Of a stretch of 64,000 nt of DNA, positions 1 through 64,000 are shown piece by piece. A model generated the notes under the pieces. It searched no databases. It was not told where the DNA came from and saw nothing but the letters and a program-made list of their open reading frames with translations. The first letter of the stretch is position 1; each line of letters starts with the position of its first letter. A program made the position numbers and the translations under genes. Origin of the DNA: Cupriavidus basilensis. Lineage in GTDB: Bacteria > Pseudomonadota > Gammaproteobacteria > Burkholderiales > Burkholderiaceae. The stretch covers positions 1-64,000 of the forward strand of contig NZ_CP062804.1 in the NCBI RefSeq assembly GCF_008801925.2. Direction: 5' to 3'.

Positions 1-1044
1 ATGGACAGTGAGCCCTCCCGCATCATCGTTCCCGGCGACGAGAACAGTCTGGTTCCGTCCGAGAAATTCCAGCGCCTGTTCGACGAAGCCCAGGCCATGG
101 AGCGCGAAGATGCGTGGCAAAGTGGCGAAGTCGGCTTTTTGAGCCGAGCCAGTGTGCAGGTTACCTTGCCTTACCGGGCGCCAAAGGGTGCTCCGCCCGT
201 GTGGACCCGAACCAGCGGAAATATTTCGCTGATGATCCAGCCTGGATACTTCACCCAGCAGCGTTCAGAAAAGGCCAGCAACGGACGCCAGAAACTGGTG
301 TCCGAAACGGTCTCGCTCGGCTATCCCTACGGCTCCTATCCGCGCCTGATGCTTGCCTGGATCGGCAAGGAGATCATGGCCAAGAAAAAGCGCGGCGAGT
401 TTACCGGGACGGTCGAGGACCGCCGCATCTCGCTGGGCAATTCGCTGTCCGAGTTCATGTACAACCTGGGCATTCCGATGGCCACCGGCGGCAAGCGTGG
501 CACCATGACCCTGGTGCGACAGCAGATGATCCGCCTGTTCTCCGCGACCATTGCGATCGTCCAGAACAAGTCCACGCCGAGCCAGAATCAGAACCAGAGC
601 CACGAGCCGCTTTCGATCGATCGCGTTGGCTATCTGCTGGCAGACCAGCTGTCGACCTGGTGGGATCCGATGCAGCCGGGGCAGGGCTCGATGTTCGAGA
701 GCTTTGTGGTACTGTCCGAGCCATTTTTCAATGAGCTGGTTAACCGGCCCGTTCCGGTTGACATGCGCGCGCTGAAGGCACTCAAGCAGTCGCCGTTCGC
801 GCTGGACGTATACTCCTGGCTGACCTACCGCTTCTTCACGATCCAGCGGCGTACCGAGATTCCGTGGGAAGCCTTGCAGATGCAGTTCGGCACTGAAACC
901 GAAAGTGAGCGGAAATTCCGTGCACTGTTCCGTAAGGCGCTCAAGGATGTGCTGGTTGTCTATCCGGGTGCCAAGGTGGATGCGGATTCGTCCAAAGCTC
1001 TGATCCTGCAGCCTTCCCGTACGAGCGTTCGCAAGCTCGCCTGA
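1..1044 (+). CDS. repA: RepA-type replication initiator of a secondary replicon
   Basis: Probable plasmid/chromid replication initiator (RepA_C-like family) that would bind the replicon origin and recruit the replisome. The 347-residue protein has the family's central segment: a YPYGSYPRLMLAWIGKE block near residue 110, then a LGNSLSEFM block and GGKRGTMTLVRQQM near residues 160-180, followed by an RLF motif. Family assignment is by recall of these conserved blocks. The ATG is base 1 of the window, so the deposited replicon was probably linearised here; an upstream start cannot be excluded. A strong intrinsic terminator follows 20 bases after the stop. The parAB genes just downstream fit a replication/partition locus. 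Confidence 0.85.
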   Translation: MDSEPSRIIVPGDENSLVPSEKFQRLFDEAQAMEREDAWQSGEVGFLSRASVQVTLPYRAPKGAPPVWTRTSGNISLMIQPGYFTQQRSEKASNGRQKLVSETVSLGYPYGSYPRLMLAWIGKEIMAKKKRGEFTGTVEDRRISLGNSLSEFMYNLGIPMATGGKRGTMTLVRQQMIRLFSATIAIVQNKSTPSQNQNQSHEPLSIDRVGYLLADQLSTWWDPMQPGQGSMFESFVVLSEPFFNELVNRPVPVDMRALKALKQSPFALDVYSWLTYRFFTIQRRTEIPWEALQMQFGTETESERKFRALFRKALKDVLVVYPGAKVDADSSKALILQPSRTSVRKLA

Positions 1045-1064
1045 GGCTGGCCGCACCCTTGCCG

Positions 1065-1096
1065 AACCCGCCAGCTGAATGAGCTGGCGGGTTTTT
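1065..1096 (+). terminator. Intrinsic terminator of repA
   Basis: A perfect 12-bp inverted repeat (AACCCGCCAGCT, 1065-1076, and its complement 1082-1093) with a 5-nt loop runs directly into a T-tract. It lies 20 bases after the repA stop. Confidence 0.9.
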
Positions 1097-1167
1097 CATT
1101 GGCCCCCCAGACATTGCGTGAACGTGCCTGGATGCAAGCCAGACGTTGTTTGCCCTGCAAGAAGCAC

Positions 1168-1195
1168 AAAAGGCAAGCGTAAACGCTTGCCTTTT
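1168..1195 (-). terminator. Intrinsic terminator downstream of the cold-shock gene
   Basis: A perfect 12-bp stem (AAAAGGCAAGCG, 1168-1179, and complement 1184-1195) with a TAAA loop. The U-tract is built into the stem arm in both directions, so it can act bidirectionally. It lies about 65 nt beyond the cold-shock stop codon on the minus strand. Confidence 0.85.
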
Positions 1196-1260
1196 GCTTT
1201 GCCTACCGCGTCAAGCCCGAGAGCGAGGCGCAGTCTGCGATTTCGGCGTGATTCGTGAGA

Positions 1261-1464
1261 TCAGGCCGGCTTGATGGCGGATGCCTGCAAGCCCTTCGGG
1301 CCCTGCTTGACTTCAAACGTGACGCGCTGACCATCCTTGAGCGTCTTGAAGCCCGAACCCTGGATTTCGGAGAAGTGCGCAAACAGATCCGCACCGCCGT
1401 CGTCCGGGGTAATGAAGCCAAAGCCCTTGGTCTCATTGAACCATTTGACCGTACCGGTTGTCAT
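1261..1464 (-). CDS. cspA: Cold-shock protein, CspA family
   Basis: Small single-stranded nucleic-acid-binding OB-fold protein, an RNA chaperone/antiterminator family. The 67 residues are the length of a classical Csp. The RNP1-type motif KGFGFI (residues 13-18) and RNP2-type motif DLFAHF (26-31) are both visible. An upstream in-frame ATG would add 11 residues, but the start at 1464 is preferred because AAGGAA lies just before it and [10 protein letters not shown] is the family N terminus. A long leader of about 100-250 nt lies upstream, typical of cold-shock mRNAs with a structured 5' UTR. It sits between repA and parA but is probably a separate transcript. Confidence 0.93.
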
Positions 1465-1680
1465 GTGAATTTCCTTTCGAAGCAAGTTCTTGTACACAAC
1501 GCAAACAACGCTAACAACCGTTCAAGCACGCTAAGTTCTCGTAGTTACCGAACGGATGCCGCGAGGTGACACGACTTGACTCGACTGTTGCGGGCATCAT
1601 AACCAGTTTGTCTAGTTGTGTCATGTGCGCCGAAAGACGCACTATCGTTACTTTAGGCGTATTCCGTGCCGCATTTCAAG

Positions 1681-1741
1681 TGGAAATCTTTCATTTCCAT
1701 AACGCGAAATATCTTCGCTAATTTTATATTTAAAATATAAA
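1681..1741. promoter_or_regulatory. Cluster of three inverted repeats upstream of parA
   Basis: Three inverted repeats occur in 61 bp: TGGAAAT-N5-ATTTCCA (1681-1699), GCGAA-N5-TTCGC (1704-1718) and TTTATATTT-A-AAATATAAA (1723-1741). The stretch is much more AT-rich than its surroundings. It lies between the cspA leader and parA, so it may hold parA promoter and operator sites or part of the replication origin. No iterons or obvious DnaA boxes were recognised. Confidence 0.5.
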
Positions 1742-1802
1742 TTCAAAAAACAGTTGAGCCGAGACGTCACTTTGACTAAAGTTGCGGCTAGCGATAATCG
1801 CG

Positions 1803-1818
1803 CTTTCAGCGCTGAAAG
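1803..1818. promoter_or_regulatory. parS-like centromere site, copy 1
   Basis: Perfect 16-bp palindrome CTTTCAGCGCTGAAAG. The 14-bp core recurs inside parB at 2652-2665. ParB proteins bind short palindromes near their own genes, so this is the likely parS of the replicon. It lies just upstream of the preferred parA GTG start (1829) and could also serve in autoregulation. Confidence 0.7.
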
Positions 1819-1828
1819 AGAGGTCGTA

Positions 1829-2488
1829 GTGCCAGCTAAAATCATCACGGTCTTCAACCAAAAGGGCGGCTGCGGAAAGACCACGGTCAGCATGCATCTC
1901 GCAGGTACGCTCGGATTGCGCGGCGCGCGATCGATGCTTGTCGATATGGACGAGCAGGGCACGGCAACGCGCTGGGCCGCGCAGGCAAGCGACGAGCGGC
2001 CTTTTCCTGCTTCTGTGATCGGCCTGGCGCCGTCCGGCGGTGCAATGCACCGCGAAGTGAGGAAATTCATCCAGGACTACGACTACATCGTCGTCGATTG
2101 CCCTCCCGCGGTACATTCGGCGGCGCCCTCGAGCGCGCTGCTGATTTCCGATCTGGCAATCATCCCGGTGGTCCCATCACCTCCAGACCTTTGGGCAGCG
2201 GTGGCCGCAAAGACCCTGGCCCAACATGCTCAGGTCCAGAACGAGACGCTGCGTATCCGCGTCATGGCAAACATGGTGCAGCGGCGCGTTTCCATTGCGC
2301 GCCAGGCGATTGAGATTCTGGGGGACGATCTGGAAATCCCGCTGATGCAATCGATGATCGGTTCGCGCTCGCCGTTCCGTGAATGCCAGGCGATTGGATG
2401 TACCGTGCACGGCGTGGCTGGCGCGCGTGAGTCCGTGCAGGAAGTCGACATGATGGTCGACGAAGTATTGTCTTTGATTGAGCACTAG
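1829..2488 (+). CDS. parA: ParA partition ATPase
   Basis: Walker-type partition ATPase that works with ParB-parS to segregate the replicon. The deviant Walker A motif KGGCGKTT lies about 11 residues in, the switch region is VDMDEQGT and Walker B is YIVVDCPPA. A TTG start at 1754 would add 25 residues, but the GTG at 1829 is preferred: AAAGAGAGG lies just upstream and family proteins begin close to the IITVFNQKGG strand. That gives 219 residues, the short form without an N-terminal HTH. The palindrome at 1803-1818 then falls in the leader. parB follows 2 bases after the stop. Confidence 0.92.
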   Translation: MPAKIITVFNQKGGCGKTTVSMHLAGTLGLRGARSMLVDMDEQGTATRWAAQASDERPFPASVIGLAPSGGAMHREVRKFIQDYDYIVVDCPPAVHSAAPSSALLISDLAIIPVVPSPPDLWAAVAAKTLAQHAQVQNETLRIRVMANMVQRRVSIARQAIEILGDDLEIPLMQSMIGSRSPFRECQAIGCTVHGVAGARESVQEVDMMVDEVLSLIEH

Positions 2489-2490
2489 GT

Positions 2491-3504
2491 ATGGCGACAA
2501 AATTGAAAAGCCTCAAAGCAGGCATGTTGGCGGGAATGGCGGCAGAAAAGACACGAGGGGACGCGATCGATCGCTTTGCCCGCGCCGAAGCGGCAATTTC
2601 GCAACACCCCAACGGCTTGCTCCAGGCGCGCGGTAGAGAGCCGAGCCCCATTTTCAGCGCTGAAAGTGAGTCCGAGGAGGAGGGCGGACGGATCCTGATG
2701 AAGGTGCCACTGGCGCAGCTCCACGACAATCCGTTCAACGCCCGCCGCATCTACGACCCTGTGGTGGTACAGGAACGCGCGGCGTCAATTGCCACCCATG
2801 GCCAGAAGACACCGGGCCTGGCGACGCCGGATCCGGCCCGGCCGGGGCACTACATCCTGATCGATGGCCACTACCGCAAGCGGGCGCTAGCCTCCGCGGG
2901 CAAGCTCGAGATGGAGTGCTTCATCGAGAGCAACCTGAATGACCTGGATTTCTACCGGCTGTCGTTCCTGCTCAATGAGCAACGGTCGGACCAGTCGGCG
3001 CTGGACAACGCGATCGCCTGGCGCCAACTGCTGGACGAAGGCAAGGTCCAGAAAGAGGAAGACATCTGCGAACTGACTGGCATGTCGGCAGGCACGGTTA
3101 ACAAGACACTGGCGTTGCTCAGACTGCCCGAGTCGGTCCTGGGCGTCATGCGCGAGCGTCCCAGCGCAATCGGGATTGCCACCGGCTATGAGCTGACGCT
3201 CTATTGCAAGATTGTTGGAGAGGACCGCACACGGGACCTGGCCACGCGCATCATGGCAGAGGGCTTGTCCAGCCGTGAGGTCGAGGCAATTCGCAAGCAC
3301 GCGCAGGAAGGCAAGGCGCGCAAGATCAAGGAGATCAGCCGCCAGTACAAGATCCGCAGCGACACTGGGCAGTTGCTGGGTACGATCAAGGAGTGGGATT
3401 CCGGGCGCGTGGTGCTGGATGTGCAAGTGAACGACCGCGGCGCGCGCGAAGCACTGGTCGAGACGCTCAAGGCGCGGTTTGGCCTGGAAAAGACCGCTAG
3501 CTGA
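2491..3504 (+). CDS. parB: ParB partition protein
   Basis: Centromere-binding partition protein of 337 residues, cotranscribed with parA. It has a charged N-terminal tail, a ParB/Srx nuclease-like fold with NPFNARRIYD (about residues 79-88) and the GHYRKRA box, a central HTH region around KEEDICELTGMSAGTVNKTL, and a C-terminal dimerisation segment. A 14-bp copy of the parS-like palindrome lies in its own coding sequence at 2652-2665. Gene order repA-cspA-parA-parB fits the origin region of a chromid. Confidence 0.92.
   Translation: MATKLKSLKAGMLAGMAAEKTRGDAIDRFARAEAAISQHPNGLLQARGREPSPIFSAESESEEEGGRILMKVPLAQLHDNPFNARRIYDPVVVQERAASIATHGQKTPGLATPDPARPGHYILIDGHYRKRALASAGKLEMECFIESNLNDLDFYRLSFLLNEQRSDQSALDNAIAWRQLLDEGKVQKEEDICELTGMSAGTVNKTLALLRLPESVLGVMRERPSAIGIATGYELTLYCKIVGEDRTRDLATRIMAEGLSSREVEAIRKHAQEGKARKIKEISRQYKIRSDTGQLLGTIKEWDSGRVVLDVQVNDRGAREALVETLKARFGLEKTAS
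2652..2665. promoter_or_regulatory. parS-like centromere site, copy 2 (inside parB)
   Basis: Perfect 14-bp palindrome TTTCAGCGCTGAAA, identical to the core of the site at 1803-1818. One outer base pair differs. It is embedded in the 5' part of parB. Confidence 0.65.
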
Positions 3505-3511
3505 CAGCCCG

Positions 3512-3565
<54 letters not shown>

Positions 3566-3601
3566 AGACAGGGGAGGGCAGCGATCACCCACCCCACTCG
3601 G

Positions 3602-5308
3602 TCACTCCGGGGCCGCAACGACATGAACATCTTCCGCCGTGCCGGCCCCGGATTGCTCAGGGGCCTCGCCTCCCGCCCCAATGCGCTTCACCCGGGTTCT
3701 TCGCCCCGCCAGGTCGCGCGGCGAGCGAGCCGCAAACTCGGCATCTTCGGCTTCCCGATACCGCTCGATCACCTGGCTCAGCAAGGCATGCAATCCCCTT
3801 ACCGAGTAGCCCGAGCCCGGCGACTTCTCAGCCTTACGCCTGGCACGACCGGTAGGCGGAAGCCGCGGTGGGCCGACGAGCACGATCGGCTGGCCGGCCA
3901 GGCTACCCCAATCCAGCCCGCGGTCTTGCCAGTGACGCTCCAGTGAGCCGCGAGCGGCTTCACTAAGACCCTCATCCTCGCGGTGTCCATCTCCGGCACC
4001 GGGCGTACCAACTTCTTCATGCGTACCAACTTCTTCGTGCACACCGAGCTTGTCGCGCGTGAACGTTGCCAGGCTAGCAAATCCGATCGGCTGCTCCTGC
4101 AACAAGCGGACTGCGGCTTCGGCGGCGCGATACCGAATGCCTTCCGGATCCCGGCCCTGCGCTGCTAGCCAGCCAAGGAATCTGGCCAGCGATTCGGGTT
4201 CGAGGGTGCTCCCAGTGGCCACAGGCACAGCCATGCGCAACGCCGCCCTCTGCGACGGGCTCTCGGGCTGCCAGACGTGCTCCGCAATATGTCCCTGCCC
4301 TTGCAGCCATTCAAACAGTGCGCCCAGGATGCGCGAGGCGTGGAGCACGCTGCTCTCCGATAACGGCCCGGTGAACGGCCGCCATGCCGCCGAATCCCTT
4401 GGTGCACGCGGCCCGACCCACAAACGTACGGGGGCGGGATGCCGAAGGAACGCGAAATAGTCCTCGCGATCCTGCCGATCCAGCATGGCCAGCGGCTTGC
4501 GCCGCTCCGTCGCCGTCCAAAGCAAAAGACGCTCGGCCTCCTTGCGGTAGGCTAACCAGGTACTTTGTTGCGCCTGATTCGCTGCGAGCCAAGCACGAAC
4601 GGCGGCAAGATCGCTCATAAAAGCGCCTTTTACGTCACTATTAAGTGAGGTCGCGGTCACCGTACCCGATTCTTCTTCGCGCATCAGCTCAATCGGCACC
4701 AGCTGGCGCAAGTGCGGGCCAAGCGTGGCTTCGGCCAGGCGGCCCCGCGCGAAAACGTGCTCCCGCAGCAAAGGCTCTCCCCGCGCATCTCGCACGACAT
4801 CGCGATGATCGGCCAGCCACCGGTTGATCGCCGCTCCGGCAAGCGCCCCGATGCGCGGTACCGAGCGCCACCACGCATTGCCATGGCGGTTGGCAAGGTC
4901 CACTAAAATATGTAGATTGGATATCTTTTGTGCCCGCAAGCGTCTCGCCAGGGCGGGGGAAAACCAAAGCTCGATGCCATGATCGGCTCGGGGTTGGGCG
5001 GTACCGAGCCGTTCCAGCTCGGCCAGGGCTTCGACCCGGCGATCCATGCCCCGGTTGGAACGGCCGGGACCACCTTCCAGCAGTTCAGCCAGATCTTGCC
5101 GGCTATGCAGGTGCGCCAACTGCACCATACGGTCGCGCAACCCGAGCAGCACCCGCAAGGCGGATTCGCCACCTGCGTCGTCGTCGTCGCTGTCGTCACT
5201 GAGATAGCGCCCGGCTACCATGGCGGCCGGCATGCCCTGCACGTAGGCCCGCACGGCGGCAAACTCGCTACGGGTGAGGCTCAGGTTAGGGGCCTTACCG
5301 GGTTGCAT
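3602..5308 (-). CDS. Integrase-like protein with DUF3701-type N terminus, catalytic region degenerate
   Basis: A 568-residue protein of the large phage-integrase-like family often met near replication loci of Burkholderiales secondary replicons. The N terminus (MPAAMVAGRYL, then about 190 residues) resembles the DUF3701 module. The middle (about 230-340, VRAWLAANQAQQSTWLAYRKE) resembles a core-binding SAM-like domain. The C-terminal third lacks a recognisable HxxR box and terminal catalytic Tyr, and the box-I Arg region is unclear. It may therefore bind DNA without recombining it. Two tandem 18-bp units (4003-4038) encode HEEVGT twice. The start is supported by GAGGG five bases upstream. It converges on parB. 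Confidence 0.7.
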   Translation of the reverse strand: MQPGKAPNLSLTRSEFAAVRAYVQGMPAAMVAGRYLSDDSDDDDAGGESALRVLLGLRDRMVQLAHLHSRQDLAELLEGGPGRSNRGMDRRVEALAELERLGTAQPRADHGIELWFSPALARRLRAQKISNLHILVDLANRHGNAWWRSVPRIGALAGAAINRWLADHRDVVRDARGEPLLREHVFARGRLAEATLGPHLRQLVPIELMREEESGTVTATSLNSDVKGAFMSDLAAVRAWLAANQAQQSTWLAYRKEAERLLLWTATERRKPLAMLDRQDREDYFAFLRHPAPVRLWVGPRAPRDSAAWRPFTGPLSESSVLHASRILGALFEWLQGQGHIAEHVWQPESPSQRAALRMAVPVATGSTLEPESLARFLGWLAAQGRDPEGIRYRAAEAAVRLLQEQPIGFASLATFTRDKLGVHEEVGTHEEVGTPGAGDGHREDEGLSEAARGSLERHWQDRGLDWGSLAGQPIVLVGPPRLPPTGRARRKAEKSPGSGYSVRGLHALLSQVIERYREAEDAEFAARSPRDLAGRRTRVKRIGAGGEAPEQSGAGTAEDVHVVAAPE

Positions 5309-5817
5309 GACAACCCTCGATTTGGTCGCTAAGATCTTGATTCATAAGGCACTTAATCAATCGCTAAATGCATCCGGGTATAAATGCATAGTGAAGTTCA
5401 ATGCCGATAATTATACTGGCGAAATGCCCCGCTTTCCTCCTGCTTTCCGCTGTTAACCGCCTGGGGCAGCCCGATCCGGCCGCTTCGCCCAGCGCCGTTG
5501 GTATCGCGCGACACGCTCTGCCGGGTGTAACCCTGACTTGCATTCACCCCCGCCAGTGCATATCCTGAGACCCAGAGTTAGATTTTTTAAACTCTGAGTT
5601 AAGAAACATCTACAGCGTAAAAAAGCGCAAACGGGGCGATTCGAAAGCGACTCCACGGGATGGTCAGTCGGGCAGCCGGACCTGGACGGGTACGCTGCCA
5701 CGGCCGGGAGACGAAACGGATCGTATGGAAATGCAACCGCAGCATAGTGGGCATTTCCGTTAGCATGTGCGGGTTGTCGCGGGGCTCGCCATGCCGTAAC
5801 AAAAAAAGAGAGCGGCC
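5309..5817. other. Intergenic region with repeats, no gene recognised
   Basis: About 500 bp between the divergent integrase-like gene and the LuxR-type gene. It holds a direct repeat AAATGCAT (5366-5373 and 5382-5389, 16-bp period) close to the integrase start and an inverted repeat CAGAGTT/AACTCTG (5573-5579 and 5590-5596). Both could be operator sequences. The open frames here have no plausible start or protein character. Confidence 0.5.
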
Positions 5818-6678
5818 ATGGCCACAATCCTCTTGATCGAGCCTCATCCCCTCCTGCGCTTGGGTCTGCGCCATTTGTTGACCCAGGCCGGCCTCCACGG
5901 CGACCTTGTCGATATCGATCCAGGCACACTGCCTTATCCTGCCGAGTGGCTCTGCCATGCCGACCTGATGATCTATGGATTGTCGCCGGACCCGGCGTCG
6001 AGCTGGCAGGAACTGGATCAGGCCTGCCAGATATTGATGCCGAAGCGGGTCCTGGTGCTATCCGAGCAGATCTTGTCGCCGCAGAACGGCGCCACCATGC
6101 CCGACAGCGTGCGCGGCCTGTTGTCCAAGGCCTGCAGCGCAGACATGCTGGATGCGGCGATCCGCCTTGTCCTTGCAGATGGCGAGTGCTTTCCCGCCCG
6201 CGCCCAGGCAGCGCGCGCCGACGCGAGTCCTGTGCCGTGGCCCTCGATCCCGGCCAGGCCGTCGCCGGCCACGCTGCACCTGCACGCCGGGCCGACCCAG
6301 GCTGATGGCGAACGTGACGCTGCCGCCCATGCGGCACGGCACTTGCCGGGCGACGCCCCCCCCGAGCCGGAAACGCCTTCGGCCGGATCGCACCTGCTTA
6401 ATATTACCGAGCGCCAGTACGAGGTGCTGGCGCTGCTGGCGCGCGGCTATCCGATCAAGACCGTTAGCCGCCTGCTGAACATCTCGGTGGCTACCGCCAA
6501 AACCCATGCCTGCACCCTTTACCAGCGGCTGCACGTTCGCAACAAGGGCGAGGCAGTCTATGTAGCGTTGCAGCGTGGCGCTAAGTTGAGCTGGCCGGGC
6601 CCGGCAACCGCCGCCGTGCCGGTTCGCGGCGCGGGGCTGTCGCCGGTCGAGCTGGCCGGTGCCTGCCAGGCGGCCTGA
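5818..6678 (+). CDS. LuxR-type regulator with degenerate receiver domain
   Basis: DNA-binding regulator of 286 residues. The N terminus (MATILLIEPHPLLRLGL) has the receiver fold, but the usual phospho-acceptor segment reads HADLMIYGLSP with no Asp at that position, so classical phosphorylation is doubtful. The receiver Lys region RGLLSKA is kept. A low-complexity linker (about 130-195) leads to a LuxR/FixJ HTH: ITERQYEVLALLARGYPIK and NISVATAKTHACTLY, then RNKGEAVYVALQ. It is a clear paralogue of the protein at 26655-27596, whose HTH is nearly identical. It lies just upstream of the EPS locus and probably regulates it. The start is chosen by alignment with that paralogue. Confidence 0.85.
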   Translation: MATILLIEPHPLLRLGLRHLLTQAGLHGDLVDIDPGTLPYPAEWLCHADLMIYGLSPDPASSWQELDQACQILMPKRVLVLSEQILSPQNGATMPDSVRGLLSKACSADMLDAAIRLVLADGECFPARAQAARADASPVPWPSIPARPSPATLHLHAGPTQADGERDAAAHAARHLPGDAPPEPETPSAGSHLLNITERQYEVLALLARGYPIKTVSRLLNISVATAKTHACTLYQRLHVRNKGEAVYVALQRGAKLSWPGPATAAVPVRGAGLSPVELAGACQAA

Positions 6679-6687
6679 TTGTTAGTC

Positions 6688-6781
6688 CCGCCGGGCGCGC
6701 GAAGTGGCGCCCGGCGGCCCAGAGCACCAGCGACTCCATCTTCCGCAACACGCCGCCTCATCCGAATGCACGAGGCGGCGT
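6688..6781. other. Two GC-rich hairpins after the LuxR-type gene
   Basis: CCGCCGGGCGC with its perfect complement (6688-6698/6707-6717, 11 bp) and ACGCCGCCTC with its complement (6750-6759/6772-6781, 10 bp) follow the stop codon. Neither has a good T-tract, so they may be weak terminators or mRNA-stabilising structures. Confidence 0.5.
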
Positions 6782-6899
6782 AGTGCTGTACTTGCTACCC
6801 TGATCAACAAACACGTGGCTCTTGCGGGACGCTTGGCCTGGCACTCGCTGGCTGAGCGCAACCCGCGCAACCAACGCAACCCGCTGTCCCCCACAGCCG

Positions 6900-7349
6900 A
6901 TGACAACGCTCCTGCTTGCCCACAACATGATGCTGCGCCGGGGTGTGCTGCGTCACCTGCGCGAGCTTGCCGCGCTCGCCCCCGTGCTATCGCAGACCCC
7001 CGAATGGCTGCTGGAGGCAACTTCGGCCGAATTGCCCCCGGCTCCCATCGATTTCGCGCTGCTTGACTGCAGCGGCACCGATACCGATTCTTTCCGCCTG
7101 CTCGATGCACTGCACTCCCGCCTGGCACCCCGGCGCTGGCTGGTCATGTGCGAGTCCCCCGACCCCGAGTTCGCGCGCTACGCCGCTGGCCTTGGCGCTA
7201 GCGGCTGCCTGCCGGTGCCAGCCTCGCCCGAACAAACGCGGGCTGCGGTGGCGCTGGTGCGCGCGGGGGGCCAGTGTTTTCCGCGCCGGGCTTTCGCCGT
7301 GCCACCGCCCTCCCCCATCGGTTCAGGTGGGTCTACGGCAAGGGGATGA
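6900..7349 (+). CDS. Stand-alone receiver-like protein, paralogue of the flanking LuxR-type regulators
   Basis: A 149-residue protein aligning with the N-terminal half of the regulators at 5818 and 26655: MTTLLLAHNMMLRRGVL at the start and GGQCFPRRAF at the end of the receiver part, where the paralogue has DGECFPARAQ. It stops before any HTH. Unlike the two full-length paralogues it keeps an Asp at the phospho-acceptor-like position (FALLDCSG), but the conserved Lys is replaced (CLPVPAS). It may be a truncated duplicate or a single-domain modulator. The start was set by paralogue alignment; no strong ribosome-binding site is visible. Confidence 0.6.
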   Translation: MTTLLLAHNMMLRRGVLRHLRELAALAPVLSQTPEWLLEATSAELPPAPIDFALLDCSGTDTDSFRLLDALHSRLAPRRWLVMCESPDPEFARYAAGLGASGCLPVPASPEQTRAAVALVRAGGQCFPRRAFAVPPPSPIGSGGSTARG

Positions 7350-7448
7350 TGCGCGCGCCGCTGCGGCTGCCTATGCTGAAAGCGCGCGGATAACGAAGCC
7401 GGGACGTTCAATGTCAAGCCGGCCGCCGCGCGATGCACAGGGGGTCGT

Positions 7449-7760
7449 ATGGAAAACGGGCTGGATATCCTGGTCGTGCGCGGCTTCGCCGTGCCGGAGG
7501 GCCGGGGCAAGTGGGCGTGCTGCTACGAAATCAGGTTGACTACCGGGCGCGATGAACCGCTGCTGTATCGCGGAGAGTTGCATGGCAGGCGCTACGCCTG
7601 CGAGGCCGCCGCGATCGCGGCAGCTACCTTTGCCGGTGAGCAGGAAGCACGCAGGCAGATGGCATCCGTATGGGCCGGACTGCTCGCGCGCCACGAGTAC
7701 TGCGTGGTGGTGGCGAGCGAACCGGCGCTGGAGCGCGTGCATGAGCCGGCGGCCGGCTAG
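7449..7760 (+). CDS. Hypothetical protein (103 aa)
   Basis: No family is recognised. The ATG follows a good ribosome-binding stretch (AGGGGG about 4 bases upstream). The sequence is soluble and mixed alpha/beta in appearance, with WACCYEIRLTTG near residue 22 and an alanine-rich helix around 52-70. No signal peptide or membrane segment is visible. It is probably an independent small gene between the receiver-like gene and the EPS locus. Confidence 0.5.
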   Translation: MENGLDILVVRGFAVPEGRGKWACCYEIRLTTGRDEPLLYRGELHGRRYACEAAAIAAATFAGEQEARRQMASVWAGLLARHEYCVVVASEPALERVHEPAAG

Positions 7761-8423
7761 GCCGCGGCCGCTAGCTGGGGCATCCCTGCAGCAGCGCGGG
7801 ATGTAATCGGCTGTTCATCCGCCGCAAGATAAAGAGAGTAAGGCAAGAGGGGGCGACGACGAGCGCGTGTTCGGGGGACCGGAGCTTTTCCGGTGCGCAT
7901 GCCGGCATGGATGCGCGCACGCGTGTTTCGGTCGCAGCGCATGCTGCGCCGGATCTTGATGGCTACGGTCGAGCCAGCCCGCAGAGGCGGCAAACCGTGG
8001 CCTGTTTCTTTTGCCGCTGGCGGTGGCTGCCCGCGAAATTGCCGAGATCCAAGGGAGCCGCACAAAAAACCGCGCAAAAAAAAGAGTCCGCCGACCGGGG
8101 GACCATGCGGACTCTAAAGTGGCCGGCTCGATTCCGCTCGGCGGGCCACTCTCCGACGATAGCCAAACACCGGCGGTAGCTGTATCGACCAGAAGATGCA
8201 TCTGCCACATGGCTGAAGGGCTGGCCCGCCAGTTCCCACGGAAACCCGCCAGCCCAGCGCATGCTTCGTATTGCCGCATGGCCCGCGGGTGGCACCGTGG
8301 CCGCCTCATGCTTCTGGCTGGGTTGAGGCCGACCCGAAAGCCCGCGCGGCAGGCTTGCCTGCTGGCAAGTCCGTTACGCAACTGTGTTACTTTGCTCGCG
8401 TGCTCGATCCCCAAACAGCCACC
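7761..8423. other. Long intergenic region with two adjacent hairpins
   Basis: About 660 bp without a convincing gene. It contains a run of A residues followed by two adjacent perfect stems: AGAGTCCGC/GCGGACTCT (8083-8091/8107-8115) and AGTGGCC/GGCCACT (8118-8124/8144-8150). The second loop carries GGCTCGATTCCG, which looks like a tRNA T-arm, but no full tRNA can be folded. Possible leader or terminator structure upstream of the PAP2 gene. Confidence 0.45.
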
Positions 8424-9092
8424 ATGATTCCCTGGCATCTCGTCTCCCGCTTCGGCGAAACCTCGCTGCTGCTGCCCTGCGCGGTGTTGATCGCCGCATG
8501 GTTGTTCCATGCCGGCGCCATTGCCAGCGCACGCCGGTGGGTGCTGAGTTTCGGTGTCACCGCCGCGGTGGTGCTGGCCTCCAAGCTGGCCTTCATGGGC
8601 TGGGGCATTGGCTGCGCGGCGCTTAACTTCACGGGGTTTTCGGGGCATAGCATGATGTCGGCGTCGGTATTGCCGGTGCTGCTCTACCTGATCGTGTCGG
8701 CGCGCCATCCTCGTCTAGCCGTTGGCGCCGGCGGGATTGGCCTGCTGCTGGCGTTGCTGGTGGGCGTCTCGCGGCTGAAGCTGCAGGCGCATTCAGGCTC
8801 GGAAGTCCTGGGCGGGCTTGCGCTCGGATTTGCCGTCAGCCTGAGCTTCATCTTCCGGGGGCGGCGGCCGACGCGCTCCGCGCCGGCCCTGGCAGCCGCG
8901 CTGGTGGTTGTCCTGATGCTGGGCGTGCCGGCGGTTGGTGTCGCCGCGCCCACGCATCACTGGCTCGAAATCCTTGCCGCCAGGCTGGCCGGGCGCGACA
9001 AGCCGTTCCAGCGCGGGCAATGGCGCGAATGGGCCGGGCTGCGCGAGGGATCCGCGGTGCTGGCCTGCCTGCCCCCCGCCTCGCTGCGCTGA
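8424..9092 (+). CDS. PAP2-family membrane lipid phosphatase
   Basis: Integral membrane phosphatase of the PAP2 superfamily, 222 residues. The second signature appears as GFSGHSMMSA and the third as SRLKLQAHSGSEVLGG (family SRxxxxxHxxxD, with Glu in place of Asp). Hydrophobic helices alternate along the protein. Members often dephosphorylate undecaprenyl pyrophosphate or other lipid phosphates. Next to an EPS initiating transferase, recycling of the lipid carrier is a reasonable inference. The start at 8424 gives a normal membrane-protein N terminus; a longer in-frame ORF upstream is GC-rich and unlikely. Confidence 0.8.
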   Translation: MIPWHLVSRFGETSLLLPCAVLIAAWLFHAGAIASARRWVLSFGVTAAVVLASKLAFMGWGIGCAALNFTGFSGHSMMSASVLPVLLYLIVSARHPRLAVGAGGIGLLLALLVGVSRLKLQAHSGSEVLGGLALGFAVSLSFIFRGRRPTRSAPALAAALVVVLMLGVPAVGVAAPTHHWLEILAARLAGRDKPFQRGQWREWAGLREGSAVLACLPPASLR

Positions 9093-9218
9093 GCCGGGAG
9101 GCCCGGTCCGCCAGCACGTGCCCCGAGCGCGTGTGTGCGCAAGCAAACAGACGCTACCGCTGCCGCGGCGCAACCATGATCTGCATAACAAGTCCGGCTC
9201 GCCGGATGGAGGCAAATC

Positions 9219-10628
9219 ATGTCGACGGTCCGCGCATTCGTTGCCGAGAGGCAGGCCGCCCTGCAAATCCTGTATCGCTTCGCCGATGCGGCTATCGTTG
9301 CCGCCTGCGGCGCGGTGGTTGGCGAGCTGCTGTTCCCCCAAGGCCTGCGTAGCGCCGCTCCGGTCCATGGCTTCATCACCGTGTTGTGTTCGGTCAGCAC
9401 CTTGCTGGTGTTCCCTGCCTGTGGCCTGTACAACTCCTGGCGGGGCCGCAGCCGCGCTGCGCTGGCGGTGCGCACGCTCGCGGCCTGGGGCGCGGTGTGC
9501 ATGCTGGGCCTGGTCACCGCGTACCTGATGCACCAGTCGGCCGCGCTGTCCCGGCTTTGGTCGATGGGCTGGGTCCTGAGCGTGGCCGTCATGCTGCTGG
9601 CCTCCCGGGTGGTGCTCTACGGCATGCTGGGCAGCGTGCGCGAGCATGGCATCAACGCCAAGCGCGTGGTGATCCTGGGCTACGGATCGCTCGGCCACGA
9701 GATGTACCAGCGCGTACGGAGCAATCGCGGCGCGGGCTACGATGTGGCCGGCATCTACGACGAAGGCACCGAGCAGCCGGTGCCCGCGGGCGTAACGCGG
9801 CTGGATTCGCTGCAGCAGGTCTGCACGTTCGTGCGCAACAACGGCGTGCGCGAAATCTGGCTGACGCTGCCGATGGCTGCGTGCCGCGATCTCTATGACG
9901 TGGTGTCCCACTTCCGCAACGACCTGATCGACATCCGCTGGGTGCCCGACATCATGTCGGTCGAACTGCTCGGCCATCGCTTCAGCGACTTCCTTGGCCT
10001 GCCGGTCATCGACCTGAACAGCCCGCCGCAGTCGGGCATCACGGGTTTGCTCAAGGGCAGCTTCGACCGCGCTTTCGCGCTGGCGGCGCTGGTCGGGCTG
10101 TCGCCGCTGCTGCTGCTGATCGCCGTGCTGGTCAAGCGCTCGTCTCCCGGCCCTGTCCTGTTTCGCCAGACTCGCCTGGGCATGGATGGCCGGCCGTTCC
10201 ATGTCTACAAGTTCCGCACCATGGTGCAGCACCAGGACGCGGGCAGCGTGACCCAGGCCGTGCGCGGCGATGCCCGCGTCACGCGCATCGGTGCCTTCCT
10301 GCGCCGCACCAGCCTGGACGAGCTGCCGCAGTTCATCAACGTGCTGCGCGGCGAGATGTCGGTGGTGGGTCCGCGCCCGCACGCCATCGAGCACAACGAG
10401 ATCTACAAGGAAGTCATCGATCGCTACATGCTGCGCCACCGGGTCAAGCCCGGCATCACGGGCTGGGCGCAGATCAACGGCTTTCGCGGCCAGACCGACA
10501 CGGTAGAGAAGATGCGCAAGCGCATCGAGTTCGACATCTTCTACATCCGCAACTGGTCCTTCAGCCTGGACCTGCACATTATCTTGCGCACCGCGCTGCA
10601 TGGTTGGACGGGACGCGAGGCGTTCTGA
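9219..10628 (+). CDS. Undecaprenyl-phosphate sugar-1-phosphate transferase (WcaJ/WbaP type)
   Basis: Initiating enzyme of EPS synthesis: it transfers a hexose-1-phosphate from a nucleotide sugar to undecaprenyl phosphate at the inner membrane. The 469 residues give an N-terminal four-helix membrane region (about 15-145), a nucleotide-binding-like middle domain ([14 protein letters not shown] near 150) and a C-terminal catalytic bacterial sugar transferase domain. That domain has a re-entrant helix (about 285-310), [39 protein letters not shown] and GPRPHA. RBS GGAGG precedes the ATG. The length and three-part layout match the glucose/galactose-phosphate transferases; the actual sugar is not deducible. 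Confidence 0.93.
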
Positions 10629-10754
10629 GCAATTCGTCCCCCAACACCCGCGCCGCCAACCCACATGCGAAGTTGGTGGGCCAGCGCACCGAAACCGGCC
10701 AGCAGCTGCGGCCCAATGATGAAACCCGACCATCCTCACCGAGGAGAACCAGAG

Positions 10755-11006
10755 ATGAAGGCAACCATTCGACAAATCCTTGCCGATGTGGCGCGGCTCG
10801 ACGTGTCGGTAGATGCGCTCGACGACCAGGCCGATCTTTACGAAGCCGGATTGTCATCGCTTGCGACCGTCCATGTGATGCTGGCAATCGAGAACGCATT
10901 CAATATCGAGATCCCGGACGCCATGCTGACCCGGCAGCTCTTTCGCAGCGTCAACTCGCTGGCAGCGGCGGCCGAGCAGCTAAGACAGCAACAGGAGGCA
11001 GCATGA
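10755..11006 (+). CDS. Acyl carrier protein-like carrier protein
   Basis: Stand-alone carrier protein of 83 residues. The phosphopantetheine site reads YEAGLSSLATVHVML: Ser35 is followed by Leu as in ACPs, and the usual preceding Asp is Ser. This atypical form fits the carrier proteins that accompany amino acid:[carrier protein] ligases. RBS GAGGAG is 9 bases upstream. The stop overlaps the next start (ATGA), so translation is coupled to the flavoprotein. Inferred role: holds an amino acid as a thioester made by the ligase at 12213. Confidence 0.88.
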   Translation: MKATIRQILADVARLDVSVDALDDQADLYEAGLSSLATVHVMLAIENAFNIEIPDAMLTRQLFRSVNSLAAAAEQLRQQQEAA

Positions 11007-12202
11007 GCCCCCCACTAGCCAGCGTGGACCTGGCACGCCCGATGGTTGCGCATACCACCGCCGCCGAGCTGATGGCGGCGGCGCAGCTTGCCGCGCTCGA
11101 AGCGGCCAAGCACGCCGATCAAGTCGACCGTGACGCAGCGTTTCCGCACGACGCGTTTGCCGCGATCCGCCAGCACCGGCTGCTCAGCGCCATGGTGCCC
11201 GCGGCGCACGGCGGTGCGGGCGCGTCGCTGGACACGGTCGCGGCCATCTGCCGCGTGCTGGGGGCAGCCTGCTCCTCGGCCGGCATGGTCTACGCCATGC
11301 ACCAGATCCAGGTGGCCTGCATCGTCGAGCACGGCACGGGCAATCCCTGGCATGAGCAGTTGCTTCAACGCATTGCCTCGGAGCAATTGCTGCTTGCCTC
11401 GGCCACCTCCGAGGAAGCGATCGGCGGCGCCCTGCGCAACAGCGGCTGCGCCGTCAATGTCGAAAACGACCGCTTCCATCTGCTCAAGATGGCACCCACG
11501 ATTTCCTACGGCGCGCATTCCGACGCCATCCTGGCTACCGCGCGCCGCCATGCCGATGCCTCGCCCTCGGACCAGGTCATGGTGTGCCTGCTCAAAGACG
11601 ATTTCACGCTGCAGAGCCTCAGCACGTGGGACACGCTTGGCATGCGCGGGACCTGCAGCAACGGCTTTCGCCTGGAGGCGCGCGGCGCCTGCGAGCAGAT
11701 CCTGCCGGTGGCGTTCGGCGAGATCGCGGACGGCACCATGACGCCGGTTTCGCACATCCTGTGGGCCGCCTTGTGGACCGGCATCGCCGGCGATGCCGTG
11801 CAGCGCGCCAAGGCTTTCTTCCAGGGCCAGGCGCGTGCGCGCCCGGGCTCGCTGCCGCCATCGGCCACGCGGGTGGCCGATGCGGTGGCGATGGTGCAGA
11901 TGATGGAAGGGCGGCTTGAGCTCGCATTGGCGCACCAGCGCCAGCGTCACGCGGGGCTCTCGGTGTCGGCGCTGTTCTCGCTCGCCGCGGAGATGAACGG
12001 CCTGAAGACCAGCGTGAGCACGATGGCGATCGAAGTGGTGCAGCAAGCAATGATGATTTGCGGCATGGCCGGCTACAAGCAAGGCACGCCTTACAGCCTC
12101 GGGCGTCACCTGCGCGATCTCTGGTCCGCGCCGCTGATGATCAACAACGACCGGATCCTGACCAACACCGCTAGCTTGCTGCTGGCCGAGCGTTCCAGCT
12201 AA
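11003..12202 (+). CDS. Acyl-CoA dehydrogenase-like flavoprotein
   Basis: Acyl-CoA dehydrogenase fold protein, 399 residues. It has an N-terminal helical domain (FAAIRQHRLLSAMVPAAHGG near 50-70), a middle beta-domain (about 130-225) and a C-terminal helical domain ending in a QQAMMICGMAGYK block typical of the FAD-contact region. A conventional catalytic Glu could not be placed by eye. It overlaps the carrier-protein gene by 4 nt and precedes the amino acid:[carrier protein] ligase. Flavoproteins of this fold oxidise aminoacyl groups tethered to carrier proteins in some nonribosomal pathways, so oxidation of the carrier-bound amino acid is a plausible inference. Fatty-acid oxidation is less likely here. 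Confidence 0.85.
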   Translation: MSPPLASVDLARPMVAHTTAAELMAAAQLAALEAAKHADQVDRDAAFPHDAFAAIRQHRLLSAMVPAAHGGAGASLDTVAAICRVLGAACSSAGMVYAMHQIQVACIVEHGTGNPWHEQLLQRIASEQLLLASATSEEAIGGALRNSGCAVNVENDRFHLLKMAPTISYGAHSDAILATARRHADASPSDQVMVCLLKDDFTLQSLSTWDTLGMRGTCSNGFRLEARGACEQILPVAFGEIADGTMTPVSHILWAALWTGIAGDAVQRAKAFFQGQARARPGSLPPSATRVADAVAMVQMMEGRLELALAHQRQRHAGLSVSALFSLAAEMNGLKTSVSTMAIEVVQQAMMICGMAGYKQGTPYSLGRHLRDLWSAPLMINNDRILTNTASLLLAERSS

Positions 12203-12212
12203 GGAGCACGAC

Positions 12213-13217
12213 ATGGATGCCAACGTCAGCGTGGAAGATCGCGCCAATTCCGCGCCCGCGGATGCCGCCGGCGCGTCGGCCGCTACGCCTTCGTACAGCG
12301 ATCCGCAGGCAGGCCAGCGGCGCTACCAGCAAGCCTTGATCGAGGCGGGCCTGCTGATCCCGAGCGGGGTCGATGGCGTCTATGGCCGCAGCGCGGTGTT
12401 CGAGGCCATTGCGGACGGCCTGAACGTGGCCGTCACCGCGCTCGGCGCCGACCAGCGTGCGGAAGTGATGCGTTTTCCGCCTGCCATGTCGCGCCAGGAT
12501 TTCGAGGCGAGCGACTACTTGAAGAGCTTTCCGCAGCTAGCCGGCACCGTGCACAGCTTCTGCGGCAGCGATCGCGACCACCATCGCCTGCTTGCGCGTA
12601 TGGAGGCGGGCGAGGAATGGGCCGACGAGCAGCGGCCGACCCGCGTGGTGCTCACGCCGGCCGCGTGCTATCCGATCTATCCGGCGGTGGCGCGGCGCGG
12701 CCCGATGCCGCCGCAGGGGCTGGTGGTGGACGTGCTGTCGTATTGCTTCCGCCACGAGCCTTCGATCGATCCGGCGCGCATGCAAATGTTCCGCCAGCGT
12801 GAGTATGTGCGCCTGGGCGATGCCGGACAGATCATCGCCTTTCGGCAGTTGTGGATGGAGCGCGGCCAGCAACTGGCCACCATGCTCGAGCTTCCGCACG
12901 AGGTGGAGGTGGCCAATGACCCGTTCTTCGGGCGTGGCGGCAAGATCGTGGCGGACAGCCAGCGCGAGCTGAAGCTCAAGTTCGAGTTGCTCATCCCGAT
13001 CAACGAGGGCGCCCCGCCCACGGCTTGCATGAGCTTCAACTACCACATGGACCACTTCGGCCAGGTGTGGGCGCTGCGCACCGCCGACGGCGAGCCGGCA
13101 CACACCGGCTGTGTGGGATTTGGCATCGAGCGCCTGACGCTGGCGCTGCTGCGCCACCACGGCTTCGACCTTTCGCTGTGGCCCAAGGACGTACGCGCCA
13201 CGCTGGGAGGGCTGTAA
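12213..13217 (+). CDS. Amino acid:[carrier protein] ligase (class II aaRS-like)
   Basis: Homologue of atypical seryl-tRNA synthetases that lack the tRNA-binding arm and load an amino acid (Gly or Ala in characterised members) onto a carrier protein's phosphopantetheine arm. The 334 residues hold class II motif 2 (SYCFRHEPS and MFRQREYVRLG) and motif 3 (GFGIERLTLALL). Candidate zinc ligands Cys152 (TPAACYP), Glu197 (RQREYV) and Cys300 (HTGCVG) show spacing that fits the Cys-Glu-Cys site of this family. The carrier protein is two genes upstream. The stop overlaps the next start by one base (TAATG). The first 30 or so residues are low complexity. Confidence 0.92.
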   Translation: MDANVSVEDRANSAPADAAGASAATPSYSDPQAGQRRYQQALIEAGLLIPSGVDGVYGRSAVFEAIADGLNVAVTALGADQRAEVMRFPPAMSRQDFEASDYLKSFPQLAGTVHSFCGSDRDHHRLLARMEAGEEWADEQRPTRVVLTPAACYPIYPAVARRGPMPPQGLVVDVLSYCFRHEPSIDPARMQMFRQREYVRLGDAGQIIAFRQLWMERGQQLATMLELPHEVEVANDPFFGRGGKIVADSQRELKLKFELLIPINEGAPPTACMSFNYHMDHFGQVWALRTADGEPAHTGCVGFGIERLTLALLRHHGFDLSLWPKDVRATLGGL

Positions 13218-14209
13218 TGCTCGTTGACCCGCGAACCCTGGAGCGCGGCATGCACGTGTCGCACGCCTTGCACAATGGCAATCCCGTCTGGCCGCAGACC
13301 AACTGCTATGTGGACTTGTGGATCGAACTGCTGCACGGCTGGGAGCTGGACCCGGTTGCGGCGCTCGGGTTCACCGTGTCGCAGGATTTCGAGGGCGATC
13401 AGTTCACCTTCTTCAAATACCCGCCGGACGATCTCGAACGTCTCTACGGCGTGGTGGTGCAGGAGCTGTCGCTGTATGAGTCGATGGAAGACCGCGTCGC
13501 CGGGCAGACCTGCCGCGGCCACGTGGTACTGCTCGAGGTGGATGGCTTTTACCTGCCGGACAACCGGGCTACGTCGTACCGGCGCGAACATACCAAGACC
13601 ACCATCGGCATCGATGTGATGATGCCCGAGGCGCAGTCCGTGGGTTACTACCATAACGAGGGCTATCACGTGGCCACGGGCGAGGACTACGCCGGGTTGT
13701 TCCGCCGCCTGCCCGCGCTGGCGGACGACGTGAACCTGCTGTTCCCCTACGCCGAGGTGGCGCGCCGCCGGTTTCCCGCGCTGGAAGGAACGATGCTGGT
13801 GCGCGCCTCGCTGGCGCTCTTGCGCAAGCACCTGGCACGCCGTCCGCGTCAGAATCCCATCACGGCTTTCCGCACGGCGTTTCCCGCGCATCAGGAAGCG
13901 CTGATGGCCGGTGGCGAGCAGACCTTCCATCCCTACGCTTTTAGCGTGCTGCGCCAGCTCGGCGCCAACTTCGAGCTGCTCGGGCAGTACCTGCGCTGGC
14001 TGGCGCAGCATGGCCAGCCGATGCCCGAGAGCATAGCGGGCGCGTGCCACAAGCTCGCGTCCGAGGCCATGGTGATGCAGTTCCGCCTGGTGCGCTCCAT
14101 CATCAGCCGCCGCGTGGATCGTTGCCAGGATTGCCTGGACCAGCTCGAGGCCTCCTACGAGGCGGCGGTGCCGGCGCTGGCGGGCTACGTGGGCGAAGCC
14201 GAGTACTGA
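13217..14209 (+). CDS. DUF1839-family protein
   Basis: A 330-residue protein of the DUF1839 family, which is usually encoded beside amino acid:[carrier protein] ligases and has no established activity. Notable motifs: QTNCYVDLWIELLHGW near the N terminus, DFEGDQFTFFKYP (about 60-72) and RREHTKTTIGID (about 122-133). A Cys, a His and several acidic residues in the N-terminal half could form a transferase or thioesterase-like site, but this is speculation. The C-terminal half is helical. No membrane segment or signal peptide is visible, so it should be cytosolic. The ATG overlaps the ligase stop by one base. A natural guess is the acceptor-transfer step for the carrier-bound amino acid. Confidence 0.82.
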   Translation: MLVDPRTLERGMHVSHALHNGNPVWPQTNCYVDLWIELLHGWELDPVAALGFTVSQDFEGDQFTFFKYPPDDLERLYGVVVQELSLYESMEDRVAGQTCRGHVVLLEVDGFYLPDNRATSYRREHTKTTIGIDVMMPEAQSVGYYHNEGYHVATGEDYAGLFRRLPALADDVNLLFPYAEVARRRFPALEGTMLVRASLALLRKHLARRPRQNPITAFRTAFPAHQEALMAGGEQTFHPYAFSVLRQLGANFELLGQYLRWLAQHGQPMPESIAGACHKLASEAMVMQFRLVRSIISRRVDRCQDCLDQLEASYEAAVPALAGYVGEAEY

Positions 14210-14221
14210 GGGCCGCCCGCC

Positions 14222-16846
14222 ATGCATGCGCCGCTTGGCTTGACACCTGTCCCCGGACGACCTGTGCACCGGCAACCGCTCACCGGCGACTGGGCCTTGC
14301 TGGAGACGCCCGCCGGCGCCGTGGCCTCGCCCGCGGCGCTGGCCGGGCGCGGCCCGTGGATGGCGGCCCAGGTGCCCGGGACCGTGGCGCAGGCGCTCCA
14401 GGCTGCGGGGCAATGGCAGGCGGCGGCACCGCGCCCGCTGCACGATCACGACTACTGGTACCGCGTGACGGTGTCCGGCGCGGGCGCGTACCGCCTGCGC
14501 CTGCACGGCCTGGCTACCGTGGCCGAGGTCTGGCTGGATGCGGCGCGCGTGCTCGACGCGCAGAACATGTTTACAGCGTTCGAGGCCGAGCTCCATCTCG
14601 ATGGCGAGCATGTGCTCTGCCTGTGCTTTCGCTCGCTGCACCGCTGGCTGCGCACGCAGCGCGGGCCGGTGCGCTGGAAGCCGCGCATGATCACGCCGCC
14701 CACATTGCGCCTGGTCCGCACCACGCTGCTCGGCCACATGCCCGGCTGGTGCCCAAGCGTGCACACGATCGGGCCCTGGCGCGGCATCGACCTGCTGCCC
14801 CTTGCCACCGACGCGAGCCCGCTGCTGACGGCGCGCCTGGACCTGCAGGCAAGCCTGGCCGCCGATGCGGCGCAGGGTGGCGTCATTCGGCTGCGCCTGC
14901 GTGACGTGGCACCGCTGCCGCCAGCGATGACGATCATGCTGTGCGCCGATGGCCGCGAGGCACCCATGAAGGCAGTGGATGCCGGCACCGGCGGCATCGT
15001 CTACGAGGGCGAGTTGTCCGTGCCCGAGCCGCGCTTGTGGTGGCCGCACACGCATGGCGAGCCCGAGCGCTATGCGGTGCATCTGCGGCTGGGCGAAGAG
15101 CGCATCACGTGCGGGCAGGTCGGCTTTCGCCGCATCGAGCTCGACCGGACTATCCAGGGCAGCACCGACGGCCTGGCGGACCGCGAAGAGGACGCCCAGG
15201 GGTTTGCGCTGCGCGTCAACGGCGAGCGTATCTTTTGCCGCGGGGCCTGCTGGACCAGCCACGACCTTGCCAGCCACGCCGATGCGCCCGACGACATACA
15301 GAAGTGGCTAGTGCTGGCGCACGGCGCGGGCATGAACATGGTGCGCGTGAGCGGCGTCACCTGCTACCAGGGAGAAGCCTTCTTCGACGCGTGCGATGCG
15401 CTTGGCCTGCTGGTCTGGCAGGATTTCATGTTCGCGAACTTCGATTACTCGGCCAGCGCCGAAGCCGCGCGCCCGCTGATGGCGCAGGCCGAGCGCGAGG
15501 TCAGCGAGTGGCTGGCGGCGCATCGCCACCATCCCAGCATCGCGGTACTGTGCGGCGGCAGCGAAGTCGAGCAGCAGGCCGCGATGATGGGCACGCCCGC
15601 GGCCACCTGGCGCCAGCCTTTGTTCGACGAGATCATTCCGGCGTGCATTGCGGCCTGGCATCCCGACGCGGTGTATGTGCGCAACTCGCCGTGCGGCGGT
15701 GCGTGGCCCTTCCAGGCCGACAGCGGTGTGACGCACTACTACGGCGTGGGCGCCTACCAGCGCCCGCTTGACGACGCACGCCGCGCCAACGTGCGGTTTA
15801 CCTCGGAGTGCCTGGCATTTTCCAACGTGCCATGCGCGCGGACCATGGCGGACGCGCTCGCGGTGCCGCCCGTGCATGATCCACGCTGGAAGGCCCGTGT
15901 GCCGCGCGACGCCGGCAGCGGCTGGGACTTCGAAGACGTGCGCGACTTCTATTTGCGCGAATTGTTCAAGGTGGACCCGCCGCGCCTGCGCTACGAGGAC
16001 ACGGCACGCTACCTGGCGTTGTCCCGCGCCGTGGTGGCGGAGCTGATGACCGACGTCTTCAGCGAATGGCGGCGAGCGGGCTCGACCTGCTCGGGTGGCC
16101 TGGTGTGGCAGTTGCAGGACCTGCTGCCCGGCGCGGGCTGGGGCATTGTCGATGCGCTGGCCCGGCCCAAGTCGGCCTGGCATGCCTTGCGCCAGGTGTG
16201 GCAGCCGCTACAGGTGCTGATCACCGACGAAGGCCTCAATGGTATTCACCTGCACCTGATCAACGAGAGCGCCACGCCGCGCAATTTGCGCCTGCAACTG
16301 CAATGCTGGCGCGACGGCGAGACCGTGTTGCTTGATGTTGCGCGCGATCTGTGCCTGGCCCCGCGCTCCACGCGGCGCATCAGCGGCGCCGCGCTGGCAG
16401 GGACCTTTTTCGATTTCACATACGCCTATCGCTTCGGGCCGCGCCTGCATGACGTGGTGCGCGCCGCGCTGGTCGATCCCTGCGACGGCGCCCTGCTGAG
16501 CCAGGCCTGCTACCTGCCCGATCGCAGCGCGGGCGCGCTCGAGCCGCCGGAGCTGACGGTCGGCGTGGCGCGCGAGGACGGCGACTGGTGGCTTACGGTG
16601 TCAACCCGGCGCTTTGCGCGCTGGGTGCACATCGACGATATCGCCTTTCGCGCGGAACACGACTGGTTCCATCTCGCGCCCGGCAGCCAGCGGCGCGTGA
16701 AGCTCTTACCCGATCACGGCCCGAAAGGTGGAGGCCGTGAAGGCACGCAGGGTGTAGGCCTTGCGCAGGCAGATCCCATCCCGATGGGGGAGGTACATGC
16801 TCTCAATGCGCGCCGCGCGATTGCCTACAGCGCGCCAGGCGCCTGA
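14222..16846 (+). CDS. Glycoside hydrolase family 2 (beta-mannosidase-like) protein
   Basis: An 874-residue protein with GH2 architecture: an N-terminal sugar-binding jelly roll (about 18-195), an Ig-like domain (about 200-305), a TIM barrel (about 325-690) and C-terminal beta domains. Barrel landmarks are CRGACWTSHDL, the acid/base candidate Glu448 in CGGSEVE (family GNE form altered) and the nucleophile candidate Glu529 in RFTSE. No signal peptide is visible, so it would be cytosolic, which is odd for a polysaccharide-degrading enzyme. It starts 12 bases after the DUF1839 stop and ends the carrier-protein operon. It may trim or transfer sugars on a lipid-linked or nucleotide-linked intermediate. 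The last 40 residues look atypical. Confidence 0.82.
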   Translation: MHAPLGLTPVPGRPVHRQPLTGDWALLETPAGAVASPAALAGRGPWMAAQVPGTVAQALQAAGQWQAAAPRPLHDHDYWYRVTVSGAGAYRLRLHGLATVAEVWLDAARVLDAQNMFTAFEAELHLDGEHVLCLCFRSLHRWLRTQRGPVRWKPRMITPPTLRLVRTTLLGHMPGWCPSVHTIGPWRGIDLLPLATDASPLLTARLDLQASLAADAAQGGVIRLRLRDVAPLPPAMTIMLCADGREAPMKAVDAGTGGIVYEGELSVPEPRLWWPHTHGEPERYAVHLRLGEERITCGQVGFRRIELDRTIQGSTDGLADREEDAQGFALRVNGERIFCRGACWTSHDLASHADAPDDIQKWLVLAHGAGMNMVRVSGVTCYQGEAFFDACDALGLLVWQDFMFANFDYSASAEAARPLMAQAEREVSEWLAAHRHHPSIAVLCGGSEVEQQAAMMGTPAATWRQPLFDEIIPACIAAWHPDAVYVRNSPCGGAWPFQADSGVTHYYGVGAYQRPLDDARRANVRFTSECLAFSNVPCARTMADALAVPPVHDPRWKARVPRDAGSGWDFEDVRDFYLRELFKVDPPRLRYEDTARYLALSRAVVAELMTDVFSEWRRAGSTCSGGLVWQLQDLLPGAGWGIVDALARPKSAWHALRQVWQPLQVLITDEGLNGIHLHLINESATPRNLRLQLQCWRDGETVLLDVARDLCLAPRSTRRISGAALAGTFFDFTYAYRFGPRLHDVVRAALVDPCDGALLSQACYLPDRSAGALEPPELTVGVAREDGDWWLTVSTRRFARWVHIDDIAFRAEHDWFHLAPGSQRRVKLLPDHGPKGGGREGTQGVGLAQADPIPMGEVHALNARRAIAYSAPGA

Positions 16847-17071
16847 AGAGGCGGAAATGCGCTAGGCGATGGCGCCGCTCTCACACCTACCGAAGGATGA
16901 TCAGGTTTCAGCCGTGCGGCTACTGTTGGCAGGGCCACATATGGCACTTAATACAAGCACAAATGCCGTGCGAACCAGGGTCAAAGAAAAGGTGGTCGGC
17001 GCGGGTCCTCCGGATCACGGTGGGCCGGCTTCGGTCGAGGTGTTCGTACGGCTGGTCACGGGGAGAGGGAA
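16847..17071. other. Intergenic gap before the Crp/Fnr gene
   Basis: 225 bp with no gene. It probably carries the promoter of the regulator at 17072. No terminator with a T-tract is obvious after the GH2 gene. Confidence 0.4.
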
Positions 17072-17794
17072 ATGATCAGTCAGCGTTCGGATCTGCACGT
17101 CAATCATGTGCTTGGCGCCTTGCCGCGCAAGGATTGGGAATCACTGTCGTCGCATCTCGAGCTGGTACGCATGCGCGCCGGACAGCTGCTCACCGATTCC
17201 GGCCAGCGCATCCATCATGTCTATTTCCCCACGACGGCCATCGTCTCGATGCTGTCGCTGCTGGAGGATGGCGCCACCGTCGAGATCGCTGCCATCGGCA
17301 ATGAAGGCCTCGTCGGCATCCCGGTGCTGACCGGTGGCGACACCATGCCCTGCCGCGTCGAGGTACGCACGCCGGGATTTGCCTACCGCCTCTCGGCCGC
17401 CACGCTCAAGCAGGAATTCACGCACTCTGCGGCCATCCAGCGCGTCACCTTGCTCTATGTGCAGGCGGTGCTCACCCAGATCGCGCAGACCGCCGTGTGC
17501 AATCGTCACCACTCGCTCAACAAGCAACTTTGCCGCTGGCTGCTGCTGGCCCTCGATCGCATGGCGTCCAACGAGCTGGTGATCACCCAGCAGGTCATCG
17601 CCAACATGCTGGGCGTACGCCGCGAAGGGGTGACGGAAGCCGCCGGCAAGCTGGAGGACCTGGGCCTGATCCAGCATAGCCGCGGGCACATCACGGTGCT
17701 CGACCGGCATGGGCTGGAGGCGCATTCCTGTGAATGCTACAAGCTCGTCAAGCGCGAGTTCGATCGTTTGCTGCCGGCGCTTGCCAGTGCTTGA
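17072..17794 (+). CDS. Crp/Fnr-family transcription regulator
   Basis: A 240-residue regulator. The N-terminal cyclic-nucleotide-binding-like jelly roll spans about residues 20-130 (VYFPTTAIVSMLSLL, then IGNEGLVGIP). A winged HTH follows at about 150-220, with LVITQQVIANMLGVRREGVT as the recognition region. The Arg and Glu of the CRP cAMP pocket are not apparent, and no N-terminal Cys cluster for an Fe-S centre is seen, so the ligand is unknown. RBS GGGAGAGGGA is strong. It lies 32 bases before the tyrosine-kinase gene and probably regulates EPS export. Similar CRP/FNR genes occur in EPS loci of related bacteria. Confidence 0.88.
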   Translation: MISQRSDLHVNHVLGALPRKDWESLSSHLELVRMRAGQLLTDSGQRIHHVYFPTTAIVSMLSLLEDGATVEIAAIGNEGLVGIPVLTGGDTMPCRVEVRTPGFAYRLSAATLKQEFTHSAAIQRVTLLYVQAVLTQIAQTAVCNRHHSLNKQLCRWLLLALDRMASNELVITQQVIANMLGVRREGVTEAAGKLEDLGLIQHSRGHITVLDRHGLEAHSCECYKLVKREFDRLLPALASA

Positions 17795-17826
17795 GGCGGG
17801 AGCGGGGTTGGGTCAGGGAGATTGCC

Positions 17827-20244
17827 GTGAACAGGTTGTCCTTCGCCGGTGCGTCGCCGGCTGCAAATGAGCCGGCGCAGCCGCGAGCGCGCGGCTCGCG
17901 CGCACTTGTCGATCACCTTGGCTGGATCGTTGCGCTGACGCTCGCCGGTGGCGCCATCGGAGCGGTGGTTGCATTGTCCATGCCGCAGCACTATCGCGTC
18001 GAGGCGCTGGTGCAGGTGGAGCCGCGCGATGCGGGGCAGAATGCCGGTGCGCGCGGCGGCGTGCAGGCCGGCCCCGCCGCGCCGTTCGACGCTGGCATGC
18101 TGACCAGCCGTGCGGTGGTCGGGCCCGTGGTGGAGCGGCTGCACCTGGACGTCTCGGCGACGCCGTTGCGCGCGCCGCTGGTGGGTGCGCTGGTGGCGCG
18201 TTTTGCCGAACCCGGGCAGGCCGTGGCGCCTTGGCCGGAGAGCCTGGGCTATGCCTGGGGCGGCGAGCGCATCCAGATCGACAGCCTGGCGGTGCCCGAG
18301 CGCCTGCTTAACGTGCCGCTGATGCTGGAGGCCCAGCCGCAGGGCCACTATCGCCTGTATGCCGGCAATGCGCTGCTGTTCGAAGGCGTGGTGGGCGAGC
18401 CGGCAGCGGGCAACGATGTGGAACTGCAGGTGGCCAAGCTCGATGCCCTGCCGGGCACACGCTTCGCACTGATCCGCCATGATCCGCTTTCCACAGTGGA
18501 TGCCATCTCGCGCGAGCTGGTGGTGGACGAACACACGCGCGACGCCGGCACGGTGCGCATCTCCTGGCGCTACCCCGACCGCAAGCTGGCCGCCGCGCTG
18601 GTCAATGGCGTGGCGCAAGCGTATATCGACAGCCAGACCACGCAGCGCCGCGATGACGCGGCCGGCAGCCTTGCCTTCGTCACCGGCGAGCTGCCGCGCG
18701 TGCAGGGCGAACTGGAGCGCGCGGAGGCCGCGCTCACGCGCTATCGCACCCGTAGCGGCACCATGGCGCCGACCCAGGACGCACAGTCATACCTGAACGG
18801 CAGCATGGACTACCAGCGCCAGATCGCCGCGCTGCGGCTGGAGCGTACCCGCCTGCTGCAACGCTTTACCACTGACAGCAATGAAGTGCGCACGGTCGAC
18901 ACCCAGATCCAGGAGCTCAGCAAGGTGCGCCGCGACATGGATTCGCGCATGCAGAACCTGTCGGAGACGGAGCGCGAGTCCGTGGCGCTCACGCGTGACG
19001 TGAAGGTGGCCGAGGACATGTACATGACGTTGCGCAACCGGGTGCAGCAGCTCTCGCTGGTGCAGTCGGATCGCTCCAACAACATGCGCATCGTCGATGC
19101 GGCGCTTCCGCCCGCCCGGCCCGACGGCGTTGGCCCGTGGCCGCTGACCGGCGGCGGCGCACTGCTCGGGCTGTGCCTCGGGCTGGCCGGCGTGGCCGCG
19201 CGGCAGCGCTACAGGCCTTCGGTGGCGGATGCCGCCGATGCCGAGGCGCGGCTGGGCATGCCCATGCTCGGCGAGATCGCGTTCAGCAGCGAGCAGACCG
19301 AGCTTGAGCACCAGTCCGAGGTGCATCGCCGCCTGGGCATGATGATGGGCTTCGCCGCCCAGCCCAGCCCGCGCCTGTACGCGCCGGCGCCTGGCAGCGC
19401 ATTGGCCGAACCCGGCGGGTTCTCCACCGGCGACGCCGAGCGGCTGGCGCGGTGCGGGCTGCATGACCGCTTCCTGCTGGCACGGCGCTCGCCGCATGCG
19501 CTCGCGGTGGAGGGCCTGCGCAGCGTGCGCGCGGCCCTGCATTTCGCCGTGCGTAACGCGCCCGATGCGGTGCTGGCGGTGACCAGCCCGGCGCCGGGCA
19601 CCGGCAAGACCTTTGCCTCCGTTAACCTGGCCGTGCTGTTTGCCGAGGCTGGCCAGCGCGTGCTGCTGATCGACGCCGACCTGCGCCGCGGCAAGGTCGC
19701 CAACTGGTTCGACCAGGCCGCCGAGCCGGGGCTGGCCGAACTGCTCGCGGGCCAGGCCGAACTCTCGGCCGTGGTGCGGCCCACCGTGGTGTCGGGGCTC
19801 TCGGTGATCACCGCCGGATCCATGCCGCCCAATCCCTCCGAGCTGCTGATGATGCCGGCGCTGGCCGAGACGCTGCAGGCCTGCAAGGCCCGTTTCGACC
19901 TGATCATCATCGACACGCCGCCGGTGCTGGCCGTGGCCGATGCCACCCTGGTCGCCAACCTGGCCGGCTCGACGCTGCTGGTGGTGCGCGCCGATGTCAC
20001 GCCCGCCGCGCAAGTGGATGAGACGCTAAAGCGCCTGGCTCGCGCCGGGGCGCGGCTGGCTGGCGGCATGCTCAATGGCGTCACGCCCCGGCGCAGCACC
20101 CGTGCGGACTTCGCCGCAATGAGCCCGTACCTGGGGCTGCCGCTGCCGGCCGCGCAGCCCGAAGCGCTGGCGCTGGAGTCGCGCCCGGCCCGGCACGGCA
20201 CGGCAGAGCAGCAGGCGGGCCAGGGCTCCATGCCGGCCTCCTGA
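17827..20244 (+). CDS. Wzc-type EPS chain-length regulator / tyrosine autokinase lacking a tyrosine tail
   Basis: Inner-membrane polysaccharide co-polymerase fused to a bacterial tyrosine kinase, 805 residues from the GTG at 17827 (AGGGAG just upstream). It has a first membrane helix around 35-55 (LGWIVALTLAGGAIGAVVAL), a long periplasmic Wzz region with coiled coil (about 265-420), a second helix near 440-460 and a cytoplasmic kinase. Walker A is SPAPGTGKTF near residue 590, Walker A' VLLIDADLRRG and Walker B LIIIDTPP. The C-terminal tail is Ala/Pro/Gln-rich with no Tyr cluster, unlike the second kinase at 22484. It may be regulated differently or act in trans. Confidence 0.9.
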   Translation: MNRLSFAGASPAANEPAQPRARGSRALVDHLGWIVALTLAGGAIGAVVALSMPQHYRVEALVQVEPRDAGQNAGARGGVQAGPAAPFDAGMLTSRAVVGPVVERLHLDVSATPLRAPLVGALVARFAEPGQAVAPWPESLGYAWGGERIQIDSLAVPERLLNVPLMLEAQPQGHYRLYAGNALLFEGVVGEPAAGNDVELQVAKLDALPGTRFALIRHDPLSTVDAISRELVVDEHTRDAGTVRISWRYPDRKLAAALVNGVAQAYIDSQTTQRRDDAAGSLAFVTGELPRVQGELERAEAALTRYRTRSGTMAPTQDAQSYLNGSMDYQRQIAALRLERTRLLQRFTTDSNEVRTVDTQIQELSKVRRDMDSRMQNLSETERESVALTRDVKVAEDMYMTLRNRVQQLSLVQSDRSNNMRIVDAALPPARPDGVGPWPLTGGGALLGLCLGLAGVAARQRYRPSVADAADAEARLGMPMLGEIAFSSEQTELEHQSEVHRRLGMMMGFAAQPSPRLYAPAPGSALAEPGGFSTGDAERLARCGLHDRFLLARRSPHALAVEGLRSVRAALHFAVRNAPDAVLAVTSPAPGTGKTFASVNLAVLFAEAGQRVLLIDADLRRGKVANWFDQAAEPGLAELLAGQAELSAVVRPTVVSGLSVITAGSMPPNPSELLMMPALAETLQACKARFDLIIIDTPPVLAVADATLVANLAGSTLLVVRADVTPAAQVDETLKRLARAGARLAGGMLNGVTPRRSTRADFAAMSPYLGLPLPAAQPEALALESRPARHGTAEQQAGQGSMPAS

Positions 20245-20274
20245 TATCCGGGGACGCCAGGGAAATCTCCATGA

Positions 20275-20293
20275 GCGTACCCGTTTCTGCGTG
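20275..20293 (+). repeat. Dispersed 19-bp repeat, copy A
   Basis: GCGTACCCGTTTCTGCGTG, identical to the copy at 20496-20514. Its complement occurs three times at 49935-50031. All five copies are intergenic. Confidence 0.9.
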
Positions 20294-20328
20294 CGGCAGG
20301 ACCTTGTGAAACGCCGCCTCGCAACCAG

Positions 20329-20355
20329 CGCGCAACGTGCCCCGCACGTTGCGCG
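20329..20355. repeat. Perfect 12-bp hairpin between repeat copies
   Basis: Arms CGCGCAACGTGC (20329-20340) and its complement (20344-20355) with a 3-nt loop. There is no T-tract, so it is more a REP-like or processing structure than a terminator. Confidence 0.7.
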
Positions 20356-20495
20356 TTGTCGTGAAAACCGCAGCCTGTGGTGGCCAATAGGGGCCGTTGC
20401 GCGGGCCGCGACACGGATCTTGATGGGTTGTGCCAGGCCGGGAGCCGCCGGCGGGCATGGCGCAAGGGCACGTACAACCAACAACAGAAGGCAAA

Positions 20496-20514
20496 GCGTA
20501 CCCGTTTCTGCGTG
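20496..20514 (+). repeat. Dispersed 19-bp repeat, copy B
   Basis: Second plus-strand copy of GCGTACCCGTTTCTGCGTG, 221 bp after copy A and 45 bp upstream of the hydrolase start. Confidence 0.9.
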
Positions 20515-20559
20515 CGCCAATGCCGGGGGGCAACGCCCCGTTTTTCCTTGGGAGAGGTC

Positions 20560-22401
20560 ATGAAACCGGTCTTGTTCGAAGGCTGTGCCGGCTGGCTGCA
20601 CGAGGCTGCAGGCACCACGGGTGTGGTGCTGTGCAACCCGCACGGCCACGAGGCGATGTGGTCGCACCGTGCGTTTCGCCACCTGGCCGCAGACCTCGCC
20701 GCCGCGGGCTTGCCGGTGCTGCGCTTCGACTATCCCGGCACCGGTGACTCCGCCGGCACCGACGCCGACGGCGAGCATATCGCCTGGTGCGTGCACGGCA
20801 TCCTGGGCGCGGTAGCCGCCCTGCGCGAGCAGGCCGGGGTGAGCCGGGTCGTGCTGTGTGGCTTGCGCCTGGGAGCAACGCTGGCCGTGCTCGCCGCCGA
20901 GGCGCTGGCCGCGCGCGAGCCCGATGTCGTGGCCGGCCTGGTGCTGCTGGCGCCGGTGGTGAGCGGGCGCGCCTATCTGCGCGAGCTGCGCGCGTTGCAC
21001 ACCAGCTGGGTCAACAACGTCATCCCGGATATCGAGCTCACGCCGCCCACCGACGGATCGCTCGATGTGCTGGCCTACCGCTTCCAGCCCGACACAGTAA
21101 CAACGCTCGAAGGCTTGCGCCTGGCCCGCCGCAGGGGCTGCCCCGCGCCGCGCGTGCTGCTGCTGGACGCCTGGCCGGGGGCCACCTCCCCCGTCGCAGA
21201 AATGGGTACGCTTTATCGCGCGTCGGGGGCCGAGGTCACGCTGGGCACCTTTGGCGAGTATCCCGGCATGATGCAAGCCGCCGAGTACGCGCAGGTGCCC
21301 GAGAGCGCCTGGCAAGAGGTGCTGGCCTGGGTGCGCCCGGCCGTTGCCGCCGGGCGGCGCTGCGCTGCGCCCGGCCTGCCTGCGCCAGGCAATGAGAGCC
21401 CAGCGCTGGAATGCGAGGTGGACGGCGTGCGCGAGAAACGGGTATGGCTGGACCGCGGCCGCCAGTTTGGCATCCTTTGCCAGCCCGCGCGGCGCGGCGC
21501 GAGCGATGTCGCGGTGCTCTTCCCCAATACCGGCGGCAACCACCATGTGGGCGACGGGCGGGTGTTTGTGAGCTTGTCGCGCGAATTGGCCCGGCATGGC
21601 GTCACCGCATTGCGCCTCGATCTCTCCACGCTGGGCGATAGTCCGGCTCCGGCACGCCAGATGAGCATTCCCGCGGTCTACGCGCAGAGCGCCTGCGACG
21701 ATGCCAGCGCCGCCGTCGACTGGCTGCGCGCGCAGGGGTACAAGCGCATCGTCATGTCCGGGGTTTGCTCGGGCGCGTTCATCAGCCTGCACGTGGCGTT
21801 GCGCAATCCGGCGGTCAACGGCCTGGTCCTGGCCAACCTGGCGAAATTCCGCTGGGACGATGCCGACACCGCCGCCGTGAACGAACGGGTGCAGTCCATG
21901 CGGGGCTACGTGGCGGCTGTGCGCCGCGCGCAGAACTGGCAGCGGCTGTGGCGCGGCCAGGTCAAGGTCTGGCCGATCCTGTCCGGCTTCGTACGCCGGT
22001 GCACGCGGCGCGTGGTGCAACGCGGCGCAGCCGCCGTGGCGCGCTGGCGCGGCGGCGACGACACCACCACCGTGACAGGCTTCGCGCGGGCCGCCATGCG
22101 GGAGCTCGACCGGCGCGGCGTGCAGACGGATTTCCTCTACGGCATGAGCGATATCGGACTGGAAGAAGCCAAGGATCGCTTTGGCAGCAACCTCGAAGCG
22201 CTGCAGGGCCTGGGCAACATCCGCGTGCGCACCCTGCCCACGTTCGATCATTCGCTGTTTCTTGCCGACAGCCGCGCCGCGCTGGGCGCGCATCTGGTGC
22301 GCTACCTCGAGGTGCAGCTGGCGCGTGGCGAGCCGGTCGAGGTGAGCGAAGACGGAGCCGGCGCGCTGGCGGATGCGGTGTCAGGCACGGCGAGCGCCTG
22401 A
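20560..22401 (+). CDS. Tandem alpha/beta-hydrolase protein with atypical nucleophile elbows
   Basis: A 613-residue protein made of two alpha/beta-hydrolase domains, roughly 1-265 and 290-590. The first has oxyanion-type VLCNPHGHE and RFDYPGTGDS, but its nucleophile elbow reads CGLRLGA (residues 100-106), with Arg103 where Ser is expected. This form recalls the hydrolases associated with exosortase-type EPS loci. The second has FPNTGGNHH, LRLDLSTLGDS and an elbow SGVCSG (400-405) with Cys403 as possible nucleophile; a DHSLF motif supplies the His near the end. RBS GGAGAGG. It is probably cytosolic and linked to EPS processing, but the reaction is unknown. No exosortase gene is visible here. 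Confidence 0.75.
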   Translation: MKPVLFEGCAGWLHEAAGTTGVVLCNPHGHEAMWSHRAFRHLAADLAAAGLPVLRFDYPGTGDSAGTDADGEHIAWCVHGILGAVAALREQAGVSRVVLCGLRLGATLAVLAAEALAAREPDVVAGLVLLAPVVSGRAYLRELRALHTSWVNNVIPDIELTPPTDGSLDVLAYRFQPDTVTTLEGLRLARRRGCPAPRVLLLDAWPGATSPVAEMGTLYRASGAEVTLGTFGEYPGMMQAAEYAQVPESAWQEVLAWVRPAVAAGRRCAAPGLPAPGNESPALECEVDGVREKRVWLDRGRQFGILCQPARRGASDVAVLFPNTGGNHHVGDGRVFVSLSRELARHGVTALRLDLSTLGDSPAPARQMSIPAVYAQSACDDASAAVDWLRAQGYKRIVMSGVCSGAFISLHVALRNPAVNGLVLANLAKFRWDDADTAAVNERVQSMRGYVAAVRRAQNWQRLWRGQVKVWPILSGFVRRCTRRVVQRGAAAVARWRGGDDTTTVTGFARAAMRELDRRGVQTDFLYGMSDIGLEEAKDRFGSNLEALQGLGNIRVRTLPTFDHSLFLADSRAALGAHLVRYLEVQLARGEPVEVSEDGAGALADAVSGTASA

Positions 22402-22433
22402 GCGTGGGCGGCAAGCCGGCCGCGCACGACAAA

Positions 22434-22458
22434 AAGGCGCCGGAAATCCCGGCGCCTT
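22434..22458. terminator. Bidirectional terminator between convergent genes
   Basis: A perfect 10-bp stem (AAGGCGCCGG, 22434-22443, and complement 22449-22458) with a 5-nt loop. The minus-strand direction runs into a T-tract. It separates the convergent hydrolase and Wzc genes. Confidence 0.85.
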
Positions 22459-22483
22459 CGATTGCGCGCTGCGCGCGGCAGCC

Positions 22484-24727
22484 CTACCGGCTCTGCACCG
22501 TATCCACGTCCTGGTACCGATAGTTCAGATACCGGTACTTGCCGAAGTTGTAATGCGCCCGATACCACCGCCCTTGCACATTCAGCCCGTTGAACAGCAC
22601 GCCCTTCACTTCCCCGCCCACCTGCCTGATCGCCCTGCCCGCGGCTTCCAGTTCATCCACGGTAGTCGAGTCCGCACGGGCCACCATGAAGACCGCATCC
22701 GCCTTGGTAGCGAGGATGCCGGTATCCGAGGCGGCCAGCACTGGCGGCGTGTCGATCAGCACGATGTCATAGTTCGCCTTTAGCGCATTGAGCAGCGCGT
22801 CCATCGCGGGACTCAGCAGCAGGTCTGCGGGATGCTCGGGCAGTGTCCCGGTGGGAATGAAATCCAGCCCGGGCACAACCTGCCTGCGCACGGCGGGCTC
22901 CACCGGCGCGCCCTGCAGCAGCTCGGTCAGGCCGGGGCCACGGTCGGTGTCGAAGCGCCGGTTCAGGTTGCCCCGCCGCAGGTCGGCATCGATGAGCACC
23001 ACGCGCTTGCCACCGGCGGCGAGCACCGCGGCGAAGTTGGCGCAGATGAAGGACTTTCCGACACCCGGCGCCGGGCCCGTCACCAGGACCACCGGATGGC
23101 GGTTGCCAAGCAGTGAGAACTGCAAGGCGGTGCGGAAGCTGCGCAAGCTCTCCATGGCGGGATCGTCGGGCATCCGGCAGGCCAGCAGCGCGGCCTTCGG
23201 GTTGCCCTGCGTGGCCAGGCGAGACTGTTCCGGGCTGAACGGGATGGTGGAGTACACCGTGAACCCCGTCAGGTTTTCGATATCGTCGGCCTCGGCGACG
23301 CCGCCGTCCAGCATGTGGCGCAGGCACACGACGATCAGCGCGCCCACGGTGCCAAGCATGGCCGCAAATATCACCAGCAGCGACCGGTTGGGCCGCACGG
23401 GTTGCAAGGGCACTTCGGCCGGGTCGACCATGCGCGCGGTCCCCACCTTGCTGGCCTTGGTCAGCTTGAGTTGCTGGGCGTCGTTGAGCAGCGACTGGTA
23501 AAGCTCGGTGCTGACCTTGACATCGCGCAGCAGGCGCAGCACGTTTTGCTCCACTTCAGGCAGTTTCTGGATACGCGTGGTCACGCCGGCGAGCGCGGCA
23601 TTCAGGCTGCCGATCTGCTCGTCGATGATGCCGATGCTGGGATGGTTGCCGGTAAAGCGCGTCACCAGTTCCTGGCGTTTCGCGCGCAGCTCCTGCAAGC
23701 GTGTCTGGATCTGCACGGACTGCGAGAGGATCAGCTTCGACTCTTCGCCCAGGTCGATCGTGCCGCGCTGGTTGCGCAGCGCGTTATAGCGCGTCTCGGC
23801 GGTTTCCACCTGCTGCTTGACCTGTGGCAGCTGCTGGTCGAGGAAGGCCAGGGACTTCTCGGCCTCTTCCGCCCTGCGGCGCACGTTCTGGTCGACATAC
23901 TCACTGCCGATCTCGTTGAGCGTTGCCGCGATCAGGTCCGGGTCCGGGCCTTCAAGGGTGATGCCGATCACCCCGCTCGACTTGCCGCGTTCGGCAATCT
24001 GCAGGGATTGCTGCAGCTGCGCGATGGCAATGGCCCGAGGCAGCCGCGTCACATGGAAGGTGGCGCCAGGGTTGCCTTCCAGTTCCGTAATGAGGATCTC
24101 GACGTTGCCGCGCGAGGTTGGCACGAGCAGCGGCTGGCCGACGGTGCCCGTTGCCATGGTCTGCTCACCCTTGACGTTCAGCCGGTACCGTTTGCCGTCA
24201 AGGGCCGTCACCGTCATCCGGGTGCCTTCCAGCCGCGTCGGCATGTCGAGGCGGCCCACCGTGATGCGTTCGTCGCCCCAGACAAAGCCGCCCCAGCCAA
24301 AGAGGCCGGGTTCCGACAGGCCAGGGTTGTAGCGTGCCAGCGCCTGGCCGATCACCGGAAAGTAGCTCGGCCTGGCATCGATGAACAGCTTCAGGCTTTC
24401 CACGGCCTTGCCCACCACCATGCGCGAGTGCAGCAGCTCGATCTCCGCGGCGGCGGCCGGCTTGACGTCGAAGACCGGCGCCACGCTGCCCGCAAGCTTG
24501 GTGTTGGCGCTGCTGCCCGTGTCCTCCACCTGCACCACGATATCGGTACGGTAGACGGACTTGGTGAAGAACGCGTAGGTCGCGCCCAGGGTGAAGACCG
24601 TGCCTGCGATCAGGATGAAGGTCCAGCGGTAGCGCATCAGCACGTCGAGATAGCCGGTCAGGTCGATCGACTTCTCCCGCTGAACGCGCCCCCCCGGCAA
24701 TGCCTCGTGTGGATTGAACGTGTTCAT
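22484..24727 (-). CDS. wzc: Wzc-type EPS tyrosine autokinase with tyrosine-rich tail
   Basis: Polysaccharide co-polymerase and BY-kinase, 747 residues, controlling chain length and export through Wza. A first membrane helix (about 35-55) is followed by a periplasmic Wzz/GNVR region with coiled coil (about 290-420), a second helix (about 450-470, LLVIFAAMLGTVGALIVVCL) and the kinase. Walker A is GPAPGVGKSF, A' VLIDADLRRGN and B IVLIDTPP. The C terminus has the autophosphorylation Tyr cluster (YRAHYNFGKYRYLNYRYQ). The start is fixed by GGGGAGG upstream and a 4-nt overlap with the phosphatase gene. It completes the wza-phosphatase-wzc export operon. Confidence 0.95.
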   Translation of the reverse strand: MNTFNPHEALPGGRVQREKSIDLTGYLDVLMRYRWTFILIAGTVFTLGATYAFFTKSVYRTDIVVQVEDTGSSANTKLAGSVAPVFDVKPAAAAEIELLHSRMVVGKAVESLKLFIDARPSYFPVIGQALARYNPGLSEPGLFGWGGFVWGDERITVGRLDMPTRLEGTRMTVTALDGKRYRLNVKGEQTMATGTVGQPLLVPTSRGNVEILITELEGNPGATFHVTRLPRAIAIAQLQQSLQIAERGKSSGVIGITLEGPDPDLIAATLNEIGSEYVDQNVRRRAEEAEKSLAFLDQQLPQVKQQVETAETRYNALRNQRGTIDLGEESKLILSQSVQIQTRLQELRAKRQELVTRFTGNHPSIGIIDEQIGSLNAALAGVTTRIQKLPEVEQNVLRLLRDVKVSTELYQSLLNDAQQLKLTKASKVGTARMVDPAEVPLQPVRPNRSLLVIFAAMLGTVGALIVVCLRHMLDGGVAEADDIENLTGFTVYSTIPFSPEQSRLATQGNPKAALLACRMPDDPAMESLRSFRTALQFSLLGNRHPVVLVTGPAPGVGKSFICANFAAVLAAGGKRVVLIDADLRRGNLNRRFDTDRGPGLTELLQGAPVEPAVRRQVVPGLDFIPTGTLPEHPADLLLSPAMDALLNALKANYDIVLIDTPPVLAASDTGILATKADAVFMVARADSTTVDELEAAGRAIRQVGGEVKGVLFNGLNVQGRWYRAHYNFGKYRYLNYRYQDVDTVQSR

Positions 24728-25188
24728 GCTACCTCCCCGTGACATTGATCCCGTGCAATGGCGCGAATGCGCACCGACCATGAATCGACCCCTTGCCTGA
24801 TCAGCCCCAGCACGATCCTGAACATATTCTGCGAACAGCCATAGGGATCAGGCACGTCAGCGTGCATGAACTCGCAAAGGCGGTAGACCTTTCCGCGTGC
24901 CTGCGGATACTGGCGCTCAAGCGCTTCTCTTTGTTCTGTGTCCATCACCAGCACCAGGTCGGCGCCGTTGATCATGTCTTCGTCCACGGTGCGCGCGCGG
25001 TGTCCTGAGAGATCGAGGCCGTCCTCCTCGAGCAGGCGCACCGTATGCGGATCGGCGGCGGCGCCCTCCAGCGGGGCCAGCCCGGCGGAGCTCACCGTGC
25101 AGCCGGGCAGCGCGTGGCGTAGCAGGCCCTGTGCCATGGGGCTGCGGCAAGTATTGCCGATGCACACTACCAGGATCGAGCGGATCAT
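24724..25188 (-). CDS. wzb: Low-molecular-weight protein-tyrosine phosphatase (Wzb type)
   Basis: Dephosphorylates the Tyr tail of the adjacent Wzc kinase, a cycle needed for polymerisation and export. The 154 residues begin with the P-loop CIGNTCRS (Cys9 nucleophile, Arg15); the general acid is Asp114 in VPDPYG. No signal peptide is present, so it is cytoplasmic. It lies 11 bases after wza and overlaps wzc by 4 bases, so all three are cotranslated. Confidence 0.95.
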   Translation of the reverse strand: MIRSILVVCIGNTCRSPMAQGLLRHALPGCTVSSAGLAPLEGAAADPHTVRLLEEDGLDLSGHRARTVDEDMINGADLVLVMDTEQREALERQYPQARGKVYRLCEFMHADVPDPYGCSQNMFRIVLGLIRQGVDSWSVRIRAIARDQCHGEVA

Positions 25189-25199
25189 CGCGGCCTCGC

Positions 25200-26369
25200 T
25201 TACTTGACCACGCTGGCGGCGCTGAACGCACCGCTCGTCGATGGCAGCAGCAGGTTGACCACGCGGCTCCAGCGCACCAGTTCGCGCGCGTCGACATACA
25301 CCACGTCCTTTGCCTCGAGCTCGAAGCCTTCGGCGATGGCCAGCGCCACCGGCGACGTGCCGTCCAGGTGATACACCTTGGGCTCGCCGTCCGCCGCCTT
25401 GCGGATCACGAAGATCTGCTCCGCGTTGGCGGTGTTCGGGTTCACGCCGCCAGCGTCGCCAATGGCCTCATTCAGCGTCATGCGGCCATTGCGCATCAGC
25501 AAGGTGGTGGGGCGCACCACCTCGCCGGTGACGAAGATCTTGCTGTCCTCGCGCTGTTCCACGCGCACGATGTCGCCGTTCTTGAGCATGATGCGCGAGG
25601 GATCGATGCCGCGCGCGAGCAGTGCCGGGATGTTGACGTGCCAGCTGCGCTCGCCGCGCGTGATGCGGATGCGGCTGTTGTCGCCCGTCAGGTTGAGCAC
25701 GCCGCCCGCGCGGTTAAGCGCCTCGATCAGCGTCATCGGCGCGTCGTCGATCGGTTGCATGCCAGGCGTGCGCACTTCGCCGTCCACATAGATGCGCTGG
25801 CTGCGAAACGCGAGCACGCGCACCGTCATCTGGGGATCGCGCACCACGCGCGAGAGCACCTTCGCGATCTGGTCGCGCACGTCGTTCGCCGTCCTGCCCG
25901 CGACCTTCATCACGCCGGCGTAGGGAAACTGGATATCGCCCTGCGCGCTCACCACATAGCCGGGCACATTGGAGCCGCCGCCCACCGCGGGGATTTCATA
26001 CGCGGCGCCGATGCTGTAGGTCTGGTTGGGGAAGACCAGTTCCGGGTGATCCCACACCACCACCGAGACGATATCGCCCGGGCCGATGAGATAGGGCTGC
26101 GGCTTGCCATAGAGTTCGTCCAGCTTCTCGACCTCGCGCTGCGCCATGGTGCGCTGGTTGCGCACCACCTCCAGCGTGATCGGCGTGATGTTGGGCATGG
26201 CATCGGGCCCGACCGCGCCGATGGGTGCCTTGGGGTCGAAGTGCATGCCTGGCGAGCTTGCGCAGGCGGCGAGCAACAGCGTCGCGCATAGCATGGCAAG
26301 GCATGCCAGCGGCCGGCATTGGCGTTGCGCGTTCCCGTGTTGCCCGTCATGGTCGGTGATCTCGTTCAC
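25200..26369 (-). CDS. wza: Wza-type outer-membrane polysaccharide export lipoprotein
   Basis: Outer-membrane channel for EPS. The GTG at 26369 is preferred because GGAGG lies 5 bases upstream; in-frame ATGs further up lack one. The 389-residue protein opens with a short charged stretch, then a lipoprotein signal ending LLLAACASS (lipobox LAAC). Next come the PES motif (PYLIGPGDIVSVVVWDHPEL), a first SLBB-like domain, a second one around VYVDGEVRTPG and a third around IFVTGEV. The C-terminal segment (RWSRVVNLLLPS) probably forms the amphipathic membrane helix. It is the first gene of the minus-strand export operon. Confidence 0.93.
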   Translation of the reverse strand: MNEITDHDGQHGNAQRQCRPLACLAMLCATLLLAACASSPGMHFDPKAPIGAVGPDAMPNITPITLEVVRNQRTMAQREVEKLDELYGKPQPYLIGPGDIVSVVVWDHPELVFPNQTYSIGAAYEIPAVGGGSNVPGYVVSAQGDIQFPYAGVMKVAGRTANDVRDQIAKVLSRVVRDPQMTVRVLAFRSQRIYVDGEVRTPGMQPIDDAPMTLIEALNRAGGVLNLTGDNSRIRITRGERSWHVNIPALLARGIDPSRIMLKNGDIVRVEQREDSKIFVTGEVVRPTTLLMRNGRMTLNEAIGDAGGVNPNTANAEQIFVIRKAADGEPKVYHLDGTSPVALAIAEGFELEAKDVVYVDARELVRWSRVVNLLLPSTSGAFSAASVVK

Positions 26370-26602
26370 GGCAGCCTCCGGCATTTGGCGACGGGGACAT
26401 CGCAACGGCTGCGACAGTCCCCCGATGCTGCCATCCTAGGAGGTGCCGGAGGGGCAATCGGTGCGCTGTCACACATTGCACCGCGATGCCGGAAATGGCG
26501 CGCGCGACGCGCCAGGGCGAACCAAGGGCGACTGCCTTGGACAGGCGCAAGGCACAGGACGGATGCTGGAACGCGCGCCCTGGGACTCGGACAAAAAGAC
26601 AA

Positions 26603-26628
26603 CGGCGGCAGGCTTGCGCCTGCCGCCG
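26603..26628 (-). terminator. Intrinsic terminator of the LuxR-type gene at 26655
   Basis: A perfect 11-bp stem (CGGCGGCAGGC, 26603-26613, and complement 26618-26628) with a 4-nt loop. On the minus strand it is followed by TTGTCTTTTTG. It lies 27 nt beyond the LuxR-type stop, isolating that gene from wza. Confidence 0.8.
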
Positions 26629-26654
26629 CCGGTTGGCTGCGCCGCAGGCGCGCC

Positions 26655-27596
26655 TCAGCGCATCGCGGCGGAAACGCCCGTGCTGTACTCCGCGACCGCG
26701 CGTACCGGCCTGGCGCCGGCAGACGACGTGTTGCGCACCGCCGTGCGCGGCGAGGCTTCGTCGCCGCTGACCCATTCCAGCGACGCGCCGCGCTGGAGCG
26801 CCGCGTAGACCGCCTCGCCCTTGTTGCGTACCTTGAGCCGCTGGTACAGGGTGCAGGCATGGCTCTTGACCGTCGCCACCGAGATATTCAGCATGCGGCT
26901 CACGGTCTTGATGGGATGTCCGCGCGCCAGCAGCACCAGCACCTCATATTGCCTCGGGGTGATCTGCAGCATCTCGGCTTCATCGTACGCGGTCTCGCTG
27001 TGCCCGCCGGTGCCACCGGCATCGGCTGCCACGGCGCTCTGGCGAGACACGGCGGCCAGGGATTCGCGCGAAGATGGCGTGGCCTGGATGCGCATGCCGG
27101 CGGGGTTGCACTGCGTGCTGTCCGCCAGGGGCGCCAGCACGGGAACGCGCCCACCTACCGGATAGTTGCCGGCCGAGAGGCCTGGCGATCCGCTGCTTGA
27201 CGCGCCGGCCTGGCGATTGTTCTGGCCGCGCACGTATTGCCCGCCAACCATGGCCAGGCGGATGCCGGCTTCCAGCACCGCCAGCGAAGCGGATTTCGGC
27301 AGACAGCCGCAGATCCCTTGCGCCATGGCGAGCGCCGGAATCTGCAGCGGGATCATATCGGCGAGCAGCAGCAAGCGATCGGCCGAGAGCACGGAGCGCA
27401 CCTTGTTGAGCAGTTGCCATCCGGCGTCGGTGTCGGCCGGCATGCCGAACACGAGCAGGTCACAATGATTGCCTTCGAGCAGGGCGACGTCGGCCGGGTC
27501 GACGGTGATGACGTGGTCGACGCCATGAATACGCTCGAGCATTTGCAGCAACCCGAGACGCAGCAGTGGGTGACCCTCGATGAGCAGTGCGTTCAT
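26655..27596 (-). CDS. LuxR-type regulator with degenerate receiver, paralogue of 5818
   Basis: A 313-residue regulator directly upstream of the export operon. The receiver-like N terminus (MNALLIEGHPLLRLGLLQML) has DLLVFGMPA where an active receiver has its phospho-Asp (here Gly), while Lys is kept in CGCLPKSAS. A 90-residue low-complexity linker leads to a LuxR HTH: ITPRQYEVLVLLARGHPIK and NISVATVKSHACTLYQRL. The two full paralogues differ mainly in receiver and linker, so they may bind similar DNA but read different inputs. The start is set by GGGGGGAA upstream and by paralogue alignment. It may control wza-wzb-wzc and the divergent 28497 operon. Confidence 0.88.
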   Translation of the reverse strand: MNALLIEGHPLLRLGLLQMLERIHGVDHVITVDPADVALLEGNHCDLLVFGMPADTDAGWQLLNKVRSVLSADRLLLLADMIPLQIPALAMAQGICGCLPKSASLAVLEAGIRLAMVGGQYVRGQNNRQAGASSSGSPGLSAGNYPVGGRVPVLAPLADSTQCNPAGMRIQATPSSRESLAAVSRQSAVAADAGGTGGHSETAYDEAEMLQITPRQYEVLVLLARGHPIKTVSRMLNISVATVKSHACTLYQRLKVRNKGEAVYAALQRGASLEWVSGDEASPRTAVRNTSSAGARPVRAVAEYSTGVSAAMR

Positions 27597-28496
27597 GTTG
27601 TTATTCCCCCCGTATGATTGCGGTGGGAAACAGGTTGAACGCAGCGGAATAATGACCTGCGCGACCTCGTGGTACTCCACGCGCGCCGCCCTTATTTATC
27701 CCCGTACCACCGCCAAGCCGGACCGCCCGTTTTTATTGCCGGGAACTGACCGCAAGCCGGAAGGCTGACCCCCTGAACCCACCCCAAAATGCCATTCGTC
27801 TTAAAACGAATTAAGGTCATATTATGGTCTGATCTGCACGAAATCAAGTTGCTTTGGCGGCGCTCCAATTGGGTTGGAGAGGTTTGTTCTCATCATCCGG
27901 GAAGCCTTGTTGGTAGCCGCATGGCGGGTTACCCGAACGGGTGATGGATAATTGACGGGATTAAGTTTCAAGACTGAAACAGTTATTGGTCAATAAGGTT
28001 TCACCGCTGCAACAGAAAAGGATGTCGCGGGCGCATTTATGGCTTTTCCGGGTGGCGCGCCAGTGTGGCGAATCAATCTTGAAACTCGCGTCGAGGTGGA
28101 GTCCGCGACCCGCTTGCGCCTTCGGCATGAGCCTTGGGCGAGCGCCGCGCGACAAACGGATGAGAGCCATCTCAGCCATCAGGATGAGGGGAGATAGCCA
28201 GCCCGCACGCGAGCCTGCCCGGGGTGCCGGATGTCCCCCTTGCGCCGCAGGAAAGCGATGCTGGCGGTACCCCACCGCTGCCCCTGAAGCGGGTCCCGCG
28301 GATACCTCGCGGGCCACTTCGATCTTGCCGGTTCCCGCCGTGCCGACCCGTGTGTGGCAACGTGTGTGGCAACGTACAGAACCCCGAATCCCGCCCCGGC
28401 ATCCTCACTGCACGCAGACCGGTCATCTGCCCGGCAAGGCATGCCAGCGGCACGGCTGCGCCTTGGTCCAACGTTGCTCATCTTCACGAGGTGGTC
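27597..28496. other. 900-bp regulatory region between divergent EPS transcripts
   Basis: No gene is supported. It is more AT-rich in its first half (27780-28010), where promoters of the LuxR-type gene and of the methyltransferase operon are expected. It includes an inverted repeat GTTTCA-N4-TGAAAC (27965-27980) and a 12-bp tandem duplication GTGTGTGGCAAC (28350-28361, 28362-28373). An open frame from 28224 joins the methyltransferase frame but lacks a ribosome-binding site and protein character. Confidence 0.5.
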
Positions 28497-29357
28497 ATGG
28501 CTTCAGGCACGGCGCAGGATCGCATCAATCAACACGCATGGCGTAGCTGGGGCGCGCGCCGGTGGTTCGGTACCGCCAGCGATTGGACCGACCCCGGCGA
28601 GGCCGCTGCGATCGCCTGGGTGGCGGACGAAGTGCGGGGCCAGCCCATCCTCGACGTTGGCGTGGGCGGCGGGCGCACCGTGGCGCTGCTGCGCGCGCTG
28701 AGCGACGACTATACGGCGGTCGACTACATGCCGGAGATGGTCGAGATCTGCCAGCGCAATCATCCCGGCGTGCGGGTGATGCAGATGGATGCGCGCAACA
28801 TGTCGCGCTTTGCGGACAACAGCTTCGCGCTGGTGATGTTCAGCTTCAACGGCATCGATGCGGTCGACTACGCGGGGCGCCTTGCCATCCTGCGCGAGTT
28901 CGAGCGCGTGCTGCGGCCCGGCGGCCTGATGCTGTTCTCCACGCACAACATGCGTGGGCCGAGCTATCGCGAGAATCTCTCGCGCTTCGTGCGGCTTCCG
29001 CATCTGTCGGCCAACCCTATCGCGGTTGGCATCGATACCGCACGGGTGATCTGCAACCTGCCGATTGCGACCTTCAACTACCTGCGGCACTCGCGCCTGA
29101 ACCGCGAGTTCGATGGCTATGCCATCCGGGTTTGCGCCGCCCACAAGTTCGGCATCGTGATCGTCTATACCGAGCTCGCCGCGCAGAAGCGCGCGCTCGC
29201 GGAGATGGGGCTGCACACCGATGTGGTGTTTGGCAACCTGAATGGCGAGCCTGTGCGCGAAGGCCAGGACCTGCGCGACGTGTACTGGTTTCATTTCATC
29301 GCGCGCAAGGCCGCGGCCGGCGGCTCGTCACCGGCGGCACCCGGAACCCGGCCATGA
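28497..29357 (+). CDS. SAM-dependent class I methyltransferase
   Basis: A 286-residue methyltransferase, probably decorating a sugar or lipid-linked EPS intermediate. The SAM motif I is PILDVGVGGGRT (about residues 47-58); VDYMPEMVEIC and VRVMQMDARNM mark motif II and the post-I region, and LRPGGLMLFSTHN is motif III. The C-terminal part is extended. The start at 28497 follows GAGG. It is the first gene of the assembly operon and overlaps the next glycosyltransferase by 4 bases. The substrate cannot be deduced. Confidence 0.87.
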   Translation: MASGTAQDRINQHAWRSWGARRWFGTASDWTDPGEAAAIAWVADEVRGQPILDVGVGGGRTVALLRALSDDYTAVDYMPEMVEICQRNHPGVRVMQMDARNMSRFADNSFALVMFSFNGIDAVDYAGRLAILREFERVLRPGGLMLFSTHNMRGPSYRENLSRFVRLPHLSANPIAVGIDTARVICNLPIATFNYLRHSRLNREFDGYAIRVCAAHKFGIVIVYTELAAQKRALAEMGLHTDVVFGNLNGEPVREGQDLRDVYWFHFIARKAAAGGSSPAAPGTRP

Positions 29358-30541
29358 AGATCCTGCACGTGATCTCGTCGATCGATCCGGGTGGTGGCGG
29401 CCCGATCGAGGGTGTGCGCCAGCTGCGCGCGCCCTTGCGTGAGCGCGGCGTACAGGTGCAGGTGTGCTGCGGCGACGCGCCCGATGCGCCCTGCGTGCGC
29501 GACAGCGAGCTCGACGTCATCGCGCTGGGGCCATCGTCGCTCAAGTACGGCTTCAACCGCCGCATGGTGGCCTGGCTGCGCGCGCATTGCGAAGCGTACG
29601 ACGCGGTCATTGTCGAAGGGCTGTGGCAGTTCCACGCGCTGGCCGTGTGGCTGGCGCTGCGTGGCAAGCGAGTGCCGTATTTTGTGTTTACGCACGGCAT
29701 GCTGGACCCCTGGTTTCGCGACCACTATCCCCTCAAGCATCTGAAGAAGAGCCTCTACTGGCTGGTGGGGGACTACTGGGTCCTGCGTCATGCGCGCGGC
29801 GTGCTGTTCACGTGCAGCGAGGAGAAGCAGCGCGCCAGCGGCGCGTTCTGGCCATACCGGTGCCGCGAGGTGGTGGCAAGCTACGGCACGGCGCAGCCGC
29901 CTCAGGACGGCGCGCTGTTGCGCGAGGTCTTCCTTAGCGCCTTCCCGGAGGTGCGCGGCAAGCGCATCGCGCTGTTCCTTGGCCGGATCCACGAGAAGAA
30001 GGGCTGTGACCTGCTGGTCGAAGCCTTCGCCGGCGTGGCCGCCGCGCATCCCGCGTTGCATCTGGTGCTGGCCGGACCGCACGACACTGCGCTGCGCGCG
30101 ATGTTGGAGCAACGCATTGCCGCGCACGGGCTGCGCGCGCGCGTGAGCTGGACGGGCATGCTCAAGGGCGAGCTCAAGTGGGGTGCGTTTCACGCGGCGG
30201 AGGTGTTCTGCCTGCCTTCGCACCAGGAGAACTTTGGCGTGGCGGTGGCGGAGGCGCTCGGCTGCGGCGTGCCGGTGCTGATCTCCGACAAGGTCAACAT
30301 CTGGCGCGAGATTGTCGCCGACGGCGCCGGGCTGGTGGGTCCGGACACGGCGCAAGGCGCCACCGCCTGCCTGCAGCAGTGGCTGCAGGCGGAGCCCGCC
30401 GCGCAAGCGCGCATGCGCATTGCCGCGCGGCAGTCCTTTGCCCGGCGCTTCCATGCCGGACAGGCCGCGCAGCGGCTGCTGGACATCATCCATGGCGCGA
30501 CCGAAGCCGCGCAGCCTGTCCACCACGCGGCGGCGGGATAG
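29354..30541 (+). CDS. Glycosyltransferase family 4
   Basis: Retaining GT-B glycosyltransferase of 395 residues in EPS repeat-unit assembly. The N-terminal domain begins MKILHVISSIDPGGGGP (Gly-rich acceptor loop); the C-terminal domain has LFLGRIHEKKGCDLL and the sugar-nucleotide EX7E region HQENFGVAVAEALGCGVPV. It is cytoplasmic with no membrane helices. The ATGA overlap with the methyltransferase shows coupling. Donor and linkage are unknown. Confidence 0.92.
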   Translation: MKILHVISSIDPGGGGPIEGVRQLRAPLRERGVQVQVCCGDAPDAPCVRDSELDVIALGPSSLKYGFNRRMVAWLRAHCEAYDAVIVEGLWQFHALAVWLALRGKRVPYFVFTHGMLDPWFRDHYPLKHLKKSLYWLVGDYWVLRHARGVLFTCSEEKQRASGAFWPYRCREVVASYGTAQPPQDGALLREVFLSAFPEVRGKRIALFLGRIHEKKGCDLLVEAFAGVAAAHPALHLVLAGPHDTALRAMLEQRIAAHGLRARVSWTGMLKGELKWGAFHAAEVFCLPSHQENFGVAVAEALGCGVPVLISDKVNIWREIVADGAGLVGPDTAQGATACLQQWLQAEPAAQARMRIAARQSFARRFHAGQAAQRLLDIIHGATEAAQPVHHAAAG

Positions 30542-30554
30542 AGGAGACAAGGCC

Positions 30555-30608
30555 ATGGTCGCGCCGTCATGCCACAGCGTCATCGAGCGGGGAGCGGGAC
30601 CGCCGTGA
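30555..30608 (+). CDS. Candidate 17-residue leader peptide upstream of wzx
   Basis: An ATG with a strong ribosome-binding site (GAGGAG, about 8 bases upstream) opens a 17-codon frame (MVAPSCHSVIERGAGPP) whose TGA overlaps the GTG start of the flippase (GTGA). This suggests translational coupling or a small regulatory ORF. It could also be an incidental frame. Confidence 0.4.
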   Translation: MVAPSCHSVIERGAGPP

Positions 30609-31885
30609 AGCTGCTCAGATTCCTCGTCTACGCGGTGCTCTCGCAGGGGATCGGCGCGATCACCGGCCTGCTGCTGGCCCGTTGGCTTGATGTGGGCGAC
30701 TACGCCGTCTACACGGTGGTCGGCCTCATCATGGGCGCCATCGCCATCGTCACCAAGGGTGGCATCCAGCTCGGCCTGAACGCGCTGCTGGGCAAGACCT
30801 GGCCAGACCGGGAGCGTGCCGCGGAACTGGCCTGCGCGGCCATGGGCCAGCGCTGGAGGCTGTCCGCATGGCTGTTGCCGGTGGTGCTGGCGATCGCCGC
30901 GTGGCTGCTGTATCGCAACCATGCCGGCGCGGTCCTGATCGTGCTGCTGCTGGCGTTGCTGCTGGTGACCTGGTACTTCGACATGCAATCGCGTGTCGTG
31001 GACCAGGTGCTGCTGTTTGCCAACCGCGCGCCCGCGCTGCAGGCGCTGGATACCGGTTTGTCCGTGGGGCGCCTGGTGCTGTCGTCTGCGCTCTACGCGC
31101 TGGGCCTGCTCGGCGTGCTGGGCGCGACCCTCGTCAACGTGCTGTTTGCGGGACTGCGCGTGCCGTTTGTGCGGCGCTGGATCGCGCGTGAGATACCGCT
31201 GGCGGCGCATGCCGGCAGCGCGGGCAAGGCGGAAGACAGCCAGTACATCGGCCGCATCATGCGGCGGCAATTGCCACTGGAGGCGTTCTACTGCATCCAG
31301 GGGCAACTGGTGTTCGCCATCGTTGCCTATCACGGCGCGGTCGGGCAAACGGCCTCGCTGGGCGCGCTGTCGCGCATCGGGCAATTGCTGATGCCGGTGG
31401 GCGCCGTGGTGGCCGCGTACGTGATTCCGCGCTTCGCGCAAGCGCGCGACGGCGTGCTGCGGCGCTTTGCCGGCTGGGTGGCGCTGGCTTGCCTGCCTGC
31501 TGGCGCGCTGGTGCTTCTTGCCGTGGCATGGCCGGGGTTGCTGCTGTGGCTGGTGGGGCCGAACTACGCTTCGTTGGGCGCCGAACTGGTGATCGCCTGC
31601 CTTGGCGCGGGCTTTGCCAGCGTGGTCGGCATCGCCTGGCAGTTGCTGGCCAACCGCGGCCTGAATCACTTTGCTTTTGTGCAGGTGCCGGTGGTGCTGG
31701 CTTGGTGCGCGGCCGCGCCGCGCTTTCTCGATCTCACCACGCTCGATGGCGTGCTGTGGTTCCAGCTCGGGCTGTCGTCGGGGCTGGCCGCGGCCATCGT
31801 CTGCGAACTCGCCGCGGCCGTGCGTACCGGGCGCCTGCTGCCAGGCGACGAGCGCCTTGCCCCCCATGGAGGAAGCACGCAATGA
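30605..31885 (+). CDS. Wzx-type polysaccharide flippase (MOP family)
   Basis: Membrane transporter of about 426 residues expected to flip undecaprenyl-linked EPS repeat units across the inner membrane. Some 11-12 hydrophobic helices can be seen, starting KLLRFLVYAVLSQGIGAITG, followed by the family-like RWLDVGDYAVYTVVGLI. The start is uncertain: the GTG at 30605 overlaps the TGA of a small upstream ORF, and an ATG at 30569 would add 12 residues. Neither has an ideal ribosome-binding site of its own. It overlaps the next glycosyltransferase by 4 bases. A Wzx beside Wzy, Wza and Wzc indicates a Wzx/Wzy-dependent pathway. Confidence 0.85.
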   Translation: MKLLRFLVYAVLSQGIGAITGLLLARWLDVGDYAVYTVVGLIMGAIAIVTKGGIQLGLNALLGKTWPDRERAAELACAAMGQRWRLSAWLLPVVLAIAAWLLYRNHAGAVLIVLLLALLLVTWYFDMQSRVVDQVLLFANRAPALQALDTGLSVGRLVLSSALYALGLLGVLGATLVNVLFAGLRVPFVRRWIAREIPLAAHAGSAGKAEDSQYIGRIMRRQLPLEAFYCIQGQLVFAIVAYHGAVGQTASLGALSRIGQLLMPVGAVVAAYVIPRFAQARDGVLRRFAGWVALACLPAGALVLLAVAWPGLLLWLVGPNYASLGAELVIACLGAGFASVVGIAWQLLANRGLNHFAFVQVPVVLAWCAAAPRFLDLTTLDGVLWFQLGLSSGLAAAIVCELAAAVRTGRLLPGDERLAPHGGSTQ

Positions 31886-32925
31886 GCGATGCGCCCAGCG
31901 TTACGCTGATGGTCCCGACCTACCGGCGCCCGGACATGCTCCAGCGCTGCCTGCAGGCTGCCGCCGCGCTCGTGCCGGCGCCGGTTCAGCTGATCGTGGT
32001 CTGCCGCGGCGCCGACGATCCCGACACGGCGGCGTGGCTGGCAGATACGGCACAGGCGCGCTATCCGGCGTTGCAGGTAGTCAAGGTGACCGAGCCTGGC
32101 GTGGTGGCTGCCATGAATGCCGGGCTGCCGCATGCAACCGGCGAGCTGCTGGCGATCCTGGACGACGACGCGCTGCCGCGCGCGGACTGGCTGGCTCGCC
32201 TGCTGCCCCACTTTGCCGATGCCACGGTGGGCGGTGCCGGTGGCCGGGATGTCGTGCGCGGCGCCGATGGCGCGCCACTGGCCGTGCCGGATGTTGCGCT
32301 GGCCGGCTATCGCGACGGCTGGGGCAGGATCATCGGCGAGACCCATCGGGTGTGCGGCGCGCCGCGCGCGGTGGAAACGCTCAAGGGCTGCAACTGGATC
32401 CTGCGCCGGGCGGCACTGGGCACCGCGCGCTTTGACGAGCGGCTGCAGGGGCAGGGCGCGCAGCCCGGCAACGAGACGTGGATGTGCCAGATGCTGCGCC
32501 ACGCGGGATGGCGCCTGGTGCTCGATCCCGGCGCCATCGTCGATCACTATCCGGCCGCGCGCTACAACTACGAGCGCCAGAGCTACGCGCGCAGGCGCTG
32601 CTTCGAAGAGACCTGCAACATGACGGCGATCTCGATGGCATACGCCCCGCCGGCGATGCGCCTGCGGCTGGTGTTGTTCCAGCTGCTGGTGGGGTCGCGC
32701 AGTTGCCCGGGCGCTTACTTCCTGGCGCACAGCCTGCTCAAGCGCCCACGCAGCCTGCCGGGGCAATTGCTGGGTGGCTGGGGTGGCTTCGTGCAGGGCG
32801 TGCGCCTGGCGGGCACGCTGCGCATGCAGCCGCCGGGCCGGCCCGCGCGCTGCGCCGGGCCGCACGCGCAAGCCGTGCCTGCGGGAGCGAGGCTCGATGG
32901 CACCCCACGGGGGAGCGAAGCATGA
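31882..32925 (+). CDS. Glycosyltransferase family 2
   Basis: Inverting GT-A glycosyltransferase of 347 residues. The N terminus SVTLMVPTYRRPDML is the nucleotide-binding strand; the metal-binding DXD equivalent is AILDDDALPR (about 89-98), and GCNWILRRAAL and GNETWMCQ complete the catalytic region. The C-terminal 100 residues are hydrophobic or basic and may contact the membrane. RBS GGAGGAA. It is coupled to wzx and to the next gene through ATGA overlaps. Confidence 0.9.
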   Translation: MSDAPSVTLMVPTYRRPDMLQRCLQAAAALVPAPVQLIVVCRGADDPDTAAWLADTAQARYPALQVVKVTEPGVVAAMNAGLPHATGELLAILDDDALPRADWLARLLPHFADATVGGAGGRDVVRGADGAPLAVPDVALAGYRDGWGRIIGETHRVCGAPRAVETLKGCNWILRRAALGTARFDERLQGQGAQPGNETWMCQMLRHAGWRLVLDPGAIVDHYPAARYNYERQSYARRRCFEETCNMTAISMAYAPPAMRLRLVLFQLLVGSRSCPGAYFLAHSLLKRPRSLPGQLLGGWGGFVQGVRLAGTLRMQPPGRPARCAGPHAQAVPAGARLDGTPRGSEA

Positions 32926-34094
32926 AAGCCCTCGTCACGCATCCCGGCCTGCAGCATTCGCACCAGATGGCACAAGCGCTCTATGAGCACGACATGCTCA
33001 AGCAATACTGGTCCGGTGTGCCGGTGCGCGCCCCGGGCGAGGCGCCGCCCTGGTGGCTGCCGGCCGGATATCACGCCAAGGTGCGCGAGGTCGCCATCCC
33101 CAAGGCGCTGCGGCGGCACCCAGTGTTTTTTCCGGGTGTGCTCAAGCTTGGCCTCAATCGCTATGTCGGCCGCTCCGGGTCGGCCTACGCGCACCGGATC
33201 TTCCATCTGTTCGACCAATGGGTGGCTGCCCGGATAGAGGCGCTGCGCCCGGATATCGTGGTGGCCTACGAGAACTCCGCGCTACGGACCTTCCAGGCGG
33301 CGCGGCGCATCGGCGCGCGCTGCGTGCTGGAGGCGCCGGCCGTGCATCATCGCGCGGCCGAAGCCATGGTGCCGGTCGAGGACCGTACCTACCTTGCGCA
33401 GATCAATGCGCAAAAAGATGAGGAGATTGTGCTGGCGGACATCATCATCACCTGCTCGGAGTTTGCCGCGCGTACCTATATCGACGCCGGCGTGCCCCCC
33501 GCCAAGCTCAAGCCGATCCTGCTTGGCGCAACGCTGCCGGATGATGTCCGCCGCCAGCGGCTCGCTGGCGGCCCGCGCTTTGTGTTCGCCGGGGCGGTGC
33601 GCGTGGGCAAAGGCATTGACCTGCTGCTTGATGCATTCGCGCGGCTGCGGGAGCGGCTGCCGGCGGCGGAGCTGGTGCTTGCCGGCGCGCTGGTGGAGCC
33701 GGAGCTGGGCGGGCGCATTGCAGCCATGCCGGGCGTGCTCCAGCTGGGTGCGTTGCCGCAGCCCGCGCTGTTCCAGGTATTCGCCGATGCCGATTGTTTC
33801 GTGCTGCCGTCGCGCTTCGATTCCTTCGGCATGGTGGTGGCCGAGGCCCTGGCATGTGGCACGCCGGTGCTGCTCTCGGATCGGGTCGGTGCGAAGGAAA
33901 TCATCGATGAATTCCCGCAGGCCGGGTGGGTGGTGCCGCTTTGCGCGGACGCGCTGTACCAACGCATGCTGGCCCTGGCGACAGACCGCGCGCAGCTGGA
34001 GCGCGCGCGCGCCCATGCCCGTGTCGCCGGGCAGAAGTACACCTGGGCGAGGTACCGCCTGAGTGCAGCCGAAACGGTAGCCGCGCTATGCTGA
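32922..34094 (+). CDS. Glycosyltransferase family 4
   Basis: GT-B transferase of 390 residues. It begins MKALVTHPGLQHSHQMAQALY and has a C-terminal Rossmann domain with RFVFAGAVRVGKGIDLL and SRFDSFGMVVAEALACGTPV; the first acidic position of the EX7E motif is Asp here. It is coupled by ATGA to the upstream GT2 gene and overlaps the polymerase gene by 7 bases. It should be cytoplasmic and act on the lipid-linked EPS repeat unit. Confidence 0.9.
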   Translation: MKALVTHPGLQHSHQMAQALYEHDMLKQYWSGVPVRAPGEAPPWWLPAGYHAKVREVAIPKALRRHPVFFPGVLKLGLNRYVGRSGSAYAHRIFHLFDQWVAARIEALRPDIVVAYENSALRTFQAARRIGARCVLEAPAVHHRAAEAMVPVEDRTYLAQINAQKDEEIVLADIIITCSEFAARTYIDAGVPPAKLKPILLGATLPDDVRRQRLAGGPRFVFAGAVRVGKGIDLLLDAFARLRERLPAAELVLAGALVEPELGGRIAAMPGVLQLGALPQPALFQVFADADCFVLPSRFDSFGMVVAEALACGTPVLLSDRVGAKEIIDEFPQAGWVVPLCADALYQRMLALATDRAQLERARAHARVAGQKYTWARYRLSAAETVAALC

Positions 34095-35440
34095 GCCCTT
34101 CCCTTCCCTACGCGAAGCCCGCCGTGCCAGCCCGCCGGGCGCGTGTCACCGTGTTCGGGCGGATTTTCATCACGGTCTTCGTGATTGCCGTGTTCGAGGG
34201 CGCCGCGCGCAAGTGGGTCTCGGATTCGCTCACCATGCCGCTGATCCTGCTGCGCGACCTGATGGTGGTCTATGCGCTGTACCACGCGGTGCGCTATTCA
34301 GGCTTTACCCCGGCACGGCGCACCGTGCGCATGCTGCTGTGGTGGTCGGCCATTGTTTGCTTCTGGGGCTTGCTGCAGCTTGTTGCGGGCATCAACTCGC
34401 TGCCCATTTTCCTGATCGGCGTGCGCTTCTGGTTGCTGTACCTGTGGTTTGCCTACGCCGCGGCCGAGCTGCTCGAGCCGCAGGACCTGGAAGCCATCTA
34501 CAAGGCCGCGCTTGCCATGCTGCTGTTCATGGCGCCGCTGGCACTGGTGCAGCATTTTCAGCCGCCGGAGAGTTTCCTTAATCGTCAGATCGAGGGCGAT
34601 CCGGATACGGTCTTCCGCGTGACGGCCGACGTGGTGCGCACCACGGGCACCTTCTCGTTCACGCTGGGCTACACCCTGTTCCTGGCGATCGTCAGCCCCT
34701 TCGCGCTGGAGGCGGTGCTGGGCGAGCAGAAGCCGGGGCTCGGGGGCAAGCTGTATTCGCTGGCGGTCATCGGCAGTCTGTTCATTGCCTCGCTGGTCAG
34801 CGGGTCGCGTTCGGCCATCCTGTTGTTGCCGATCGTGTTTGGCATCGCGCTGCTGGCAAGCTTGCGCTACGGCAAGGGAAAACGGCGCAGGGCGGCGGTG
34901 TCGTGGGGCATTGTCTCCATCCTCATGAGCGTGGTCATCGTGCTGTTCGTCAGCTCGGCGGTGGACGCGACCTTGGAGCGCTTCAGTTCCGCGGCGGAGT
35001 CGGAGAGCTTCGGTGACCGGGTGGAGTCGATGTTCTTCGGCGTCAACGATGTCTCGGCCGAGCAGAGCCTGCTTGGCAGCGGGCTGGGGCTTGGCAGCAA
35101 CCTTGCCAACTACTTCCTGCAGACCGGCCTGCTGTTCGTGATCAGCGAAACCGAGACCGGCCGCGTGATCGGCGAGATGGGCCTGGTCGGCTATCTGAGC
35201 ATCTTGCTCAAGGCGCTGATCTTCATCAACGGCATGTGGCGCGCATTGCGCGTGGCCAGGCGCACCGGCAACACGTTTCTCATCCTGATGTGGACCATCG
35301 CCATCTTCGGGCTGACCTCCTGGCCGGTAGTCGGGCAGCTGACGGCCAATGCGCTTGGCTTCGTGTTTGCAGGCATCACGCTGGCGGCCACGCGGCAAGC
35401 GAGCCAGCGCTTGTATCACCCCGGCATTCAATCACCATGA
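34088..35440 (+). CDS. Wzy/O-antigen-ligase-like membrane protein
   Basis: A 450-residue polytopic membrane protein, probably the EPS polymerase. Around 10-12 hydrophobic helices are visible, from VFGRIFITVFVIAVFEGAA near residue 25 onward. A large loop follows LVSGSRSAILLLP (about 238-250), the conserved SRS/G segment of the ligase/polymerase superfamily. A second loop (about 300-345) includes FGDRVESMFFG. The family has little overall sequence conservation, so the call rests on topology and on its place among Wzx and glycosyltransferases. It overlaps both neighbours by a few bases. Confidence 0.8.
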   Translation: MLSPSLPYAKPAVPARRARVTVFGRIFITVFVIAVFEGAARKWVSDSLTMPLILLRDLMVVYALYHAVRYSGFTPARRTVRMLLWWSAIVCFWGLLQLVAGINSLPIFLIGVRFWLLYLWFAYAAAELLEPQDLEAIYKAALAMLLFMAPLALVQHFQPPESFLNRQIEGDPDTVFRVTADVVRTTGTFSFTLGYTLFLAIVSPFALEAVLGEQKPGLGGKLYSLAVIGSLFIASLVSGSRSAILLLPIVFGIALLASLRYGKGKRRRAAVSWGIVSILMSVVIVLFVSSAVDATLERFSSAAESESFGDRVESMFFGVNDVSAEQSLLGSGLGLGSNLANYFLQTGLLFVISETETGRVIGEMGLVGYLSILLKALIFINGMWRALRVARRTGNTFLILMWTIAIFGLTSWPVVGQLTANALGFVFAGITLAATRQASQRLYHPGIQSP

Positions 35441-36630
35441 AAATCATCTTGTTGGGTCACCCCGTCTTTTTTGGCAGCCACAGCATGAACCGCTTCGCCG
35501 CGATGATCATCGACGGCATGCGCGCACGCGGCCACCAGGCCGAACTATGGACCCCCGCCGCCGTGATGTGCCGCCTGCCGGCGCGCGGCGGGCTGCGCAA
35601 ATGGCTGGGCTACATCGACCAGTACATCCTGTTCCCGATGCTCGCGCTGTGGCGTCTGCGCAAGGTCGACAAGGACACCTTGCTGGTGCTGGCCGATCAT
35701 GCGCTGGGCATCTGGATGCCGCTGCTGCGCCATCGTCCGCACGTGGTGCACTGCCATGATTTCATCGCCCTGCGCACGCTCGCCGGCGAGTTCCCCGAGC
35801 ACGGGCTCTCGGCCAGCGGGCACACCTACCAGTCGCTGATCCGTTGGGGGCTGTTGCAGGGAAAGGCGTTCGTTGCCGTCTCCAACAAGACCATGCGCGA
35901 CCTGCGGCGGCTGCATCCGTGCGCGCCCGAGGCGGCGTGGGTGGTCTACAACGGGATGAACTATCCGTTCCGCCGGATGGGCACCACCGAGGCGCTGGCC
36001 TGCCTGCAGCGTGCTGGCGCGCCTGCCGATCCGCAAGGCATGCTGGTGCATATCGGCGGCAACCAGTGGTACAAGAACCGCGAAGGCGTGCTGGCGCTCT
36101 ACCTGGCCTATTGCCGGCAGTGCCGGGAGCCGCGGGCGCTGTGGATGATCGGCGGCGATCCCACCGCGGAAATGCGCGAGCAGGGCGAACGGGCGATCGC
36201 CCTTGGCGGCAGCGTGCGCTTCCTGACGGGGCTGCCTACCGAAGCGGTGCAGGCAGCCTATTCGCTGGCCGCCGTGATGCTGTTTCCGAGCCTGGAAGAA
36301 GGTTTTGGCTGGCCCATCATCGAAGCCATGGCATGCGGCGCGCCGGTGCTGACGACGAATCGCGCGCCGATGACCGAGATCGGTGGCGACCAGGTGCAGT
36401 TGCTCGAGCCGTTGGCTAGCGGTGACATGGATGCCTGGGCGCAACGCGGCGCGGACGTGCTGGCCGGGATGCTCGCATGGCCGCAAGCGCGGCGCGCCGA
36501 GGTGGCAGCGCGCTCGATTGCGTGGGCGGCAAACTTCTCCGCCGAGAAGGCCATCGACCAGTACGAGAGCATTTATCTCACGGTGCTGGCGGCGGCTTCG
36601 GTGGAAGATCGCGTCTCGGTGGACGCCTGA
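35437..36630 (+). CDS. Glycosyltransferase family 4
   Basis: A 397-residue GT-B transferase closing the plus-strand assembly operon. Features: MKIILLGHPVFFGSHSMNRF at the N terminus, VVHCHDFIAL, then LVHIGGNQWYKNREGVL and SLEEGFGWPIIEAMACGAPV (EX7E motif). The ATGA overlap with the polymerase gene shows coupling. It converges with the minus-strand gene at 36671, only 40 bp away, without an obvious terminator between them. Confidence 0.9.
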   Translation: MKIILLGHPVFFGSHSMNRFAAMIIDGMRARGHQAELWTPAAVMCRLPARGGLRKWLGYIDQYILFPMLALWRLRKVDKDTLLVLADHALGIWMPLLRHRPHVVHCHDFIALRTLAGEFPEHGLSASGHTYQSLIRWGLLQGKAFVAVSNKTMRDLRRLHPCAPEAAWVVYNGMNYPFRRMGTTEALACLQRAGAPADPQGMLVHIGGNQWYKNREGVLALYLAYCRQCREPRALWMIGGDPTAEMREQGERAIALGGSVRFLTGLPTEAVQAAYSLAAVMLFPSLEEGFGWPIIEAMACGAPVLTTNRAPMTEIGGDQVQLLEPLASGDMDAWAQRGADVLAGMLAWPQARRAEVAARSIAWAANFSAEKAIDQYESIYLTVLAAASVEDRVSVDA

Positions 36631-36670
36631 GCACTACCTGACCGCCTGAGCACCTCAACGGTGGCGTGTG

Positions 36671-37933
36671 CTATTCGCTGCCGACCCCGACGGTGCTGGG
36701 CGCGCCGGCGGGCTGGTGCCTGATCAGCGCAAACAGCGCTTTCTCCAGTTCGCCCAGCACCATGTCGCGGTCCAGGTGCTGCTCGGCCCAGCGGCGCCCC
36801 GCGCCGCCCAGATGCGCGCGCAGCGCGGGCTGCGCCGCCAGCGTGTCGATGGCGGCGGCCAGCGCGGCCGCGTCGCCCGGCGGCACCAGCACGCCGCATT
36901 GCGCAACCACGCGGCCAAGTTCCGTGTCCGGCTCCGCGGTGGCGATCACCGGGCGCGCGCTGGCCAGCATGCCGGTCAGTTTCGAGGGCATGACCAGGTC
37001 GGCGGCGCCGGCGCGTTGTGGCAGCAGGTGAATGTCGGCGGCGGCCAGCAGCGAGGCAAACATGCCGGCGGGCTGCAAGGGCAGGAAGCGCACCTGTGGC
37101 AGCCCTGCGCAGGCGGCCTCCAGCGCGGGGCGCCCGGCGCCGTCGCCGCAGAAGATGAAGTGCAGGCGTTCATGGCCATCGAGCAGGCGGGCGGCATCAG
37201 CCATGACATCCAGCCCCTGCTTGGCGCCCATGTTGCCCGAGTACAGCGCCACCACGGCATCGGCCGGAATGCCCAGCGTGCGGCGCGCCAGCGTTGCGCT
37301 GCCGGCGTCGATTTCCCGCAGGTTGACCCAGTTGGGCAGCAAGGCCGCGCGCTCAGGCTCGGTGCCCTTGCCGCGCGCCAGCGAGACCATGGCCTGCGAG
37401 ATCGACGAGACCCGGTCAAAACGCGTCATCAACCGATGCTCCACGCGCTGCGCCACGCGGCGCAGCCAGGGCCGGCGGAGCAGCCCCAGCGCAAAAGCCG
37501 CATCGACCTCGTAGTCCTGCACATGCAGCCAGGTCTTGCAGCCGCTCCAGTGCGCGAACAGCAAAGCGGCGGGCGCGCACATCAGGGGGGGCTCCACCAC
37601 GAACAGCACATCCGGGCGCCAGCGCAACTGGGCCATCAGGCTGGGCAGGCTGGATACGGCAAAGCTTGCCAGGTGCAGCAGCCGCGTGATGCCGCCCGGC
37701 TTGCGCGGTACCCACAGCGGCGCGCGATACACCTCCACCCAGCGCCGCCGCTCGCGGCGGTATTGCCACGCGCGATAGCCCTCGCCCACGCGCCACGCCG
37801 GATAGTAGGGCGGCGCGGTGACCACTCGCACCTCGTGGCCGCGCGCGGCCAGCCACTCGGCCTGCTCGCAGGTGTACTTGCCGATGCCGGTCAGCTCGGG
37901 CGCATAGTTCAGGCAGTACATGAGTATCTTCAT
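36671..37933 (-). CDS. WcaI-type colanic-acid-like glycosyltransferase
   Basis: GT4 transferase of 420 residues resembling WcaI of colanic acid synthesis (a fucosyltransferase-type family). Motifs: MKILMYCLNYAPELTGIGKY, VVTAPPYYPAWRV, LHVQDYEVDAAFALG, then ALYSGNMGAKQGLD and DLVMPSKLTGMLASARPV. The last replaces the classical EX7E, as is usual in this subfamily. It belongs to the manC-gmd-fcl operon, consistent with a GDP-sugar donor. It is the last gene before the convergent assembly operon. Confidence 0.9.
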   Translation of the reverse strand: MKILMYCLNYAPELTGIGKYTCEQAEWLAARGHEVRVVTAPPYYPAWRVGEGYRAWQYRRERRRWVEVYRAPLWVPRKPGGITRLLHLASFAVSSLPSLMAQLRWRPDVLFVVEPPLMCAPAALLFAHWSGCKTWLHVQDYEVDAAFALGLLRRPWLRRVAQRVEHRLMTRFDRVSSISQAMVSLARGKGTEPERAALLPNWVNLREIDAGSATLARRTLGIPADAVVALYSGNMGAKQGLDVMADAARLLDGHERLHFIFCGDGAGRPALEAACAGLPQVRFLPLQPAGMFASLLAAADIHLLPQRAGAADLVMPSKLTGMLASARPVIATAEPDTELGRVVAQCGVLVPPGDAAALAAAIDTLAAQPALRAHLGGAGRRWAEQHLDRDMVLGELEKALFALIRHQPAGAPSTVGVGSE

Positions 37934-38063
37934 GGCAACGGTAGCGTCAGTGGCGTCGATGCGCTGTATGGGGTGTGCAGCCGTCGCGCCCGCTGCGGCG
38001 CGCAGGGTGCGCGGCGGCTATGTCGGGAAATGTCGGCGAATGTCGGCATAGGCCGGCGTGCGC
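37934..38063. other. Short gap with ATGTCGG repeats
   Basis: 130 bp inside the minus-strand operon. It carries three closely spaced ATGTCGG units between about 38032 and 38052. No promoter or gene is recognised. Confidence 0.4.
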
Positions 38064-39146
38064 CTAGTCCTCCGCCATGATCCGCACGCAGCCAGCCGCC
38101 ATGGCCCTGCCCGCGGAGGCGGGAGAGTCCTCCAGCGCGGCGGCCTGGCAGCGCTCGGCGGTGGCGGCGGCATCCGCAAAGCGCGTGGGCACCTGCACCA
38201 GGCACCTGGCCAGCGCACCGGCATCGCCCGCCTTGAAATACAGGCCGGTGACGCCGTCGCGTATCAGTTCGCCGGCGTCGTCGTTGTTCACGCTCACCAC
38301 CACCGGGCAGCCGTAGCTCAGCGCCTCGCGCACCAGCGGATGCCAGCGCTGCGCGGCATCGGGCAGCACCAGGCAGCTCGCCTTGCGGTACTCCACGGCG
38401 AAGTCGGCTGGCGCCATCGCGCCCAGGAAGCGTACCGACGACCCCAGCCCGAGCGCGTCGGCCATGGTGCGCAGCCGGCCATAGGCGCGGCCGGTGCCCA
38501 CCAGCGATAACGTGGCCGCCGGCCACGCCTGCCGCGCGCCGGCAAAGGCATAGAGCAGCAGCACCAGGGCCGGATCGTGCGTGAGGGCGCCAACATGCAG
38601 GAAATGCGGCGCATGGGCCGGCGCAGCGTGCGCGACCCGCTCGCGCCGTTCGGCGGCGGCATCGAAGCCGTCCGGCAGCACGGCCGGTGGGCGGCAGGCA
38701 AAGATCTTGCGCGGGGGAACGTCGGCGGCAATGGCGCGCGCGCAGCCGCGCTCGCTGCCCACGAAGACGCCCTGGCAATGGCGCAGCAATACCGCGTCGG
38801 CCAGTGCGCCAAAGCGCCCAGGCACGCTGGCAAAGGCGGCCCCATGGAAGAAGGCCGCGCGCCGCCGCCCCAGCGCCATGCTGGCCAGCAGCATGGCCCA
38901 GTTTTCCAGCCGGCTCCGTCCCGCCAGCACCACCAGCGCGCCCGGACTGAGCGAGATGGCGCGCATCTGTTGCAGGCAGCGCCGCCACAGGCCCGCATCC
39001 GCGCTGCCCGTGGGAAAGATGACCTGCCCGGGCCAGAGCGCGCCGGGGCTCGCTGCCCCGCCGCTGGTGGCCGAGGTAGCCGGCGTTGCGCACGCCGTGG
39101 CCTGAGGCCGGGCGCGCTTGTCGGGATGGCGGAGCAGGGGTTTCAT
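38064..39146 (-). CDS. Glycosyltransferase family 4-like protein
   Basis: A 360-residue GT-B protein. Its C-terminal domain is clear: FLHVGALTHDPALVLL, LSLVGTGRAYGRL, VRFLGAMAPADFAVEYRKA and RWHPLVREALSYGCPVVVS. The N-terminal 50 residues are low complexity. The ATG at 39146 is chosen over upstream candidates because GGAGG lies just before it, one base after the fcl stop. It probably adds a GDP-sugar to the EPS unit; acceptor unknown. Confidence 0.82.
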   Translation of the reverse strand: MKPLLRHPDKRARPQATACATPATSATSGGAASPGALWPGQVIFPTGSADAGLWRRCLQQMRAISLSPGALVVLAGRSRLENWAMLLASMALGRRRAAFFHGAAFASVPGRFGALADAVLLRHCQGVFVGSERGCARAIAADVPPRKIFACRPPAVLPDGFDAAAERRERVAHAAPAHAPHFLHVGALTHDPALVLLLYAFAGARQAWPAATLSLVGTGRAYGRLRTMADALGLGSSVRFLGAMAPADFAVEYRKASCLVLPDAAQRWHPLVREALSYGCPVVVSVNNDDAGELIRDGVTGLYFKAGDAGALARCLVQVPTRFADAAATAERCQAAALEDSPASAGRAMAAGCVRIMAED

Positions 39147-39147
39147 G

Positions 39148-40194
39148 TCAGGCCTCCACGTGTTGTGCCGGGGCTGTGCCATGCGCCAGCCTTCCGCTCT
39201 GCAGTGCATCCAGGTAGGCCAGCCGCAGGCCGTCGCGCAGCGCCACCGCTGGTTGCCAGCCGGTGGCGGCAAGGGCCGTGCAGTCGAGCCGCTTGCGCGG
39301 CGTGCCGTCGGGCTTGCCGTTGTCGAAGACGATGTCGCCGCGATAGCCCACGGTCTGCGCCACCAGCCCCGCCAGTTCGCGCACGCTGACTTCCTCGCTG
39401 CTGCCCACGTTCAGGAAACCTGCCGGCGCGGTCTGGCGGTACACGTCTTCTGGCAGCGCCATCACATGCAGGCATGCCGCGGCCAGGTCGTCCGCGTAGA
39501 GGAACTCGCGCAGCGGCGTGCCGCTGCCCCACACCGGCACGTGCTGGGCGTGCGCCATGCCGGCTTCGTGGAAGCGCCGCAGCAGGCCCGGTATCACATG
39601 GCTGTTGTCGGGGTGATAGTTGTCGCCCGGGCCGTAGAGGTTGGTCGGCATCACGCTGCGGTAGTCGGTGCCGTACTGGCGGTTGTAGCTCTCGCACAGC
39701 GCAATGCCAGCGATCTTGGCCAGGGCGTAGGGGGCGTTGGTGGGCTCCAGCGGCCCGGTAAGCAGCGCGGCTTCGCTGATGGGCTGGGGCGCGAACTTCG
39801 GGTAGATGCAGCTTGAGCCGAGGAATAGCAGGCGCTTCACGCCCGCACGCCAGGCTTCGTGGATGACGTTGGCCGCGATCATCAGGTTCTGCTGGATGAA
39901 CTCGGCGGGAAAGGTGTGGTTGGCGTGGATGCCGCCTACGCGCGCGGCTGCCAGGTAGACCGTGTCGATGCCCTGGGTGGCGAAGAACGCGCGCACCTGC
40001 TGCTGGTCGGTGAGGTCGAGCGCGGCGTGGCCGCGCGTGATGATGTCGGCCTGGCCACGCGCGTCCAGCGCGCGCACGATGGCGGAGCCAACCATGCCGC
40101 GGTGGCCCGCCACGAACACCCGCGATTGCCGCGCCGGCTGGGGCGCGGACGGCGGCGCGGGCTTGCTTGACACTGCGGTGCCGGCTTCACTCAT
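39148..40194 (-). CDS. fcl: GDP-L-fucose synthase
   Basis: Bifunctional epimerase/reductase converting GDP-4-keto-6-deoxymannose to GDP-L-fucose with NADPH. A 348-residue SDR protein: cofactor loop [15 protein letters not shown] (family GxxGxxG), [11 protein letters not shown] with the catalytic Ser, and YALAKIAG with the YxxxK pair. An N-terminal extension of about 20 residues is low complexity. The start codon overlaps the gmd stop; an ATG three codons upstream is also possible. Together with manC and gmd it gives a complete route from mannose-1-phosphate to GDP-fucose. Confidence 0.93.
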
Positions 40195-41407
40195 GATGGT
40201 CATAGGCGCGGAAGCCAGCCAGCTTGACGAACGCATCGCGCCGCGCCGCGGCAAAGTCCGCCTCCATCATTTCCCGCACCAGGGCCCCGAAGCTCGTGCG
40301 CGGCGCCCAGCCCAGCTGTTCGCGCGCCTTGCTGGCGTCGCCCAGCAACGTTTCGACTTCGGTCGGGCGGAAGTAGCGCGGGTCCACGCGCACAATCGTG
40401 TCGCCCACCTTGCAGCGCGCTGCCACCGGGCAGGTGGCGGCATCGACGCGCGCCACCACGCCTACCTCATCGGCACCTTCGCCTTCGAAGCGCACCGTGA
40501 TGCCGAGCTGCAGGGCGGCCAGCTGCACGAACTCGCGCACGCTGTGCTGCTCGCCGCTGGCGATCACATAGTCCTCGGCTTTGTCCTGCTGCAGCATCAG
40601 CCACTGCATTTCCACGTAGTCGCGCGCATGGCCCCAGTCGCGCAGGGCCGACAGGTTGCCGAGATAGAGCGTGTCCTGCAGCCCCAGCACGATGCGCGCC
40701 ATCGCCCGCGTGATCTTGCGCGTGACAAAGGTCTCGCCGCGCACCGGGCTCTCATGGTTGAACAGGATGCCGTTGCAGGCGTACATGCCGTAGGCCTCGC
40801 GATAGTTCACCGTGATCCAGTAGGCGTACAACTTGGCGGCCGCATAGGGGCTGCGCGGGTAGAACGGCGTGGTCTCCTTCTGCGGTGTTGCCTGCACCAG
40901 GCCGTACAGCTCGGATGTGGACGCCTGGTAGAAGCGGGATTGCTTTTCCAGGCCAAGGATGCGCACGGCTTCTAGCAGGCGCAGCGTGCCCAGCGCGTCC
41001 GTGTTGGCGGTGTATTCCGGTTCCTCGAACGACACCTGCACGTGGCTTTGCGCCGCCAGGTTGTAGATTTCATCGGGTTGCGATTGCTGTACCACCCGCA
41101 CCAGGCTGGCGGTGTCGGTCATGTCGCCGTGATGCAGGATCAGGCTGCGCCTGGGCGCTTGCGGATCCTGGTACAGGTGGTCGATGCGCTCGGTGTTGAA
41201 CAGCGAACTGCGGCGCTTGATGCCGTGCACCTCGTAGCCTTTGGCAATCAGCAGCTCGCACAGGTAGGCGCCGTCCTGCCCGGTGATGCCGGTGATCAGC
41301 GCGCGGCGCGGGCGTTGCGCGCAGCCGCTGCCCGTGCTGCCGCTGGACTCGGGCTGCCGCCCGGTTGCCGTGAGCCGGCCGAAGGGTTCGAGGTCATGTG
41401 CGCCCAT
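40187..41407 (-). CDS. gmd: GDP-mannose 4,6-dehydratase
   Basis: Converts GDP-mannose to GDP-4-keto-6-deoxymannose. The 406-residue SDR has the cofactor loop [12 protein letters not shown], the NLAAQSHV motif, STSELYG, and YxxxK in [11 protein letters not shown], with [16 protein letters not shown] near 220. The N-terminal 45 residues (Ser/Gly/Pro-rich) precede the normal family start, so a later initiation site is possible, although none with a good ribosome-binding site was seen. It overlaps manC by 14 bases and fcl by 8, so all are cotranscribed. Confidence 0.95.
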
Positions 41408-42818
41408 AGATATCTGCCATCCGGATGATGTCGTCTTCGCCAAGGTAGGAGCCGGACTGGATCTCGATCAGTTCGAGCGGGATCCGGCCGGGGTTTTCAA
41501 GGCTGTGCGCCTCGCCGATCGGGATATAGGTGGATTGGTCTTCGGTCAGCAGGTACTCGACGTCTCCGCGGCGCACGCGCGCCGTGCCGGAAACCACCAC
41601 CCAGTGCTCGGCACGGTGGTGATGCAGTTGCAGCGAGAGCTTGGCGCCAGGTTTGACCGTGATGCGCTTGACCTGGTAGCGCGTGCCGTGGTCCACGGCG
41701 TCGTAGGCGCCCCAGGGCCGGTATACCTTGCGATGCTGGGTGGCCTCGGGGCGGCCCTGGGCGCGCACCGTTTCCACCAGCTGCTTCACGTCCTGGCAGT
41801 GATCCTTGTGGACCACCAGCACCACGTCCGGTGTTTCCACCACCATCACGTCGTCCAGGCCGGCGACCGCCACCATCCGGTGCGAAGCGTGGACAAGGCA
41901 GCCCTGTGCATGGTGCGTGACCACGTCGCCGATGGCCACGTTGCCATCGGCGGTCTTCTCGGCGGCCTTCCAGACCGCGTCCCAGGAGCCCACGTCGCTC
42001 CAGTCGGCGGACAGCGGCGCCATTTGCGCGTCACGCAGGTGCTCCATCACGGCGTAGTCGATCGAGTCGGAGCGGCAGGCGGCAAAGGCGTCCGTGTCGA
42101 GCCGGAAGAAGTCCAGGTCGCGGTGGCCGCGCACCATCGCTTCCTGCGCGGCCAGCAGGATGTCGGGGGCGAACCGCTCCAGCGCGGCGAGATAGACGGA
42201 GGCGCGGAACAGGAAGATGCCGCTGTTCCAGAAGCAGTTGCCTTCCTGCAAGTAGCCGGTGGCCATTTCCAGCGAGGGCTTCTCGACGAAGCGTGCGACC
42301 GACAGCAAGTCAGCCGTATTGCTGGGCACCGCCTTGATATAGCCGTAGCCGGTGGCCGCGAACGTGGGCACCACGCCCAGCGTCACCACCACGCCGGTTG
42401 CGGCCACGGCGCTGGCCTGGCACACGGTCTGGGTGAAGGCGGCGCGGTCGCGGATCAGGTGATCGGAAGGCAGCACCAGCAGCACCGGGTCCGCGCCGTC
42501 GCTGCGCGCTTGCAGCGCGGCCACCGCCGCAGCCGGCGCGGTATTGCGTGGATGCGGCTCGAGCACGATGGCGGACAACGCGCAGCCTGCCTCCCGTGCC
42601 TGCTCGGCCACCACGAAACGGTGCGCTTCGTTGCTGACCAGGATCGGGGCTTGCGCACCGGGAATCTCCCGGACCCGCAACAGGGTGTCCTGCAGCAGCG
42701 AGTCCTGTCCGAGCAGGCGCAGGAACTGCTTGGGATAGCCGTCGCGCGACAATGGCCATAGCCGCGAGCCCGCGCCGCCACAGAGGATGACCGGTACGAT
42801 CTGCTTGTCGTCTGCCAT
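41394..42818 (-). CDS. manC: Mannose-1-phosphate guanylyltransferase / mannose-6-phosphate isomerase
   Basis: Bifunctional enzyme of 474 residues supplying GDP-mannose. The N-terminal nucleotidyltransferase has the signature [20 protein letters not shown] (13-32), LPSDHLI and [10 protein letters not shown]. The C-terminal cupin-like isomerase domain has [28 protein letters not shown] is good. It is the first gene of the manC-gmd-fcl-GT-wcaI-like operon; the promoter should lie in the 200 bp upstream. Confidence 0.96.
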
Positions 42819-42966
42819 GGCATGTCTCCTTCAAGCAGCACGAAGCCTGGCTCGCGTTCACGGCGAGCCGGGTGACGGGTAGTGAGGTGACTGTAATGCC
42901 GGGCCGCGAGGGGGACTGTTGGCTAGCACACACTCGACGGCGTGCGCCAGGCAAGCACGAAAAAAA

Positions 42967-42993
42967 GCCGTCTGCGCGCAAGGCGAAGACGGC
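42967..42993 (-). terminator. Intrinsic terminator of the gene at 43025
   Basis: A 7-bp perfect stem GCCGTCT/AGACGGC (42967-42973/42987-42993). On the minus strand it is followed by seven T residues. It insulates manC from the upstream small gene. Confidence 0.8.
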
Positions 42994-43024
42994 GTACGAG
43001 GCTAGATGGCCGGGAAGGATCGGC

Positions 43025-43357
43025 TTAGCGGGCCCAGTAGCCGGGCTGCATCACCCAGCCGCCGCGCGGGCTCTGCACCCAGCGCTCGGGCACATAGCGG
43101 TGACCCGGGCGTTCGCGCTGCCAGTAGCCGCCGCGCCAGGCATAGCTGCCGCCGTTGGCGCTCCAGTGTCCCGGCACCCACGCCTGGCCAGGGCGGGCCG
43201 GCGGGCGCGGTTCATAGCGCGGCGGGGGCGGCGCGGGGCGCATGTGCGGGCTGCCGTGGTAGCCCGGGGGATAGGCCTGGGCCTGGGCCGGCGAGATCAG
43301 GCCAAGCGCGGCGCCGGCGGCAAGGGTAGTGAGGGCGAGCAGCAGTTGGCGTTTCAT
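43025..43357 (-). CDS. Secreted Trp/Gly-repeat protein (WXXGXW / BcpO-like)
   Basis: A 110-residue exported protein. The signal peptide covers about residues 1-27 (MKRQLLLALTTLAAGAALGL, cleavage near AQA-Q). A Pro-rich stretch (about 40-58) follows, then repeated Trp-Gly motifs: AWVPGHW, YAWRGGYW and WVMQPGYW. Such small WxxGxW proteins are common in Burkholderiales; they are thought to be periplasmic or envelope-associated with no clear function. It is followed by its own terminator and is probably monocistronic. Confidence 0.8.
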   Translation of the reverse strand: MKRQLLLALTTLAAGAALGLISPAQAQAYPPGYHGSPHMRPAPPPPRYEPRPPARPGQAWVPGHWSANGGSYAWRGGYWQRERPGHRYVPERWVQSPRGGWVMQPGYWAR

Positions 43358-43427
43358 GGTTCAACTCCAGGGGTGCGAGTGATGCGTTGAATTTCGGGGG
43401 CGGCGCGTGTGTGTTACCTGCAGCCGC

Positions 43428-43547
43428 TCAATAGCGGTCGTGGTAACGGTACGGCGGCGGGCCGCCACGCGGGGGCACCACGATGCAGGCGGACAGCAGG
43501 GACGCTGCGGAGCAGAGCAGGACAACCAGGGCGATGGCGCGTTTCAT
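43428..43547 (-). CDS. Small lipoprotein (39 aa)
   Basis: Read directly from the minus strand: MKRAIALVVLLCSAASLLSA, then Cys21 in lipobox LLSAC, followed by IVVPPRGGPPPYRYHDRY. GGAG lies 9 bases before the ATG. The short mature part of about 19 residues is Pro/Tyr-rich. It lies 70 bp upstream of, and parallel to, the WxxGxW gene. Such minute lipoproteins are common in Burkholderiales. Function unknown. Confidence 0.6.
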   Translation of the reverse strand: MKRAIALVVLLCSAASLLSACIVVPPRGGPPPYRYHDRY

Positions 43548-43647
43548 GTTGGGGACTCCGTGACTGGCTTCGCGTTGAACATGGCCTCACTGTAGCCATC
43601 GGGCTCGCGCCGGTGTGCTTGCACTTGTAAGGCGCAATCACACTTTC

Positions 43648-43689
43648 AAGGGCCCCGGCTTCACCTTCGGCGAGGCTTTCCGGGCCCTT
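43648..43689. other. Imperfect inverted repeat in the intergenic gap
   Basis: AAGGGCCC (43648-43655) pairs with GGGCCCTT (43682-43689) around a CG-rich interior. It lies in the 310-bp gap between the ABC transporter operon end and the small lipoprotein. No T-tract makes it a clear terminator. Confidence 0.35.
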
Positions 43690-43766
43690 GCGTGTCGCCC
43701 GCCAGGCCTTGCCGGCATTGGGCGCACGGGTGATGGCGCGGGGCCGGCCGCAGCCGCGAAAAGAAA

Positions 43767-43788
43767 ACGGGACCGTGGCCGGTCCCGT
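43767..43788 (-). terminator. Intrinsic terminator of the ABC-transporter operon
   Basis: An 8-bp perfect stem ACGGGACC/GGTCCCGT with a 6-nt loop. On the minus strand it is followed by TTTCTTTTC. It lies about 70 nt after the ATPase stop codon. Confidence 0.75.
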
Positions 43789-43856
43789 AATGTGGCGTTA
43801 CATCGGAAATAACTCTCGCAAAGATTTACCCCTGCGGCGGCCCGTTTGCGCGCGCC

Positions 43857-44690
43857 TTAGCGGGCCCGCACCTCGCGCTGGAACACCGCCAGCGCCTGCG
43901 CGCGGGTGGCAATGAAGCGCGGATCGGCCGCCGCCTGCGCATCGCGCGGGCGCGGCATGTCGAAGTCGATCGCCTCGGCCACGCGCGTGGGCCGGCGGGT
44001 CAGCAGCAGGATGCGGTCAGCCAGGAAAACCGCGTCTTCCAGGTCGTGCGAGACGATCACCATGGTGGTGCCCTCCGCCAGCTGCACCTCCTGGAGCTTG
44101 TCGCGAATGAACAGGGTGGTCTCGAAATCCAACGCAGAAAAGGGTTCGTCGAGGAACAGCACCTCGGGCCGCGGCGCCAGCGCACGCATGATGCAGATCA
44201 GCTGCTGCTGCCCGCCAGAGAGCTCGTAGGGAAAGCGGTTGACGTCGAAGCGCACGTCGAAGGTGCGCAGCAGTTCCTCGGTGCGCGCCTTGGCTTGTGC
44301 CTCCGGCATGCCTTTGCGGCGCAGCGGGTAGGCCACGTTGTCGCGCGCGGAGATCCACGGCAGCAGGGCGTCCCGGTAGTTCTGGAACACATAGCCGATC
44401 ACGGTCTGGCGCAACGTCTTGCCATCGAACAGCACCTCGCCCCGGTCGAACGGCAACAGGCCCGCCACCATGTTGATCAGCGTCGACTTGCCGCAGCCGT
44501 TAGGCCCGAAGATCGAGACGATCTTGCCACGCGGCAGGTCCAGGTCGAGATGCTGGTACAGCGGCACGCCGCCGAAGGCCTTGGACAGGCCGCGGATGGT
44601 GACATGGACTTCGCGCCCGGCCGGTGCGGCCACCAGCGCCGATGGCGGTGGCGCGTCGGCCACGCCGGCCCCCGATTGCAGGACTCTCAT
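43857..44690 (-). CDS. ABC transporter ATP-binding protein (nitrate/taurine/cyanate type)
   Basis: Importer ATPase of 277 residues, SsuB/TauB/NrtD-like. Walker A is GPNGCGKST, the Q-loop is in YVFQNYRDALLPW, the signature is LSGGQQQL, Walker B VLFLDEPFSALD and the H-loop SHDLEDA. The first 35 residues are a low-complexity extension. The start overlaps the permease stop (ATGA) and follows GGAGCGG. It forms an import system with the two upstream genes; the amidase and cyanase context suggests a small nitrogenous substrate. Confidence 0.92.
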   Translation of the reverse strand: MRVLQSGAGVADAPPPSALVAAPAGREVHVTIRGLSKAFGGVPLYQHLDLDLPRGKIVSIFGPNGCGKSTLINMVAGLLPFDRGEVLFDGKTLRQTVIGYVFQNYRDALLPWISARDNVAYPLRRKGMPEAQAKARTEELLRTFDVRFDVNRFPYELSGGQQQLICIMRALAPRPEVLFLDEPFSALDFETTLFIRDKLQEVQLAEGTTMVIVSHDLEDAVFLADRILLLTRRPTRVAEAIDFDMPRPRDAQAAADPRFIATRAQALAVFQREVRAR

Positions 44691-45451
44691 TTGCCGCTCC
44701 AGTGGACAAAGCGCTTCTCCAGCATGAAGAAGGCCAGGTTGAGCACGTAGCCAAGCGCGCCGGTGACCAGGATGGCGGCATACATGCCGCGGATATTGAA
44801 GACCTGCTGCGCATCGATGATGCGGTGGCCAAGGCCCGTGTCCGAGCCAATGAACATCTCCGCCACGATCACGATCACCAGCGACATCGACACGCCGGTG
44901 CGCAGCCCGACAAAGGTCTGCGGCAGGCTCTCCATCAGCAGCACGTCCTTGAACACGTGCCACTTCGATACGCCCATGGCCTGCACCGCCAGCACGCGCG
45001 TCTTCCTGGCGTTCATCACGCCATACGCACTGTTGAACAGGATCAGCAGCACCGCCGCGAAGGCGGCAATCGCGATCTTGTTCGCATCCGACAGGCCGAA
45101 CAGCAGCATGAACAGCGGGATCAGCGCGGATGACGGCGTGGAGCGGAAGAAGTCGATCAGGAACTCGACGCTGCGATAGGCCGGGACCGAGCTGCCAAGC
45201 GCCACGCCCAGCGGCACGCCGATCACCGCGGCGATCAAAAAGGCGTAGAAGGTGCGCGATACGGTGGCCAGCAGGTCCGCGTTGATGGACCCGTCGGCAA
45301 CGCTGGTGAACAGTACCCCGAGCGTTGCCGCCGGCGATGGCAGCAGCACCGGGTTGACCCATTTGGCCGATACCGCCGCCTGCCACAGCGCCAGCAGCGC
45401 CAGTGGGCCGATCAGCGGCAGCAGCCGTGGCGCCAGGTTGGATGCACGCAT
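44687..45451 (-). CDS. ABC transporter permease (nitrate/taurine/cyanate type)
   Basis: Inner-membrane permease of 254 residues with about six hydrophobic helices and the inner-membrane-component coupling loop at ESLPQTFVGLRTGVSMSLV. A long C-terminal helix ends in RFVHWSGK. The ATG at 45451 lies one base after the solute-binding-protein stop. It should form a homodimer with the ATPase encoded downstream. Confidence 0.9.
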   Translation of the reverse strand: MRASNLAPRLLPLIGPLALLALWQAAVSAKWVNPVLLPSPAATLGVLFTSVADGSINADLLATVSRTFYAFLIAAVIGVPLGVALGSSVPAYRSVEFLIDFFRSTPSSALIPLFMLLFGLSDANKIAIAAFAAVLLILFNSAYGVMNARKTRVLAVQAMGVSKWHVFKDVLLMESLPQTFVGLRTGVSMSLVIVIVAEMFIGSDTGLGHRIIDAQQVFNIRGMYAAILVTGALGYVLNLAFFMLEKRFVHWSGK

Positions 45452-45452
45452 G

Positions 45453-46445
45453 TCAGCCCCGGTAGAGCATGTCCGCCACCGGCACCCGGCGGGCAAACAG
45501 CTTGCGGTCGTGGAAGACGTCGAAGAATTTCTGGAAGGCCTCGATATCGGCCGGCTTGAACTCGTTGTAGAGCGTGAAGCCGGGCAGCGGCACTTCTCTG
45601 GCCAACTGGTCGTCGATGCTGGTGTAGCCCTTCAGGAAGGGGCGCACCTTGACGGGGTCCTTGCGCACCATGTCGATGGCCTGGCCGTAGGCGGCGATAA
45701 AGCGTTTCGACAACTCGGGGCTGGACGAGAGGAAGGCTGAGGTCAGCGAAGCCGAGCCGCCAAACCACGGCAGGCTGGCGTTGCCCAGCACGTAGCGCGA
45801 GATCACGCCGTACTCCAGCGCGCGGCAGGTGCCGTTGAGCCGGCCCACGGTGCCCGTGGGTTCCAGCGTGTAGACCGCGTCAAGCTGGCCCGCGGCGAGT
45901 GCGGCCACGTGCTGGCCTACCGGCAACTCGACGGGTTTGACGTCAGCGTAGCCGTTCTTCTCGAAGATCACCTTGGCCAGCGTCACGTTCTGGATGCCGG
46001 GACCGCAGCCGATGCGCTTGCCCTTGAGATCGGCCAGGGTCTTGTAGGGGCTGTCCTTGGCCACCAGGATTTCATCGAGCAGCAGTGTGGCGTTGGACGG
46101 GTTGGCGGCAAAGATCTTGCACAGGCCGGGCGAGGTGATCTCGCCCAGGCCCAGCGCCGCGGAAGCCGTGCCGTTGGCCGAGCCCTCGATGCGCCCGGCG
46201 ATCATGGCTTCCACCACCTGCTGCGCGCTGGCGAACTTGACGGCCTCCACTTCCAGGCCGGCCCGCTTGAACAGCCCCGTCTCGATGCCCGCGTACAGCG
46301 GGATGCCGCCGGCGATCGGCCAGAAGCCCAGGCGGATCTTCTGCGATTGCGCGCGCACGATGGCAGGCGCGGCCAGCATCGCGCCGGCGGCAAGGCCCTG
46401 GCGCAGGGCGAGGCGGCGGCGTGGGTTGAAGCGTGAATCGGTCAT
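45453..46445 (-). CDS. ABC transporter solute-binding protein (NMT1/SsuA-like) with Tat-type signal
   Basis: Periplasmic binding protein of 330 residues. The N terminus FNPRRRLALRQGLAAGAML has a twin-arginine pattern and a cleavage site after IVRA-Q, so Tat export of a folded protein is likely. The mature part follows the NMT1/THI5 fold: IRLGFWPIAGGIPLYAG, then VGQHVAALAAGQLDAVYTLEP. The ligand cannot be read off; relatives bind nitrate, taurine, aliphatic sulfonates, cyanate or pyrimidine precursors. The weak ribosome-binding site does not change the start choice. Confidence 0.88.
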   Translation of the reverse strand: MTDSRFNPRRRLALRQGLAAGAMLAAPAIVRAQSQKIRLGFWPIAGGIPLYAGIETGLFKRAGLEVEAVKFASAQQVVEAMIAGRIEGSANGTASAALGLGEITSPGLCKIFAANPSNATLLLDEILVAKDSPYKTLADLKGKRIGCGPGIQNVTLAKVIFEKNGYADVKPVELPVGQHVAALAAGQLDAVYTLEPTGTVGRLNGTCRALEYGVISRYVLGNASLPWFGGSASLTSAFLSSSPELSKRFIAAYGQAIDMVRKDPVKVRPFLKGYTSIDDQLAREVPLPGFTLYNEFKPADIEAFQKFFDVFHDRKLFARRVPVADMLYRG

Positions 46446-46533
46446 GGTGATCTCGCGACAAAAGGAGTGGAAGGAAAAAAAATCCGCAGACGCCGGGGCG
46501 CGCCGCGCCTGTGCGGTGCTATCCCGGTGCATG

Positions 46534-47241
46534 TCAGGTGCGTGCGCGCGCGCCGTCGGTGCGTATCGTCTGCAAGCGGTGCAGCGTGATCTTGCGCACT
46601 TCGGCGCGGCTTTCTTCAATATGGCTGGACAGCAGCAGCACGGCCTGCTCCGCGCGTTGGCGCTGGATCTCGCGCAGGATGGCGGCGTGCTCGTCGTAGG
46701 TGGCGGCAACGCGCGCGGCGTAGGTGAAATCGAGCCGGCGGATGATGCGGATGCGCTCGGTCACCTGCCGGTGCACGCTAGCGATTTCGCGGTTGCCCGC
46801 CGCCGCTACCAGTGCCGCGTGAAAGGCCTCATCGTGTTGCGCCACCAGGCGGCCGTCGTCCAGGCGCGCGTCCTGCGGCACCTGCCAGAACTGCGCAAGC
46901 TGGGCCAGCGCGCCGTGATCCACCGTGGGCGTGGCGTGCGTGCACAGCATGCGCACGGCATTGACCTCGATCAGCTTGCGTAGCTCGTAGAGTTCGTCGA
47001 AACGCGTGAAATCCAGTGGCACCACCTCCCAGCCGCTGCGGAAATACACCTGCACCAGCGCGTCGGATTGCAGCCGTAGCAGCGCCTCGCGCACCGGCGT
47101 GCGCGACACGCCCAGGCGCTGGGCAATCTCGCCTTCGGTGAAGCGGTCGCCGGGAAGCATGCGGAACTCGAAGATGTCGTCGCGCAACTGCGCGTAGACC
47201 GCTTCGGCGCGCGAGACCACACGGACCTCGGCGCCGCTCAT
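46534..47241 (-). CDS. GntR-family regulator (FCD subfamily)
   Basis: A 235-residue repressor-type regulator. The N-terminal winged HTH (about 12-75) has YAQLRDDIFEFRMLPGDR and GEIAQRLGVSRTPVREALL. The C-terminal all-helical FCD domain (about 85-225) has ELRKLIEVNAVRML and metal-ligand-like HDEAFHAAL. It overlaps the amidase gene by 4 bases and precedes the ABC transporter genes. It probably senses the transported or hydrolysed compound and controls the cluster. Confidence 0.9.
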   Translation of the reverse strand: MSGAEVRVVSRAEAVYAQLRDDIFEFRMLPGDRFTEGEIAQRLGVSRTPVREALLRLQSDALVQVYFRSGWEVVPLDFTRFDELYELRKLIEVNAVRMLCTHATPTVDHGALAQLAQFWQVPQDARLDDGRLVAQHDEAFHAALVAAAGNREIASVHRQVTERIRIIRRLDFTYAARVAATYDEHAAILREIQRQRAEQAVLLLSSHIEESRAEVRKITLHRLQTIRTDGARART

Positions 47242-48650
47242 GCCGCGGCCCGCGCGAGCAATGCGGATGGCCTCGGGCATGCCGCTACGCCCATGGCCTC
47301 CAGCGCCTGGGCGGCGGCAAAGGCCAGGTCCTCGCGCCACGGCGGCGCGATCAGTTGTACGCCTAGCGGCAGGCCGTCGGGGCCGGCCAGCGGCACCGTG
47401 AGCACCGGCAGGCCGATGCACGAAATGGGCTGGGTCAGCAGGCCCAGGCTGGCGCGCGCTGGCAGCACCTGGCCATTGATCTCGATGCTCTCCTGTCCGG
47501 CCAGCGGCGCGGCCACCGGCGTGGCCGGGGCGATCAGCAGCTCGGTGCGCGCGAAGGCGTCGAGCAGTTCCTGGCGAAAGGCCGCGCGCACTTGCTGTGC
47601 GCGCACATACCACGCGGCCGGCAGCACCAGCCCGGCGGCCAGGCGGTCGCGCGAGAGCGGCTCCATCTGCGCGTACTGGTGCCGCAGATGCTCGCGGTGC
47701 AGGTGCCCGCCCTCGGTGCCGGTGATGACGAAGGCGGCCGAGCGCGCGGCTGCCGCGCCCGGCAGATGGATCACGCCCGTGGCTTCAAGCGCATCGGCCA
47801 CGCGCTGCGCGGCCGCGCGTGCATCGGCTGCGGCCATGTCGTCGAAGTAGCCGCCCAGGCGTGCCGCGCGCACGCGTATCGGCGCCTGCCCGCTGACCGC
47901 TTCGAGCGGGCGGCGCGCGCAGGCCGGATCCCGGGTGTCGGCGAACTGCAGCATATCGTAGGCCGCCGCGAGGTCCGCCACCGAGCGCGCGAAGTGGCCG
48001 ACGTGGTCCAGGCTGTGCACGAACGGATAGCTGCCGCGGCGGGACAGCCGCCCATAGGTGGGCTTGAGCCCGAAGATGCCGGTGAGCGCCGCCGGCACGC
48101 GGATCGAGCCATTGGTGTCCGAGCCGAGCGATAGCGGTACCAGGCCCGCGGCCACCGCCGCCGCGCTGCCGCCGGAGGAGCCGCCCGCCACCCGGGCCAG
48201 ATCGTGCGGATTGCGGCAGGTGCCCCGATGCGCGTTCTCGGTGGTGAAGCCGTAGGCGAACTCGTCCATGTTGAGCGTGCCCACCAGCACCGCGCCCGCC
48301 TCGCGCATGCGCGAAACCAGCACCGCGTCGCGCCTGGCCGGTGCGGCGCCGGCCAGCACGCGAGAGCCCGCCAGCGTGGTGAGGTCCGCCACGTCGAACA
48401 GGTTCTTCACTGCATAGGGCACGCCTGCCAGCGGCGGCAGCCGCGCGCCCTGCGCGCGCAGCGCATCGACGCGGCGCGCCTCGCCCAGCGCGCGCTCGCG
48501 CGTCACCGCGGTGAAGGCGTGCAGCAGCGGGTCGCACGCCTCGATGCGCGCGAGCGTGGCGGTGGCCACATCCAGCGCGCTGCGCGCGCCGGTGTCGATG
48601 TCGCTGCGGATCGCCAGCGCCGATTCGAACACGGGATCGCGCGCGTTCAT
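47238..48650 (-). CDS. AtzE-family amidohydrolase (amidase-signature)
   Basis: Amidase-signature enzyme of 470 residues with triad Lys82 (YAVKNLF), cis-Ser158 (GGSSGGS) and nucleophile Ser182 (SDTNGSIR). DTNGS in place of the usual DTGGS is typical of AtzE-like proteins, which hydrolyse 1-carboxybiuret in cyanuric acid degradation as a complex with the small AtzG subunit encoded just upstream. No atzD or atzF homologue is visible nearby, so another amide or ureide substrate is possible. The start overlaps the AtzG-like stop (ATGA). Confidence 0.85.
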   Translation of the reverse strand: MNARDPVFESALAIRSDIDTGARSALDVATATLARIEACDPLLHAFTAVTRERALGEARRVDALRAQGARLPPLAGVPYAVKNLFDVADLTTLAGSRVLAGAAPARRDAVLVSRMREAGAVLVGTLNMDEFAYGFTTENAHRGTCRNPHDLARVAGGSSGGSAAAVAAGLVPLSLGSDTNGSIRVPAALTGIFGLKPTYGRLSRRGSYPFVHSLDHVGHFARSVADLAAAYDMLQFADTRDPACARRPLEAVSGQAPIRVRAARLGGYFDDMAAADARAAAQRVADALEATGVIHLPGAAAARSAAFVITGTEGGHLHREHLRHQYAQMEPLSRDRLAAGLVLPAAWYVRAQQVRAAFRQELLDAFARTELLIAPATPVAAPLAGQESIEINGQVLPARASLGLLTQPISCIGLPVLTVPLAGPDGLPLGVQLIAPPWREDLAFAAAQALEAMGVAACPRPSALLARAAA

Positions 48651-48838
48651 GGCCGGTACACCGGAGCCGGCTCGTCGTGCGCGTCCAGCGGGTGCGCCAG
48701 CATGGGCGCCGCGATCGCGGCCACGCGCAGGAATTGTTCGATCACGCGCGCCTCGGCGTCCTTGGGCAGCTCCAGCCCGTGCAGCTTGAGCGCGCTGCGG
48801 GCGTAGTGCGCCAGCGTCTCGTCGCAAAGTTGGGTCAT
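48647..48838 (-). CDS. AtzG-like small subunit (DUF4089 family)
   Basis: A 63-residue helical protein (LCDETLAHYARSALKLHGLE). DUF4089 proteins pair with AtzE-type amidases; AtzG is needed for AtzE folding and activity through a GatCA-like interaction. It overlaps the amidase start by 4 bases. It is the first gene of the minus-strand operon, transcribed away from cyanase. Confidence 0.8.
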   Translation of the reverse strand: MTQLCDETLAHYARSALKLHGLELPKDAEARVIEQFLRVAAIAAPMLAHPLDAHDEPAPVYRP

Positions 48839-49263
48839 GGCGTTTCTCCGGGAGTTCGTGGGTCTCAGGCTGCGGCCGTCGTGCCCTGCTTGTATGCGAT
48901 CTTGTATGCAAGCAATGGCTGTGCCACGTGTGGCGCGGCGCGATGCACGGCGTGCGGCGGGATTCCGCCTTTCGTGCTGCACCGCTTGGGGGCGAGAGTG
49001 CAATGACAGGTGCGCACGCGCGGCGTGATTCCCCGCGGCAGTGCGTGCGCCGCATCGGCCTTGGTGCGCCCATGCGTAGCACCTGCGCTTGCAGGCACCG
49101 TCTGGCGGAGCGTCCAGTGCCCAGTGCAGTGGCATGAACCTTGCGCGGAGCGGGGGCGCGCCCGTGGTCATTCCCACACTGGCACGCGGTGGCATATCCT
49201 GATCTGTGCCTGAGGCGTGCCGGGCGCGTCACCATCCGGTGCGCATGAACCTGCGGAGGTGCG
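48839..49263. other. Divergent promoter region between the amidase and cyanase operons
   Basis: 425 bp with no solid gene. Several small open frames on both strands lack ribosome-binding sites. It should contain the promoters for the atzG-like operon and for the plus-strand cyanase transcript. Confidence 0.4.
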
Positions 49264-49389
49264 ATGCCGATCCTTCTTGTCGTGTTGGCGCTGCAGGCCC
49301 TCGTGCCGGGTGCTACGTCCTTTGCCGCGCTGGCGCGATATGACAACGCGCGCACCGCGGCTTGCGCGCGGCTGGACGGGCTTCCCTGA
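49264..49389 (+). CDS. Candidate 41-residue exported peptide upstream of cyanase
   Basis: The ATG is preceded by GGAGG (about 5 bases upstream) and encodes MPILLVVLALQALVPGATSF, then AALARYDNARTAACARLDGLP. It has a hydrophobic signal-like N terminus and one Cys. It lies 74 bp upstream of cynS on the same strand. It could be an exported small protein or a leader ORF; evidence is limited to the ribosome-binding site and hydrophobic start. Confidence 0.35.
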   Translation: MPILLVVLALQALVPGATSFAALARYDNARTAACARLDGLP

Positions 49390-49462
49390 CATCGTCCGGC
49401 GCTAGTGCCGTCCCGTCGCGGCATCCGTCCCCCCAACCAATCCAGTATCCAGAGGAACGCAA

Positions 49463-49906
49463 ATGAATCGCAGTGATATCACCGACCGGATCATCGAGGC
49501 CAAGGTCACCAAAGGCATCCGGTGGTCTGATGTGGCCGAGAAGGTCGGCAAGAGCAAGGAGTGGACGACCGCCGCGTGCCTGGGCCAGATGGCCTTCGAC
49601 GCGTCCGGCGCGCAGGCCGTGATGGAGATATTCGGTTTGCCGCCGGAGGCCGAGCCGTGGCTGCGCACCGTGCCTTACAAGGGCTCGCTGCCCACTCCCG
49701 TGCCGACCGATCCGCTGATCTACCGTTTCTATGAGCTGGTCAGCATCTACGGGACAACCTTCAAGGCGCTGATCCATGAAGAGTTTGGCGACGGCATCAT
49801 GAGCGCGATCGATTTCCGCATGGACCTGCAGCGCGAGGCCGATCCGAATGGCGATCGCGTGAAGATCGAGATGTCGGGCAAGTTCCTGCCCTACAAAACC
49901 TACTGA
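49463..49906 (+). CDS. cynS: Cyanate hydratase (cyanase)
   Basis: Bicarbonate-dependent cyanase making ammonia/carbamate and CO2 from cyanate. The 147 residues cover the whole protein: an N-terminal HTH-like domain (about 1-80) and the C-terminal catalytic domain with Arg88, Glu91 and Ser114, spaced exactly as the known catalytic Arg, Glu and Ser. RBS is AGAGGAA. Beside an ABC importer and AtzEG-like amidase it fits scavenging or detoxifying cyanate and related ureides. Confidence 0.97.
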   Translation: MNRSDITDRIIEAKVTKGIRWSDVAEKVGKSKEWTTAACLGQMAFDASGAQAVMEIFGLPPEAEPWLRTVPYKGSLPTPVPTDPLIYRFYELVSIYGTTFKALIHEEFGDGIMSAIDFRMDLQREADPNGDRVKIEMSGKFLPYKTY

Positions 49907-49934
49907 CCGGGGCCGGCACCCGGGCGCCTTGCGC

Positions 49935-50031
49935 CACGCAGAAACGGGTACGCCCCCTGTTCCGGGCTGCTGAAAAGCACGCAGAAACGGGTACGGAGCG
50001 GGTTCCGTTGGTCACGCAGAAACGGGTACGC
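49935..50031 (-). repeat. Cluster of three copies of the dispersed 19-bp repeat
   Basis: CACGCAGAAACGGGTACGC occurs at 49935-49953, 49978-49995 (last base changed) and 50013-50031. It is the complement of the copies at 20275 and 20496. The cluster lies between convergent cynS and the deaminase gene. Confidence 0.9.
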
Positions 50032-50069
50032 ATTGCATTTGCGGCCCGTTTTTGCGTTTGATTTTCGCT

Positions 50070-50513
50070 CTAAGCCCCATACAGCTGCGCTGCCGTCATC
50101 CCTGCCGGCAGGCGCGTGAGTGGCAGCGGCGGCGGGTCCAGCGGCAGGCGCAGCGCCTGGTAGGTGGCCTCGCTCGAAAGCCCGTAGGGCGCGGCGTCGG
50201 CATTGTCGAAGGCGTAGTACACCGCCTGCACGCCGGTCATGATCAACGCGGCCAGGCACATCGGGCACGGATGGCCGCTGGCGTATACCACGGCACCCTT
50301 GAGGCTCGGCCGGCCGAGCTTGCGGCACGCGGCGCGGATGGCCTGCATCTCCGCATGCGTGGTGGGATCAAAGCTGTGCACGATGTCGTTGACGCCGGTC
50401 GCCACCTGTTCGCCATCGAGCGTAAGCACCGCGCCAAAGGGGCGGCCGCCGCGCGCGCGATTGGCCTGCGCCAGGCGTACAGCTTCCCGCAGGTGTTGTT
50501 CATGGATAGACAT
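50070..50513 (-). CDS. Zinc-dependent nucleoside/guanine deaminase (CDA fold)
   Basis: A 147-residue deaminase. The zinc site is His53-Ala-Glu55 (TTHAEMQ) and PCPMC with Cys83 and Cys86; Glu55 is the proton shuttle. Length and the sequence around GRPFGAVLTLDGE fit the guanine deaminase/nucleoside deaminase group rather than TadA, which is more basic. It probably releases ammonia from purines, consistent with the adjoining nitrogen-scavenging genes. RBS GGAGAT is upstream. Confidence 0.85.
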   Translation of the reverse strand: MSIHEQHLREAVRLAQANRARGGRPFGAVLTLDGEQVATGVNDIVHSFDPTTHAEMQAIRAACRKLGRPSLKGAVVYASGHPCPMCLAALIMTGVQAVYYAFDNADAAPYGLSSEATYQALRLPLDPPPLPLTRLPAGMTAAQLYGA

Positions 50514-50591
50514 GGGGATCTCCGGGAGGCGGCGTGTGGTTAGAGCAGAAGCAGACAGCCCTTTATCGCACGCCTTTACCGCACGCGATAC

Positions 50592-50644
50592 GCGTAAATA
50601 TGAAACTTTTCGCGTCAGGCTATTTGAAAAAAATGATATACAAT
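50592..50644 (+). repeat. 53-nt segment, copy 1 (related copy at 55383)
   Basis: Starts GCGTAAATATGAAAC and ends AAAAATGATATACAAT. It matches 55383-55435 at 38 of 53 positions with no gaps. Read as protein, the two give RKYETFRVRLFEKNDIQ and RKYETYALFLIDKNDIE; here the preceding codon is ACG rather than ATG. It lies between the deaminase start and the response-regulator stop. Confidence 0.8.
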
Positions 50645-50681
50645 GGCGACGCCGAATCCCGCCATTGCGCCTGCCCAGATC

Positions 50682-51287
50682 CTAGGCTGGCGTGCCAGGG
50701 CTGACCTGCAAGGTTACTACCAGCGACTGCAGCACGGACATCGGGATTGGCTTGGAAAAGACACGGATATGCCCGGGAATGCCGCCGCGGTCCGCAATGG
50801 CATGCTTGTCCAGCGAAGTCACCACGACGATGCGTGTGGCGGCAAACTCCTGCTGCGCGTCGATGGTCCTGCACAGGCGGAAGCCATCGATGCCAGGCAT
50901 GATCAGATCGAGCAGGACAAGGTCGGGCTTGCTGCTGCCAATGAGCAGCAGGCCGTCGTATCCGTTCGTGGCCTCGAGTATTTCGACCGACGGGTTGAGG
51001 GTTTCCAGCGCCATGCGGTAAATCTGCAGCAGGTGCTCGTCGTCCTCCACCAGCAGTACGCGAAATGCCCTTCCCGCCGGGGCGGCTGCCGCCGTCGCGG
51101 GCGCGGCGGTCTGGCTGCGCTGGTCGGCCACCATGCGGTCGACCGAATCGGCCGGGATCCTGCGATGTCCGCCGTCGGTCTTCCACGCGGGCAGCCGGCC
51201 ATTTTCGACCCAGAGCTGGACCGTGCGCAGGGAGACGCCCAGCATCTCGGCAGCGGTCCTGGTGGAATAAAAGCGCAGATCGGTCAT
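50682..51287 (-). CDS. Response regulator with N-terminal excisionase-like HTH and C-terminal receiver
   Basis: A 201-residue protein with reversed domain order. Residues 1-55 form a MerR/excisionase-type HTH (YSTRTAAEMLGVSLRTVQLW, then KTDGGHRRIP). An Ala/Pro linker (about 57-72) leads to a receiver domain (about 75-198) with acidic pocket EDD (81-83), phospho-acceptor Asp127 in LVLLDLIMPG and Lys in VFSKPIP. Phosphorylation is therefore expected to control DNA binding. It is transcribed divergently from the histidine kinase at 51670, its likely partner. Confidence 0.88.
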   Translation of the reverse strand: MTDLRFYSTRTAAEMLGVSLRTVQLWVENGRLPAWKTDGGHRRIPADSVDRMVADQRSQTAAPATAAAAPAGRAFRVLLVEDDEHLLQIYRMALETLNPSVEILEATNGYDGLLLIGSSKPDLVLLDLIMPGIDGFRLCRTIDAQQEFAATRIVVVTSLDKHAIADRGGIPGHIRVFSKPIPMSVLQSLVVTLQVSPGTPA

Positions 51288-51669
51288 ATGGCCTCTTCAA
51301 CTGACGCAACGCGCGCCGGGCGAGGCTGCGCCGTTACGTATCGTATTGTTTTCATTATTCTTCGGAAAGCTGCCTAAGCGCAACTTAATGCCAGGAAAAC
51401 ACGCAATTATGATAAAGCCTCGCTGAACCGTTGAAGTTAACGCTTCGCGATGCGCCTGGCCGGCTACGCCGGATATCCCGGGGCGATGGGCCAGTGCGAG
51501 CGGACTGGCGCAGCCGAATAGATCATACTGTGAAGTTTTGCCGCAAGCAGGCTGCCTTCAGGCAGCGGCACCCGGAGGGTGCGCGGGGCGCACGCACGCG
51601 CGGACTAGTATCGAAGGCTGCGATTCACGGCTGTGATGAACAATATATTCGTTTTTTGGTAGCTTTCCC
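51288..51669. other. Divergent promoter region of the two-component module
   Basis: 382 bp between the response regulator and the histidine kinase. It has AT-rich patches near 51330-51420 and 51635-51660. It should contain both promoters and possibly the regulator's own binding site. No further gene is supported. Confidence 0.5.
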
Positions 51670-53724
51670 ATGAGGCTGGAAATCTACCGACAGGCATTGG
51701 CAGGTGCGCATCGCTCCGCGAGGCACCCGTTCTGGTCGGGCATTGTCATCGTGGTCTGCATCTGGTGCGCGCTCGCCGGCTTGGGGCTATGGGACCGTGC
51801 GGCCGAATTGCGGCACGTGCATGCCGGCCTGGCCCGCGTGGCCGGGCTGCTCGGCGAACATGCCGAGCGTACGCTGGCCGAGGCCGACCAGATCGCGTCG
51901 CTCGTTGGTGGCGCCGTGGTGGAGCGCGGGCCCGCGCTGCCGCTGGCGCAATGGAAGCGTGGCGGCTACCTTGCCGTCGCCCCCTTTCTCGACGTATCCG
52001 TGCTCGACCGCGCCGGCAGGCTGCGCGCATCCACCAGCACGGGCTTCGAGTCGACGGACCTGAGCGAGCGCCAGTATTTCCGCGTGCACGAGAGCCGTGC
52101 GCTGCCGTCGCTGTATGTCGGCATGCCCTTTGTCGGGCGTGTCAGCGGCCACTGGTCCATGCCATTGTCCCGAGGCATCGTGGGCGCCAGGGATGGCCGC
52201 TTCGCGGGCGTGGTGGTGGTATCGCTCGACCCCGGCTACCTGTCGCAGGTCTACGCCAAGGCGGGCCTGGGGGACTCTGGCACCGTGCTGCTGGCCGGCA
52301 CCGACGACTTCGTGGTGCGTGCGCGCTGGAGCCAGGAAAGCTGCCAGCCGGGCCAGGTGCTGTTGCCCGGCTCCGCGTTGCGCGAGGCGCTGGCCGGCAC
52401 GCAGGACAACCTCATCACGGCCGTCAGCGGGTTGGACGGTGCCAGTCGCATCTACGCCATCCAACGCCTTCCCGGGCGCAATCTCGCGGTGCTGGCCGGC
52501 ATCAGCAGCGACGCGGCCCTTGCCAGCTACCACGACCGCTTGCGCGCGGGGATCGCGATTGCCTGCGTGGTCACCGTGCTGGTGATGTTCTTTCAGGTCA
52601 GGCAGGTCATCGCGGTCGGCCAGCTCGCTGCGCTGGCCGACCGCGAGACCGTGGTGCGCGATATCCTGGCCGAGAAGAAGCAGCATTTGCGCGGGCTGTT
52701 TCTGGCCATGCCCGACGGTGTGGCGGTGTTTGGCCGCGACCGTGTGATCGACGAGACCAATACCGCGCTGTGCGAATTGCTGGGCGTGTCGTTGTCGCGG
52801 CTGCGCGGCGCCACGCAGCGCGAGTTTGTCCACTGGCTCTACCGTGGCCGGCGTGCGGCGCGGCAGGCCTGCCGCGCCGAGCAGCTGCTGGCGGAGCTGG
52901 ACCGGGCCGAGCCGGCCGGGGAGTTCGCCGGCATCGTCGAGTTCGACATGGCGGTGTCGCCCGCCTATGAGGTGCGCATCGTGCATGCGGTCAGCGGCGG
53001 CGGCCTGGTGCTGGTGCTGCGCGACGTGACGACGCAACTGCGCCATGACCGCATGAAATCCCATTTTGTCTCCGCGGCCGCGCATGAGCTCAAGGCGCCC
53101 GTGGCGGGCATTGCGGGCTATGCCGAACTGTTGAGTGCCGATGTGGTGCCGGTGGAGCGGCGCAGCGGCATTTATCATGCCATCCACGCCCGTGCCGGCC
53201 AGCTCAATGCGCTGTTGTCCGACCTGCTCGACCTGGCCCGCATCGAAGCCCGCAGCAGCGGCATGCTCGAGCGTGAACGCGTAGAGGTGGCCACGCTCGT
53301 GCGCGAGACGGTGGCGGGCGAGTTCGCCGAAGCGGGCAGGGTGCGCGTGATCGATGCCGGCGTGCCGCTGCACGTTCTGGCGGACCGCGCGCAATTGACA
53401 CAGGCGATACGCAACCTGATAGAAAATGCGCTGAAGTATTCAGACGGGAAAGACGAAGTTACCGTCACGGTCGAGCCGCTGCCGCTAGAGCAGGAGAAGG
53501 TCTCGGTCAGGGTCGAGGATCGGGGTATCGGCATGACGAAGGAAGAAGCGGGCATGGCGTTCGACAATTTTTACCGGGCCAACCGGCGGGGCAATGCAAC
53601 GGGGAACGGCCTGGGCCTGGCGATCGTGCGCGAGATCGTGGCGGTGCACCAGGGGCAGATCACGCTTGCCAGTGAGATCGGCAAGGGCACCATCGTCACC
53701 CTCAGCCTGCCGGCAGCAACATGA
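51670..53724 (+). CDS. Membrane sensor histidine kinase with periplasmic dCache-like and PAS domains
   Basis: Histidine kinase of 684 residues. It has a first membrane helix around 22-42, a periplasmic sensor domain of about 240 residues with PDC/dCache character (YFRVHESRALPSLYVGMP, then GVVVVSLDPGYLSQVY), a second helix around 295-315, and a PAS-like domain (about 340-440). HisKA follows with phospho-acceptor His472 (SAAAHELKAP), then HATPase_c with N box LIENALKYS, G1 DRGIGM and G2 GNGLGLAIV. The partner is probably the divergent response regulator at 50682. The stop overlaps the EAL gene (ATGA). Confidence 0.92.
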   Translation: MRLEIYRQALAGAHRSARHPFWSGIVIVVCIWCALAGLGLWDRAAELRHVHAGLARVAGLLGEHAERTLAEADQIASLVGGAVVERGPALPLAQWKRGGYLAVAPFLDVSVLDRAGRLRASTSTGFESTDLSERQYFRVHESRALPSLYVGMPFVGRVSGHWSMPLSRGIVGARDGRFAGVVVVSLDPGYLSQVYAKAGLGDSGTVLLAGTDDFVVRARWSQESCQPGQVLLPGSALREALAGTQDNLITAVSGLDGASRIYAIQRLPGRNLAVLAGISSDAALASYHDRLRAGIAIACVVTVLVMFFQVRQVIAVGQLAALADRETVVRDILAEKKQHLRGLFLAMPDGVAVFGRDRVIDETNTALCELLGVSLSRLRGATQREFVHWLYRGRRAARQACRAEQLLAELDRAEPAGEFAGIVEFDMAVSPAYEVRIVHAVSGGGLVLVLRDVTTQLRHDRMKSHFVSAAAHELKAPVAGIAGYAELLSADVVPVERRSGIYHAIHARAGQLNALLSDLLDLARIEARSSGMLERERVEVATLVRETVAGEFAEAGRVRVIDAGVPLHVLADRAQLTQAIRNLIENALKYSDGKDEVTVTVEPLPLEQEKVSVRVEDRGIGMTKEEAGMAFDNFYRANRRGNATGNGLGLAIVREIVAVHQGQITLASEIGKGTIVTLSLPAAT

Positions 53725-55358
53725 AGCGCTGGCTGCGGGGAGAAGCGGGCAGCGTGGGGGCGCGGCGGCCCGCCTTGCTGGCGGCGTTGCTTGCCACCGG
53801 CCTGGCGCTATGGCTGGTCGTGATGCTGGCCGCGCACGATGCGCGCGAGCGCGTGGAGCGCATGTCGTCGGCAGTGCGTGACAACCTGGAACTCGCGCTG
53901 GCCGATACGCTTGACATTGCCTACCAGGACCGCGCGTTGGTGGGTGCGCCGTGCCGCGGCGTGGCGCGCCAGTTGCAGGAGCAGGGTGCCTACACCGCCT
54001 ATATCCGCGATGTGGTGCTGGTGGCGCGCGGCATGCGCTATTGCTCGGCGGTGCGCGGCGAGATCGCGTCCCCCCTGGGCGAACTACTGAACTGGCAGCC
54101 CGGGTTGCAGTACCTCCTTGCCAAACCTCCTCGCGGCGGCAGCATGGCGCTTGCCGTGTTCTTAGGTACCGCCCCGGGCGGCGGCGTACTTGTCTGGGTG
54201 GAGGGGCGTTACCTGGCTGACATGGTGCAGTCGGCGGGCAAGCTTGGGTTTCCCGGTATCGCGATCGAGGTGGCGGGCAAGCGTTTCATGCTCAACGGTG
54301 GCGAGTTGGGCGGCGCGGGCGAGCACGCCGGTGCCCCGGCCCTGGCGCGGCGTGATGACGCCGGGCAAGGCGCGCATGGCATCGTCGATATCCGGCCGCT
54401 GACGGGGCACCCGATCACCGTCATCGCGAGCGCGCCGCACAGCCTGGTGCTCAATGAGAGCCTCAAGTACATCGTGCTGCCACCGCTGGCCGCGGGCATC
54501 GCGGCGCTGGTGGTGCTGGGGCTGCATTCACGCCGGGCGGCGCGCCGCTCCTTCGCCGCGGAGCTGCAGCGCGGGCTGCGCAACGGCGAGTTCGTGCCTT
54601 ACTACCAACCGGTGGTAGATCTGGAGAGCGGGATGTGCACGGGGCTGGAAGTGCTGGCACGTTGGGCGCACCCGCGGCGCGGCTTGCTCGAGCCGGAGCA
54701 TTTCATCCAGGCCATCGAGCAACAGCATCTGGCGGTCGCGCTGACGCTGCACCTGATCCCCCGCGTGCTGCGCGATCTCGAGCCGCTGGCGTTGCCGCCC
54801 GCGTTCCATCTCGCCTTCAACGTCACCAGCGAGCACTTTGACGACGCGGGCTTCTGGGCCGAAGACTCGCCGCTATTCGCGCTGCTGCGGGCCAACGTGA
54901 CTCCGGTGCTGGAAATCACGGAGCGCGATGCCGTCTCGCTGGTGGAGCACCAGCGCAGTGCGATCCAGCGCGCCAAGGCGCGCGGCATCAAGCTGGCGGT
55001 GGACGACTTCGGCACTGGCTACTGCGGGCTGGCCTACTTCAAGCAGTTCGAGGTGGACTTCCTCAAGCTCGATCGCGTCTTTGTGCAGGCCGATCCTGGC
55101 GACAAGGTGAGCGGCCAGATTGTCGATGTCACCATCAACTTCGCCCATGCCCTGGATCTGGCGGTGGTGGCCGAAGGCATCGAATGCGAGGCGCAGCGCG
55201 CGTGGCTGGCGGGCAAGGGCGTGCGCCTGGGGCAGGGCTATCACTTCGCGCGCCCGCTGACGCGGGACGGGCTATGCGAGTGGCTGCCCGCGCATCTCGA
55301 GCGCGGCATGCCGGCGGCGTTGCCTGGCGGCGGCCTGGGTGTGCCGGAGTGCGTCTGA
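53721..55358 (+). CDS. CSS-EAL membrane c-di-GMP phosphodiesterase
   Basis: A 545-residue protein with an N-terminal helix (about 17-40), a periplasmic CSS-type redox-sensing domain (paired Cys in GAPCRGV and RYCSAV), a second helix around 252-270 and a cytosolic EAL domain (about 285-525). The EAL signature reads EVL at Glu310, and metal and catalytic motifs such as ERDAVSLV, the DDFGTGY loop near 428-434, KLDRVFV and VVAEGIE are present, so it should be an active phosphodiesterase. Lowering c-di-GMP would reduce EPS and biofilm. It is cotranslated with the histidine kinase. Confidence 0.9.
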   Translation: MKRWLRGEAGSVGARRPALLAALLATGLALWLVVMLAAHDARERVERMSSAVRDNLELALADTLDIAYQDRALVGAPCRGVARQLQEQGAYTAYIRDVVLVARGMRYCSAVRGEIASPLGELLNWQPGLQYLLAKPPRGGSMALAVFLGTAPGGGVLVWVEGRYLADMVQSAGKLGFPGIAIEVAGKRFMLNGGELGGAGEHAGAPALARRDDAGQGAHGIVDIRPLTGHPITVIASAPHSLVLNESLKYIVLPPLAAGIAALVVLGLHSRRAARRSFAAELQRGLRNGEFVPYYQPVVDLESGMCTGLEVLARWAHPRRGLLEPEHFIQAIEQQHLAVALTLHLIPRVLRDLEPLALPPAFHLAFNVTSEHFDDAGFWAEDSPLFALLRANVTPVLEITERDAVSLVEHQRSAIQRAKARGIKLAVDDFGTGYCGLAYFKQFEVDFLKLDRVFVQADPGDKVSGQIVDVTINFAHALDLAVVAEGIECEAQRAWLAGKGVRLGQGYHFARPLTRDGLCEWLPAHLERGMPAALPGGGLGVPECV

Positions 55359-55382
55359 CCGTGTTTCGCTGGACCTGTCTAT

Positions 55383-55435
55383 GCGCAAATATGAAACATA
55401 CGCCCTATTTTTAATTGATAAAAATGATATAGAAT
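55383..55435 (+). repeat. 53-nt segment, copy 2 (related copy at 50592)
   Basis: Starts GCGCAAATATGAAAC and ends AAAAATGATATAGAAT. Here an ATG immediately precedes the RKYETY reading frame. It lies 24 bp after the EAL stop. TATAGAAT at its end could also be a -10 element for a short transcript ending at the terminator at 55500-55531. Confidence 0.8.
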
Positions 55436-55436
55436 C

Positions 55437-55531
55437 CGCCTGTAGCCTTACTTTCCCCGTCGGGCTATGCGCCTCCCTGCTGGAAACTCCTTGCCGGCCA
55501 GCGCCTCGTGTTCCTACGCGAGGCGCTCTTT
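55437..55531 (+). ncRNA. Candidate small RNA or short leader transcript
   Basis: About 95 nt between a -10-like TATAGAAT at the end of the 53-nt segment and a strong intrinsic terminator. Whether it is a non-coding RNA, the 3' UTR of the EAL operon or a coding transcript (an ORF from 55381 runs through to about 55605) cannot be decided from sequence. Confidence 0.3.
55500..55531 (+). terminator. Intrinsic terminator after the kinase-EAL operon
   Basis: A 9-bp perfect stem AGCGCCTCG/CGAGGCGCT (55500-55508/55519-55527) with a 10-nt loop, followed by CTTTTG. Confidence 0.75.
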
Positions 55532-55749
55532 TGATTTCCCTGTTGATTCCCTGTCTCCCCAGACGCGTGGGCATTCGTCCTACAGGGCTTACAGCCGCCG
55601 CCTGACACGCAAAGCCGCCGCGACTGCCTAAGCTGATCTCAGCGCCCTCCTGTCCATGCATGTGGGAACGACGCGGGCTCGGCGAGATTGCCGGCCCCGC
55701 CGCTGGAGGGCGATTCATTCCTGTACCGTCGCTAAAACTGGAGCTGACC

Positions 55750-55926
55750 ATGAACAAGGATCAAGTGAAGGGCCGTATCGAGGAAGCCAAGGGCAAGGTG
55801 AAGGAAGTTGCCGGAAAGGTGACCGGCAGCGCCAGCACCGAGATCAAGGGCAAGGTGGAGCAGATCGTCGGCAAGACGCAGGCCGCTTATGGTGACGCCA
55901 AGGAAGACGCCAAGCGTACCCGCTAG
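55750..55926 (+). CDS. CsbD-family stress protein
   Basis: A 58-residue highly charged helical protein with the CsbD signature NKDQVKGRIEEAKGKVKE followed by a second similar GKVEQIVGKTQ unit. CsbD-like proteins are general-stress induced with unknown function. The ATG at 55750 follows GGAG; a longer frame from 55660 lacks family character. A large hairpin lies downstream. Confidence 0.9.
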   Translation: MNKDQVKGRIEEAKGKVKEVAGKVTGSASTEIKGKVEQIVGKTQAAYGDAKEDAKRTR

Positions 55927-55960
55927 CGCGTGAGCGCGATGGCGCAATGACGCCATGGAA

Positions 55961-56010
55961 AACGCCGCCAGTGCCCCGGGGTCATGCGACCCAGGGGCAC
56001 CGGCGGCGTT
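55961..56010 (-). terminator. Strong hairpin between convergent small genes
   Basis: AACGCCGCC (55961-55969) pairs with GGCGGCGTT (56002-56010), with GTGCCCC/GGGGCAC stacked inside. On the minus strand it runs into TTTTCC, so it terminates the gene at 56026 and probably csbD from the other side. Confidence 0.75.
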
Positions 56011-56025
56011 GCTGCATTCAGAGGC

Positions 56026-56208
56026 TCAGCTGAAGCACTCGCTGTAGAAGCGGGTGGCGGTGCCGACGGGACGGAACGTATACGGCAGCTCGGCAAGTGC
56101 CGCTGCGTCCAGCGAGCCGTATGGGATATCTAGGCCGAGGCCGCTGGCGTCAGTGACCGCCCGGTCTTTGCGCTGGGTGTCGTGCGTGGAATTGTGATGC
56201 GTGCTCAT
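56026..56208 (-). CDS. Hypothetical protein (60 aa)
   Basis: Small protein MSTHHNSTHDTQRKDRAVTD, then SGLGLDIPYGSLDAAALAEL and an aromatic C terminus with one Cys. No family is recognised. It is supported by codon usage, a following terminator on its strand and a modest ribosome-binding sequence (AGCGAGA). An upstream ATG (56295) would add 29 residues of poor character. Confidence 0.5.
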   Translation of the reverse strand: MSTHHNSTHDTQRKDRAVTDASGLGLDIPYGSLDAAALAELPYTFRPVGTATRFYSECFS

Positions 56209-56630
56209 GTGCGTTCTCGCTGACTCTGACTGGCGTGCCACGGGGAGATGCCTCGTAGCTGGCGCGGGTGAAATGGCGATGCGTGTGGCTGCCATCGGTA
56301 CGGGCCATGTTAGCTAAACGCGCCGGAAAGATAATCCGGCCCTGGCAAAATACACTGTTGCGCAATCCCATCCAATGGCACGCTGGCCGAGGCGCCGCCA
56401 GCACGTGGCGCGGCGATCGGGCATGCACGGTGCCTTAGCCGTCCCATCCCGCATGCCTTTCCAGATTCCTTTTCCCCACCTCGATTCGCCAGCCATATCG
56501 GTCTATCCTTATCGGTCTATATTTGGCTAGTGCGCGCGCGTGCCGCGCTGCCTTGCTGCCGTGAGCGCGTGCTAGCACCGCTGCGGCACTGGCCTGCCCC
56601 GGCCCGACCGACTCATTGCAGGAGCCAGCC
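56209..56630. other. Intergenic region with a 10-bp direct repeat
   Basis: About 420 bp between divergent genes with no gene supported. ATCGGTCTAT is repeated at 56497-56506 and 56511-56520 (14-bp period), about 110 bp upstream of the phosphoribosyltransferase start. This is a possible regulator site or promoter region. Confidence 0.4.
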
Positions 56631-57338
56631 ATGTCCCGCTTCCCGTCATTGCCGCCGTGCTTTGCCGATCGCCGCGAAGCCGGGATCTTTCTTGGGCGGC
56701 ACCTGGCGGAACGCGGCTTTGGCGCCGCCGCGGCTGGCGAGGCGCCACTGGTGCTGGCGCTGCCGCGCGGCGGTGTGCCGGTTGCCTTTGAGGTGGCGCG
56801 GATCCTCGAAGGCCGGCTCGATATCCTGCTGGTCCGCAAGATTGGCGCTCCCGGCTATCCGGAGCTGGCGCTGGGCGCGGTCGTGGAGGGCGACGCCGCC
56901 GGCAGTGTGCCGCTGACTGTGGCAAACGACGATCCCTGGACGCGCCGCGCACGTGACAGCGGTGCGTTCGATGCCGAGCGCGGCCGCCAGCTCGACGAGA
57001 TCGGGCGCCGGCAGCAGCGCTATCGCGGCGGTGCGCCCGTGCCGGCCATGGCCGGGCGCACCGTGATCGTGGTGGACGACGGCGTGGCAACCGGCGCCAC
57101 CATGCGCGCCGCGCTGGAAGGCGTGCGCCGGGCCCAGGCAAAGCGGGTGGTGGCGGCCGTGCCGGTTGCCTCCATCGAAGGCGAGGCCAGCTTGCGCGCG
57201 TCGGCGGATGAGGTGATCTGCCTGAACGTGCCGGCCAGCTTTGGCGCCGTGGGCGCCTTCTACCTGGATTTCAGGCAGACCACCGATGAGGAAGTGATGG
57301 CCTTGCTGCGCCAGTGTGCCTGCGGGCGCCCGGCTTGA
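56631..57338 (+). CDS. Phosphoribosyltransferase-domain protein
   Basis: A 235-residue type I phosphoribosyltransferase-like protein. The PRPP-binding loop is VIVVDDGVATGATM (about 143-156); the early LVLALPRGGVPVAFEVA (about 40-56) is the PPi-loop region. Stand-alone members of this type are common and their substrates are mostly unknown. RBS AGGAG precedes the ATG at 56631. It is monocistronic and convergent with the dehydratase operon. Confidence 0.85.
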   Translation: MSRFPSLPPCFADRREAGIFLGRHLAERGFGAAAAGEAPLVLALPRGGVPVAFEVARILEGRLDILLVRKIGAPGYPELALGAVVEGDAAGSVPLTVANDDPWTRRARDSGAFDAERGRQLDEIGRRQQRYRGGAPVPAMAGRTVIVVDDGVATGATMRAALEGVRRAQAKRVVAAVPVASIEGEASLRASADEVICLNVPASFGAVGAFYLDFRQTTDEEVMALLRQCACGRPA

Positions 57339-57365
57339 GTTGCGCCGCCGCCTGCGCGGGCGCCC

Positions 57366-57878
57366 TTAGCGCTGCGCCGCCAGCCTGGCCTTCAGGTGCG
57401 GCACCAGCCCGCCGGCCTGCAGCAGGGCGCGCAGGAATTCGGGGATCGGCTCGCAAGCCACGCGGCTGCCATCGGGCAGCACCAGGCAAGCCTGCCCGAG
57501 TTCCAGCCGCGCCGCCCCGCCATCCGCCAGGCGCGTGGTGTCGTGGCAGACCAGCACCGGCAGGCCCAGATTGATCGCGTTGCGGTAGAAAAGGCCTGCG
57601 AAAGACGGCGCGATCACCGCGGCCAGGCCGAGATGGCGCAGTGCCTGTGGCGCCTGCTCGCGCGAGGAACCCACGCCAAAGTTACGTCCGGCCACCAGCA
57701 GGTCGCCGGCGCGCACCATGGCTGGAAACTCGGGACGCAGCCCGGCCAGGCAGTGGCGGGCAATCTCTTCGACGCCGCCCTTCATCTGGGTGCCGGGTGC
57801 CATCTGGTCGGTATCCACGTTGTCGCCAAAGCGCCAGATCCGGCCGCCAGGAAGGGGGGGGATGGGCACTGGGCTCAT
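57366..57878 (-). CDS. Aconitase-family dehydratase small subunit (LeuD-like)
   Basis: Swivelling-domain small subunit, 170 residues, of an isopropylmalate-dehydratase-like enzyme. Landmarks are the N-terminal strand RIWRFGDNVDTDQMAPG and the GRNFGVGSSREQAP substrate loop. Its length fits the small subunits of LeuCD, homoaconitase or methylmalate dehydratases. It overlaps the large-subunit stop by 4 bases. As the second gene pair after a solute receptor, a catabolic role is more likely than leucine synthesis. Confidence 0.85.
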   Translation of the reverse strand: MSPVPIPPLPGGRIWRFGDNVDTDQMAPGTQMKGGVEEIARHCLAGLRPEFPAMVRAGDLLVAGRNFGVGSSREQAPQALRHLGLAAVIAPSFAGLFYRNAINLGLPVLVCHDTTRLADGGAARLELGQACLVLPDGSRVACEPIPEFLRALLQAGGLVPHLKARLAAQR

Positions 57879-59182
57879 GGCAGCAACCCGCGCGGGTCGG
57901 TGATGCTTCCGGTGACGGCGGATGCCGCCACGGTCAGCGGTGAAGCCAGCCAGACCGCGCTGCCGCTTTCGCCCATACGGCCGGCAAAGTTGCGCGCGGT
58001 CGAGGCGATGGCGCGGCTGTCGGCAGGAAAGCGGGAAGGGCCATAGCCCGCGCACGCGTTGCAAGCATTGGGCAGCAATTGCGCCCCGGCGTCCAGCAGG
58101 ATGGCCAGCGTGCCCTCGCTCTCGGCCTGGCGCTGGTCGCGCAGCGAGGCGGGTGCCACCTGCAGCGTGACCCCCGGCGCCACGCGCCGGCCGCGCAGCA
58201 CGCTGGCAGCCATGCGCAGGTCCTCCAGCTTGGCGCCGGTGCAGGCGCCCAGGTAGGCGATGTCCACGCGCTGGCCGGCCGCCTGGTCAACCGGGCCGGT
58301 GTTGGCTGGCGAATGCGGCGCGGCCACCTGCGGCGCCAGTGCCGCCGCGTCGAAGCGGTGGCTTGCCAGCACTGGCGCGCCGGGCTCGGTGCGCCAGTGC
58401 GAGAGCGCGATGGCGTCGAGCTTTGCGGCGGGCACGCCGGCCTGCGCCAGCCAGGCCCGTGTGGTGGCGTCAGGCGCGATCAGGCCAGTCTGTGCGCCAA
58501 GCTCGGCGCTCATGTTGGTCAGCGTCATGCGTTCCTGCATGGGCAGGGCCGTCACGGCCTCGCCGGTGTACTCGATGGCTTCATAGCGGCCGCCATCCAG
58601 TCCCAGCCGGCCGCACAGGAACAGCATGATGTCCTTGGCGCAAACCCCGGCCGAGAGCTTGCCGTCCCATTGCAGGCGGATGGTATGTGGCACGCGCAGC
58701 CAGATCTCGCCGGTGGCCAGCACGCCGGCCATCTCGGTCGCGCCGATGCCGAACATATACGCTCCGAACGCGCCGCCGGTGGGGCTGTGACTATCGCCGC
58801 CCACGATGAAGCGTCCCGGCAGCACATGGCCGTATTCGGGCAATACCAGGTGGCAGATGCCTTCGCCGTCGATGAAGTGAGGCAGGCGTGCCTCGCGGAC
58901 CCAGTCGCGGGTGAAGCGCACGATCGCCTCTGCCTCGGGATCGGCTGCGGGCAGGTAGTGATCGGTCACCACCACATAGCGCTCCGGGTCCCACACTTTG
59001 GCGCCCAGTTCGCGCAGCAACGGCGCCACCCGGCGCGGGCCGCTGGAATCGTGCGACATGGCTAGGTCCACCCGGCATGTCACGATGGTGCCCGGCGTGA
59101 CCCTCTCGAGGCCGGCAGCCCGCGCCACCAGCTTTTGCGCCAACGTGGCCGGCATGTGGGCGGGCCCGGCGAGCGGTCTCAT
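57875..59182 (-). CDS. Aconitase-family dehydratase large subunit (LeuC-like)
   Basis: Fe-S dehydratase of 435 residues that isomerises or hydrates a 2-hydroxy di- or tricarboxylate. Cluster ligands lie in YLGACTGAKLEDL and the NACNACAGYG pair. Other landmarks are SHDSSGPRRV, FIDGEGICHLV, GGDSHSPTGGAFG and GIGATEMAGVLATGE. LeuC, homoaconitase and dimethylmalate dehydratase cannot be told apart here. The N-terminal TPGTIVTCRVDLAMSHD is the family start. It is coupled by ATGA overlaps to the Bug receptor and to the small subunit. Confidence 0.88.
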   Translation of the reverse strand: MRPLAGPAHMPATLAQKLVARAAGLERVTPGTIVTCRVDLAMSHDSSGPRRVAPLLRELGAKVWDPERYVVVTDHYLPAADPEAEAIVRFTRDWVREARLPHFIDGEGICHLVLPEYGHVLPGRFIVGGDSHSPTGGAFGAYMFGIGATEMAGVLATGEIWLRVPHTIRLQWDGKLSAGVCAKDIMLFLCGRLGLDGGRYEAIEYTGEAVTALPMQERMTLTNMSAELGAQTGLIAPDATTRAWLAQAGVPAAKLDAIALSHWRTEPGAPVLASHRFDAAALAPQVAAPHSPANTGPVDQAAGQRVDIAYLGACTGAKLEDLRMAASVLRGRRVAPGVTLQVAPASLRDQRQAESEGTLAILLDAGAQLLPNACNACAGYGPSRFPADSRAIASTARNFAGRMGESGSAVWLASPLTVAASAVTGSITDPRGLLP

Positions 59183-60207
59183 TCCGGGGTGGCTCCCGAA
59201 TACTTGACCACCTTGGCCCAGCGCTTGATGTCATTGCGCACGAAGGCGGCAAAGGCGTCTGGCGAATTGCCGACCGGCTGCGCGCCGTCAAGCTCCAGGC
59301 GCTTGCGCACCGCGGGCGCATCAAGGCCCTTCCGGGCGGCCTGGTAAAGCGCCTGCAAGACGTCCGGTGGCAGGCCGGCGGGGCCGAACAGGCCGAACCA
59401 GGCGCTGGACTCGAACCCCTTGACGGTGGCGCCGATCGGCGCGACGCCAGGGAACTGTGGCAGCGGCGCCGGGCTGGTGACGCCAAGCACCTTGAGTTTC
59501 CCGCTCCTGACGTGCGGGAGCACGTTGAAGGTACTGGCGAACATCAGGTCGACCTGGCCCGAGAGCAGGTCCGTAATGGCCGGCGCAGTGCCCTTGTAGG
59601 GGATGTTGACGATGTAGGTGCCCGTCATCATCTTGAACATGTCGCCGGCCAGATGCACGGACGAACCCACCGAGCCGATCGCAAAATTCAGCTTGCCGGG
59701 CTTGCTCTTGGCCAACTGGATCAATTCCGGGATGTTATTCGCGGGCAGGCTCGGCGTGGCAACCAGCACGCTGGGGACGGTCGCCACCAGCGTGATCGGC
59801 GTGAAATCCTGGACCGGGTCGAAGGGCAGCTTCTTGTACAGCGTGGCGTTGATGGTGTGGCTGGTGAAGCTCATCAGCAAGGTAGTGCCGTCCGGCGCGC
59901 TCTTGGCGACCAGGTCGGCGGCGATATTGCCGCCGGCACCCGGGCGGTTTTCCACCAGCACGGGCTGGTCCAGCTCCCGGGACATCTCCTGGGCGATGGT
60001 GCGCGCCAGCGTGTCCGTGGTGCCCCCGGCGGGCGCTCCCACCAGGATGCGGATGGGTTTGCGCCCGGCCGCCTGGGCGCGCGCCGACGGCGCCTGCGCA
60101 AGCAAGCCAAGGCTGGCGGCGGCGTAGAGCAGCCCGCGCATTGCCTTGCGGCGCGAGGGGTGCGTGAGCGCTTGGGAGAGTGGTCGGCCCATGCGGGGAG
60201 CAGGCAT
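59179..60207 (-). CDS. Bug-type tripartite tricarboxylate transporter receptor
   Basis: Periplasmic solute-binding protein of the Bug/TctC family, 342 residues. A basic N terminus and hydrophobic core (KAMRGLLYAAASLGLLAQAP) form the signal peptide, cleaved near ARA-Q. The mature domain begins IRILVGAPAGGTTDTLAR with VENRPGAGGNIAAD, the family's carboxylate-binding region. No TctA/TctB permease is encoded nearby, so it may use a distant permease, as many Bug receptors do in Burkholderiales. RBS AAGGAAA. It overlaps the dehydratase gene. Confidence 0.9.
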   Translation of the reverse strand: MPAPRMGRPLSQALTHPSRRKAMRGLLYAAASLGLLAQAPSARAQAAGRKPIRILVGAPAGGTTDTLARTIAQEMSRELDQPVLVENRPGAGGNIAADLVAKSAPDGTTLLMSFTSHTINATLYKKLPFDPVQDFTPITLVATVPSVLVATPSLPANNIPELIQLAKSKPGKLNFAIGSVGSSVHLAGDMFKMMTGTYIVNIPYKGTAPAITDLLSGQVDLMFASTFNVLPHVRSGKLKVLGVTSPAPLPQFPGVAPIGATVKGFESSAWFGLFGPAGLPPDVLQALYQAARKGLDAPAVRKRLELDGAQPVGNSPDAFAAFVRNDIKRWAKVVKYSGATPE

Positions 60208-60257
60208 CGCGGTTTCCTTCCAGGAAGATCGTGAGCGTGCAGTATCGCTTGCTTTTC

Positions 60258-61037
60258 TTACTCGCGCAGCCCCGTTCGCGCTTCGCTCTCCACCCACACG
60301 TTGGCACTGTCGCCACCGGCGGGAGAGAGCTCCATGCGGTATTCATAGCGGTCCGGACGGTATTGGCCAAGCAGGAATTGCACCGGGCGGCCGGCCTTGT
60401 CCAGCACCACGCGGCGCACCGCCAGCAGTGCGCCGCCTACCGGCACGTCCAGCAACGGTGCCACCACCACGTCGGCCAGCCGGGCCGACAGTGTCTGGCT
60501 GGCGCGCCCAAGCTGCACGCCAGCGCTCTCGAGCAGGCGCAGCATCGGCGTGATCTCGAGATCCTTGCGGTTCAGGCCGCGGCCCAGGTCGGCCGGCAAA
60601 TAGGCAGTGATGTGCGACAGCGGGCGGCTGCCGTAGTGACGCACGCGCACCACCTTGACCACTGGGTCGCCTGGCTGCAGGCCAAGCGCTTCGGCGACTT
60701 CCGGCGTGGCATGCACATCGTCGATCGAGATCACCTTGACCGAGGTCTTCTGACCCATGTCGATGATGTTGTCGAGCAGGCTGCCGGGCCGGTCGCCAAG
60801 CGTGACCGGCTTGATCGGATGTGGGTTGACGAAGGTGCCAAGGCCGCGGTGACGGCGCACCAGACCCTCCTGCACCAGGCGATCGAACACGCGCCGCATG
60901 GTCACGCGCGACGCGTGAAACTGCTTGGCGAGGTCGATTTCACCGGGCAAGGGGCCTTGACCAAAACGGCCTTCCACGATCTGTTGGCGTAGTACCACGT
61001 AAATCTGGTGATACAGGGGAACGACGGCTTCACTCAT
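60258..61037 (-). CDS. GntR-family regulator (HutC/UTRA subfamily)
   Basis: Transcription factor of 259 residues. The winged HTH (about 6-70) has LYHQIYVVLRQQIVEGRF and IDLAKQFHASRVTMRRVFDRL. The UTRA ligand domain (about 90-245) includes SHITAYLPADLGR and FLLGQYRPDRYEYRM. It is the first gene of a minus-strand run (gntR-bug-leuCD-like) and probably responds to the carboxylate handled by these genes. The 60 bp upstream is AT-rich. Confidence 0.9.
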   Translation of the reverse strand: MSEAVVPLYHQIYVVLRQQIVEGRFGQGPLPGEIDLAKQFHASRVTMRRVFDRLVQEGLVRRHRGLGTFVNPHPIKPVTLGDRPGSLLDNIIDMGQKTSVKVISIDDVHATPEVAEALGLQPGDPVVKVVRVRHYGSRPLSHITAYLPADLGRGLNRKDLEITPMLRLLESAGVQLGRASQTLSARLADVVVAPLLDVPVGGALLAVRRVVLDKAGRPVQFLLGQYRPDRYEYRMELSPAGGDSANVWVESEARTGLRE

Positions 61038-61438
61038 GGTTTCCCTTGTGATTGGGCGACAGGTTTGAATTAGCCTTAATGTACTTTAAATCAGACATAG
61101 AGCCTAGTCATGTTGTCATATGTTGCTTATTAGTTGCTTAAACGTTGCGCAGGCGTTGCGCGCGCGCACCGCATAGGCAGCATGCAGCGCAATCTCCCGA
61201 CATGAAAGCCACTGCGTGGCAGGACAACGCATGCCGTGACGGACTGCAACGGCCGGGTGTCATCCGAAGGGTTGAGACCCGTCGCGAGCGACGACCAGTG
61301 CACCGGCAGCGAGGCGTGTTTCACTTGCGATACAGCCCTTGTGGCCAAGGGTTTTCCTTAGGAACCCCGCTAAAGGCCTGATAGCAGGGGATTTTCGGCG
61401 GTCCCGGGAAACGCCTGGCCATGCGGTGCATCCGGCCG

Positions 61439-61456
61439 TGTCACAGCCGTGTGACA
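61439..61456. promoter_or_regulatory. 18-bp palindrome, candidate operator
   Basis: TGTCACA (61439-61445) and TGTGACA (61450-61456) around GCCG form a perfect inverted repeat. It lies about 120 bp upstream of the sigma-54-like promoter, the usual distance for an enhancer-binding activator site. The regulator is unknown. Confidence 0.5.
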
Positions 61457-61575
61457 TGTCGTGTGCGGTTCACAGCGGCGGCGCCCGCGCCTGTCCTCAG
61501 GAAGCTAGAGAAAGGCTGATTGGATGGCTTTGTAGCCCTTGTGTTTCAAGGGATTACAGGATCTAAGCCGCTCCC

Positions 61576-61590
61576 TGGCACTGATTATGC
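61576..61590 (+). promoter_or_regulatory. Sigma-54-like promoter
   Basis: TGGCACTGATTATGC has GG and GC separated by exactly 10 bases, the -24/-12 spacing, and matches TGGCAC-N5-TTGC except for one base. It lies about 110 bp upstream of the glycine-rich gene. Confidence 0.5.
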
Positions 61591-61699
61591 GCAAGGAGAG
61601 GCTGGTTTGGCGGAATGCCGGACCTGAGCCTTTAGCCGGTGTTCTCCCCGAGTGCCGGAGCGAGGCTGAGCCGCTGTGACATCCTCCTGGGAGCTTTGT

Positions 61700-63214
61700 A
61701 TGAAAAAGACCTTACTTGCGTCGGCGATTGCTTTAGCCCTTGGGGCTGGCGGTCAGGCCTGGGCCAATCCGACGAACACCAATGATCCGACGAAATCGGA
61801 TAACACCAACACCCAGACAGCCACCGCAACGTCAACCCAGTCGGGCGGCGGCGCCTCGGCGAATGAGAATTCCACGGCAAGCCAAGACAACAGCACACAC
61901 AACTGGACCTCCAACAAGACTTCTACCAAGACTTCGACCAAGACCACCACCACCACCAAGACCAACACCGATAACAAGGGCAAGGTCAGCTTCGACGACG
62001 GCTATGGCAACGCTGGCGCCAACAACGGCAGCACGGCCACTGCCAACTTCACCAACTCCTTCAACACTAGCAAGGCCATCGCAATCAGCAAGCTATCCGG
62101 CTCGGTGAGCGGCATCTCGATCGGCAATATCGGTAACGTCGCCACCAACAACGGCAGCGCCATGGGCGGCGCCGGTGGCAAGGGCGGCGCCGGTTATGGC
62201 GGCGATGGCAAGGGCGGCACCGGTGGCAATGGCGGCAATAGCGGCAATGGCGGCAACGGCGGCAGCGGCGGTTCGGCTACCAATGGCAGCGCCAATGCAG
62301 GCTATGCCTCCAACGGCAGCGCCAAGGCAGGCGACGGCGGCAATGGCGGCAAGGCCATTGGCTGGGGTGGCGATGGCGGCAACGCCAAGGGCAGCGGCGG
62401 CGGCGCGCTTAGCGCCAGCGTCGGCGTGGGCGGTGACGGCGGCAATGGCAAGGGCTCCGGCGGCGGCGCCCTGGGCGCGAGCCTGGCAGGCTCCGGCAAG
62501 GGCGGCAGCGCAGGTGCGGGCGGCGGCAGCGCTGGCGGCCTGAGCGCAGGCGTGGGCGGCAGCAGCGGCTCCATGTCCGGTGGTGGCGGCAATGGTGGCG
62601 GCTGGGGTGCCGGCGGCGGAGGCGGAAGCAGCACGGCAGGCGCTGGCGGTGCCGGCACTGGCGGCACTACCACCACTACGGCCGGTGCGGGCAGCGCGGG
62701 CGGTGGCAATGGCGGCGCGGCGACAGCCGGTGCGGCCAGCCCGACCGGCGGTGCCGGCTCTGGCAGCGGCGGCGCAGGCGGTGCCGGCAGCGGCGGCTCG
62801 TCGGTGGCCACCGGTGGAGCCGGCTCCGGCACGGGCGGCGCAGGTGGTGCTCAAACCAGCTTGGCCGGTAACGGCGGCGGCGGCGGCAGCGCGACCAATG
62901 GCGGCGCATCGACCATGGCCAGCAATGGCAGCGCAACGGCCGGCAACGGCGCGGTTGGCGCATCGTCCGGCGCCGGTGGCGCTGGCGGCGTGGGCATGGG
63001 CGGCACCGGTGGTACCGGCAATGGCGCAGTGGGTGGAGCCGGCGGCGCCGGTGGCACCAACTATGTCGATGCTGGCACCTTCAATATGTCCAATACCATG
63101 ACCAGCGTTGGTCAGTCGGCAGCGGGCATCATGATCGCCAACCAAAACAGCGGCTTCGCTTCGCTGGTGCAACAAAGCGTCAACGTCCAGGCCAACCTGG
63201 CGGTCGGCAAGTAA
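61700..63214 (+). CDS. Very glycine-rich secreted protein (fibre/amyloid-like)
   Basis: A 504-residue exported protein. The signal peptide is MKKTLLASAIALALGAGGQ, cleaved near AWA-N. A Thr/Asn/Ser-rich segment (about 30-95), a non-repetitive block (about 96-150, FTNSFNTSKAIAISKLSGSV) and a huge Gly/Ala/Ser region (about 152-450) follow. It ends with a Gln/Asn-containing segment MIANQNSGFASLVQQSVNVQ. The composition and the next genes (small secreted protein, probable C39-type peptidase) recall functional-amyloid operons such as fap, although it does not resemble FapC closely. RBS GGGAG; start at MKK. Confidence 0.75.
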   Translation: MKKTLLASAIALALGAGGQAWANPTNTNDPTKSDNTNTQTATATSTQSGGGASANENSTASQDNSTHNWTSNKTSTKTSTKTTTTTKTNTDNKGKVSFDDGYGNAGANNGSTATANFTNSFNTSKAIAISKLSGSVSGISIGNIGNVATNNGSAMGGAGGKGGAGYGGDGKGGTGGNGGNSGNGGNGGSGGSATNGSANAGYASNGSAKAGDGGNGGKAIGWGGDGGNAKGSGGGALSASVGVGGDGGNGKGSGGGALGASLAGSGKGGSAGAGGGSAGGLSAGVGGSSGSMSGGGGNGGGWGAGGGGGSSTAGAGGAGTGGTTTTTAGAGSAGGGNGGAATAGAASPTGGAGSGSGGAGGAGSGGSSVATGGAGSGTGGAGGAQTSLAGNGGGGGSATNGGASTMASNGSATAGNGAVGASSGAGGAGGVGMGGTGGTGNGAVGGAGGAGGTNYVDAGTFNMSNTMTSVGQSAAGIMIANQNSGFASLVQQSVNVQANLAVGK

Positions 63215-63410
63215 GGCAAGTGCGTGGCGGTGGCGTGCGCAGCGGGTGGATGGCCCGCGCGCACGTCCCGCCGGCACGGCTTGACTCCGGCAACTTAGGG
63301 CATTCCGGCGCGTTGTTCGTGTACGGGATGCCCATTCGACGAAAAGTCCACTCGTCTCTTGTGTGAGCGTCAGGATGGGGACGCCATACGGAAGGCTGAA
63401 GGAGACACCA
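63215..63410. other. Short gap between secreted-protein genes
   Basis: 196 bp. Neither a clear terminator nor a promoter is recognised. The next ATG has its own strong ribosome-binding site (AAGGAGA). Confidence 0.4.
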
Positions 63411-63860
63411 ATGCGATCGGTCCGCTCCGCTGTCATCGCGACGACGACAGCAATCCTGGTTTGGCCAGGCCTGCCGGCCTACGCCGAGCCGCAGCCCGCC
63501 GGGCCATCTGCCGCAGTGCCTGCGGTCAACGCCGGATCCACCACGGAACACAGCGCGGCGGCCCCGGACCAAACGCCCCCCGCGACCGCGCGTGAGCGAG
63601 GCGTTCTCGCTGGTCTCGGCAAGCCTGTCGGCAGTGACAAACTGCAGGATATCCGCGGCGGCTCCGAGCTCGTGGTCAATGACATGCGCCTGGCCGGCAC
63701 GGTGGCGGACAACAGCGCCAACCGTGTGATCAGCGGCTCCAACAGCATTGCCGAAGGGTCTTTCGCCAGTGCCGCGGGTTTGCCGACCGTGATCCAGAAC
63801 ACGGGTTCCAATGTGCTGATCCAGAACGCGACCATCATTAACGTCCAGTTCAAGCCATGA
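63411..63860 (+). CDS. Small secreted protein of the fibre operon
   Basis: A 149-residue exported protein. The signal peptide is MRSVRSAVIATTTAILVWPG, cleaved near AYA-E. A Pro/Ala-rich stretch follows, then GGSELVVNDMRLAGTVADNS and a C-terminal part rich in Asn/Val (SNVLIQNATIINVQFKP) with beta-strand character. It may be a minor fibre subunit or nucleator. AAGGAGA lies just upstream. Its stop overlaps the following gene (ATGA). Confidence 0.65.
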   Translation: MRSVRSAVIATTTAILVWPGLPAYAEPQPAGPSAAVPAVNAGSTTEHSAAAPDQTPPATARERGVLAGLGKPVGSDKLQDIRGGSELVVNDMRLAGTVADNSANRVISGSNSIAEGSFASAAGLPTVIQNTGSNVLIQNATIINVQFKP

Positions 63861-64000
63861 CGCTGCGCAAGCTGCTTTTGCAGGCCGCGCTGCTGCTGGC
63901 TTCGGCCAGCGCACCGCTGGCCTGGGCCGATTATGCCGTCGTCACGGGTGACGGCGGCAACTATTACAGCGTGCGGGTGACCAGCCTCAAGGAGGCGCGG
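63857..64000 (+). CDS. Partial C39-type peptidase-like exported protein, cut by the window end
   Basis: Only 48 residues are present. The signal peptide (LRKLLLQAALLLASASAPLA) is cleaved near WADY, and the mature start is YAVVTGDGGNYYSVRVTSLK followed by EAR. Exported C39-like peptidases accompanying functional-amyloid operons have a similar RVxSLKExR segment before the catalytic Gln/Cys region. That homology is from recall; the catalytic Cys would lie beyond the window. It is translationally coupled to the previous gene. Confidence 0.5.
   Translation, partial: MTLRKLLLQAALLLASASAPLAWADYAVVTGDGGNYYSVRVTSLKEAR

Follow-up and report, generated by a model that had tools for sequence, protein, structure and literature searches.

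A carrier-protein-dependent cassette in Cupriavidus basilensis that may couple an amino acid to a sugar

Described relatives and layout of the cassette

The closest description of the locus studied here is a 2010 note in proof (PMC2922099), which lists a neighborhood encoding an StRS-like protein, an ACP, a dehydrogenase, an uncharacterized protein, and a glycosidase, and predicts an amino acid-sugar amide ligase that would place an amino acid on the amine of a cell-surface sugar. Most of the gene set and the predicted product are the same as in our window (the whole stretch of 64,000 nucleotides analyzed). The redox enzyme is a Rossmann-fold protein in that account, whereas it has an acyl-CoA dehydrogenase (ACAD) fold here, and the note in proof itself contains no structure, no split into locus types A and B, no analysis of the GH2 active site, and no control for linkage to exopolysaccharide (EPS) genes. 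The papain-like fold of DUF1839 and its pattern C(T/S)H were published in 2023, and excerpts from that paper (PMC10318531) also assign hydrolysis and protein modification to papain-like folds. The initial annotation had called the system undescribed, a reading ruled out by the neighborhood and amide-ligase role given in PMC2922099, with the DUF1839 fold also in print. New here are the permuted DUF1839 site, the missing ACAD glutamate, the GH2_14 Ser-Glu motif, and the loci with only a ligase and an ACAD-like gene.

Amino acid:[carrier protein] ligases of the Bll0957 type and their carrier proteins (CPs) are reviewed in PMC9437257, a part of which names the work of Mocibob (2010, 2013). Bll0957 and its relatives have in common with the window the ligase family, the zinc ligands, and an adjoining CP gene and ACAD-like gene, but DUF1839 and GH2 are missing next to the ligase of type-B loci, whereas the window belongs to the type with both. 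Loading of amino acids on CPs by homologs of the ligase has been described in the literature. In the parts of the literature covered for Atu2574, Atu2573, bll0957, and blr6284, we found no pathway test, and titles and abstract openings on these ligases, also in combination with exopolysaccharide, held no test of their role. A further comparison is offered by lincosamide synthesis, in which the substrate of the condensing enzymes CcbD/LmbD is loaded by an NRPS adenylation domain; the window instead uses an aaRS-like ligase, and has an ACAD-like enzyme and a GH2 within the operon.

As the initial annotation had it, the five genes form one tight cassette on the plus strand (10755-16846), with the EPS initiating transferase gene 5' of it and a Crp-like regulator gene, then a Wzc-type kinase gene, 3' of it. 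The CP and ACAD-like genes overlap by 4 bases, and the ligase and DUF1839 genes by 1 base. The features are as follows:

9219..10628, plus strand: EPS initiating sugar-phosphate transferase (context); PF02397 (Bac_transf), 229 bits
10755..11006, plus strand: carrier protein (CP), 83 aa; NF005480, PF00550; site Ser35 (GLSSLATV)
11003..12202, plus strand: ACAD-fold flavoprotein (ACAD-like), 399 aa; PF02771; putative oxidase of a carrier-bound aminoacyl group
12213..13217, plus strand: amino acid:[carrier protein] ligase, class II aaRS-like, 334 aa; NF005479; 4h2w/3mey
13217..14209, plus strand: DUF1839 protein, 330 aa; PF08893; proposed carrier-dependent aminoacyl transferase; Cys30-Thr128-His146
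14222..16846, plus strand: GH2 retaining beta-glycosidase, 874 aa; PF22666/PF17753; Ser447-Glu448 acid/base motif, Glu529 nucleophile
17072..17794, plus strand: Crp/Fnr-type regulator (context); PF13545, PF00027
17734..20244, plus strand: Wzc-type tyrosine kinase/chain-length protein (context); PF23607, PF13807, PF13614
20377..22401, plus strand: double-domain alpha/beta hydrolase, start codon uncertain; probable sixth member

Because gene calls skip some genes, presence and order were scored by model matches on stop-to-stop frames. The identical five-gene order was found in 101 of 107 DUF1839-bearing loci, a recurrence far above chance. A promoter scan returned 0 sites versus 0.5 expected, and terminator-like sites numbered 2 versus 3.6 expected.

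Linkage to exopolysaccharide genes

Co-occurrence with EPS genes had been proposed at the outset as a check, and this held in part: such genes are enriched around Rhizobiaceae-type cassettes, but cassettes without them exist. EPS-type genes were found in 10 of 20 new Rhizobiaceae-type stretches versus 2 of 16 control stretches (p = 0.03, a value that overstates independence because these loci are related). The stretches, 13-20 kb each, represent 20 of 25 new places, with three further new places outside the neighbor counts; each genome supplied a single fixed control stretch, except that 4 of the 20 had to be dropped because the contig was too short. Among 80 named Burkholderiaceae loci, the closest 80 of at least 577 relatives, an EPStrans, Wzc, or Wza match was present in 77, a count made on close relatives with models from the same loci and no control, and a CRP family regulator in 73. 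A wider count gave EPS-type neighbors in 17 of 31 non-Burkholderiaceae chromosomal or unnamed loci versus 1 of 16 controls, a comparison biased upwards because a part of the case loci had served to train the flippase and GT2 models; the other 14 loci had none of the tested EPS-type neighbors.

Seven of the eight annotated plasmid loci, all except the Shinella locus, lacked an EPS assembly gene next to the cassette, an absence that holds only as annotated because the PLSDB gene tables are incomplete. Plasmid cassettes without annotated EPS assembly genes occur in Caballeronia, Mycetohabitans, two Azospirillum, Rhizobium gallicum, and Phyllobacterium. The Mycetohabitans locus is not free of surface-glycan genes, since genes for an ArnT-like lipid A aminoarabinosyltransferase and an LTA-synthase-family protein lie within about 10 kb. 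The EPS models agreed with the absence annotated beside plasmid cassettes, giving strong matches only for L122 and L126. Three Cupriavidus genomes, in which no ligase was found genome-wide, keep DUF1839, with Cys30 in two of them and Ala in the third, and still have EPS genes. EPS genes are genuinely linked to the cassette, but the isolated and reduced cassettes rule out that they form an obligatory set with it.

Of the Rhizobiaceae-type cassette stretches, 15 of 20 contain the double-domain alpha/beta hydrolase, versus 0 of 16 controls, and it is a probable sixth cassette member; in L023, it forms a fusion with a Polysacc_synt_3 flippase. The window's EPS genes belong to the GDP-mannose type (ManC, GDP-mannose dehydratase, and epimerase), and a scan of 20 window proteins revealed no amino-sugar aminotransferase, which leaves no obvious amino-sugar acceptor there. 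A search for an exosortase (EpsH) in the genome of C. basilensis itself gave 0 of 1.

Active sites of the cassette proteins

The CP matched NF005480 (128 bits, cut-off 72) and the PP-binding domain PF00550, and scored 37 bits with DltC models, under their cut-off of 68. The ligase reached 523.9 bits with NF005479 (curated cut-off 357), and its residues 50-332 align with Bll0957 (3mey) and with PDB sequence 4h2w (aa--[ACP] ligase 1). Two sites read initially from the window's own proteins were borne out among homologs: Ser35 of the CP is present in 112 of 115 (2 gaps, 1 Pro), and the Cys-Glu-Cys zinc pattern (Cys152, Glu197, and Cys300) in 114 of 114 ligases. The latter three residues line up with the solved ligase chain, at what we take to be the zinc ligand positions of Bll0957. 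By analogy, the ligase would load an amino acid on the CP rather than on a tRNA.

The flavoprotein exceeded the Acyl-CoA_dh_N cut-off (46 versus 22.9 bits), fell just under that of Acyl-CoA_dh_1 (21.5 versus 22.4), and reached no curated NCBIfam cut-off; its predicted model has a pLDDT of 89. The catalytic glutamate of classical ACADs belongs to a C-terminal (Y)EG motif, and at this position, which we located in the alignment by eye, Ile380 is found in 112 of 115 homologs. The enzyme lacks the classical glutamate there; it may have its base at another position, as in IVD. DszC was the Foldseek rank 1 match of the model, but by Z dehydrogenases came ahead (40.4 versus 38.7), which would put them at least as near as monooxygenases. 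The flavoprotein is a possible member of the Group D flavin monooxygenases (DszC, nitrososynthases), which combine an ACAD fold with reduced-flavin/O2 chemistry.

DUF1839 scored 455.8 bits with PF08893 (gathering cut-off 22.5). The sole significant neighbors of its predicted fold were AziU3/U2, CtaG, and CcbD, with which the model shares a papain-like fold and a large helical C-terminal half; identity with CcbD-type relatives is just 10-16%, and a sequence search of solved structures gave nothing significant (best E 0.25, not CcbD-type). Conservation points to Cys30, Thr128, and His146 as a permuted active site. The CcbD/LmbD condensing enzymes (PDB 7yn1, 7yn2, 9dkr) have the overall fold in common with DUF1839 at 12-13% identity, but the order of the residues is Cys-Thr-His in DUF1839 and Cys-His-Glu in CcbD, described in part of PMC12945683 as an amide-forming enzyme. 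The fold match to CcbD and CtaG makes DUF1839 the likely transfer enzyme, one that would "work like" CcbD/LmbD rather than be a CcbD/LmbD. CtaG (closthioamide) and AziU2/U3 (azinomycin), at 10-13% identity, are biosynthetic enzymes with other substrates, and we know of no sugar among these. Titles and abstract listings yielded nothing on DUF1839 together with carrier proteins.

The Cys is absent from 19 DUF1839 copies, 18 of which form one clade. In 17 of these 18, a second copy bearing Cys30 lies within the same locus, while the genome of L030 has a second copy on a different contig (L021); no second copy accompanies the nineteenth, L039, and no ligase was detectable in its genome. We rejected these copies as proof that Cys30 is unimportant, as all but one belong to one clade, mostly with a second Cys30 copy.

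The GH2 protein contains Glyco_hydro_2_N2 (PF22666) and Ig_mannosidase (PF17753) domains, and the closest solved structures are beta-mannosidases. The catalytic Glu448 and Glu529 are found in 118 of 118 copies and Ser447 of the Ser-Glu motif (GH2_14) in 117. In GH2_14, according to a part of PMC12243196, Ser-Glu replaces Asn-Glu, beta-mannosidases are nearest, and signal peptides are the fewest among the subfamilies. The window GH2 has the motif and the beta-mannosidase kinship in common with GH2_14, of which it is a candidate member by motif; its loop-2 residue is Ser377 versus Gly in GH2_14, and this position holds Gly in 78, Ser in 32, Pro in 6, and Ala in 2 of the 118 copies. A secreted trimming enzyme was rejected, as no signal peptide was evident in 10 N-termini judged by eye.

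Proposed pathway and alternative readings

A carrier-bound amino acid, its oxidation, and its transfer onto a sugar, as proposed initially, are supported as a reading, with DUF1839 as the likely transfer enzyme on account of its resemblance to CcbD/CtaG; an obligatory EPS role was not upheld. We see an even chance that the cassette is an accessory, carrier-protein-dependent, lincosamide-synthetase-like pathway coupling a small amino acid, possibly oxidized, to a sugar, with putative substrate, acceptor, and product. The ligase would adenylate the amino acid and attach it to the phosphopantetheine arm of the CP, where the flavoenzyme would oxidize the aminoacyl group, Calpha-N oxidation or monooxygenation being likelier than classical acyl-CoA dehydrogenation. 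The acyl group might then move onto Cys30 of DUF1839, with His146 and Thr128 assisting, and be handed to a sugar amine (a hydroxyl being less likely), as by CcbD/LmbD in lincosamide synthesis; we infer this step because of the fold, the active-site pattern, and the operon. The GH2, with no evident signal peptide and an active site altered near C2, would trim or transfer the glycosyl unit bearing the substituent. For a cassette within an EPS locus, such as this one, an EPS decoration would be the most likely product. Several observations speak against this pathway: the residue order of DUF1839 departs from that of CcbD, identity to the CcbD-type relatives is low and the sequence search did not retrieve them, the GDP-mannose-type EPS genes offer no obvious amino-sugar acceptor, seven of the eight plasmid cassettes lack annotated EPS assembly genes, three Cupriavidus genomes retain DUF1839 with no ligase found, and by Z the flavoprotein is at least as near to dehydrogenases as to monooxygenases.

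More tentatively, a lincosamide-synthetase-like machine (stand-alone aaRS-derived ligase, CP, ACAD-fold oxidase, CcbD-like permuted-triad DUF1839, and a C2-tolerant intracellular GH2 for finishing or proofreading) may build an oxidized aminoacyl-amide on a sugar of a cell-surface glycan. If true, EPS would have a novel kind of non-carbohydrate decoration, and the amino acid:[CP] ligases would have their missing role; if confirmed, aaRS-like enzymes would supply a sugar modification in soil, plant-, fungus-, and insect-associated bacteria. The fold match provides a specific hypothesis for DUF1839 that can be assayed and that names the nucleophile, so that the long-open question of purpose becomes testable.

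It is rather doubtful that the product is instead a soluble aminoacyl-sugar like lincosamides or mycothiol, with the EPS linkage reflecting genomic parking or co-regulation. The six plasmid cassettes named above, the 14 of 31 loci without tested EPS-type neighbors, the persistence of EPS genes where the cassette is reduced, and the lack of amino-sugar genes among the window proteins scanned are consistent with such a product, but the enrichment of EPS-type neighbors, the nearly constant EPS linkage in Burkholderiaceae (77 of the closest 80 loci), the flippase-hydrolase fusion in L023, and the surface-glycan genes of the Mycetohabitans locus argue against it. Attachment of the aminoacyl group to a hydroxyl (an ester, as in D-alanylation) or a protein is improbable: CcbD and CtaG, the nearest folds, form amides, and the near-constant GH2 partner points to a sugar, even though the CP scores with DltC models (below the cut-off), papain-like folds also hydrolyze and modify proteins, and no amino-sugar source was seen in the window.

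We regard as very improbable a DUF1839 that acts as a thioesterase or protease-like processor in a cassette releasing an oxidized free amino acid. A papain-like fold with a Cys nucleophile would suit this role, as would the three genomes retaining DUF1839 without a detectable ligase, but its sole significant fold neighbors are biosynthetic, its helical C-terminal half resembles theirs, and the glycosidase would be left without a role.

The coupling pathway that we favor can also be compared with the type-B loci, which consist of the ACAD and ligase genes, usually with a CP. In all twelve ligase-only genomes, the ligase gene is paired with an adjoining flavoprotein gene, and neither DUF1839 nor GH2 lies beside it. 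These loci set the loading-and-oxidation step apart from the transfer step.

Conservation and prior description of the five-gene cassette

The initial annotation had placed five genes at 10755-16846 of the window, and all five were confirmed there.

Genes of the cassette in the window
10755-11006, + strand: carrier protein (CP), passing the NCBIfam cut-off for "acyl carrier protein" (PRK07081)
11003-12202, + strand: acyl-CoA-dehydrogenase-like (ACAD-like) flavoprotein
12213-13217, + strand: ligase, passing the NCBIfam cut-off for "amino acid--[acyl-carrier-protein] ligase" (PRK07080)
13217-14209, + strand: DUF1839 protein, a proposed aminoacyl transferase (PF08893, 456 bits)
14222-16846, + strand: GH2 glycosidase

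The family identities proposed for the ligase and CP were thus upheld, and the window ligase aligns to the sequence of the solved Bll0957 ligase structure. Successive genes are spaced by -4, +10, -1, and +12 bases, which makes a single transcript plausible. RepA_C and ParB-type genes lie at the start of the window (1-3504), so the EPS locus is probably near the replication origin of a secondary replicon.

DUF1839 was found in 16/398 Pseudomonadota genomes, in 5/385 genomes of an alphaproteobacterial-type class, and in 29/151 of a Rhizobiaceae-type family, both labels being given to the class and family of sampled genome G043 by resemblance to named plasmid loci. The phylum of the window was itself assigned through its named relatives. 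The ligase exceeded its cut-off in 28 of the 398 Pseudomonadota genomes, including all 16 that encode DUF1839 (the match in one, G197, contains a stop). The order CP-ACAD-ligase-DUF1839-GH2 was exact in 101 of 107 DUF1839-type loci, comprising the window, 16 genome stretches, 80 named loci (the best 80 of at least 577), and 10 plasmid records. The exceptions were a second DUF1839 copy standing alone at a contig end (L021), four reduced cassettes (L039, L041, L044, and L115), and one cassette with the ACAD gene split in two and a GH2 remnant (L121). The latter is the cassette of R. leguminosarum pRL7 (L121:12962-17591), where an IS5 transposase adjoins the broken copy. All five genes were present in 20/20 additional Rhizobiaceae-type loci (20 fetched of 25 new places).

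The cassette is therefore real and conserved, and it has already been noted in print. The initial annotation regarded it as an undescribed system; this does not hold, as a 2010 paper (PMC2922099) describes a neighborhood in which a seryl-tRNA-synthetase-like ligase is accompanied by an ACP, a redox enzyme, Atu2574 (an uncharacterized protein), and a glycosidase, along with genes for liposaccharide. There, the uncharacterized protein, taken from its description to be DUF1839, is predicted to join the amino acid to a cell-surface sugar amine as an amide. The proposal of a carrier-bound, possibly oxidized amino acid destined for an EPS sugar or protein thus has a printed forerunner, and the modeled DUF1839 fold gives that 2010 prediction a concrete form. 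No experimental test of the cassette's role was found in the literature covered, which excluded most subscription papers.

Putative functions of the encoded proteins

The analysis establishes folds, gene order, and residue patterns; we infer all catalytic steps, as well as the amino acid, acceptor, and product. In the 12 ligase-positive, DUF1839-negative genomes (L132-L143), an ACAD gene adjoins the ligase in 12/12 and a divergent CP is present in 10/12. Both DUF1839 and GH2 are absent from these ligase stretches, and the remaining neighbors vary between groups (10 proteins scanned). The same pairing appears in PMC10888616, where bll0957 is tabulated next to bll0958, an acyl-CoA dehydrogenase. 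The core is thus loading plus oxidation, with DUF1839 and GH2 forming a module of the window's type. Of the remote ligase relatives that score under the family cut-off, four (L144-L147, 131-175 bits) belong to a different branch of the family, and the ACAD and CP models had no match in their fetched stretches.

The flavoprotein model has an ACAD fold (pLDDT 89.4). Its top Foldseek match was DszC, an FMN monooxygenase, while ranking by Z gave dehydrogenases (40.4), ColB1 (39.9), and DszC (38.7); the title of the ColB1 structure refers to dehydrogenation of assembly-line-tethered cysteine. Ile380 occupies what we take to be the usual catalytic Glu site of acyl-CoA dehydrogenases (profile alignment to 7p98, judged by eye). 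This Ile is found in 112/115 homologs, and His251, Trp254, and Trp258 in 115/115. Given this replacement and conservation pattern, a classical acyl-CoA dehydrogenase is an unlikely assignment for the flavoprotein. Studied ligases use glycine and alanine as substrates. A review table lists paralogs that add Ala, Gly, or Ser. Since glycine has no Cβ, Cα-N oxidation or oxygenation would suit every substrate type.

The closest solved structures to the window GH2 are beta-mannosidases. The catalytic Glu pair is retained in 118/118 copies; in 117/118, the residue before the acid/base is Ser in place of the usual Asn. The mannosidase Trp at the C2/C3 side is replaced by Gly (78), Ser (32), Pro (6), or Ala (2). 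This altered site fits a C2-aminoacylated sugar, without proving one.

The window genome has a single DUF1839 copy, with Cys30 present. The in-operon copy of other Cupriavidus-type genomes, two of which are recorded as Ralstonia sp. and Burkholderiaceae bacterium 16, carries Arg (13) or Gln (5) at this position, and 16 of these 18 gained Cys129 (e.g., L022:7401-8378 and L126:15001-15981). Overall, Cys129 occurs in 16/19 copies lacking Cys30. Where two copies coexist (18 loci), the second, divergent one, mostly adjoining ManC, retains Cys30 in 18/18, and the first has lost it in 17/18; in L062, positions 30 and 129 of the first copy are both Cys. The nucleophile may have migrated, or the copies may have divided their roles.

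Linkage to EPS genes

The window EPS locus encodes an initiating transferase, two Wzc-type proteins, Wza, glycosyltransferases, ManC, a GDP-mannose dehydratase, and an epimerase. No aminotransferase was found among 20 window proteins scanned (our own ORF calls, two without family and several non-EPS).

The expected co-occurrence of the cassette with EPS genes stood in part. The initiating transferase, Wzc, or Wza models matched in 77/80 named loci, although these are the best 80 of at least 577 relatives, closely related, without a control, and the source of the models themselves. With models that predate the fetching of the stretches, EPS-type matches occurred in 10/20 Rhizobiaceae-type stretches vs 2/16 control stretches (Fisher p=0.03, which overstates independence as these loci are related). 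A double alpha/beta hydrolase (window 20377-22401) was found in 15/20 vs 0/16; at L023:14373-17696, the one of three long cluster members scanned with Pfam, it is fused to a Polysacc_synt_3 polysaccharide flippase. Evidence against a general linkage comes from the annotated plasmid loci, 7/8 of which show no EPS assembly gene near the cassette in their incomplete gene tables.

Annotated plasmid loci
Caballeronia: no EPS assembly gene
Mycetohabitans: none; ArnT-like and LTA-synthase-family genes within ~10 kb
Azospirillum (two plasmids): none; Crp-type regulator upstream in one
R. gallicum: none; adjoins nif genes, EPS repressor gene immediately upstream
Phyllobacterium: none
R. leguminosarum: none; broken cassette copy
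Shinella: GumC, O-antigen ligase, and glycosyltransferase genes 6-12 kb upstream

In a model search of two unannotated plasmid records, C. metallidurans had EPS genes and Methylobacterium bullatum the hydrolase only.

The ligase had no match in the genomes of C. respiraculi (L039), C. gilardii USM5 (L041), and Cupriavidus sp. AU9028 (L044). Their loci lack GH2 and retain CP-ACAD-DUF1839, CP-DUF1839, and ACAD-DUF1839, respectively, alongside high-scoring initiating transferase, Crp, Wzc, and Wza matches, which suggests that the EPS locus can do without the cassette. In P. ribeironis (L115), the locus has no ACAD or ligase and GH2 is fragmented, but a ligase is encoded on another contig of the genome.

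In Mycetohabitans, an acyltransferase gene lies immediately 5' of CP (L118:11085-12326) and the LTA-synthase-family gene is downstream of the cassette (L118:23229-25241). A conjugative plasmid carries the R. gallicum cassette (L123:3589-12486), which lies immediately 3' of nifHDK-nifNX-fdxB, separated from these genes by the EPS repressor gene. EpmA-/EpmB-like genes (EF-P lysylation; identified by eye) adjoin the cassette in 9/31 non-Burkholderiaceae loci (L023, L025, L027, L029, L187, L190, L192, L195, and L196).
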